A stretch of DNA of 42,669 nucleotides, taken from NCBI GenBank assembly GCA_945877545.1, contig CAMCSO010000004.1:1-42669 (forward strand), in the 5' to 3' direction. Below, one piece after another: positions 1 to 42,669 of the stretch (positions within the stretch are counted from its first letter, which is position 1; the number at the start of each line of letters is the position of its first letter). Source of the stretch: Bifidobacterium breve (GTDB lineage Bacteria > Actinomycetota > Actinomycetes > S36-B12). Under the pieces are notes generated by a model. It searched no databases and was not told the origin of the DNA. It was given only the letters and a program-made list of their open reading frames with translations. Both the position numbers and the translations under genes were made by a program.

Positions 1-7
1 GTCCACT

Positions 8-616
8 ATGACGAACATTCCAGGGCTACTCGCAGGTGTATGCGTCCTGCTGCTGTCGGGATGTACTGCCGCCGTCGATCGTGAAGCGGCTCCCCTAGCC
101 AGTTCGGATGCGCTCAAGACCAACTTGGGTTCCCGAATCTGCGTTGAGAACCGGTCGACGCTCCCCTTCATCGGCCGCTTCGAGGAGTTCGACTCGGCCG
201 ATCCAGATGGAGACATGCCACCCGGTGCAGTGATCTGCGCGGAAGGAACGCGTGTGGTTGGAGCCGACGTCGTCGGCAGTTTGGTCTTCTCGGACTGGAG
301 CAGGGGCTACATCGTTCGACACGACTACAACGTAAGCAACCCGTGGCTGGGTAAGCCGTTCGTCACACTTTTTCAGGACAACACTAAGCAAAACCCCTAT
401 GAGAAAATTGTCATTGGCTTCAAGTGCGTGAGTGACAAGGGCCTAGCCGAGGGTGAGTCCCGTTCGTGGGACAACGGCATTCTCGCGTTCACCGTCAAAC
501 GTCTGCAAGACACCGACTGGAAGGAGTTCCGACTTGAACTCACCGACAGCGCGGATCCCGTGACGGGGTACTCTCCGTCTGCTCGGATGTGCTCACAAGG
601 CAATTACCCGTCGTAA
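8..616 (+). CDS. putative secreted lipoprotein, unknown function
   Basis: ORF with N-terminal hydrophobic signal and lipobox LLSG|C; followed by a hairpin at 621-642. Confidence 0.6.
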   Translation: MTNIPGLLAGVCVLLLSGCTAAVDREAAPLASSDALKTNLGSRICVENRSTLPFIGRFEEFDSADPDGDMPPGAVICAEGTRVVGADVVGSLVFSDWSRGYIVRHDYNVSNPWLGKPFVTLFQDNTKQNPYEKIVIGFKCVSDKGLAEGESRSWDNGILAFTVKRLQDTDWKEFRLELTDSADPVTGYSPSARMCSQGNYPS

Positions 617-620
617 AGCC

Positions 621-642
621 CGCTGATGGCACGCCATCAGCG
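621..642. terminator. perfect 10-bp stem hairpin (cgctgatggc ac gccatcagcg) after lipoprotein CDS
   Basis: inverted repeat read directly, just after the stop codon at 614-616. Confidence 0.5.
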
Positions 643-899
643 TCGGTCGAGACGGATTCCGTCGATGAAGGCGCGCCGCCCGGAGGCCTTCCTTTCGGGG
701 TGGACCTGACGAGTGGGCGTCAGGAGCATTTTTTGCTTCCCTTGAGCACGCAGACGTATCTGTGTCCGATCTCGGGCCCGCGGATTGCGGCACGCGACCT
801 CGACTCACATCCCTCCCACCCTCAGCCCAACTGGACGTTTCAGACGGTGGGCGCTTTCGACCACCCCTACAATCAGTCTCGCTGGGAAACTGAGGGAAG

Positions 900-1238
900 G
901 TGAAGGGGTCCGTGATGCAGGTGCCAAGTCCGGAACGAAAATCCTCCGTGAGGCCATCCGTGGTACTCCAAACTCATCGCCAAAAGGTTCGCGACATCGT
1001 TTCAGCCCACCGAGCCACCAATCCGAGAGTTTTCGGCGCTATTGCGCGAGGTGACGACACGAGCGAGAGTGATTTCGACCTCCTCATCGACCCGACCGCC
1101 GAGACGACGCTCCTCGATGTCGGTGCGATTCGGCACGAACTGCTTATCCTTCTCGGCGTGACCGTCGAAGTCCTCACGCCAAAAGCCCTCCCGACACGAT
1201 TTCGGGATTCAGTGCTCGCCCAGGCAGTCCCTGTGTGA
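900..1238 (+). CDS. MntA-like minimal nucleotidyltransferase (antitoxin of MntA/HepT type)
   Basis: GAIARGDDTSESDFDLLID resembles the GSx10DxD nucleotidyltransferase motif; overlaps the downstream HepT-like gene by 4 bp. Confidence 0.75.
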   Translation: MKGSVMQVPSPERKSSVRPSVVLQTHRQKVRDIVSAHRATNPRVFGAIARGDDTSESDFDLLIDPTAETTLLDVGAIRHELLILLGVTVEVLTPKALPTRFRDSVLAQAVPV

Positions 1239-1576
1239 TGCCCCCAAGCCTAGAGGATTACATCGAGCATATTCTCACTGCTATTGGGCGTATTTTCACT
1301 TACACACACGACGTGGATCGCGAGTTGTTCGCGACTGGTGGACTGATCCACGACGCTGTCATCCGCAATCTTGAGATCATCGGTGAAGCAAGCCATCGAA
1401 TCGCTACCCGCTTCCCTGACTTCGCAGCGTCGCATCCTGAGATACCTCTTGGAGCAGCCCATCAGATGCGGAACATCGTCGCGCATGTCGACTTCAAGGT
1501 CGACCTCGACCTGGTGTGGCAGACCATCGTGACGGACCTCCCAAGCTTGGCGCGTGCGCTCGAGAACTCCAAATAG
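1235..1576 (+). CDS. HepT-like HEPN domain (DUF86) putative toxin
   Basis: ...HQMRNIVAHVDFKVDLDLVW resembles the RX4H HEPN motif region; immediately downstream of MntA-like gene. Confidence 0.75.
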   Translation: MMPPSLEDYIEHILTAIGRIFTYTHDVDRELFATGGLIHDAVIRNLEIIGEASHRIATRFPDFAASHPEIPLGAAHQMRNIVAHVDFKVDLDLVWQTIVTDLPSLARALENSK

Positions 1577-1623
1577 GTCTCCCCGCAGGTAAGCATGGTG
1601 TCCCGCGGCAGTCCGGGGAGACC
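1576..1623. terminator. inverted repeat ggtctccccg / cggggagacc at the end of the HepT-like gene
   Basis: 10-bp perfect arms at 1576-1585 and 1614-1623. Confidence 0.4.
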
Positions 1624-1656
1624 GTCCGCGTTGTTCCGTAGCACTGGGAGGCGTTC

Positions 1657-2436
1657 ATGATCCACGCAGGGGCACCATCGTCACCGGTCATTCTTCATGT
1701 GCCGCACTCATCGACGGCAATCCCCGCGGACGTACGACGAGGCATCCTGCTGGACGACGCCGCCCTCGATCTCGAACTCCTGCGCATGACGGATGCCTAC
1801 ACGGACACGATCGCAACTACGGCCGCTGCCGACGCAAAGACAACGCCATGGCGTTTCGTCAACGACCTCTCCCGCCTCGTCATCGACCCAGAGCGGTTCC
1901 CGGACGCCCGCGAGGAGATGCTGACCGCCGGGATGGGCGCCGTCTACACCCGCACCTCAGGCGCCGCGACGCTCCGCGCATCTGACGCCCTCGCAGAGGC
2001 AGGGCTCATCGCCCGCTACTTCACGCCCTACGCGACGGCCCTAGCCCACCTCGTCGACGATCGGCTCAACGCCTGCAGAGCAGCGACGATCATCGACGTC
2101 CACTCGTTCCCGAGCGTCGCCCTGCCATACGAGCTCCACTCGGATCTGGACCGGCCGGAGATCTGCATCGGCCGCGACGACACCCACACGCCGCAAATAC
2201 TCGTCGACGCAGCGGTGGAGGCCTTCTGTGGATTCGGCACGGTCGGCATCAACGAGCCGTTCATCGGCACGTATGTACCGCTCTCCCACTACGGGACGGA
2301 TCTGCGCGTGCGATCGATCATGCTCGAGGTGCGCCGTGACCTCTACATGGACGAGTCGAGCGGCGCGCCCAACGAGGGTGCCATGCGTGCGCTCGGCGCG
2401 GCACTCGCCCGCCTCATCGATTCCGCCGCCGAGTAG
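1657..2436 (+). CDS. N-formylglutamate amidohydrolase family protein
   Basis: VILHVPHSSTAIP N-terminus and IDVHSFPS / GTYVPLSHYG motifs typical of the FGase family. Confidence 0.75.
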   Translation: MIHAGAPSSPVILHVPHSSTAIPADVRRGILLDDAALDLELLRMTDAYTDTIATTAAADAKTTPWRFVNDLSRLVIDPERFPDAREEMLTAGMGAVYTRTSGAATLRASDALAEAGLIARYFTPYATALAHLVDDRLNACRAATIIDVHSFPSVALPYELHSDLDRPEICIGRDDTHTPQILVDAAVEAFCGFGTVGINEPFIGTYVPLSHYGTDLRVRSIMLEVRRDLYMDESSGAPNEGAMRALGAALARLIDSAAE

Positions 2437-2477
2437 ACGGCCAGCCACTGTCAGGGCTGGGGCGTACCTTCGGTTTA

Positions 2478-2610
2478 GGTCACGAGTGAACGACGCGAAG
2501 CCCCCTGGCTAGTCGTTCCGGCAACCGCGCGTCCCGTCGCACGGTGCCTCCCGGGGAAGACCGGCCCTGCCAATGGCTGGTAGGGAAGTAACGGGCCCAC
2601 AAGGGCCGGA
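2478..2610 (+). promoter_or_regulatory. SAM-IV-type (SAM-I/IV clan) riboswitch
   Basis: GGTCACGAGTG...GAAGCCCC...CCGGCAACC...GGTGCC...GGGGAAGACC; P1 GGTC (2478-2481)/GACC (2559-2562), P2 AACGAC/GTCGTT, P3 CCGCGCG..CGCACGG; CCGGCCC/GGGCCGG stem follows before ATG at 2623. Confidence 0.75.
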
Positions 2611-2622
2611 AACGAGTACGCC

Positions 2623-3579
2623 ATGTCCGCAACAAGCACTCCTGAGACCGCGTCGCTGCTGCCGTGGCTTTCGGGCAGCGGTCCGCAGGACCTGCCTGCC
2701 ACCCTGCAAGTCGAGCCTGAGCCCGGCGAGCCCGTGGAACTGTCGGGCTCTATCGCGAGGGGGTGGCTGCCTCGTCCGGCGGTGGACGTGGCGTCGTCGT
2801 GGCTGCGTCAGATCACCATGGTGCGATTCGGGCAGGCGCAGCTTCGTCTTCAGGCCAGGCTCGAGGAACCCGCCTTCGCGGGCGTCCAAGGCGATCAATA
2901 CGGACAGCGACCCGAGATGCGGTGGCCCCTGTCCGGCGAACTCCTCATCATCGGCGCGGTACGCGGACCGACCGCGACCTTCGACCAGGAGGCCGAATGG
3001 AGCCGGGACGAACTGACCCGCCAACTCACGGCGTACGGGATGCAGGCACTCCCCGCGACCACGTTGGACAGGCGCCACGTGTGGACCGAGCCCTCGGTGA
3101 TCGCACTGCCCGGCGCGCTGCAGGAGCGCCGCGATTCAGACTGGCAGGTGATGGCTCTGGACATCAGCAGGCGGCTCGGGATCCGCACCGTGGTGCGGGT
3201 CACGGAAGGCAGGTGGGAGGTGCTGACCCTCAGCGAGCCACCATCGCGACGATTCGACATCGCCGCGTCGGCCGCGTGTTCCCTCACTCGAGACGACGAG
3301 CATCGCTGCCCTATGCAGTTGGCACCTCAGGTCGGCGCATACTGCCGCATGAGCGGAGGTCCCTGGACCTCGGCGTCCATCGACGCGGCCGCCGGATGGC
3401 GCGACCAACGGAACCGACTCGTCACCACTGTCGGGTGCGACACTTGCGAAGGAACCCGCCACCAGTTCCAAGGCAAGATCCACAACAGCGGCGGACCGAT
3501 CACCATCGTCAATAGCCCCACACCCACCAGATGGCTCACCCCAGACGGGCGCCGGATGGACACCGACGAAGGACATTAG
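2623..3579 (+). CDS. hypothetical protein downstream of SAM-type riboswitch
   Basis: 318-aa ORF with several Cys in the C-terminal part (HRCPM, YCRM, GCDTC); no recognised family. Confidence 0.6.
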   Translation: MSATSTPETASLLPWLSGSGPQDLPATLQVEPEPGEPVELSGSIARGWLPRPAVDVASSWLRQITMVRFGQAQLRLQARLEEPAFAGVQGDQYGQRPEMRWPLSGELLIIGAVRGPTATFDQEAEWSRDELTRQLTAYGMQALPATTLDRRHVWTEPSVIALPGALQERRDSDWQVMALDISRRLGIRTVVRVTEGRWEVLTLSEPPSRRFDIAASAACSLTRDDEHRCPMQLAPQVGAYCRMSGGPWTSASIDAAAGWRDQRNRLVTTVGCDTCEGTRHQFQGKIHNSGGPITIVNSPTPTRWLTPDGRRMDTDEGH

Positions 3580-3984
3580 CGAGATGCCGGAACGCCTAGT
3601 GAATACGCCCTCGGCCCGCATGAGTCAAAAACTCTGCAGGCCCATCCGCGATCGGCAAGCTGGAGTAGGTGACGCGCGAGGCCAGTCGTGGGCTTGTACT
3701 CACTGGGCTTGAACATGCGCCGCACACCATCTCCGTCCCTGCCCAAATCTGACCTCCTCGACTGGCCCGTCGCTCCGGTCCGATGAACTTCAGGCCGCCT
3801 GATTTGTCCGGTTTCAGCGTGCGATAGACGTGCATAGTGAGGGGCTTTGTGCGCGCATCAGAGGACCCGAACACCTAGTGGTTGTCGCCTTCAATTTGAT
3901 TGGGCGCGTTAAAGTCCATAGCGCATAACTCCAAATAAAAGCGGGTGGCGAACGCCACTTTCGTAAGTACCACCTACCGGAAGG

Positions 3985-4912
3985 AACGTTCGCCAACATC
4001 GAGTACGCCCGTCTGACCTTGCAACTGCGCGAGGTCATCGAGAACATGCACGCCGATGGATACGTCCAGAGCGACATTGCTGCGGCGTTTGGGGTTGATC
4101 AGTCCACGGTCTCCCGAGAGCTGCGTCGCCGTCCCGAGGCCTACGCCGCCCGTCCGTGGCCTGCTCCGCGGCAATCAGCCGGGTGCGAGGCCTCGCCGTA
4201 CACATCCACCCGATCCTGGAGAAGTCGCTGGGAGACAACGTGCACCAATAGTCCGTCCTTCACATGCTCGTCGAGTCTGGCCGGCCAGCCGGGCTGTGCC
4301 CGTTCGGTCGGAATCGGATCGACCGGGAGCTCTCCAAGCACGCGCCGCGCGTCCACGTCCGACTCGCGGCCGAGATCTGACACGCCTCGCAGCTCAGACC
4401 GTCACCGTTCACGTCCCCGGAACCGCCGCGGCAGCGGCGGGTGCGGCGGCTGCGGCCAGGGTCTTGCCCGGCATCACGAGCCAGACCCTGCCGCCGAGAC
4501 CAGTGCAGATGAGTCGCCGAAGACGGCGAGAGGGTCCCTGATGCCTACCCTCTTGCCGAGGTCCTGACGTCCATGCCGGGAATCGGCGTCAGGATCGCAG
4601 CACGGTTCCTGGCCGAGTCCGGCGGCGGCGGCGGCGGCGCATTCCCCCACCGCCGCCTACTTGGCCGCGCATACCGGCCTCGCGCTCGTCATCAGGCGCT
4701 CGTGCAGCTTCATCCGAGCGGAGCACGTCAACCGCGGATGGAACAGGCCACTGAAGAACACCCTGTTCATGGCCGCATTCGAATCGCTGCCAGCCGAGGG
4801 TAAGAAGCACGACAGCGCACTCATCAACCTCGCCCGACGCAAGACCAACGTCATCTGCGCCATGGCCAGAAACCATAAGCGTTACACCCCCTCAGCCCGC
4901 GTCGCCGCTTGA
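3985..4912 (+). pseudogene. composite IS remnant: HTH (IS30-like) N-terminal piece joined to a frameshifted IS110-family transposase C-terminal half
   Basis: LTLQLREVIENMHADGYVQSDIAAAFGVDQSTVSRELRR; then VTVHVPGTAAAAA, LTSMPGIGVRIAARFLAESG, IRRSCSFIRAEHVNRGWNRPLKNTLFMAAFESL, KKHDSALINLARRKTNVICAMARN spread over several frames. Confidence 0.65.
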
Positions 4913-5105
4913 CGAACGACAAATGGACACCCCCTGAACCGAGGGGTCTGCAGTGATTGCGGGAATACGGCCAGCACTCTTACGCTACACAAAGCAGATG
5001 TACCGCTCTATTGGCGCACGACGTCATCGCGGAGTTCGCGTGAGGGCATGTGAACGCGATATTGCATAAACAACACAAGCGGTGAGGCATCATGAGGAAC
5101 TGTAG

Positions 5106-5738
5106 ATGAGACCGAGATTCACGTTGGCAGTGTTGATGACCGTCGGATTGGCGGTATCGGCATGTAGCGGTGAAGGAACAGCATCACCCAGTTCTTCAGT
5201 GACAGACTTGCCGGTCGAACGCCAAGCGGGAATCACGGGTGGAGGCGGAGGTGGTAACGCTCCTGACTCACCGGTTGCTGTGCAGAACGAGCTTGGCGCC
5301 TATTGGAGTGAGCAGGGCATCCCGATCACATGGAAGGTGAGCGAGGTCGACAACCACGACTGGGCCGGAAATCTCCGCCCCGATCACGCACCGCCGAATG
5401 GTTTCCAAGGTCTGAAACAGGATGCTTTCTCGGGGGCGTACCGCGTCCCACTTGAGTGGAATAGCAGTGGCTTCGAGATACGGTTTGTCTTGACTCCTAT
5501 CGTCAGTGTTAATGGCCAGAGCATGGATCTTCAACCCATCACGTTCACTGGCTATGCGGTGTCCTCCAATGCCTGGTACATGGAAGTGGATGGAACCCGG
5601 ATCCAGTGCAGCCAAGACAAGGCAAGCAGTTACCCGGTGTCAACATGGCACAAACTGCCGAACGGGAAATCTACGTGGATTTACTATGACTTCGTGTGCA
5701 GCCCCGGTCTGGCGACCGTGGTGATGCGCAGCTGGTAG
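5106..5738 (+). CDS. putative lipoprotein, unknown function
   Basis: signal peptide with lipobox LAVSAC; VERQA segment and Gly-rich linker follow. Confidence 0.6.
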   Translation: MRPRFTLAVLMTVGLAVSACSGEGTASPSSSVTDLPVERQAGITGGGGGGNAPDSPVAVQNELGAYWSEQGIPITWKVSEVDNHDWAGNLRPDHAPPNGFQGLKQDAFSGAYRVPLEWNSSGFEIRFVLTPIVSVNGQSMDLQPITFTGYAVSSNAWYMEVDGTRIQCSQDKASSYPVSTWHKLPNGKSTWIYYDFVCSPGLATVVMRSW

Positions 5739-7034
5739 AAACGTTGAGGATTCGCAACAAAACATTGCTGACAGCAGGAGCCACTGCGGCCGGGTTCATG
5801 CTGGGGCAGCCGGCGACCAGGGATCGCGACGTCCCGGTCGTACCGATCGATGACGGCTGAACCAGTAGTGCACCGCGCAGGAAATATTCGCTCCCCGCCA
5901 ACCAGTTCTGCACGTTGCGGATCCGCCCCGCGTATCACTCCTCTCCCAGTTCGTCGACCATCAGTGCGCCATTCGTGTTGCGCAGATCCTAAAGTTCGAT
6001 GGCGCGCGTAACGGTCACGACCTCGATGAGGCGTTCTATCGCCGACACAGCACCACTCGACCCAACCGGAAAACCTACGCTTCATTGACCTTGATCCAAC
6101 CGCGTCTGATCCGATGAAGCTGCCGCTGCGTTCTGGCGGAAACGCGGCGTGGCGAAACCCCTTACGGCGTCACCCTTGGTGATGTAGCTGTCGGCAGATG
6201 TTCAAAAGAAGAATTGCGACCCGCAATGAGGCAGAGCTTCACGCGCTCTCCCTCATCCAGAATCGCGGGGTCTTGCTCACTGCATGCATCATCGGATGCC
6301 TTCCTGCTCTTCATGTACGTCCGCAAGGAACGGCGCCGGACCGTCATCTTCAGCGAGTTCTGACCCAACTTCGAACTCTTGCCGTCGCGGCTTAATGCGA
6401 CGTGGGTGCGGTGCTTGACCTTCTCCTGCACAGCGAAGGTGCCTGGTGCCTATTGCGTGATCGCCGCGAAACAGCGGCATAGCCGATTCAGCATCTCTGG
6501 AAGTCTCCAGAAACACCGCCCCCGACTGACGTAAGAGCAATTGACCTCCTCACAAGTGTCATGACAACCCGGTCACGACCCTTCTGAATCAACCCAAATC
6601 CTGTGGCCGACAAATCCGAACGACGATCGACGGCGATGAGGTGGAGCGGCTCACACGCCTCGACCCTTGCCCAGTTGCACTCGTCGACTTCATTGAGGGA
6701 CTGATCCTCCAGTGCGCCGCTTCTGCGGAGTCACCGCTAGCACCTCTTGGCATTCCGGCACTTGTCGACACGAAATCTGGACGAATCGTTCATGGGGGAT
6801 TGCCAGATCGAATTGCTGGCCCACGGCGAGGGTGAGGCGAGCACTCTCGTGAGTATTCGCCGACCCATAGCCTGGGAAGGCAGGCCCTCGCCGCGCGCCG
6901 CCTTCGGACTCACCCTCATCCGTTTGCAGACCCGCTCGATCCCCATGGCGCCCTGGCGCAGGACCGACCTGTCCCGGATCGAGCCCGCGCCCGTGCACAT
7001 CCCCCACCACTAGGCTCATCACCATCGCAACAGG

Positions 7035-7583
7035 TCATTTGCAGGCTGTCCAATGCCAATGTCTCGGACATTCAGTATCCAACCAAACCCGAAAGACCTT
7101 TCGGTCTGTTGTATCGGACCACCTCTCGGCTCGCACGGTGTAGCCGCCTACCTTGTATGTCCACGGCTCATTCACCATGAAGTTGTGACTTTCAGATTTT
7201 CCGTCCAATGTGGACGAGACGGCAAGTTGCGGATACCCGTACGAGCCATTGTGGCCTTCAATGGAGAGCACGTTCGTTCCGGTGCTGTCATAAAAGCGCA
7301 GCGCCAGGTATTTAGCGATAGTTTGGCCGCACGCGAGGCCAAGTTTGAACGGACCGCGGCCCCACTGTTCGTCGGTGCTGTAAGGAATTTCAACTGTCAG
7401 GTGTTCGTGTTCTTCATACAGGCTCTGAGAGACGCACACCGAAACGCCATCGATACCAATTAACGAGGCCTGTCGGTCTACTGCGGTAGGCGCAGCTGCG
7501 TCACCATGTGAGCCACAGGCAGAAAGCCCGAGCACTGCGATTGTGGTGACGGTGGCTAGGCGTGAGAAACGGCGACGGCTCAT
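7035..7583 (-). CDS. putative lipoprotein, unknown function
   Basis: MSRRRFSRLATVTTIAVLGLSAC signal/lipobox; VDRQA segment; internal start preferred within ORF 7035..7619. Confidence 0.6.
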   Translation of the reverse strand: MSRRRFSRLATVTTIAVLGLSACGSHGDAAAPTAVDRQASLIGIDGVSVCVSQSLYEEHEHLTVEIPYSTDEQWGRGPFKLGLACGQTIAKYLALRFYDSTGTNVLSIEGHNGSYGYPQLAVSSTLDGKSESHNFMVNEPWTYKVGGYTVRAERWSDTTDRKVFRVWLDTECPRHWHWTACK

Positions 7584-7774
7584 AAGGTCACCGTAAGTAG
7601 ATCGACGGTCGATACGCAACGTCTCGGTGACCCCCGAAACAGGGGGCGGTCAATGGTGTCATTGAACACGACAGTCTCCGTTTCTGTTCCTCAGCAGTCA
7701 GCCGCGCGTTCACCCCACCGCCGGGCGCCCCACGCACCAAAGCAGCCACGGTATGCGGGTGGGACACACGCTCG

Positions 7775-8374
7775 TCAGGTCGAGTCGGGGTGCAAGCCGC
7801 CCTGCCCCAGCGAGAACGCATTGACGTCCAAGGGGATCCCGATGAAATACCGACTGAGCCGGTCGGCCATGGCCAGCCACGCTGCCCGCGACAGTGCTGC
7901 CACCCGGGTGTCGCGGGTGAGGAATGTCGAGTCGACTGACGCTGTCAGCCGCAGGTCCGCGAAGTAGTCCTGCAGCCCTCGGCCGGTCCACCGGGGCACC
8001 CACAGGGTGTGCCCGACACGGCCGGCACGGACCAGCTCGTGGTCGACGCCCGACTGGGCGTTGAGCGGGAACAGCGGGGCCACCAGCCGGTAGGGGTGGA
8101 GAGCGCCCTTCTCCTGCTCGGAGAACTCGCACGGCTGCGGCAGCAGAATCCCGTACCCCTGCCCTCTGACCAGGACATGGCTGCGCAGCTCGTCCAGACC
8201 GGGGAAGGGTGGACTGGCTGGCGGCGTCGAGCCGGCCAAGGCTGACCTGACTGCCTCGGGATGGCGCCAGAACGCACCGAAGCCACCGCGGAAGATGTCC
8301 CCCTGGAAGATCGGCCGCTCAGAGTCGAGCCGGGCGAAATAGCGCGACGCCTTGGGGTAGAACCGGTCAGTCAC
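7775..8374 (-). CDS. hypothetical protein (ERPIFQGDIFRG...GILLPQPCEFSEQEKG... family)
   Basis: 199-aa ORF; overlaps upstream ORF 8367..8702 by 8 bp, consistent with an operon. Confidence 0.6.
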   Translation of the reverse strand: MTDRFYPKASRYFARLDSERPIFQGDIFRGGFGAFWRHPEAVRSALAGSTPPASPPFPGLDELRSHVLVRGQGYGILLPQPCEFSEQEKGALHPYRLVAPLFPLNAQSGVDHELVRAGRVGHTLWVPRWTGRGLQDYFADLRLTASVDSTFLTRDTRVAALSRAAWLAMADRLSRYFIGIPLDVNAFSLGQGGLHPDST

Positions 8375-8702
8375 CGAGCAGGAGTTCGGATTCGGAGGTG
8401 TACACCGATGCCAGCTCGTCGCCGGTCATGTGCACGTCCCAGGTGTCCCGCAGGACGCCTCGATCCAGTTCCATGCCCGCATCCTGCGCCTCGCGCAGCA
8501 GATCAGCGGCCGCCCTCATCTGAGGAGCGAAATACCGCCGGTACACCTCACTGAAGCCGACACCGGTGAGCTGCTCCACCGTGGACGCGTCCTCGTACTC
8601 CGCTGGGAGAAGCGACACTCCCTTGGTCCGTGCAACGCGCCCCTTCGCCGTGTCCTCGACCGGCGTGTCCTCGACCGGCTTGGTCGGTGTTTTCACTCCC
8701 AT
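8367..8702 (-). CDS. hypothetical small protein, upstream partner of 7775..8374
   Basis: 111-aa ORF on the same strand with overlapping end. Confidence 0.55.
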   Translation of the reverse strand: MGVKTPTKPVEDTPVEDTAKGRVARTKGVSLLPAEYEDASTVEQLTGVGFSEVYRRYFAPQMRAAADLLREAQDAGMELDRGVLRDTWDVHMTGDELASVYTSESELLLGD

Positions 8703-8870
8703 GCGCGGACCTCCTTCGTCGTCTGCAACTGTTTCCTACAGTACCGGCGGACTCCCGGTCAGGCAAGCAACCGTTGCCTACCAGCACAGTAATGGTGAGA
8801 ACGAACCGCCCACAAGCCACGAAAGCACCGCCAACCCCATCACAACACCATCGGGATCTGTCATCAGCCA

Positions 8871-9514
8871 TCACACCCTGCCGCCGAACCCTCCACAGCC
8901 CGTCGAAAGGGCGACTCCCGCAACGAAGTTTTTCCCCACCGCGTCTCGCAGTTTGCGGATGCCCTTGAAGTCCGATCCTCGTATGCGTTCGTTGGTCTTG
9001 ACCTCGAATGTGAGGACACGGGCGTCATCGTCCTCGATCACGATATCCAGCTCGTCGTCATCGCTCGTTCTCCATTGCCCAAGGATTGGAGGTTCGGGCA
9101 GCCAGGACGCCTGCTTGGTCAGCTCGCCCACGACGAACGTCTCGAGGATGCGCTCGAACTCCGTCAGCACAGTCGGGCTCAGACTCGCCAGCTTCTGCGG
9201 GTTGATACGCATGAGTCGGGCACCGAGACCCGCGTCGACAACATGGATTTTTGGCGTTGACGTGGCCCGCGCAAGTAGCTGTCAGCTGTCGGCCGGGTCG
9301 TGTTCAGTCCGGACATGGCATTCGGGACGTTCAGGAGTTGCGCCATCTGGCCCGCGAGGCGGTCCAGCAGGGAGCGGAGCACGGCCCGCTGCCGGACCTT
9401 CGCCAGCTCGCGCGCGTCTCGTTCCAGCGAATGACGGACGAAGTCGTCGAACCATCGGTTGCGCGAGTTTCCCTCCCTGCTACGGGGCAACATGTCGCGT
9501 CGAGCGGTGAGCAC
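8871..9514 (-). pseudogene. remnant of DUF4143/AAA ATPase C-terminal region
   Basis: two ORFs in different frames: WFDDFVRHSLERDARELAKVRQRAVLRSLLDRLAGQMAQLLNVPN (9179..9514) and FVVGELTKQASWLPEPPILGQWRTSDDDELDIVIEDDDARVLTFEVKTNERI (8871..9212), as in DUF4143 proteins. Confidence 0.65.
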
Positions 9515-9659
9515 GGTTCAGTTTTTGTAATGAGCGAGGGGGGCTATCTTATAAATTCCAAGCCCTCGCTTTGATGGCCAAGGCAACAATGCGCGTCTGT
9601 CAACATGCGCGACCGAACAACATGGCAGCTTGTCGAGGCGGCGGAGATCATGGGGTCGG

Positions 9660-10075
9660 TGGCTTGATCATCCGATTGTGCCTGCTTGCCAAGTACTCCC
9701 GTGCCCGGTGCGCCGGGCGGATCGAAGTCGCCCTCGTCGGCCTAACGCATCTCGCTGAGGTAGTTCGAGCGTTCTTGAACACCATCGACGGCGGATAGCC
9801 CAGACGCACGAGCATCATCCTCAGTACCAGCCGGCCGGTGCTTTCATTGCCGTCAAGGAACGGAGAGGTCGTCTCGAAATCGACATGGAGCCGAGAAAGT
9901 CGTTCGGCGATTGGTTGTTGACTGGGTCTGCGAAGAGCGTTGGCTGCATCGAGCCAGTCACTGATGCAGCGAGCGGATCGCATGGATATTCACCAGGTCT
10001 CCCGACGTCCATTCACCGTGCTCCTTGAGTTCCTTGTCACCCACTTCCCGTCCCTCGACCAGATCCACCCCGAAT
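9660..10075 (-). pseudogene. decayed Fic-domain protein
   Basis: LHVDFETTSPFLDGNESTGRLVLRMMLVRLGYPPSMVFKN resembles the HPFxxGNxRxGR Fic motif with catalytic His lost; adjoining pieces lie in other frames. Confidence 0.65.
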
Positions 10076-10127
10076 CCCGACGAGTCCCTCGTCAGAGCAC
10101 AACTCAGCGGGATTCGGGGTGGATCTG
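10060..10127. repeat. 20-bp perfect inverted repeat with internal small hairpin
   Basis: cagatccaccccgaatcccg (10060-10079) and cgggattcggggtggatctg (10108-10127); inner gacgag tcc ctcgtc overlaps the left arm. Confidence 0.85.
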
Positions 10128-10375
10128 ACTCAGGTGAGACCCGGGGGGATGAGGAGGGACAGGGAATCAGCGCTTCTCTGTTGATAGTTCGGTGAAGGAG
10201 TTCAGTCGCTGTCCGATAGATCGGATCCCTCCCGCCTACCGAAGTTATCCACAGTTCCAAATCGCTGCTGGCTCCGAGGTGGCCGACCGACGTACCGTCG
10301 GCGACAGCAGCACCGAGGGCATCGAACTCTCGTCCCGGTCGCTGCGTCCACGTCACGACAGCAGGGGGATTTGCC

Positions 10376-11653
10376 ATGGTATTCGATGCGGAGCGCACAC
10401 AGGTGCGTGCTGTCGCTGAGGAGCGCGTTCGCGAGCTCATCCGCTCGCAGGGTATCGATCCGTTGCGCGACCACGATGCCATCCGCGATGCGATCGACCG
10501 GGCTGTCGCTGATGCTGTCGGTGAGGCCCTCGCCTCCAGCGAGGCCCTGCGCATCGACCCCGTGCAGTTGGCTCTCGAGGTCCAGCACGCGGTGGCCGGG
10601 TTCGGCCCGCTGCAGAGATTCTTCGACGACCCGACCGTTGAGGAGGTCTGGATCAACGAGCCAGGCCGGGTCTTCGTCGCGAGGGCTGGCCGCAGCGAAT
10701 TGACGACGGTGGTTCTTACTGACCGTGAGGTGCGCGATCTTGTCGAGCGGATGCTTCGGATCTCGGGTCGCCGCCTCGACACCAGCAGCCCATTTGTCGA
10801 TGCGATGCTTCCTGACGGCAGTCGGCTGCACGTGGTGATCCCCGATATCACCCGCACCCACTGGTCGGTGAACGTGCGTCGATTCATCATGCGGCCCAAA
10901 CACATTGATGATCTCGTGCCTGCCGGAATGGTGAGCGCCCAGGCCGCGGCGTTCCTTTCGGCCGCTGTGGTGAGCGGATTGAACATCGTGGTGGCGGGTG
11001 GCACCCAGGCGGGCAAGACAACCTTGCTCAGCGCGCTTCTGGGGTGCGTGCCGATGCACGAGCGGATCATCTCCTGCGAGGAGGTGTTCGAACTTCAGGT
11101 GGCCCACCCTGATTGGGTCGCGATGCAGACCCGCGATGCGAGCCTCGAAGGCACCGGTGAGATCCCGTTGCGCCGTCTCGTGCGCGAGGCGCTGCGCATG
11201 CGACCCACGAGACTTATCGTCGGTGAGGTCCGCCAGTCGGAGGCACTTGATCTCCTTATCGCGATGAACAGCGGGATGCCCGCGATGGCGACCCTGCACG
11301 CGAACAGTGCGCGCGAGGCGGTCACGAAACTCTGCACCCTGCCGCTACTCGCAGGGCAGAACATCCCTGGAGATTTCGTTGTGCCGACGGTTGCAGGGTG
11401 TGTCGATCTCGTTGTTCACACCGCCACCGGCAACGATGGCGGTCGGCGAATTCGTGAGATCTCGGCACTACCTGGCCGGGTCGAGTCGGGCGTGGTCGAG
11501 ATGTCCGACATTTTCGCCGACCGCGGTGCCGGCCTTGAACGGGCTGGCGGATTCCCGCCGCATGCGGAGCGCTTCGTTCGGGCCGGATTCGATCTCGCTG
11601 ACCTTCTCCATTGCGACGACCGACCCGCGATTCGCACTGGCAGGGCCGCCTGA
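10376..11653 (+). CDS. tadA: Tad/Flp pilus assembly ATPase (CpaF/TadA family)
   Basis: Walker A GGTQAGKTTLLSALL, RLIVGEVR, MPAMATLHANSAREA; first gene of a Tad-like cluster. Confidence 0.9.
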   Translation: MVFDAERTQVRAVAEERVRELIRSQGIDPLRDHDAIRDAIDRAVADAVGEALASSEALRIDPVQLALEVQHAVAGFGPLQRFFDDPTVEEVWINEPGRVFVARAGRSELTTVVLTDREVRDLVERMLRISGRRLDTSSPFVDAMLPDGSRLHVVIPDITRTHWSVNVRRFIMRPKHIDDLVPAGMVSAQAAAFLSAAVVSGLNIVVAGGTQAGKTTLLSALLGCVPMHERIISCEEVFELQVAHPDWVAMQTRDASLEGTGEIPLRRLVREALRMRPTRLIVGEVRQSEALDLLIAMNSGMPAMATLHANSAREAVTKLCTLPLLAGQNIPGDFVVPTVAGCVDLVVHTATGNDGGRRIREISALPGRVESGVVEMSDIFADRGAGLERAGGFPPHAERFVRAGFDLADLLHCDDRPAIRTGRAA

Positions 11654-12528
11654 TGGGCGCGGTGCTCGGCCTCATCGCCGGACTCGGCGCAATGCTCATC
11701 CTGTTCGCTCTCACCGATCACACCCTGCCGGGAGCCTCCTCGGGCGGCGCGGTATCCCCGGTTTCAAGTGGCCGGCTTCGGCAGCTCATCGACCAGTCCG
11801 GGATCCCCCGCGCTACGGTGCCGAGCCTCCTCGGAGCGTGCGCTGCCGGAGCCGTGTTCGTCGCGGTTGCTGCACTCCTTGTCACCGCGGTACCCATGGC
11901 CGCCGTCATCGCGGGCGGGGTTGCGGGATACCTGCCGATCCTCCTGCTGCGGCGGCGTGCCGTCGCTCGTCAAAGGGCGCTCCGGTCAGCCTGGCCGGAT
12001 GCCGTCGATGCACTCGTGTCCGCGGTCCGCGCGGGGATGTCACTCCCCGAGGCGGTCGGGCAACTCGGGCACCGAGGTCCGGACCCGCTCCGTCCATCGT
12101 TCCGCCTATTCGAGCGCGAGTACCGCGCGACGGGCTCATTCCTCGCATCACTTGATGTCCTGCAGGAGTCGCTCAGTGACCCGGTCGCTGATCGTGTCCT
12201 GGCCTCACTTCGTATTGCCCGCGAGGTGGGTGGCACCGATCTCGGCACGGTCCTGCGCACCCTCAGCGTGCTCCTTCGGGAGGACGCCAGAACCCGGGGA
12301 GAGATCGAATCACGACAGAGTTGGACGGTCAGTGCGGCGAAACTCGCTGTCGCAGCGCCCTGGATCACTTTGGCGCTGCTGTGCTCGCGGCCGGAGGCGG
12401 CGAAGGCGTATGCATCCCTCACCGGTGCCCTTGTTTTGCTTGTCGCTGCAGGCATGTCATTCACCGCGTACCGGGTCATGCTCCTCATCGGGCGGCTTCC
12501 AACCGAGCCGCGGCTGGCCGCATCATGA
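11653..12528 (+). CDS. tadB: Tad pilus assembly membrane protein TadB
   Basis: type II secretion system F-like: PDAVDALVSAVRAGMSLPEAV...; follows tadA; start MGAVLGL inside ORF 11611..12528. Confidence 0.8.
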   Translation: MGAVLGLIAGLGAMLILFALTDHTLPGASSGGAVSPVSSGRLRQLIDQSGIPRATVPSLLGACAAGAVFVAVAALLVTAVPMAAVIAGGVAGYLPILLLRRRAVARQRALRSAWPDAVDALVSAVRAGMSLPEAVGQLGHRGPDPLRPSFRLFEREYRATGSFLASLDVLQESLSDPVADRVLASLRIAREVGGTDLGTVLRTLSVLLREDARTRGEIESRQSWTVSAAKLAVAAPWITLALLCSRPEAAKAYASLTGALVLLVAAGMSFTAYRVMLLIGRLPTEPRLAAS

Positions 12529-13427
12529 CACCGCAGGCCATTGGGGCCCTGGTCGGATGCACCTTCGCCCTCGGCGCGCTCCTGGTAATTGCCCGCATGG
12601 GGGCGACGAGCCGGCCGACCCTGTTGAGCCGGATCGCTCCCTACGTTCCGTCATCTCCTGCGATTGCCCGAAGCCAGCGGCCCGCGGCCTCGTCACTCGC
12701 GACCCTCATCGCGCTTGCCCGTCCGAGCCGCGCGGGATCCTGGGATTCCTCACTTCGGGCTCGACTTCGGCGCGCCGGTCGGGGTGATGATCTCGACGGT
12801 TTCCGGGTTGAGCAGGTCTTGGCTGGGGTCACCGGGCTCGTCGGTGGCGGGCTACTCGGCGTCCTTGGGATTGCGCGGGGCGGCGCGGCAATTGCCATCA
12901 TTGTTCTCCCGCTGTTCGGCGCGGGTGCGGCACTGCTGCTCGCTGACCGGCACCTCGCCCGCCAGGTCAAGGCCCGCCAGGTTCGCATGGGCGAGCAACT
13001 TCCCGTCGTCGCCGAACTCCTCGCTTTCGCGGTCGCGGCAGGGGAGTCGCCAGTAGGGGCGATTGAACGGGTGACCCGCACGGTAGCGGGGGATCTGTCG
13101 CAGGAGTTCGCGGCCGCAATGGGCGAGTTGCGTGCCGGCGCGCCGCTCGACGACGCACTGCGCGGGATCGCTGAGCGCACCGCTAGTCCTGCGGTCGAGC
13201 GGTTCGTTGACGGTCTCATCATGGCGATCGAGCGGGGCACGCCGATGGCCGAGGTCCTTCGAGCCCAGGCAGCCGATGCCAGGGCGGCCAGTCGCCGCGC
13301 GCTCATGGAATCTGCTGGCCGAAAGGACGTGGCCATGCTCATCCCGGTGGTCTTCCTCATCCTGCCGACCGTCGTCCTCATCGCCATGTTCCCCGGCTTC
13401 CAGAGCCTTCAACTCATCGTTCGCTAA
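12525..13427 (+). CDS. tadC: Tad pilus assembly membrane protein TadC
   Basis: T2SSF-like: LPVVAELLAFAVAAGESPVGAIERV...GRKDVAMLIPVVFLILPTVVLIAMFPGF; start MTPQAIG. Confidence 0.8.
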   Translation: MTPQAIGALVGCTFALGALLVIARMGATSRPTLLSRIAPYVPSSPAIARSQRPAASSLATLIALARPSRAGSWDSSLRARLRRAGRGDDLDGFRVEQVLAGVTGLVGGGLLGVLGIARGGAAIAIIVLPLFGAGAALLLADRHLARQVKARQVRMGEQLPVVAELLAFAVAAGESPVGAIERVTRTVAGDLSQEFAAAMGELRAGAPLDDALRGIAERTASPAVERFVDGLIMAIERGTPMAEVLRAQAADARAASRRALMESAGRKDVAMLIPVVFLILPTVVLIAMFPGFQSLQLIVR

Positions 13428-13451
13428 CACACCCAACAAAAAGGAGAAATC

Positions 13452-13646
13452 ATGTCAATCACCACCCGTGCCTACACCCGGATCCTTGCGAGGCTCTCGA
13501 CGCTCGGAGATGACCGAGGCGACGTACCGGGCTGGGTCCTCGTGTCCGTCATGACTGCTGGCCTCGTCACCGCAATCTGGCTGATTGCCGACGACCAGCT
13601 CACCTCGGTCCTCGACCGCGCCATCTCCTCGGTTTCGACACCGTGA
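13452..13646 (+). CDS. small single-TM pilin-like protein of the Tad locus
   Basis: 64 aa, DRGDVPGWVLVSVMTAGLVTAIWLIADDQ; position after tadC. Confidence 0.65.
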   Translation: MSITTRAYTRILARLSTLGDDRGDVPGWVLVSVMTAGLVTAIWLIADDQLTSVLDRAISSVSTP

Positions 13647-14059
13647 TCGCCCGCACCCGCGCCGACCGCTCGCCGCCCCTTCGGCGGCTTGCGTCGGAGC
13701 GCGGCAACGCAACCGTCGAGTTCGCTCTTGTCGCGCCACTCCTGCTGGCCGTCGGATTGGCCGTCCTTCAGATCGCTCTCGCGCTCCATGTTCGAGCGAC
13801 GATCACAGCGGCCGCCGCAGAGGGTGCCCGCGCTGCGGCGCTGGCCGGCTCAGACTTGGGGGCCGGCGAGCGACGGACGAGGGCACTGCTGGCCGGCAAC
13901 GTGGCCGGCGATCTCATTGAGGGCATCACCGTGTGGCGGGAGGTCCGTGATGGGGCCCTCGTCGTTGCCGTAGGGGTCGAGGCCAAACTTCCGCTGCTTG
14001 GTCTGCTCGGGCCGACGGTGATGCACGTCGATGGCCATGCGCTTGCCGAGCAGCCGTGA
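13643..14059 (+). CDS. TadE-like pseudopilin
   Basis: SERGNATVEFALVAPLLLAVGLAVLQIA, prepilin-like G/NATVEF motif. Confidence 0.8.
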   Translation: MIARTRADRSPPLRRLASERGNATVEFALVAPLLLAVGLAVLQIALALHVRATITAAAAEGARAAALAGSDLGAGERRTRALLAGNVAGDLIEGITVWREVRDGALVVAVGVEAKLPLLGLLGPTVMHVDGHALAEQP

Positions 14060-14520
14060 AGCCGGGTGCGTGGTCGCTTCGACGTGCGGCCTTGGCGGGA
14101 GATCGAGGCAGCGCGGTCACAGAGTTCCTCGTGATCGGGGTTCTCGTCCTCGTTCCACTCAGTTACATCGTCATGTCGGTGATGCGCGTTCAGGGCGCAG
14201 CGTTCGCAAGTTCCCAGGCAGCCCGCGAGGCCGGGCGGGCCTTCGTGACCTCCGAGTCGGTGACGCACGGCCGGCAGCGGGCTGAGGTGGCGGCGCGGCT
14301 GGCCTTCGCCGATCAGGGGTTCGAACTGCCAGCCTCAGCGCTTCGAATCTCATGCGGTAGTGCGGACTGCCTCGCACCCGGGGGCGTGGTGAGCATCGAC
14401 CTCGACTGGGTGGTCGACCTCCCCTGGATCCCCTCGAGCCTTGCAGGGGGCCGGTCGTTCTCGGTGCCGATCCACGCGGTGCATGAGGTCCCCGTCGATG
14501 CATTCCGGGTTTCGTCGTGA
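14056..14520 (+). CDS. TadE/TadF-like pseudopilin
   Basis: GDRGSAVTEFLVIGVLVLVPLSYIVMSVMRVQ. Confidence 0.7.
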   Translation: MKPGAWSLRRAALAGDRGSAVTEFLVIGVLVLVPLSYIVMSVMRVQGAAFASSQAAREAGRAFVTSESVTHGRQRAEVAARLAFADQGFELPASALRISCGSADCLAPGGVVSIDLDWVVDLPWIPSSLAGGRSFSVPIHAVHEVPVDAFRVSS

Positions 14521-14960
14521 GCGGCGCCCGGCGCGAGTCACTGCGCGACGAGCGCGGGAGCGTCCTCATCCTCGGTATCGGAATGATCGTTGTTGGGCTG
14601 CTCGCTGTGATGGTCTGCGTTGATGTGTCGGCGGCTTTCCTTCAACGCAGGGCCCTCATGTCGATCGGTGATTCCGCGGCGCTCGCGGGTGCCCAGTCGA
14701 TCGACCTCGACAGCTATTACGCAAACGGCGCGTCGGTCGGCACCCGGCTGAGCCCCGCGTCGGTTTCAGCCGCGGTTCGCCGGCACGTGAGTCTGGCTCG
14801 CGGGACCTCTGAGCTGACGGTCGAGGGGATCACTACAGATGGGGTCACGGTGCGCGTCCAATTGAGCGAGCCGCTGGAACTCCCATTCCTCGGAGCGCTG
14901 CACTCCGAGCGGGTGCGGATTGAATCCTCAGCACGGCTGGACTACCGAACTGCACCGTGA
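14517..14960 (+). CDS. TadG/RcpC-like Flp pilus-associated protein
   Basis: DERGSVLILGIGMIVVGLLAVMVCVDVSAAFLQRRALMSIGDSAALAGAQ typical of TadE/G-like proteins. Confidence 0.75.
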   Translation: MSGARRESLRDERGSVLILGIGMIVVGLLAVMVCVDVSAAFLQRRALMSIGDSAALAGAQSIDLDSYYANGASVGTRLSPASVSAAVRRHVSLARGTSELTVEGITTDGVTVRVQLSEPLELPFLGALHSERVRIESSARLDYRTAP

Positions 14961-14984
14961 GCGGGCCACGTACCCTTGTGAACC

Positions 14985-16094
14985 GTGACATCCACCGAGG
15001 TTCAAGACCGCATCGCTGCACTGACCACCGTTCTCGGGAGCATCGAGACGGTGCTTGACCTGCCGAAGATGCGCGAATCCATCGAGGATCTAGAAAGCCA
15101 GGCGTCGGTGCCAGACCTCTGGGACGACCAAGAGCACGCTCAACAGATCACTTCGAGACTGTCGTTCGTGCAGGGCGAGGTGCGCAAGTTCGAGGCGCTC
15201 GACCGGCGCCTTGGTGACCTGCCGATCCTTTTCGAGCTTGCGGAGGACGAGGGCGACGAAGCGGCGGTGACCGATGCCTTGAAGGAACTCGATGATCTCG
15301 CGCAGTCCATCGCCGAGCTTGAGGTTCGCACGCTCCTGTCGGGAGAGTACGACGCTCGCGAGGCGCTCATCACGATCCGCGCAGAGGCGGGCGGGGTCGA
15401 TGCGGCCGACTGGGCGGAGATGCTCCTGCGCATGTACGCCCGCTACTGCGAGCGCCACCACTGGCCGATCGAGGTCTACGACACCTCGTACGCCGAAGAG
15501 GCCGGAATCAAGTCGGCGACCTTCGCGGTGAAGGCGCCCTACGCCTACGGAACCCTCTCAGTCGAGCAGGGCACCCACCGCCTGGTTCGGATCTCCCCCT
15601 TCGACAACCAAGGACGTCGCCAGACCTCGTTCGCCGGGGTTGAGGTCATCCCGGTTATCGCCCAGGCGGAGAGCGTCGCGATACCTGACGATGATCTGCG
15701 GGTCGATGTCTACCGCTCGAGTGGGCCAGGTGGCCAAGGGGTGAACACGACAGACTCCGCCGTGCGCCTCACCCACCTTCCGACCGGCATCGTCGTGTCC
15801 TGCCAGAACGAGCGCTCGCAACTGCAGAATCGGGCGACGGCCATGGTTGTGCTTCAGGCGAAGCTGCTCGAGCGACGACGGCAGGAGGAGCGGGCCACGC
15901 TCGACGCACTCAAGGCTGAGACCTCAGGTTCATGGGGCAACCAAATGCGGTCATATGTGCTGCATCCGTACCAAATGGTCAAGGACCTGCGCACAGAAAC
16001 AGAGACGGGCAACACCTCAGGGGTGCTCGATGGCGAGATTGATGCGTTCATCGAGTCGGGCATTCGATGGCGTATGCAGCGAGGGGCGGCGTAG
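14985..16094 (+). CDS. prfB: peptide chain release factor 2
   Basis: RF2 signature [32 protein letters not shown] start. Confidence 0.95.
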
Positions 16095-16119
16095 ATAATT
16101 CCCGGCTCCGCTTAGAATC

Positions 16120-16815
16120 ATGCTCGTGATCCTTTTCGACCGTGTGTCCAAGATTTATGCGAGCCAAAACCGGCCAGCACTTGACGCCGTCTCATTGGAG
16201 ATTGAGAAGGGGGAGTTCATCTTCCTCGTCGGGCCGTCGGGTTCGGGCAAGTCGACCTTCCTACGCCTCGTGTTGCGCGAGGAGCGGCCGACAAGCGGCC
16301 AGGTGTGGGTGGCAGGCAAGGAGCTCAGCCGGCTCTCCAACTGGAAGATCCCGGGCCTTCGCCGACAGATCGGCACCGTGTTTCAGGACTTTCGCCTGCT
16401 TCCGAACAAGACTGTTGCAGAGAACGTCGCCTTCGCCCTTGAGGTGATCGGCAAGCCGAGGAGCCACATCAAACGAGTGGTGCCTGAGGTCCTTGAGGTC
16501 GTCGGCCTCGAAGGCAAGGAACTGCGCAGGCCCGATGAGCTCTCCGGAGGTGAGCAGCAGCGCGTGGCGATCGCTCGGGCGTTCGTGAACCGCCCGATGA
16601 TCCTCATCGCCGACGAGCCGACCGGAAACCTCGACCCTGGGACGTCGGCCGACATCATGAAGCTGCTCGATCGCATCAATCAGCTTGGTACCACGGTCGT
16701 GATGTCGACCCACGACTCGAACATTGTTGACCAGATGCGCCGGCGAGTCATCGAGCTCGACGGAGGCCACCTAGTGCGCGACCAGTCGCGCGGTGTGTAC
16801 GGGTACGCCCAGTAA
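16120..16815 (+). CDS. ftsE: cell division ATP-binding protein FtsE
   Basis: [13 protein letters not shown] Walker [15 protein letters not shown]; followed by ftsX. Confidence 0.93.
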
Positions 16816-17723
16816 TGCGCGCCACATTCGTCGCCAGCGAGGTGAGCAGCGGCCTGCGCCGCAACCTCACCATGACCCTTGCGGTCATCATCACCGTCGC
16901 GGTCTCGCTCGGCCTATTCGGGGCGAGCCTTCTCGTACGGGCGCAGGTCACCACGATGAAGGACTTCTGGTACGACAAGGTTGAGGTCTCGATCTTCCTG
17001 TGCAGCAAGGGCAGCGATACTTCGTCGTGCAGTGGCGAGGCCGTCACGCAGGCCCAGCGTGCCCAGATCAAATCCGACCTAGAGTCGCTCCGGCCGCTCG
17101 TGGAGGAGATCTTCTACGAGTCGAAGGCCGAGGCGTTCAAGCGTTTTCAGGAGCAGTTCAAAAACTCCCCCATCGCCGACAACGTCACCGAGGGAGCATT
17201 GCCGGAGTCCTTCCGCGTGAAGCTCTCGGATCCCACGGCCTATGAGGTCGTCGCGTCGGCATTCGCCGGCAGGCCCGGCATTGAGCAGGTGAACGATCAG
17301 CGGCAGATTCTTGACAAGTTCTTCCGTCTCCTCGGCGGTCTGCAACTCATCGCACTCCTTATCGCACTATCGATGCTTGTCGTGACCGTGCTCCTTATTG
17401 TCAACACCATGCGGGTGGCGGCGTTCAGTCGTCGCCGCGAGACCAGCATCATGCGACTTGTCGGGGCCTCTAATTTCTACATCCAATTGCCATTCCTTCT
17501 GGAGGCTGCCTTCTCCGCGGGCGTCGGGGCGTTGCTGGCGATCGTCGGACTGGTGATCACCAAGGCGCTCGTCATCGATCAGATCCTTGCTCCGTCATTC
17601 CAATTCACCTCGTTCGTCGGGTGGGACGCCGTCATCACCATCGCTCCGATCATGTTCGTGACGGGCATCCTGCTCGCTGGCCTCGCCGCGTTCTTCACGC
17701 TTCGCAAGTACCTGCGCGTCTAG
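16815..17723 (+). CDS. ftsX: cell division protein FtsX (permease-like)
   Basis: SGLRRNLTMTLAVIITVAVSLGLFGASLL; four TM topology; follows ftsE. Confidence 0.92.
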   Translation: MRATFVASEVSSGLRRNLTMTLAVIITVAVSLGLFGASLLVRAQVTTMKDFWYDKVEVSIFLCSKGSDTSSCSGEAVTQAQRAQIKSDLESLRPLVEEIFYESKAEAFKRFQEQFKNSPIADNVTEGALPESFRVKLSDPTAYEVVASAFAGRPGIEQVNDQRQILDKFFRLLGGLQLIALLIALSMLVVTVLLIVNTMRVAAFSRRRETSIMRLVGASNFYIQLPFLLEAAFSAGVGALLAIVGLVITKALVIDQILAPSFQFTSFVGWDAVITIAPIMFVTGILLAGLAAFFTLRKYLRV

Positions 17724-17725
17724 CC

Positions 17726-18715
17726 GTGGCGTCGCCCATCGGCAGGAAGCGGGTCGTCTCCACACCTCGCCCCCGCCCACTGTCGAGCCGTGGCCGCCGG
17801 GTGCTCTTGGTGATCTTGGCTCTTGTCGCGGTGCTCTACATCCTCGTCGTGACCTTCTACAACGCCGAGGGCTCGAATCGAGTGACCGGTGGGATCGGTC
17901 CGACGTCTGAGGCGGGTCTGCTCATTACGGTCGAGCCGATTGCGGTGAACCCTGTCACCGGCCAGGCGACCGTCGACCTGTCGATGGGCTGGCAGGGCGG
18001 GGACATGGTGGATGCGGATGGTCACCTGCGAGAGAACACGCGGGTGACCATCAATAGTTCGGTGGGCACGCAGGAGGCCAAATTCATCGCGGGCGACTCC
18101 CTCGGTCGCCTCGAGACGATCATGGGGGTCGACGGGGAGCAGTCGAACTATCCGTTTGACGTCCATACCGGGTCGCTCACCTTTACCGCGGATACCTATA
18201 CGAAGTCGACCGACGGATCAATCCAGTCCACTGGGCCTCTTGCGATTGGGCTCCAGTCCACAGGCGGCGTGAGTGGATGGGACACGACGAGCGAGCTGGG
18301 CGATGGATTGAGTGAGTTCCAAGGGATGGACCTCACCTTCGATCGAGCGTTCTCGACGCAGGTTTTCGCGCTCGTGCTCCTATCGCTCGCGGTCATCCTG
18401 TCGTCGTTCGCGCTCGTTGTTGGAGTCCTTGCATTCACGAACCGGCGCAAGGCTGAAGTCGGGCTGATGTCGTGGACTGCTGCGCTTCTTTTCGCCCTCC
18501 CGCTCCTGCGGAACTACTTCCCGAACGGCCCGCCGGTCGGGGCGTCGATCGATATCTTCGTCTACCTCTGGGTGATCGTCATGGCGGTTATTGCGGCGAC
18601 GCTGAACGTCATCGCGTGGATGAATCAGACCCGTGATTCCCTGAACGCCGCGGGCGCTCATGTGGAGGCATCTCACTCGAACGAGCAGAATCCGGAGTTG
18701 CATCATGGCGCGTGA
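17726..18715 (+). CDS. DUF4436-like membrane protein
   Basis: N-terminal TM, extracytoplasmic domain, C-terminal TMs with [27 protein letters not shown] start. Confidence 0.65.
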
Positions 18716-19181
18716 GCAGGGGCGCACATTGATCGCCCAGAACAAGAAGGCCCGGCACGACTATTCGATTGAAGACGTCTTCGAGGCGGGCATTGTCCTC
18801 ATGGGTACCGAGGTGAAGTCATTGCGCGCGGGCCGTGCGAGCCTCGTCGATGGCTTCGCCTCCATCGAGGATGGCGAGGTGTGGCTCAGAGGCGTCCATA
18901 TTCCGGAGTACGCAATGGGAACCTGGACGAATCATGAGCCGCGTCGTCCGAGAAAGTTACTGCTCCGCAAGGAGGAGGTCCGGCGAATCGCAGGCAAGAC
19001 CAAGGAGACGGGCCTGACGCTCGTGCCCCTCTCGCTCTACTTCAAGGACGGTTACGCGAAGGTCGAAATTGCGTTGGCCCGCGGACGCAAGAGCTACGAC
19101 AAAAGGCAGGCGATTGCGGAGCGTGAGTCGAAGCGCGAGACGGACCGGGCTACCGGCCGCCGTTCAAAGGGGCACGAGTAG
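18705..19181 (+). CDS. smpB: SsrA-binding protein SmpB
   Basis: [44 protein letters not shown]...[13 protein letters not shown]. Confidence 0.95.
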
Positions 19182-19254
19182 GCGCGCTGCCGCCGTCGTC
19201 ATGTCGGGTCATCTAATTGCGCAGATGAAATCCGCACAGCATAGATCGGTTCGG

Positions 19255-19274
19255 GCGCATATAACAGAGTGCGC
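19255..19274. promoter_or_regulatory. small inverted repeat GCGCA-N10-TGCGC upstream of XRE gene, possible operator
   Basis: gcgcatataacagagtgcgc, 19 bp upstream of the start at 19293. Confidence 0.3.
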
Positions 19275-19292
19275 TCATTATATATTTGACGC

Positions 19293-19889
19293 ATGTCCAT
19301 CGCCGAGAGTCTTGTGCAGGCGCGCGATCGACTCCGGCTGACCCAGGCCGAGACAGCAGGGCTCCTCGGAACTCGACAGGCAAATGTGAGTGCCTATGAG
19401 CGGGGCCGATTGCAGGTCGGCCAAGGTATCCGAGACCGCATCGAGTCCTTCACCGAACTAGGCGCCCGGTCGTCCTATGCCGAAGGGTGGCCGGCAACGT
19501 TGGCAAGCACGGCTGCTGCATTGCGGGCAGATTTCTCGGTGCAGGCCGACGAGGTCAATATGCTCCGCCTCGTCATCCAGGCCGCCGACGACTTCGCTCG
19601 GCTGGGCGCGCCGTGCGATCGACGGTTCTTCCTCTCACGCCCTGGCGCAACGGGTTCAGCCCGGTGGGATGCGCTCCTTGGAGCGTTAGCCGTCGAGCTT
19701 TGCCGTCGGCACGGTCTCGAGAGCACCCCCGCATGGACGCGACAACCGGACAGGTACCTCGTCGAGACCTGGTGGGTGGGTGCCGCAGGTGAAGTGGAAT
19801 CACTGAGAGCCCTCGCGCTCAGGGATAGTCCGCCGGCATTCCGTGCGCGCGGCGTGATGATGGGCCGCCAGATACTGGAGTCGACGTGA
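19293..19889 (+). CDS. XRE-family HTH regulator (putative antitoxin partner)
   Basis: RLTQAETAGLLGTRQANVSAYERGRLQVG HTH; overlaps next gene by 4 bp. Confidence 0.8.
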   Translation: MSIAESLVQARDRLRLTQAETAGLLGTRQANVSAYERGRLQVGQGIRDRIESFTELGARSSYAEGWPATLASTAAALRADFSVQADEVNMLRLVIQAADDFARLGAPCDRRFFLSRPGATGSARWDALLGALAVELCRRHGLESTPAWTRQPDRYLVETWWVGAAGEVESLRALALRDSPPAFRARGVMMGRQILEST

Positions 19890-20431
19890 CAGACATGCTC
19901 GATCGGGAGCGCATCGTCGCCTTGCTCGGCGAACTCGCGGGGCGACTTAATTCACGCGGGCTCGAAGCCGACCTCTACGTTGTCGGTGGCACGGCTATGG
20001 CATTGGCGTACGACCGGTTGCGTGTCACGAGGGACATCGATGCCGTGGGAGAGCCGATGGCGGCCATCGAAGCCGAAGCCCGGGAGATGGCCGCCATACA
20101 TCGCGACCTGCCGGCCGACTGGCTCAGTGCTCGGGTGATGCCGTTGCTGCCGCGGTCGTTCGACGCGGATCGCATCGAGGCGCTCGCCTGGCCGGGCCTG
20201 ACCGTGAATGTGGCATCGCCGCGCCGGCTCCTCGCGATGAAGGTGCGTGCCGGGCGCTATGACCGCGACTTGCAGGACATCTGGGTCCTGTGCCAAGTGC
20301 TCGAACTCGTCCGGCTTGAACAAGTCTGGGACATCGTCGACGAGGTCTGGGGTGCGGGGATGCTGCGCGAGGACGTGGCCCTCCTCGTCGGGGACTACCT
20401 GCGTGCCCGTGGGCTGTGCGACGAGCACTAG
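19886..20431 (+). CDS. nucleotidyltransferase (DUF6036/AbiEii-like), putative toxin of TA-like pair
   Basis: LYVVGGTAMALAYDRLRVTRDIDAV and LLAMKVRAGRYDRDLQDIWVL motifs. Confidence 0.7.
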   Translation: MTDMLDRERIVALLGELAGRLNSRGLEADLYVVGGTAMALAYDRLRVTRDIDAVGEPMAAIEAEAREMAAIHRDLPADWLSARVMPLLPRSFDADRIEALAWPGLTVNVASPRRLLAMKVRAGRYDRDLQDIWVLCQVLELVRLEQVWDIVDEVWGAGMLREDVALLVGDYLRARGLCDEH

Positions 20432-20472
20432 TGACTGACGTCGCGGCGAGTGGACCTGCGCACCGGGCCATT

Positions 20473-20493
20473 CAACTGGTTGTCAACTGGTTG
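20473..20493. repeat. tandem direct repeat CAACTGGTTG (period 11) upstream of antitoxin gene
   Basis: 10-bp copies at 20473-20482 and 20484-20493. Confidence 0.6.
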
Positions 20494-20511
20494 GAACGGT
20501 ATTGTCGGGTG

Positions 20512-20778
20512 ATGGCCACTTCCAGCACCGTCGGCGCCTTTGAAGCCAAGACTTACCTCGCAGCACTCCTTGGTCGCGTCGAGGGAGGGGAGTCGATCAC
20601 CATCACCAAGCATGGTCGTCCGGTTGCTCGTCTCGTGCCCGTGAATGACGTCCGGGTTAGCCGGGATTGGGGCGACTTCTGGGCCCGTGTCGATGAGCGC
20701 CGCAAAGCGTTGAGTGCGGGTGGTGTCGGATTTACTCAGGAGCAGATCAAGGATGAAATCACCCAGGGTCGGTTGTGA
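20512..20778 (+). CDS. Phd/YefM-family antitoxin
   Basis: TVGAFEAKTYLAALLGRVEGGESITITKHGRPVARLVPV. Confidence 0.85.
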   Translation: MATSSTVGAFEAKTYLAALLGRVEGGESITITKHGRPVARLVPVNDVRVSRDWGDFWARVDERRKALSAGGVGFTQEQIKDEITQGRL

Positions 20779-21179
20779 AGGCGTTCATCCTCGATGCGTC
20801 GCTCGCGATCGCCTGGTTCTTTCCCGATCCGCAGGACGAGCCAACCGCGATGGGAAAGCGCAGCCTTTTTGATGAGCAGGTCGCGCTGGTACCAACCATC
20901 TGGCGGGCTGAGATCGTCAACTTCGTTGCACGACAGCAGACAAAGGGTCGGATCAGCGCGGCTCAGGCAACTGAAATGCTCCACCAGATCGTGCAGCTCC
21001 CGATAGGTGTTGTTGAGGATCCCACGCCCGCTGAACTCCTCGCTTTGTCGACTCGCTTTCAACTGACGGCCTACGACGCCCTCTACCTGCACTCAGCGAT
21101 GGTGTCGGGGGAGCCTTTGGCGACGCTGGATGCCGGCCTTGCTCGCGCTGCGGGTGCTGCAGGGGTCGAGCTCGTCTGA
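20775..21179 (+). CDS. VapC-like PIN-domain toxin
   Basis: FILDASLAIAWFFPD, WRAEIVNFV, LTAYDALYLHSA, LATLDAGLARAA acidic PIN motifs; 4-bp overlap with antitoxin. Confidence 0.87.
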   Translation: MKAFILDASLAIAWFFPDPQDEPTAMGKRSLFDEQVALVPTIWRAEIVNFVARQQTKGRISAAQATEMLHQIVQLPIGVVEDPTPAELLALSTRFQLTAYDALYLHSAMVSGEPLATLDAGLARAAGAAGVELV

Positions 21180-21200
21180 GGACCGCTGCGGTGAAAACGG

Positions 21201-21286
21201 CCGAGCGGCCGTGCAAGGAGGCGGCTGACGTGCGCCGACCCCTCGCGCGGCCGCTCGGAGGATCCATCATCGGCCTCAAGGCCGAT
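21201..21286. terminator. inverted repeats between convergent vapC-like and membrane protein genes
   Basis: ccgagcggccg/cggccgctcgg (21201-21211, 21248-21258) and atcggcc tcaa ggccgat (21269-21286). Confidence 0.45.
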
Positions 21287-21300
21287 TCAGGAACAGTGTT

Positions 21301-21657
21301 CTAGCCGAAGTAAGCCTTGGCCTTCGGGGAGTACAGCAGGATCAGGACGATGATGCCGAAGAGGATATGAACGATCCCACCGCTGAGGAATTGGAAGACG
21401 CCCACGATGATGTTGATTATGGTTACGATGGCCACGATCAGGCGCGAGCCGTTGTTGCCATCAAAGATGCCCTTGGCGACCGCGAGGTAGATGAGACCGA
21501 TGACACCTGCGAGGAGCGCGGCGAGGATCGCCGTCGTGAACCCGTCACCGATGCCGAGCAGTGCGATGACTGCCGCGATAAGGGCCAAGATGCCGTCAAT
21601 GATGAGGATGATGCCTACGAGCGTGACGCCGAACGGACGTGTACCGATGCCTGCCAT
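21301..21657 (-). CDS. small multi-pass membrane protein
   Basis: MAGIGTRPFGVTLVGIILIIDGILALIAAVIALLGIG...; hydrophobic throughout. Confidence 0.6.
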   Translation of the reverse strand: MAGIGTRPFGVTLVGIILIIDGILALIAAVIALLGIGDGFTTAILAALLAGVIGLIYLAVAKGIFDGNNGSRLIVAIVTIINIIVGVFQFLSGGIVHILFGIIVLILLYSPKAKAYFG

Positions 21658-21830
21658 GGTTCCTCCGAAGGAGACGATCCCGCGGCCCAATGCTGCAGGA
21701 TGACGATTCGAGCCTAGAGGAATCCACCCCCCGTTTTGGAATATTTGCGCAAGCGGCGCAGCGCGCCGTAATTTTGGTCATTGCCGGAAGGGGCGTACCA
21801 TCCTGAAGGTTAGCAATTGAAAACTCAACA

Positions 21831-22199
21831 GGGGGTGAACGGTTTCGACGGACAGATGGTTTGACCGGAGAAGCGTGTCGAGAATCAAGGTGATCTCGTT
21901 AAGAATCCTTGACAAAAAATAACTGCCAAAAATACGCAGTCTGCTGAGTCCTACGCCCTCGCGGCGTAGTACATAGATCAGCCGTCAGCCCAATGCGTCC
22001 CCGAATTGGGGTCTGACGTCGCTAGGGGACTCACCAAGCGCTCCGGTCACGGGAGCGGGCGGAAAGCTAAACAGTGACTGGGCCGCCCGGTGCAGTGCCG
22101 CACGAAGCACCGGGGCCGAGAAGCGATAGCGCGGCTACACACGTAGAAGAACGGAAGGATCCTGCACGGACCCGGGTTCGATTCCCGGCACCTCCACCA
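21831..22199 (+). ncRNA. ssrA: tmRNA (transfer-messenger RNA)
   Basis: GGGGGTGAACGGTTTCGAC 5' end, tag ORF gcc..tag at 21925-21969 encoding AKNTQSAESYALAA*, 3' GGTTCGATTCCCGGCACCTCCACCA. Confidence 0.95.
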
Positions 22200-22201
22200 A
22201 T

Positions 22202-22240
22202 GACCCCTCCTCTTCACAAGGCGTGAGAAGGAGGGGTTCA
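22202..22240. terminator. imperfect hairpin after tmRNA (acccctcct...aggaggggt)
   Basis: gacccctcctcttcacaaggcgtgagaaggaggggttc. Confidence 0.5.
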
Positions 22241-22396
22241 CTTTCGCCTCACGCTGTTTTCAAGTCACTGTTGGATTCCAATACACGTCGCAACTCTGGC
22301 TTACGGGCGAAGTAGTCGCGGAGCAGGCAGAACGTGGCTTGCCATCTCACCCCCTGGTCCCATGACGTCCCCCAACGCTCCAAGCGAGGCGACGTT

Positions 22397-22421
22397 CACT
22401 GGAATCCGCCCGATTCCAGTG
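22397..22421. repeat. perfect 10-bp stem hairpin cactggaatc cgccc gattccagtg
   Basis: direct reading; intergenic. Confidence 0.7.
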
Positions 22422-22587
22422 GGGAGCCATACAGCTGAAAAAAGCGAGCATGCTGATTGCCTCATGGGACTTCATGTCGGACAGTCGATCCGAACCCACC
22501 CTGACATCTGAATAAACGTGTTGTTGCCACCGATGGGTGTGCTGCTATATTCTGCGGAAGTTGTTCCTTCTACGTCGGGAAGTCCTC

Positions 22588-23781
22588 ATGAGTAACTCCG
22601 AGCAGGCAGGCAAGGGCGGATTCTGGCGCCGTCACAAGGATGCCGAACCTGATGCGCCTAAAGAAGAGGCTTCTAACGTTGCGACGACCGTGCAGGGATC
22701 AGTGGACATTTCACCCGCGACTCTGAATGAGGTCGGGACAGGCAACACAAAGATCACTACTGCCGCGCCAACCGAAACTTCTCGTTCCGTAGCGGATGAG
22801 ACAAAAGCAAAGGGTACAAAAATGGAGATCGACACGTTGAATGGCCGAATCAAGGAACTTGAGTTGCTGCTTGCTTCCGAGCGGCAGGCATTTGACAAGC
22901 AGCGGCAGGAGTTCCTGACACGTCCCAAACTTGAGGACCTCGGTCCGGAGGATCTTGCAACGGAGTCGTTGGGGGCCGTGTCAGAGATCATCAAGGCTGC
23001 GCGTGCTCAATCAACTGAGCTTAAGCGGGCTGCCAGCGAAGGACTCGCCCGCGCCGAGGAAGAGGCCGCAGCACTCCGTGCCAGCGCCGCCGCCGCTTCT
23101 GACGAAATGCGACGAGAGTCCGAGCGCCTTGCCAGTGAAGTGGCAAGTAAGGCGAAAGCGAAGCAAGAGAAGCTCATTTTGGACAGTCAGGTAGAGGCTC
23201 AACGGACGGTTGATAACGCCAAGGCGGCCGCGGAGAAATTACTGGTGGAGGCGCAAGCACAGCGCGATAGCATTATTGAAGAGGCACAGACTCGACTTGA
23301 AAGTGCGACGAACAGGTCAAGGAAGGCCGTTGAGAACGCGAACACCACCGCCCAGGCCACGTTGGACAGCGCCCGGGTCGGTGCAGCGCGTGCTCGTGAA
23401 GAGGCCCGAGTCACCGCGAACGAGACGCTCAAACAGTGCATGGCTTCCACGGACGCGCACTTCCAGTCACTCAAGGAGTTGAAGACTGAGTTGCAGTCAA
23501 TGGAGGTGGCGTTCGTCAACTTCTCGACACCACTGGTGAACTCTCTCCAGTTGCTGAAGACCGATCTAGCCAAGATCTTCCAACAAGCGGACAACGCCTC
23601 CCTGGTCGCCGATCAGAGCCGTTCAGACTTGGGCCTGTCGTTGGAGCAGAGTGCTTCGGTGGTTACCGCCACAAATGTTGTCAACGTGGAGGTGCCATCC
23701 GCCGTTGTCGAGGCGGAGGCCGCTGTCCCCACCCCTGCAAAACAGCCTGCAGTCACACCCGCGGCTGGAAAAGTTAGCTAG
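22588..23781 (+). CDS. long coiled-coil protein (Ala/Glu-rich), unknown function
   Basis: start MSNSEQAGKGGFWRRHKDAEP; heptad-like Ala/Glu/Lys repeats in the middle. Confidence 0.65.
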   Translation: MSNSEQAGKGGFWRRHKDAEPDAPKEEASNVATTVQGSVDISPATLNEVGTGNTKITTAAPTETSRSVADETKAKGTKMEIDTLNGRIKELELLLASERQAFDKQRQEFLTRPKLEDLGPEDLATESLGAVSEIIKAARAQSTELKRAASEGLARAEEEAAALRASAAAASDEMRRESERLASEVASKAKAKQEKLILDSQVEAQRTVDNAKAAAEKLLVEAQAQRDSIIEEAQTRLESATNRSRKAVENANTTAQATLDSARVGAARAREEARVTANETLKQCMASTDAHFQSLKELKTELQSMEVAFVNFSTPLVNSLQLLKTDLAKIFQQADNASLVADQSRSDLGLSLEQSASVVTATNVVNVEVPSAVVEAEAAVPTPAKQPAVTPAAGKVS

Positions 23782-24553
23782 CAGGAGAACGCGTGCGAAT
23801 GCGAGCGTGGGATGAGTGCGGACTTCCGAGATAGATCGAAAGACGTCTGCGTAATGGCATAGGTACTAGGTGTTGGCTGGTGACTAGTTATGTCTGCCGG
23901 TGGATGTGATGTTCACCGGCTAACGTCGGGAGCGTTGTCCAAGGTTGAGCAGGAACAGGTCGCGGGGGATGTCTGTAGCGCATTGTGTGTCCTTGCGGGT
24001 GGTGGAGAGTTAGGGCCGGACTTCAAGGAGAGCGTGGGCTCCGGTCCGTGAGCGGCCCCTCCGCTGATCTTCTGCTGAAACTCGGACATTGTTACGTAAC
24101 GTTTGGTTGCGAATGGCAAGGTTGTCCGCCTTGATTCGCAGTCTGGACCGCGCCGCAGGTGAAGGTGGGCAGGACCCCGGCGCCGTCCATCGTGACCCGG
24201 CCCAGGGTCGTGTTCGGTTGGAACAATGGCTCGTGAGTTGCCCGAGAGCAGGCAGGGTGCAAGGACCTCGAGATCGATAGCGGTACCTCTGCCTGTCGAC
24301 ATCAGGAGCAGGTCTCGTGAACCCGAGGCGTACCTCAAGACAACCCCGTTCTGCCATGGGTCACCGGCAGCGCCGTCGACAACCGGGGTGACGGCGATCG
24401 GGTTGGAGCGTCGCTGGGCCAATACACTGAGTCCTTGGTTCATGATGCGCGAGGGATGAAGCCTCGGGATATCGGTCTGAACGTCGTTGCCGACGCCGAT
24501 CAAATCCGCGAGCGGCGCTATCTTCGTTACGCCCGACGAGTGCCCGCACTGCC

Positions 24554-25078
24554 CTAGCGAGCGCATGTAAATATAGCCGCGGGAGAGGCGCCGACCTGTC
24601 GAGGAGGCCAATGAAGACGGTTGCGGAGTGAGTGTGGCCAGGTCAAAAGCCACTCCCGTGGTGGTAACCGAGGTTGCCTGCTGCGTATGAGACTTTCCGG
24701 TGGTCGTGAAGCGCACGCACGAGCGACTGCAAGGAGTTCGTTAGCGAATGCGACCTGTCCTCTATCGGACAGGAACTCCACCCAAGGGAAGGGCTTCCTG
24801 AGGCGTTCTGATAGCGGAAGTTCGCGCCCTTCGAGACTGACGGAGATGAGGTCAGTGGCAATGGCCATTGCTCGCAGGCGTCGTTCCGCATCGCTAGCCA
24901 GCGTGAGAACGAAACGTTCGCCGCCACGGCGAGTGATGTCAACTGGCCCCCGTTCGGCCGCGGCGAAGACTGCACTTGGGTTCCGTGACAAGTCTGAGGA
25001 CTTGGCTAGGCGGCCTTGAACTTGAGTCCCCCTTCGTGACGTCGAGAATGCTCCGCGGAAGTACGCGATGTGGAACAT
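24554..25078 (-). pseudogene. Phd-like antitoxin (prevent-host-death type), apparently degraded at 3' end and without recognisable toxin
   Basis: VQGRLAKSSDLSRNPSAVFAAAERGPVDITRRGGERFVLTLASDAERR... Confidence 0.5.
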
Positions 25079-25183
25079 GATCTGCGGCGTGACGAGATCA
25101 TGGGAATCGTCTCACTCGTTGGCCCACCCCTCTAATAGGCTGAGCCCACTAGTGCGTTGTGACCGACAGGAGACCTCGTCACC

Positions 25184-26242
25184 GTGAGCTTCACTCGAAT
25201 CTTGGCAGGTCTCCTGTCGACACTTGTACTATCGGCCTTATCGACGTCGACCGCTGTGGCCGTCGCGCCGCAGGCTCCCGCCCCCCGCTACGCCTATGAC
25301 TTGGGGATCGCCCCGCGCCTGCAGTGGAATTCGAACTACGGGTATTGCGGCGAGACGAGTTTCATCAGTGCTGGTATGTATTTTGGCCAGTACACGTCGC
25401 AGTGGACAGCCCGTAATGCTGCTTCTCCGGGTGTTCCGCAGACCGAGGAGGAGAGTCAACTTCTCCTCGGGGTGAACGACGTCGATGCGGCTGAGGCGAT
25501 GCGACTGCAAGCAGTCGAGTTCGACAGTGAATCCCAGCAGTCGACCCGGCAGTACCTCACCTGGGTGAAGTCGATGGTGGTTCGGGGGTTCCCGGTGATC
25601 ATCGGGGTTTTCCTCAACATGGATGATGACTCATCTGATGGCCAGTCGGAGTATGACCACATCGTCCCGGTGCTCGGAGTCGGGTCGCAGGCGCCCCTGT
25701 TGGCGGCGAATCGCACCTACCGCGCCACCGATGTCATCTCGTTCAGCGATAACGCACTTCTTGATGGGAACACCTCGCCCAACGCAGCAGTGTTCCGCTA
25801 CCGGTTCGGCCCCTTTCAGAAGAGCAGGTCGCAGGCCAACGACCCTGACGGCGAAACATACGCCCTGCGCAATCGGCCGATGAATTATGCAACTGCCGTG
25901 ACCGGTGTCATGGATCCAGACAGGGTGACCATTCCGATCCGATTGACCTCGAATGCGAATGGGGAGGGAATGCAAGAGGAGGAGTTACTGGTGGCTGCGC
26001 CAGCCCCCCGGCCGATCGATCTCACCGCCACCGTGACGATTCCTGACCCAAGCGTTGGGTACACCGTGTACCTCTATGACGACTTTACGAAGGTGCCGAT
26101 CCGAAACTTCAACTCATCGGCTTCAAACGCCATTTCGTCGTGGTCGATCGCGCCGGGTTCGGGTCGGTCGTGGTCGAAGACCATCAGCATCATGTCAGAT
26201 CAGACCCGGGTGTTTCGAGCGGTCCCAAGTTCAGCGCCGTGA
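25184..26242 (+). CDS. secreted protein with C39-like peptidase fold
   Basis: signal peptide, then NSNYGYCGETSFISAGMYFGQY (Cys) and EYDHIVPVLGVG (His). Confidence 0.55.
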   Translation: MSFTRILAGLLSTLVLSALSTSTAVAVAPQAPAPRYAYDLGIAPRLQWNSNYGYCGETSFISAGMYFGQYTSQWTARNAASPGVPQTEEESQLLLGVNDVDAAEAMRLQAVEFDSESQQSTRQYLTWVKSMVVRGFPVIIGVFLNMDDDSSDGQSEYDHIVPVLGVGSQAPLLAANRTYRATDVISFSDNALLDGNTSPNAAVFRYRFGPFQKSRSQANDPDGETYALRNRPMNYATAVTGVMDPDRVTIPIRLTSNANGEGMQEEELLVAAPAPRPIDLTATVTIPDPSVGYTVYLYDDFTKVPIRNFNSSASNAISSWSIAPGSGRSWSKTISIMSDQTRVFRAVPSSAP

Positions 26243-26733
26243 CGTAAACGCCGATCGACCGGGCGCCAGCGTGGATACGCATCACGATCGGCGGGCCCCG
26301 TTCTTCTCTCGATCGAATTCCTCGGACCGCTCACCGTCGCGACGATCCATAGCGGTTCGCGCCGCGCGGCCAAGTGGCCGGCCCTCGCTGTCGTGGGGGT
26401 GGTGCTCCTGACGGTGCCGTGGGAGGGAACCCCGAGCCTTCTCGGCATCGGCTTTGCGGTCCTCCCGCGCATCCGGTGGACCCTCGAACTGTGTGCACTC
26501 AGGCGACTGACACGAAAGACACATTCGGGACGCTCATGGCACTGGAGCCTGCTCTGAATCTGGCAATCGGCATCCTGGTGCTGATCCAAATCGCCGCCCG
26601 CGCACGGGCAGGATGAGTTCGGCGAGTCCTCGTAGCCATCGCACAAGAATCGAAGCCACGTCAACGACAATCCCCTATTGTCACGCCGAGGTTCGCTATG
26701 GTTCTGGAGGCTATCACCTACTTGGAGGAAATC

Positions 26734-27576
26734 ATGTCCGTTGTGGAATCCGCACCTACCGGCAACCAATCATTCAGCGTCGGAGGCGCCATCGGTTTTG
26801 GGTGGCGCAAGACTTGGACCAACTTCTGGCGACTGCTCCTCGTCGTGATCGTGTTCGGCATCATCAATGCCGTGCTGAGCGCAATCGGCGGTGCCGGATC
26901 GGCGTCCAGCATCGACGTGTCCAACGTCGACCTGTCTAACCCGGACACGATTACCGTCGATCAGATCTTGCAGACCGGTAATGCGGGACTCTCGTTCGCC
27001 GGGAGCGTCGTGCAGTGGTTGGCGAGCCTCTTCCTCGCGCTCGGCGTCATCCGCATTGCCCTCGCGGTCACGCAAGGTGAGAAGGTCGAACTGGGCCGGG
27101 TGTTCAGTTTCGCAGGATACGGCCGATACATCATCAACTCGGTCTTCGTCGGGATCATTGTCGTCGTAGGGATCCTCGTCGGCTTCGTTCCGGGACTCCT
27201 CATCGCATATTCGACCGACGCCATCGTCTGGGCTGTGGTCGGCTCGGTCGTCGGGATTCTCTTGGCCATCACCTTGACGCTCGCATTTACGTTCTTCGGA
27301 TACCTCATCCTTGACCGCGATGCCCGCGGGCTTTCAAGCCTCGGTGCATCGTGGAAGCTCGTCATGCCGCACTTTGGCGGTCTCCTGGGGCTCTACATCC
27401 TCATCGTGATCATCGATTTTGGACTCATCATTGCTGCCATTTTACTTGGCACCCTGATGCTTGTCGTCGGCCTGCTCGTCACCCTGCCGGTGGCGGGAGT
27501 GGTGGTCTTCGGTATTTCGGCCCTCTCAGTCGCTTACGCATACAGGACGATTTCTGGGGAGCCGGTCGCCTCCTGA
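26734..27576 (+). CDS. multi-pass membrane protein
   Basis: repeated hydrophobic TM segments; start MSVVESAPTGNQ. Confidence 0.65.
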   Translation: MSVVESAPTGNQSFSVGGAIGFGWRKTWTNFWRLLLVVIVFGIINAVLSAIGGAGSASSIDVSNVDLSNPDTITVDQILQTGNAGLSFAGSVVQWLASLFLALGVIRIALAVTQGEKVELGRVFSFAGYGRYIINSVFVGIIVVVGILVGFVPGLLIAYSTDAIVWAVVGSVVGILLAITLTLAFTFFGYLILDRDARGLSSLGASWKLVMPHFGGLLGLYILIVIIDFGLIIAAILLGTLMLVVGLLVTLPVAGVVVFGISALSVAYAYRTISGEPVAS

Positions 27577-27578
27577 CC

Positions 27579-27776
27579 TCAGGATTCATCGCTCAAGGGG
27601 TCGCTCGCGCCAACGGTGCGAGCGACCCCAACGACCTTGAAAGTCGGCATGCCGTAGCAGATGGCCTCGGCTGCCGCTGGAAGTGTTGACTGAATGACCG
27701 TGCGTACCGCCTCAAGTGCTTGGCGCTGCTCCGGACCGAAACGCGCGAGGTGATCGTCGATCGGATTCACCGACAA
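27579..27776 (-). pseudogene. truncated DUF1801-like protein (N-terminal fragment)
   Basis: DHLARFGPEQRQALEAVRTVIQSTLPAAAEAICYGMPTFKV then a short unrelated tail. Confidence 0.55.
27597..27629. terminator. 12-bp perfect stem terminator-like hairpin
   Basis: ggggtcgctcgc ... gcgagcgacccc. Confidence 0.6.
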
Positions 27777-27792
27777 GTCGTGGGCTTCCAGA

Positions 27793-28338
27793 CTAATTGA
27801 ACGTGTTGAGGGTCAGGCCCTCGGTAACCTGCGCCACCTCGTCGTATGTGAGGCCCTTGGTCGCCATGCGAACCGTGGAGACGGTAGCGCCGGGCCCGGC
27901 GGGACGCATCTGGACCATGCCGCGCTTGGGGACACTCGACTTCGGGCAGGTCGCTTTTCCGCAGCGGGCGTAGATGTCGAATTTGAACCCGTGGGCCGTC
28001 ACCATCCCCACCTTCCCATACCCCGCCATGGTCGTCTTGACGCAGGCAACACCATTGGGCTGCTCGACGACGTAGAAGATTTTGCGAGCCTTCGGGGAGG
28101 CGTATCGAACTCGAATGGCCGAGCCCTTCTTGCCCTTGCACCGAGTCACGTCGATTCCGAGTTCGGGGTCACGGGTCAGGCCCAGAGTGCGACGAGGCTC
28201 CCACGGCGTCTGGCTCCCGCCGAGGGCTGCGCTCACTGCGCCCCACGTGTCGTATGACTTGGCACTGGCTGGAGTGGCCGGAGCGAAGAGGACGCCACTG
28301 ATCACAGCCGTGGCAACTATCGCGATGATCCTGTGCAT
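27793..28338 (-). CDS. secreted hypothetical protein
   Basis: N-terminal signal MHRIIAIVATAVISGVLFAPATPASA. Confidence 0.6.
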   Translation of the reverse strand: MHRIIAIVATAVISGVLFAPATPASAKSYDTWGAVSAALGGSQTPWEPRRTLGLTRDPELGIDVTRCKGKKGSAIRVRYASPKARKIFYVVEQPNGVACVKTTMAGYGKVGMVTAHGFKFDIYARCGKATCPKSSVPKRGMVQMRPAGPGATVSTVRMATKGLTYDEVAQVTEGLTLNTFN

Positions 28339-28501
28339 AGTTTGAGGGTATGCCGGATTTGGACCTATCGGACGGCCCAGGCGTCGGACACGCCGAATTC
28401 ATGCGAGCACCTCAGACCAAGGGCTCATTCGGAGACGGATGATGCTCATGGTCGATGACGAGGTGCATCGGCACACTCGCCCGCATAGGTTGTCGCAGAA
28501 C

Positions 28502-30526
28502 TCAGGGCTTGGGCTGAAGTCCCTCGGCGATGATGGCTTGGAGCCCCAACTCGTCGACCGTGCGGCCCGTCGAGGTTGAGGCGAGCTCAAGGGCCTTCTT
28601 GCGGGCGGTTTCCTGCTTGGCCGGGGGCAGGTGGGGTATCTCAGCGAGGCTGCGGTAGAGCTCCCAGGCGAGTTCCCGCTGCCGTAGTGCTGTGTTGATC
28701 CGCTCCATCTGGGTGTCGGTCGCCGGGAGTTGCCACGTCTGGCTCATGGCATCGGGGAGCACATAGCGGTAGTCGTGGCCGCCCTCGGCAAAAATGCCCG
28801 GGGTCGGCGTGAGCGCGTTGAGCATGTCGAGGAAGGTCATCATGAAGGTCGTAACCGGCATCCAGTGCGTGCCCTTCGGTGCGCCGATCGGCCTCGTCGC
28901 GTTTGGTCCGAGCCAGTCAGGACGGCGCCAGACCACCTGAGACCCGAACTTCGGAATCGGATCATCGCCGTTTTGGAGGAGCAGATACCGCACCTTCGCG
29001 CGCTCTGCCGCGGGGAGTCCGCGCCAGTCGGCGATGGTCCGGGGCAGGTAGGCAGCGGCCGGACCCACCGACGGGGTCTCGGTGATCGTGCGATTGCCCC
29101 AGATCTGGCGGCGCCACACGGTGGCGGCCGGGGTGCCGATCCACAGGGCTGCGTGAATGCCAGTGCCCTCGAGGCCCAAGGTGCCGGCGCCCTTGAACAT
29201 CTCCTCGCTCACCTGTGATCCCAGGCTCTCGCCGAATAGGTAGAACTTCGGCCGCTTGGCCTTGGGCATCGCCATCAGTCGCTGAACCACGCCGCTGACG
29301 ACCATGGCGGTCTGGGCACTGCCGGTCGGCACCTTGGTGAGGGACAGGGCCGAGGGCAGGACCGAGTATTGAATGGCGGCGGATGCGCAGTCACCCATGG
29401 TGAGGTATTCGAAAGTCTCGGTGGCGACGTAGTTGACGTATCCGGAGCCGGTTGGTGAAAAAATCGCGAAGGCCTTGCGCTCAAGTGCCTTTGTGCGATC
29501 TATCTCGGCGAGGAGCACCCGAGCCCGCTCCTCGTCGTTGGGGGCGACCTCGAGGGAGGCGTAGACGCGGATGGGCTGCTTGGCCGAATCGACGCCCATG
29601 ACGGCCGCAATGGACTCAGGTGGAAGCGCCATGCTCAGCCAGCGCGCTCCCTCACGGGTCTGCTTCAGCCAGTCGATTCCTGAGGCAGGGGAGCCGGTGA
29701 CCTCCGGGGTCGTGGGCGCGGTGATGAGCGCAGCATCAAGGGAACCACCTCCCTTGCTCAGAAGGGTCGAAGCTTTTGCGACGGCGAACCACCCGACGCC
29801 CAGGGTGATGCCTGCGCTGGTGATGCGGCCGATCATCCGATGGTCCTGCGGCTCTCCACCGATGAGGGCGGTCGCGGCGCGGCTCGAGACGCTTGTCAGG
29901 GCGGATTCCGCGCGCGCGAGCCCGTAAGTTGCGAGACCCACGACCGCCCCGATCCCCACGGACTTCGCGGGGGACACCTCGCGCACGGCATCCTCAAAAA
30001 AGTACTGGGATCCTTTGAGTGTCGCGCCCGCCACGCCCGCGTCTACGAGGGAGCCGGGCGCACTCTTCCATGGCCGAGCGCTCGCCCAGGCCGCCGCACC
30101 GATGGCCGCGGCGATGCCAAGCACGATTCCGGTATCGCGGCGGCCAGGCTTGCCGGGGGCGGCGAGCGCGGCTACGTTCGCCGCTACGGTCGCGAGGGCC
30201 GTGTGAGCGGCGAGGCGACCGACGGCGCGATGGGAGGACTCATGCTCGCGCCAGGCAAGGGCAACGCTGGCCCCCCCAGCGGCCGACCCCACCGCCCCGG
30301 CGACGAGCAGACGTGCGATGACCGACGGAGACTCGGACCGGGAGACGCGGGACGCCACGGCGGTCAGGGCGGAACTGCCCGCACTCAGCACTCCGTAGGC
30401 GGCTGCTGCCGTCGTTCCGGTGACGATGGCCTGATCGACGGAACCACGGGTAAGAAGATTCGGCTGATATGAACGGCCGACCGCGAAAGCCGAACCGAAC
30501 AGTCCTGCGCGAGATGAATGGTCCAT
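28502..30526 (-). CDS. membrane alpha/beta-hydrolase (Abhydrolase_9-like)
   Basis: TM-rich N-terminal half; C-terminal FYLFGESLGSQVSEEMF nucleophile elbow and GGHDYRYVLPDA; start MDHSSRAGLFG. Confidence 0.75.
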   Translation of the reverse strand: MDHSSRAGLFGSAFAVGRSYQPNLLTRGSVDQAIVTGTTAAAAYGVLSAGSSALTAVASRVSRSESPSVIARLLVAGAVGSAAGGASVALAWREHESSHRAVGRLAAHTALATVAANVAALAAPGKPGRRDTGIVLGIAAAIGAAAWASARPWKSAPGSLVDAGVAGATLKGSQYFFEDAVREVSPAKSVGIGAVVGLATYGLARAESALTSVSSRAATALIGGEPQDHRMIGRITSAGITLGVGWFAVAKASTLLSKGGGSLDAALITAPTTPEVTGSPASGIDWLKQTREGARWLSMALPPESIAAVMGVDSAKQPIRVYASLEVAPNDEERARVLLAEIDRTKALERKAFAIFSPTGSGYVNYVATETFEYLTMGDCASAAIQYSVLPSALSLTKVPTGSAQTAMVVSGVVQRLMAMPKAKRPKFYLFGESLGSQVSEEMFKGAGTLGLEGTGIHAALWIGTPAATVWRRQIWGNRTITETPSVGPAAAYLPRTIADWRGLPAAERAKVRYLLLQNGDDPIPKFGSQVVWRRPDWLGPNATRPIGAPKGTHWMPVTTFMMTFLDMLNALTPTPGIFAEGGHDYRYVLPDAMSQTWQLPATDTQMERINTALRQRELAWELYRSLAEIPHLPPAKQETARKKALELASTSTGRTVDELGLQAIIAEGLQPKP

Positions 30527-30610
30527 CGTGGCTCCCTCGGAACAACGTCCTGATGACAGTGTGATCAGGATAGGGGCAACGCCGCGTGAGCGGTCGGGCA
30601 CAATGCTGCT

Positions 30611-32662
30611 ATGGGCCGCCAGTTCCGTCGTGCATCGTGGGTTACCTCGTGGGCGGGGGATCGTTCCGTGCAGGCCGGGGTCGCTGGCGCCTCGTGGTCG
30701 ATCGCCGGAACGCTCGCCCGCGGACTGCTGCCACGCTCGCCTTTGCAGCAGGCGGTCGCCACCGGCGTGGTCGCAACGGTCCACTACCAACTGACCGCCA
30801 CCACATGGTCGGCACTTGAGGCTCTGGCCTCGAAGCCCGGCTCGCGTCCGACCCTTCGCGCGAGCATGCTTGTTGCAGTAGCGGCGATCGCAGGCGGTGT
30901 TGCGACGTCGGCTGCGACTGCGCGGGCGGCGAATCGGTCGCTGCCTGCCGCTGTAGCGGGCACTGCCGGGCGGTTCGTTGCCTTCGCGGGGCTGGCGGGT
31001 GGAGCAGCGGCAGGCTGGGAGGATCTCCTGCAGCGGCGACTTGGCCTTCGACCTGGACTCGACACCACCCTTGTCCCGGCCGTTGCCACAGGTGCAGCGG
31101 TCGTGGGCTTCAGCGTTGCCTTCGGAGCCCGTCGAGCGCACCGTTATGGGCTCGTCGAGCCGCAGCGGCATGCGATCCGATCGGCCGATGCCACCACCAT
31201 GATCAAGGCGGGCGGGCTCGGAGTGGCCTCAGCCGTGGGGCTGAGCGCACTTATGGTGGGTGAGCAGTTGGCGGCTCGGGGCCTCGAGCACCTCGGTGCC
31301 AGGGCGCTTGGTCGCGACACAGGAGCCCTCGGCTCCCTCCTGGCCCACGGCACCGTACTCGGCGCCATGGGCGCGGCCAGTGTGCTCGGACTTAAGCGGA
31401 TCACCTCGGTGGTTGAGCGCCGTGATGACATCGTCGAACCCGCGTATCCGATGCCCCCGACCTCACCCTGTGTGTCAGCTGGCCCACGCAGCGCCATGCC
31501 CTTTGCGTCGATGGGCAAGGAGGGTCGTCGATTCGTCCTCATGGCACTCACCGCTCACGAGATCACGGCGGTGACCGATGAGCCCGCGATGGATCCGGTG
31601 CGGGTGGTCGGGGGCTATGAGTGCACATCTGATGTCGCCGAGCGAGCCCGACTGACCGTCCAAGACATGGTCGATTGCGGGGCATTCGAGCGAGGCATCA
31701 TCTGCATCGGTGTACCCACGGGCGTCGGCTACTTCAACTACACGGTTGCGGAGGCCCTCGAGTACCTCACGGGGGGTGACTGCGCGACCGTCGTGCCCCA
31801 GTACGCGCTCGTCCCGTCGGCCCTCGCACTTCGCCGCACCCGAGATGGCGAGGAGCTCACCAGGCTGGTGCTTGAGGGCATCAGGGGCCGCATCGAGGGG
31901 CTGTCACCCCAGTCGCGTCCCCGAGTATTCATCGTCGGAGAGAGCCTTGGAGCCAATGTTGCCCTGGATATCGCGATGGTTCCTGGCGGGGTTTCCGGAA
32001 TGCCCGTCTTGGCAGAACTCGGGGTTACCGGAGGGCTCTACCTCGGTGTTCCGTTTCGTACCGAACTGTGGAATATCTGGCGCGCGAACCCCGAGGCCGT
32101 CGACCCCGCAGGGGTTCTCGTTTTGGCGAGCGACCCGGATCTCGTGCCGGCTCTGCCCGCCCGGCAGGAGTGCCACCTCATGGTCGTCCACGACGATGAT
32201 CCAGTGAGCAAGTTCGGTTTCCGCATGGTCGTGCAGCCGCCGTGGTGGATGGGCGAGGCGGCCACCCGGCCGCCCCTTGTCCCGCGCGAGGCCAAGTTCC
32301 GTCCAATCACGTCATTTATTCTCGCGACGATCGACCTGCTCAACGGAATGAACTCGCGCCCAGGAACATTCGAAAGGGTCGGTCACGACTACCGGATTGA
32401 TGCCCGGCTCGGTATCGAGCGGGCATTCGGGCTCTCCTCGACCCCGGCGCAGGCTGAGGCCATCGAGTCAGCGCTTCGCAGGCGAGAGCAGCAATGGGCG
32501 ACCCGGCGCATGGTTGCACGCAAGCTCGATCGGGCCCGCAGGTCCATTGAGCGGACGATGGCGGAGTGGGGAACGACCGTCGCCGATGTCGATCCCACGG
32601 TCGAATCTGCCCTCGGTCCGCTGTCGCGGTTCGGGCAGATCACCGGGCCGCCGGGATCATGA
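30611..32662 (+). CDS. membrane alpha/beta-hydrolase (Abhydrolase_9-like), paralog of 28502..30526
   Basis: RVFIVGESLGANVALD, VGYFNYTVAEALEYLTGGDCATVVPQYALVPSALAL, VGHDYRIDA. Confidence 0.75.
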   Translation: MGRQFRRASWVTSWAGDRSVQAGVAGASWSIAGTLARGLLPRSPLQQAVATGVVATVHYQLTATTWSALEALASKPGSRPTLRASMLVAVAAIAGGVATSAATARAANRSLPAAVAGTAGRFVAFAGLAGGAAAGWEDLLQRRLGLRPGLDTTLVPAVATGAAVVGFSVAFGARRAHRYGLVEPQRHAIRSADATTMIKAGGLGVASAVGLSALMVGEQLAARGLEHLGARALGRDTGALGSLLAHGTVLGAMGAASVLGLKRITSVVERRDDIVEPAYPMPPTSPCVSAGPRSAMPFASMGKEGRRFVLMALTAHEITAVTDEPAMDPVRVVGGYECTSDVAERARLTVQDMVDCGAFERGIICIGVPTGVGYFNYTVAEALEYLTGGDCATVVPQYALVPSALALRRTRDGEELTRLVLEGIRGRIEGLSPQSRPRVFIVGESLGANVALDIAMVPGGVSGMPVLAELGVTGGLYLGVPFRTELWNIWRANPEAVDPAGVLVLASDPDLVPALPARQECHLMVVHDDDPVSKFGFRMVVQPPWWMGEAATRPPLVPREAKFRPITSFILATIDLLNGMNSRPGTFERVGHDYRIDARLGIERAFGLSSTPAQAEAIESALRRREQQWATRRMVARKLDRARRSIERTMAEWGTTVADVDPTVESALGPLSRFGQITGPPGS

Positions 32663-32676
32663 CGTACCGTGGCCGC

Positions 32677-34218
32677 ATGGAAGCAGCGAGTCACCGGCCG
32701 ATGAAGGTATCCAGAAGGCTTCGGCGGGTGATCTCCCTCGCAATCTCTTTTGCCATCGCGGGCACGGCTCTTGTCATCCCGACGAACGTGGCTCGGGCTG
32801 CCGATTCGCCGGCCGGTCTTGAGGCCTACTACGGGCAGGTCCTCGACTGGTCGAGTTGCGCCAATGGCCTGACGTGCGCGTGGCTCACCGTTCCCCTCGA
32901 CTATGCGGTGCCAGCCGGCACGACGATCCGGCTGCGGGTGAGCAAGGCGAAGATCACCGGACTTGAAGAGGGCCGTCAGGGATCCCTTGTCGTCAATCCG
33001 GGCGGGCCTGGCGCGCCGGCCGTCGATTTCGCGAAGTCCGTTGCAGATGGCATTGCGCCGAATGTGGCGAAGGTTTTCGACATCGTCGGGTTCGATCCCC
33101 GTGGGGTCGGCGAGTCGGTGCCGATTGTCTGCCTGACCGGCCCGCAGACGACCACCTGGCTTCAGACGGATCAGTCGCCAGACACCCCCGCCGAGGTGCG
33201 TCGGCTCATGCGCCTGTCGGCAGGACTGGCGCAGGGCTGCCTCACGGAATCGCCACTTATGGCGAGGCATGTCGGCTCGGAGAACACGATCCGCGACATG
33301 GACATCCTGCGTCAGGCGCTGGGCGATACCAAGCTGAATTTCCTTGGATTCTCGTACGGCACCTATCTCGGCACCCTGTACGCGGAGGCGTTCCCCGACC
33401 GGGTTGGACGATTCGTCCTCGATGGTGCGCTGGATCCCAGCCTGGACCTCATGGAGATCTCGAAGGGGCAATCGGCGGGATTTCAGGTGGCGATGAAGCG
33501 CTTCGCCGAGAATTGCACCCGGCACAAGGACTGCCCGTACCGGGGCGGTGCTGCCAACGTCCTCACTGGAATCAATCGGCTCCTCGAGCAACTTGACCGC
33601 TCGCCCCTGAAGGCGTCAAAGGGCCGATCACTCCTCCAGGCGGAGGCCGTGACCGCGTTGTTCACCTCCATGTACTCGGAGACGATGTGGCCATCCCTGC
33701 GATACGCGCTCCGAGAGGCATCCGAGGGCAACGGCACCGCACTGCTCGACCTCGCGGACTACGCGAATGATCGCACCGGACCCAACTCCTACGACGGCAA
33801 TCTGACATCGGCGTTTATCTCCATCTCCTGCTGGGATACCCCGGCCCCTCCCGGGGCAGCGGGCCTAGGGTTGGCGGCCGTGAATTGGGCGACGGGGGCC
33901 GGAGTCCCGTTGATGGCCAAGACGATGTCATGGGGCAATGCTCCGTGCTCGAAGTGGTTTGGCCGCACGACCCGAGTGCCAGCCCCGGCATCGAGCACCA
34001 CCACCGCTCCCATTCTCATCGTCGGCACCACCTATGACCCTGCCACCCCGTACTCGTGGTCGGTGGCGCTCAATCGGCAACTGCCGACCTCCACACTGCT
34101 CACCTATCAAGGCGATGGCCACACGGCCTACGGAGGTGGGTCGGCGTGCATCTCACGCCTCGTCGATGCCTACCTAATCAAGGGCACTCCACCCGCCGCT
34201 CGCACCATCTGCCGCTAG
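32677..34218 (+). CDS. secreted alpha/beta-hydrolase, tripeptidyl aminopeptidase-like
   Basis: signal peptide; SLVVNPGGPGAPAVDFA, FDPRGVGESVPIVC, FLGFSYGTYLGTLYAEAFPDRVGRFVLDGALDP. Confidence 0.8.
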   Translation: MEAASHRPMKVSRRLRRVISLAISFAIAGTALVIPTNVARAADSPAGLEAYYGQVLDWSSCANGLTCAWLTVPLDYAVPAGTTIRLRVSKAKITGLEEGRQGSLVVNPGGPGAPAVDFAKSVADGIAPNVAKVFDIVGFDPRGVGESVPIVCLTGPQTTTWLQTDQSPDTPAEVRRLMRLSAGLAQGCLTESPLMARHVGSENTIRDMDILRQALGDTKLNFLGFSYGTYLGTLYAEAFPDRVGRFVLDGALDPSLDLMEISKGQSAGFQVAMKRFAENCTRHKDCPYRGGAANVLTGINRLLEQLDRSPLKASKGRSLLQAEAVTALFTSMYSETMWPSLRYALREASEGNGTALLDLADYANDRTGPNSYDGNLTSAFISISCWDTPAPPGAAGLGLAAVNWATGAGVPLMAKTMSWGNAPCSKWFGRTTRVPAPASSTTTAPILIVGTTYDPATPYSWSVALNRQLPTSTLLTYQGDGHTAYGGGSACISRLVDAYLIKGTPPAARTICR

Positions 34219-34306
34219 CGAAGAAACTGAGATCGAGCCTCATCACCATCGCGGTGGCTTCCTTCACCTAGAAGCGACACCGGCCGCGGCCACATAGGGT
34301 CATGCC

Positions 34307-35314
34307 ATGGAACCCCTGCGCATCGGCGTGCTCGGAGCCGCCCGGATCAGTGAGCACGCAATCGCTTTACCGGCCGAGCTGACCGGCACCCGTCTCGTCG
34401 CGGTCGCGGCGCGCGACTCGGCTCGCGCTCAATCCTTCGCCCGGCAGCACGGCGTGGAGCGGGTGGTCGACTCATACGAGGCGCTCGTCGAGGATCCGGA
34501 GGTCGAGGCGATCTACAATCCGCTCGCCAATGGACTTCACGGGCCGTGGAACCTCCGGGCCATCGCCGCCGGCAAGCACGTGCTGACCGAGAAGCCCTTT
34601 GCGAGCAATGTGGCCGAGGCCATCGCGGTCCGCGACGCTGCCGCTGCGGCTGGGGTGCGGGTGATGGAGGCCTTCCATTACCGCTACCACCCGGTGATGC
34701 TGCGGATGATGGAGATGACGTCGGGGGGCGAACTCGGAACCATCGTGCGTGTTGAGGCCAACATGGAGATTCCGGCGCCGCCACTCGAGGATCCACGGTG
34801 GTCTTTCGAGCTCGCGGGCGGCGCCATGATGGACCTTGGCTGCTACAGCGTTCATGCGTGTCGCACCCTCGGCGCGTTCCTCGGCGGGGATCCCGTGCTT
34901 GTGTCGGCCAGGGGTCGCGAGCACCCGGGGGCTCCGGGGGTCGACGAGTGGATCGAGGCTGACCTTGGGTTCCCGTCGGGTGCGACTGGGGCGGCGAACT
35001 GCAGCATGGCTGCGGATGCAGTTCGCTTCAGCCTTCGGGTGATCGGCACGTTGGGTGAGGCGAGGGCGCACAACCTGCTCGCCCCGCCGGACGACGACCG
35101 CATCACCGTGGCCATCGGCGGCGACGAGCGCGTCGAAAGGCTGGGCACTCGGACCTCCTACACCTATCAACTTGAGGTGTTCACCCAGTGGGTGCGCAAG
35201 GGAGGATCCATTCCCACCGACGCTGACGACGCGGTTGAGAACATGCGCATGATCGATGCCGTCTACGAGATGAGCGGTATGGGGCTTCGTCGCACCTTTG
35301 GATCCGCATCCTGA
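34307..35314 (+). CDS. Gfo/Idh/MocA-family oxidoreductase
   Basis: IGVLGAARISEHAI, YNPLANGLHGPWNLRAIAAGKHVLTEKPFASN, MEAFHYRYHP. Confidence 0.88.
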   Translation: MEPLRIGVLGAARISEHAIALPAELTGTRLVAVAARDSARAQSFARQHGVERVVDSYEALVEDPEVEAIYNPLANGLHGPWNLRAIAAGKHVLTEKPFASNVAEAIAVRDAAAAAGVRVMEAFHYRYHPVMLRMMEMTSGGELGTIVRVEANMEIPAPPLEDPRWSFELAGGAMMDLGCYSVHACRTLGAFLGGDPVLVSARGREHPGAPGVDEWIEADLGFPSGATGAANCSMAADAVRFSLRVIGTLGEARAHNLLAPPDDDRITVAIGGDERVERLGTRTSYTYQLEVFTQWVRKGGSIPTDADDAVENMRMIDAVYEMSGMGLRRTFGSAS

Positions 35315-35327
35315 CAAGGGTGACCGG

Positions 35328-35978
35328 CTACCTGATCGTGCGGAAGTAGCGAAGATCGGTGACCTCCCGGCCTTGGTCGAGTGCGGTCTGCTCGTAGCGC
35401 GTGACCGGGCGATCCGAAGTCCGGTCGACCGCACCGCCCTCCCACATGGGGTGTTTGTTGAGCACGTCGATCATCTGGTCGGCGTAGTGAGCCCAGTCAG
35501 TGGCGAGATCCCAGGTTCCACTCGTCACCGTTCGGCTGCCGATGAGGCTCGCGTGCTCGGCGGTGACGAGTCTGCGCTTGTGGTGTCGCACCTTTGGCCA
35601 CGGATCGGGGAAGTAGGTTCGGATCCCGGCGAGTGATCCCTGCGGGATCATCGTTCGCAGGACCTCGAGGGCATCGGCTTCCATGACCCGTACGTTCGTG
35701 AGCCCGATGGTGCGAACCCGGTGCAGGAGATCGCCGATGCCGGGGGTGTGGACGTCGACGGCGAGCAAGCCGAGATGTGGCTGCCGGCCAGCCATCATTG
35801 CGGTAGCGGCGCCTGTGCCGAATCCGATCTCCAGGATGACCGGTAGACCGGGCCATTCGTCTTTGAGTGAAAACGCTGTGCGCCCGAGTTCGATGAGCAG
35901 GCCGTCACCGACATCGAGGGCCGCCGCCTGACGTGGGGTGACACGCCCTCGTCGCGGCTTGTAGGTACGTATCGACAT
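35328..35978 (-). CDS. trmB: tRNA (guanine-N7-)-methyltransferase
   Basis: LPVILEIGFGTGAATAMMA, IRTYFPDPWPKVRHHKRRLV. Confidence 0.92.
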   Translation of the reverse strand: MSIRTYKPRRGRVTPRQAAALDVGDGLLIELGRTAFSLKDEWPGLPVILEIGFGTGAATAMMAGRQPHLGLLAVDVHTPGIGDLLHRVRTIGLTNVRVMEADALEVLRTMIPQGSLAGIRTYFPDPWPKVRHHKRRLVTAEHASLIGSRTVTSGTWDLATDWAHYADQMIDVLNKHPMWEGGAVDRTSDRPVTRYEQTALDQGREVTDLRYFRTIR

Positions 35979-36011
35979 GTCGGCGACGCTAGCCCACCTG
36001 CTGATGGCGGC

Positions 36012-36725
36012 TCAGCAGTTGACCTGCAGGCTCATCGGCGAATTGACCCGGTAACGACGGTCAGCCTCGATCCGCCACACCGATTGGCGACCCCGGACGC
36101 TGAACAACCAATCAGGGGTGCTCGACGGCTCGGCGACGAAGCAGGTGTCCTCGTCGATTCCGATGATCTGCGCCCCCTCGGTGACGAGGGGTCTCATCGC
36201 GAAATCGGGCATCCACTTCGTGTAGCGATCGAAGTGGGGCAGGACTCTGATCCCCGGGACGACACCGAGTCCGTTTACTCCACCGTTTCGGGGGTGCCGA
36301 AAGTCGGGCACATAGCCGGCGAGTGCCATTGCACCGGCGCTACAGCCGGCGAGCGATGCGCCCGCCCGCCACTCACGCTCGATGGCTGACCACACCTTCG
36401 TCCCGGCGAGAGTCCGGGCCAGGTAGCTTGGATTACCGCCAGAGAGGTAGATGAGGCCGGCGCCCTTGATCTTGTCGACCCATGCGGGGTCATCGGCATC
36501 GGCTCGCTTTCGAACATCGATGATGACCTGTTCTGCGCCGAGTCGGGTGGCTGACGTCGCTCCGAGGTCGTGCCAGCGCTCAAGCGATGACGTGCCCTCT
36601 GGCGCGGCTGCGGTCGCGAGTTGCACGTAGCGCTGCGGCCGGCCTTCGAGAAGCCAGGCCTCCACCTCACCCATGACCGGGAGGTATTCGCCGCTTCCGA
36701 CGAGGGCGATGCGTCCGGCTGTCAT
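36012..36725 (-). CDS. peptidase S51-like / type 1 glutamine amidotransferase-like protein
   Basis: IYLSGGNPSYLARTL, LAGCSAGAMALAG nucleophile; start MTAGRIALVGSGEYLP; 4-bp overlap with upstream MFS gene. Confidence 0.75.
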   Translation of the reverse strand: MTAGRIALVGSGEYLPVMGEVEAWLLEGRPQRYVQLATAAAPEGTSSLERWHDLGATSATRLGAEQVIIDVRKRADADDPAWVDKIKGAGLIYLSGGNPSYLARTLAGTKVWSAIEREWRAGASLAGCSAGAMALAGYVPDFRHPRNGGVNGLGVVPGIRVLPHFDRYTKWMPDFAMRPLVTEGAQIIGIDEDTCFVAEPSSTPDWLFSVRGRQSVWRIEADRRYRVNSPMSLQVNC

Positions 36726-37967
36726 GTGCCCAGCGTACGAGAGACATCGCGGCTCGGGGTTGCGGTGGCCTGCTCGACTGGCGGTCCCTTGGGCTGCAAG
36801 CGGTGGCGCCTGATTGGGGGTCCTGCGGCCAGACCGATGGCGAGCCCGATGACATGGAGGGCGACTCCTGCCCAGATCACGGCCGCGGTACCCAACACGA
36901 GCATGCTGCCGAAGACAGCGGACCCGAGGGCGAAGGCGCTCATTCGCAGGCTTGAAGCGGTCGTGAAGACCTGACCGCGCACTCGCTCCGGTGACTCCCG
37001 ACTTCGGATGAGGAACATCGCGGTGAGCTGAGGTGCCTCGGTCAGGCCGATGATGAAGGCGGCGATGAGGACGAGCGGGGGATTCTTCGCCACGGCGATG
37101 GCGGCGAGCGCGATTCCGGAGATGATCGTCGTGACGATGATCGTGGCATCCGGGCGGGTCACCGGAAATCGGAGGAGAAGCCCGGCCGCTAGGACGCCAC
37201 CAGCGGCAAGGCACCCGAAGATGACCCCGGTGAAGGCGAGTGACCCGGTGATCTGCTGGGCGATGAGGGGTGAGCAGATGAACACTGCTGCCTGACCCCC
37301 GAAGGCGATGGTCGTGATGATGATCGTGCGGCGCAGGGACAGGCGCCGAACGATGGTCGACATGCCGTGCCGCAGGTCGCTCACGAGTGAGTGGTGTGTG
37401 TGTCGCGGGCGCGGAGCCAATGGGACGAACCGCAGCATGATGAGGGCGAGGACCAGTAGGGCTGCCGGGAGCCACAGCGGCGCTGTCATCGACACCGCAA
37501 GGAGGGCGGCTGCTGCGGGAGGGCCGATGATCGATGCGACGCTGTACGTTCCTGCGTCTGCCGAATAGGCGCGCTGGAGCATGCGCGGCGTGACGAGCGG
37601 GGGGAGCTGCGCTGTCCACGCACCGGTGAGTGCTGGGTACGTTAGGCCGGTGACAGCAGCGAGCGCCATGAGTGCAGGCAACGGTGCGTGACCGATGAGG
37701 ACGGCGATTGCGATGATCCCGGCCGAAAGTCCGAACATTGCCAAGCTGAATGCGCGACGCGGCCTTCGGGAGCGGTCAAGTAATGCTCCGACAATCGGGC
37801 CGCCGATGGCAGCCGCGCCGGTGAGTGACGCGACAAGGTAGGAGCCGCTAGCACCGCTGCCGAGAGCGGCGATCGAGACGAGGAGCAGCGCGGGGCCCGT
37901 GGCTTCGGTGGCGGCCCTCGCGAGGGTGGCGGTCGCGAGGTAGGTGAGGAGATTCCTTCGCGGCGAC

Positions 37968-37969
<2 letters not shown>
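36722..37969 (-). CDS. MFS transporter
   Basis: about 12 TM segments, GALLDRSRRPRRAFSLAMFG loop motif. Confidence 0.8.
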
Positions 37970-38262
<293 letters not shown>

Positions 38263-38416
38263 GCGGATCCGACGTCCCACTCCACCGATACCCTCACCGC
38301 CGTGTTGCTCGCCTCCGCGTCGAAGGCCTAGAACATCGCTGGGTCCAAGTGCGCGCAAGTGGTAAGCCGGATCGAAGCGGGTTATGGTCATCGTGTCTTG
38401 GAGTGTGACGCTCGAG

Positions 38417-38734
38417 GTGATGTACGCGACTGAGCACTTCTGGGTTATCGCATCCTTCGCCGCAAACGCACACGCTGTTCATGAGCACGTGACCGCGTCG
38501 TTACCTTCCGTTCGATTTGTACCGGCCGCCTCGTCCTAGAATTGAGTAATGGCTATATCCGTATGTGGCATCACCGGTGATCCTGCGGAGTTCATCCTCG
38601 AACGGTCGCGGGTAGCAGTGCGCGCTGCCCCGACTTTCGGTGCCGGCGGCGAACGTTTCATCCGCCTGAACTTGGGTACGAGGCAGGCGATGAGCGCCGA
38701 GGTCCTGTCTTTAATCCCCCGCTCCCTGCCGTGA
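38417..38734 (+). pseudogene. C-terminal remnant of PatB/MalY-type PLP aminotransferase (C-S lyase)
   Basis: EHVTASLPSVRFVPAASS*, then GDPAEFILERSRVAVRAAPTFGAGGERFIRLNLGTRQAM, separated by stops. Confidence 0.6.
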
Positions 38735-38750
38735 TCTCTGGATCCGCGTA

Positions 38751-39380
38751 ATGGTCAAGACGACGCATCAGGGTGCCTCGGTGCATCGGCGGGGCCGAAT
38801 GCGGGTGCGTACACTCACAACGACGTTCCTCTGCGGGCTCGTACTCCTCGTTCCACTCGGCGGCAACGCTGCTGCGGACCCTGTCACCGCGTCGCCTTCG
38901 AGCGAACCGAACGGTTCCAGCATCATCGCCATCGGAGACTCGGTAATGCTTGGCGCCCGTTGGGTGATGAAGAAGAACGGCATCGCGATTGTCGACGCCC
39001 GGAAGAATCGACAGGCGGCAGCAGGGCCCGCACTGCTGCGAAAGCGCGGGTCGAAATTGCCGGTGAATGTGGTCGTGCACCTCGGTTCGAATGGAACCTT
39101 CACAACGCAAGCATGCGAGGCCATGATTACTGCGGCCGGGCCAACGCGCCGGGTCTTCCTCATGACCCTCGCCGTGCCGCGCTCGTGGGAGGCGAGAAAC
39201 AATGCGTTGATTCGAGACTGCGTTGCGGCTCACCCGGGTCGGGTGTTCATCATCGACTGGCACGCCATGGCGGCGAAGCACCCCAAGTGGCTCTACTCCG
39301 ACCGCATCCACCTGAGGCCTGCGGGTGCAAAGGGCTACGCGTCGATGATCGAACAGGCTGTCGCCGCCACCGACTCCTGA
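38751..39380 (+). CDS. secreted SGNH-like hydrolase/acyltransferase domain protein
   Basis: signal MRVRTLTTTFLCGLVLLVPL; IIAIGDSVMLGA, VVVHLGSNGTF, YSDRIHLRPAGAKGYASMI. Confidence 0.75.
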   Translation: MVKTTHQGASVHRRGRMRVRTLTTTFLCGLVLLVPLGGNAAADPVTASPSSEPNGSSIIAIGDSVMLGARWVMKKNGIAIVDARKNRQAAAGPALLRKRGSKLPVNVVVHLGSNGTFTTQACEAMITAAGPTRRVFLMTLAVPRSWEARNNALIRDCVAAHPGRVFIIDWHAMAAKHPKWLYSDRIHLRPAGAKGYASMIEQAVAATDS

Positions 39381-39546
39381 CGAGGTTGAGTGACGTATCC
39401 CACAGTCAGATTGGGTCAGCTCGCGGGGCCTTGTGCAGTTCGTCACAAGGAAGCGCTTTCACGCCACTTCATGATGAATTTCTGACCGCGGGGGAGCATG
39501 CTAAGCGCACGCCGTCGGCGGCATCCCTTCTTCGTCTGGAGTCCTA

Positions 39547-41370
39547 ATGAGCATCCCTGGTCTGGAGAATTCCCCAACCCGTAATAAGCAGCTACTCGAA
39601 TGGGTTGAGGAGATGGCGGCGCTTGCGAAGCCGGAGCGCGTGGTCTGGTGCGATGGCTCCCAGGATGAGTGGGATCGGCTAACCGCGCAGATGGTTGAAG
39701 CCGGCACCTTCACTCGGCTCAACCCAGCAATTCGTCCGAACTCCTTCCTTGCCCGATCGAGCCCAAGCGATGTGGCCCGCGTCGAGGATCGCACCTTCAT
39801 CTGCTCCCAGAAGGAGATTGACGCAGGCCCCACGAACAACTGGTCGGAGCCCGCCGCGATGCGCGGCACCCTCAAGGGGCTTTTCGACGGCGCGATGCGC
39901 GGCCGCACGATGTACGTTGTGCCGTTCTCGATGGGCCCGCTCGGCTCGCGGATTGCGCAACTCGGCGTCGAGATCACCGATTCGCCTTATGTTGTAGTGA
40001 ATATGCGCATCATGACCCGAATGGGCCGGGCGGCGCTCGATCAGATCGGCGAGCACGGGGACTTCGTCCCAGCCGTCCACTCGGTTGGCTACCCACTCCT
40101 TGATGCCGAAGGTACCTCGCGCGATGACGTGAGCTGGCCGTGCAACAGTGAGAAGTACATCGCACACTTCCCGGAGACCCGCGAGATCTGGTCATTCGGT
40201 TCCGGTTACGGCGGCAACGCGCTTCTGGGCAAGAAGTGCTTCGCACTTCGGATAGCGTCGGCCATGGCACGCGATGAGGGCTGGCTCGCCGAGCACATGC
40301 TCATCCTCAAGCTCACATCTCCGAAGCAGACCGTTCACTACATAACTGCGGCCTTCCCTTCTGCTTGCGGCAAGACGAACCTCGCGATGCTTGAGCCAAC
40401 CGTCCCCGGCTGGAAGGTCGAGACGGTCGGCGACGACATCACGTGGATGCGGTTTGGCGACGACGGCCGCCTGCGCGCGATCAACCCTGAGGCTGGCTTC
40501 TTCGGCGTGGCACCGGGCACCGGGATGGCGACCAACGCCAATGCCGTCAAGACCCTGTACGCCAACTGCATCTACACGAACGTCGGGCTTACTGACGATG
40601 GCGACATCTGGTGGGAGGGCCTGACGGACGAGGCTCCCGCTCACCTCATCGACTGGAAGGGCAATGACTGGACCCCGGCTTCGGCCGAGCCGTCAAGCCA
40701 TCCGAACGCGCGCTTCACCGCTCCTGCCGGACAGTGCCCATCGATCGCTCCCAACTGGGAGGATCCAGCGGGCGTGCCGATCGATGCGATCCTGTTTGGC
40801 GGCCGACGCGCGACGAACGTCCCGCTCGTGACCGAGTCCTTCGACTGGAACCACGGCGTCTATATGGGCTCGACAGTATCGAGCGAGAAGACCGCTGCGG
40901 CCGAGGGCACGGTGGGGGAGCTACGACGCGACCCGTTCGCGATGCTGCCGTTCTGCGGCTACAACATGGCTGACTACTGGAGCCACTGGCTCACCGTCGG
41001 AGGGTTCACCACCCCCGAGAAACTCCCGCGTATCTTCCAGGTGAACTGGTTCCGCAAGGATGCCGACGGCGAGTACATCTGGCCGGGTTACGGAGAGAAT
41101 TCCCGCGTCCTCGAGTGGATCATCAACCGACTCGACGACGATGCTGAGGCAGTCCAAACCCCGATCGGACTCCTCCCGGCACCCGGCGCATTGAACTTCG
41201 ACGGCCTTGACCTCACCGAGGCCCAGATCGAGGACCTGTTCGCCGTTCATGTTGATAACTGGCTCGCCGAGGCTGACCTCACGAGCGATTACTACGACCT
41301 GTTCGGCGATCGGGTTCCGGCCGCGCTACGCGACCAGCTGGCCGCACTGCGCGAGCGCCTCACCAAGTAG
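39547..41370 (+). CDS. pckG: phosphoenolpyruvate carboxykinase (GTP)
   Basis: [46 protein letters not shown]. Confidence 0.95.
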
Positions 41371-41396
41371 CGAAGCGACCGGGTGATTCCCGGTTT

Positions 41397-41456
41397 GGGC
41401 GGGTAGATGTTGCTCCGGGCACCTCAAATGCCCAAGTTCGCGACATCGACCCGCCC
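41397..41456. terminator. 14-bp inverted repeat (one mismatch) between convergent pckG and argF
   Basis: gggcgggtagatgt ... acatcgacccgccc. Confidence 0.45.
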
Positions 41457-41464
41457 GAAAGCCC

Positions 41465-42469
41465 CTACGTGGTGGCGAGCGTCGCCACGAGAACTGCTTT
41501 TATGCTGTGCATACGATTCTGAGCCTGCTCGAACACGATGCTCGCCCCCGACTCGAAGACCTGACCTGTTACCTCGACCCCGTCGACGAGGCCGAATTCA
41601 TCCGCGATTCGGCGGCCGATTGCCGTGTTCTGGTCGTGGTAAGCGGGCAGACAGTGCATGAACCTGGCATCGTCGCGTCCGGTGAGCGCCATGAGTGCGC
41701 TGTCAACCCGGTAAGGGGTGAGAGCGGCAATGCGCTCGGCCCATACATCTGCCGGCTCGCCCATTGAGACCCACACATCGGTGTGGACGAACTGGGCCCC
41801 GACGATGCCTTGCTCGACATCGTCGGTGATGGTGACTCGGGCCCCGCTTACAGCGGCGCGTTCGCGCGCAAGCGTCTGAATTTCTTCGCTGGGCCACACA
41901 TGTTGTGGAGCGACGATACGGACGTCGGCCCCCATGATTGCGCCCATGATGAGCAGGGAATTGCCCATGTTGTAGCGGGCATCGCCGACGTATGCGTACG
42001 AGATCTCTGGGCCAGCAGCGTGCTCGCGCATGGTCAGGAAGTCAGCGAGCATCTGGGTCGGATGCCAGGTGTCGGTGAGTCCGTTGTAGACCGGCACGCT
42101 CGAGTAGCGGGCCAGCTCCTCAACGTTGGCGTGGTCAGCCCCGCGGTACTCGATCCCGTCGAACAGTTGGGCGAGCACCCGTGCCGTGTCGGCGACCGAC
42201 TCCTTGTGCCCAATCTGCGACGTCGAAGGATCCAGAACGCTCACATGGCCGCCCTGATCGCGCATGGCGATTTCGAATGAGACCTTGGTGCGGGTCGAGG
42301 TCTTCTCGAAGATGAGCGCTAGTTGCTTGCCGGTCAGTCGGGGGATCTCGGTTCCTGCCCGCTTTGCCGACTTCAGTTCGGCTGCGAGCACGAGCAGATG
42401 ATCGAGTTCATCGGCGGTGAAGTCCGATTCCTTGAGAAAGTCGCGTCCGGCCAGTGTCATCCGGCACAC
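41465..42469 (-). CDS. argF: ornithine carbamoyltransferase
   Basis: [53 protein letters not shown]. Confidence 0.93.
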
Positions 42470-42484
42470 GCTAGCGCCCCGGTG

Positions 42485-42669
42485 TCAGGCGATGCCGAGC
42501 ACCCGAGGCGAGATGGCTTCAGCGATCTCCCGGGCAGCAGCGCGGAGGCCCTCCCCCTGCGCGCGTGGGTAGTGCCGCGAGTCCAAGTGGGAAAAGATCA
42601 TCTCGCGCTCGCTCTCTGAGAGCCCGCCCCATACTCCGTATGGCTCGCGAGCCCGCACTGCATAGTCTG
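42485..42669 (-). CDS. WhiB-family transcriptional regulator, C-terminal part (truncated by window edge)
   Basis: minus-strand translation DYAVRAREPYGVWGGLSESEREMIFSHLDSRHYPRAQGEGLRAAAREIAEAISPRVLGIA*; absent from ORF track. Confidence 0.85.
   Translation of the reverse strand, partial: DYAVRAREPYGVWGGLSESEREMIFSHLDSRHYPRAQGEGLRAAAREIAEAISPRVLGIA

Follow-up and report, generated by a model that had tools for sequence, protein, structure and literature searches.

Known SAM riboswitches almost always report the supply of methionine, cysteine or SAM. In the 42,669-nucleotide stretch of Bifidobacterium breve DNA analysed here (the window), a SAM-IV-like leader precedes a 318-aa open reading frame, ORF318, and the preliminary description offered two explanations: either a regulated met gene had been lost or replaced, or ORF318 is an unrecognised member of the SAM regulon. 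We asked whether the leader is a genuine riboswitch, which ligand it would sense and what it would control. The reading that we favour, with a probability of about 0.72, is that this divergent SAM-IV element senses SAM and controls the translation of ORF318, a gene outside methionine metabolism.

The leader and its divergent SAM-IV subclass

In a cmscan search, the leader matched RF00634 (SAM-IV) with 63.7 bits and an E-value of 4.1e-9 for the window, above the gathering score of 38 bits, and RF00634 was the top-scoring family of its clan at this position. A custom model of the divergent subclass, R1, scored the same element at 77.7 bits. The SAM-IV assignment in the preliminary description was therefore borne out, and the core motifs quoted there are present and pair as P1-P3 (Table 1). 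Its distance of 60 nt between the end of the aptamer and the start codon holds when measured from the P1 3' strand (about 60 nt), but from the end of the Rfam match it is 26 nt. The P1-P3 helices and PK-1 are backed by compensatory changes, with one mismatch in the window's own PK-1, and the window also carries a 7-bp P5 and a 5-bp PK-2, for which the evidence is weaker than for PK-1. The SAM-contacting residues GGUC ACGA, CAACC and GGUGCC match as well. Neither ORF318 nor the gene behind any divergent relative that was read provides the sulfur or methionine context usual for SAM-IV, a context that lies outside the definition of the RNA. Judged by sequence and covariation, the window element is a genuine riboswitch of SAM-IV architecture and a member of a divergent subclass from a single actinobacterial order.

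Table 1. Features of the leader, ORF318 and the co-conserved upstream gene in window coordinates.
Feature	Position	Strand	Basis
Divergent SAM-IV aptamer	2478-2596	+	RF00634 match; R1 match
P1 5' strand GGUC (partner GACC, 2559-2562)	2478-2481	+	RF00634 alignment; pair counts
P1 3' strand GACC	2559-2562	+	RF00634 alignment
P2: GAACGAC 2488-2494 / GUCGUUC 2512-2518; P2b 2499-2500/2509-2510	2488-2518	+	Sequence
PK-1: L2 CCCCUGG 2502-2508 / CCCGGGG 2550-2556, one mismatch	2502-2556	+	Pair counts
P3 with invariant CAACCG...CGGUG core: GGC 2520-2522/GCC 2546-2548; CCG 2525-2527/CGG 2542-2544	2520-2548	+	Alignments
P5 hairpin: CCCUGCC 2565-2571 / GGUAGGG 2579-2585	2565-2585	+	Sequence
PK-2: P3 loop CCCGU 2533-2537 / ACGGG 2591-2595	2533-2595	+	Sequence; subclass permutation test
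Candidate expression-platform hairpin GGCCC-ACAA-GGGCC	2594-2607	+	Conservation; minimum-free-energy fold
Candidate ribosome-binding region GGAAACGAG	2608-2616	+	Sequence; inference
ORF318, putative regulated gene	2623-3579	+	Homologues; dN/dS 0.31
N-formylglutamate amidohydrolase, co-conserved neighbour	1657-2436	+	PF05013, E 4.2e-47

RF00634 matches in 59 relatives form two groups, one with high scores (about 80-116 bits) and one with lower scores. The high-scoring copies that were examined precede genes that we take, from reading their sequences, to be metY-like, metK-like or ABC binding-protein genes, whereas the lower-scoring copies do not stand before met genes. Seventeen of the latter, with the structure given by hand, were used to build R1. 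With this model about 56 divergent copies were detected, spread over 38 of the order's 166 genomes, and not one was seen before a met gene. In the 17-member alignment, 94.2% of the pair cells are standard and 45 show both-sided changes; covariation scored 0.34, against 0.15 after shuffling (0/500), and stood far above slid controls. The sequences are related, so the shuffle count should not be read as a probability; the slid controls, however, preserve this relatedness, and sliding the partners destroys the covariation. PK-1 is among the supported helices, a 7-bp pseudoknot with both-sided changes at 5 pairs (17 variants), and P2a shows compensatory changes at all 4 counted pairs of the divergent alignment. 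For PK-2, the pairing of each loop with its own tail across the subclass beats swapped pairings, and the observed sum is attained in 112 of 50,000 permutations. A looser tail anchor raises this to 445 of 20,000 (about 2%), and we therefore regard PK-2 as supported rather than proven, the evidence being statistical and dependent on how the tail is anchored.

Among 397 genomes of the phylum, the strong matches outside the order proved canonical, and the ones inspected precede metY or aminotransferase/cysteine-desulfurase-like genes. A few of the weak matches outside the order are orphan SAM-IV-like elements from other groups. SAM-IV-like elements outside the order were seen at L237 (G450:C4:52000-59500) and L238, each before a different hypothetical gene, and two of these elements lie about 2.3 kb apart on one contig.

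ORF318 and the genes behind divergent copies

ORF318 has no Pfam match above cut-off and no likeness to a methionine or cysteine gene, in agreement with the earlier view that it is not a methionine biosynthesis or transport gene. It is a real gene, as indicated by a dN/dS of 0.31 against an 88% identical orthologue in a congener. The leader differs from that of the nearest orthologue at 4 of 145 nt while dS of ORF318 is 0.22, so the leader is under stronger constraint than silent sites. Protein and profile searches of 59 and up to 166 genomes of the order returned convincing homologues only in the genome of the window (G000) and in G002, G057 and G065, so that ORF318 is found in few genomes, with 4 homologues in total. 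G057 belongs to another family of the order and G065 to a third; both were found through protein similarity alone, and each carries the same type of aptamer immediately upstream of the homologue. Aptamer and ORF are thus linked in 4 of 4 detectable homologues across three families.

The four proteins have in common a C-terminal domain with the pattern CPx...GxxCxMxGGPW...GCDxC (about residues 229-275 of ORF318), or in a fuller form CPx...GxxCxMxGGP...IxAAAxW...GCDxC. This cysteine domain connects ORF318 with the G065 homologue, which carries DUF3293 (PF11697; 31 bits, E 4e-7). ORF318 itself reaches 14.7 bits, below the Pfam gathering cut-off of 25, and the name DUF3293 was rejected for it. No PDB relative of the four-member profile was found, and AlphaFold run on ORF318 with two sequences gave a mean pLDDT of 31.

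The four copies ahead of ORF318-type proteins are part of a wider set. Genes for HD proteins follow seventeen divergent copies; by profile these proteins match small alarmone hydrolases (PDB 7qoe, E 2.8e-62) and, at a greater distance, MESH1 and SpoT/RelA. These linked proteins, not ORF318, carry HD_4 (PF13328, E 7.1e-20) without a synthetase domain, and the HD..ED metal-site residues H63, D64, E67 and D68 are invariant in their alignment (A7). They make up 17 of the 54 stand-alone members of the small-alarmone-hydrolase family in the order, the remainder being unlinked. A further 11 copies are followed by members of a family marked by LCxxC...CxxC and a DWQ-type region at the C-terminus, in which all 11 intact members are aptamer-linked and two decayed fragments are not; its profile was built from linked genes, so this count is biased towards linkage, while the ORF318 result is unbiased. 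Other divergent copies stand before a CSCG...GH protein, a WhiB-like regulator, a protein that by eye resembles histone deacetylases, and small hypotheticals. At L054, L059, L061, L063, L145 and L176, the alarmone hydrolases are preceded by an uncharacterised small domain with a DWDDExSIxxFAxQxW-like motif, present as a short ORF or as an N-terminal stretch. At L168 (G102:C1:46500-52500), a divergent SAM-IV precedes a small CSCG protein, and next comes a gene resembling a DNA adenine methyltransferase, an enzyme that itself uses SAM.

The same genome holds three SAM-IV elements above cut-off. One on contig C78 (100.6 bits) precedes a metY-like gene, which from its sequence we take to encode an O-acetylhomoserine sulfhydrylase-like enzyme; the second is that of the window; and the third, on contig C260 (49.4 bits), precedes an HD-domain protein. 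The C260 element (G000:C260, L003:1445-2352) is a divergent SAM-IV, and the 258-aa HD_4 protein behind it is of the small-alarmone-hydrolase kind. No relative has a met gene after the aptamer of the window, and metY has its own, canonical SAM-IV, which leaves the idea of a lost or replaced met gene unsupported. When linkage was compared among relatives, the aptamer stood before ORF318 homologues and never before a met gene, and ORF318 is not unique to this strain; the proposal that it is an unrecognised member of the SAM regulon gained support from this linkage. A functionless leader that once served a met gene and now precedes an unrelated ORF by chance would fit the score of the element, 63.7 bits against about 80-116 for canonical copies, and its position in a variable region with transposase remnants. 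Such an origin would hardly account for a leader better conserved than synonymous sites, compensatory changes throughout the subclass and the recurrence of the leader ahead of homologues in three families. The sequence evidence argues strongly against it, and we consider it very improbable.

Ligand, mode of control and genomic context

The pocket of SAM-IV in the cryo-EM structure is formed by residues 2-4, 7-8, 63-65 and 77 (PMC6890682). In the divergent set, U3, A8 and CAACC are each kept in 57 of 57 copies and GGUG is invariant in the 17-member R1 alignment. G2, G7 and the G preceding CAA are likewise retained in the window copy, and SAM is therefore the most likely ligand of the window aptamer. 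The bases flanking the pocket follow the type of gene: copies linked to alarmone hydrolases (e.g. L054, L057, L061 and L060) always have C before CAACC and nearly always C-G at P1 position 2, whereas the window copy has G at both places. These changes could reflect an altered ligand specificity or be inherited neutral markers. They lie beside the pocket, and together with the non-methionine gene behind every divergent copy read and the precedent of SAM-I-derived spermidine riboswitches (PMC10853860) they would suit an RNA that keeps the SAM-IV fold and senses a different ligand, whether SAM-related or unrelated. We find this rather improbable, given that the window copy matches the SAM-IV pocket residues and has G at both flanking places, that the subclass shows no variation at U3, A8 or CAACC, and that the flanking changes track gene lineage and may be mere descent. 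A broader proposal treats the subclass as a regulatory system in its own right: its SAM-clan aptamers would tie alarmone (ppGpp-type) hydrolysis and a set of uncharacterised Cys-rich proteins, ORF318 among them, to SAM or a related metabolite, and some of the aptamers, those in which pairs beside the pocket have changed, might respond to another ligand. This remains tentative, and we rate it as unlikely.

The preliminary description had suggested as expression platform a CCGGCCC/GGGCCGG stem close to the start codon. The complementarity exists (2561-2567/2603-2609), yet the nearest orthologue has it only in weakened form (CCCGCUC) and the next relatives lack it, and the stem was rejected as a platform for its poor conservation. 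A local hairpin (2594-2598/2603-2607) is a better conserved candidate: it is kept in the orthologous locus on CAMAWO010000045.1 (L008), reappears in L052 and L143 in wobble or complementary form, and is part of the minimum-free-energy fold. It is not an intrinsic terminator because no U-run follows it. Across the divergent leaders, SD-like motifs lie ahead of 39 of the 53 assigned starts, and just 1 of 53 leaders contains a U-run. As no intrinsic terminator precedes the start codon, the window leader probably controls translation. In the window, at least 28 nt separate the PK-2 strand from the ATG downstream, so it is not obvious that this strand would block the ribosome directly.

For SAM binding, the direction of switching and the function of ORF318, we infer the following. 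The leader would fold as P1, P2a/b, P3 and P5 with PK-1 and PK-2, where covariation shows the helices and PK-1, and the permutation test supports PK-2. SAM would bind between P1 and P3, where its contacting residues are kept, and binding would stabilise P1 and PK-2. Because the PK-2 3' strand (2591-2595) overlaps the hairpin at 2594-2607 beside the ribosome-binding region, the state of the ligand would decide which of the two forms. Translation would be controlled in this way, and by analogy with known SAM switches repression of ORF318 at high SAM seems somewhat likelier than activation (about 60:40). ORF318, the small alarmone hydrolases and the CxxC proteins would then make up an accessory set of SAM-responsive genes, with leader and gene staying together.

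The block 1597-3836, which comprises the N-formylglutamate amidohydrolase gene, the leader and ORF318, is common to the window and G002:C45, and the flanks differ (blastn). Positions 3590-3850 hold a dispersed repeat that occurs twice on G002:C45 and partly on G000:C177, G002:C43 and G003:C67. In relatives, this repeat lies near what we take, from reading the sequences, to be AbiE-like toxin-antitoxin genes and a recombinase/integrase-like ORF, and near a tRNA-like end. The idea that this repeat is a cassette recombination site was set aside. The shared block with differing flanks and the dispersed repeat indicate that the leader-gene unit may lie in variable DNA. Elsewhere, the window contains an MntA-type nucleotidyltransferase and HepT-like RNase pair (toxin-antitoxin, 900-1576), an HTH_38 start of an IS30-type transposase with an apparent frame shift, probably a remnant (4019-4567), and a tmRNA gene (21831-22199; RF00023, 143 bits).

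With its patchy distribution (38 of 166 genomes), the MntA/HepT neighbours, unrelated flanks around an orthologous block, and a repeat found near AbiE-like genes and an integrase-like ORF, the unit could be read as cargo of a mobile element. The switch would in that case respond to SAM changes that stem from infection or competition (SAM-degrading phage enzymes, for instance) and not to nutrition, and the genes would serve defence or stress. The neighbours vary between homologues, and searches of phage, plasmid and IMG/VR collections with some gene families and one aptamer motif found no copies; we hold this explanation to be highly doubtful.

Comparison with known systems

The position of the subclass before small alarmone hydrolases and uncharacterised proteins suggests a route for SAM, or a related ligand, into the stringent response and other actinobacterial programmes, and it offers testable regulons for several uncharacterised protein families. 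By profile, the HD proteins behind 17 copies match small alarmone hydrolases, a group represented by RelH of Corynebacterium glutamicum and by PDB 7qoe and 7qoc; the description of RelH mentions no riboswitch (PMC5954133), and none of the papers searched combines 'S-adenosylmethionine riboswitch' and 'alarmone hydrolase'. SAM-I-derived spermidine riboswitches (PMC10853860) are a precedent for rare SAM-clan aptamer variants with unusual gene contexts; their SAM-contacting positions are changed and polyamine genes follow, whereas the window copy keeps the contact residues and is followed by an unrelated gene. The closest known system is SAM-IV itself (RF00634; cryo-EM, PMC6890682), with which the subclass has in common the layout of P1, P2a/b, P3, P5, PK-1 and PK-2 and the contact residues. 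It differs from canonical SAM-IV in the G after CAACC (57 of 57 divergent copies, against C in 15 of 15 canonical ones), a mostly 7-bp PK-1, a longer L2 loop, the absence of the CAAGCGCGG tail and genes that lie outside sulfur metabolism.
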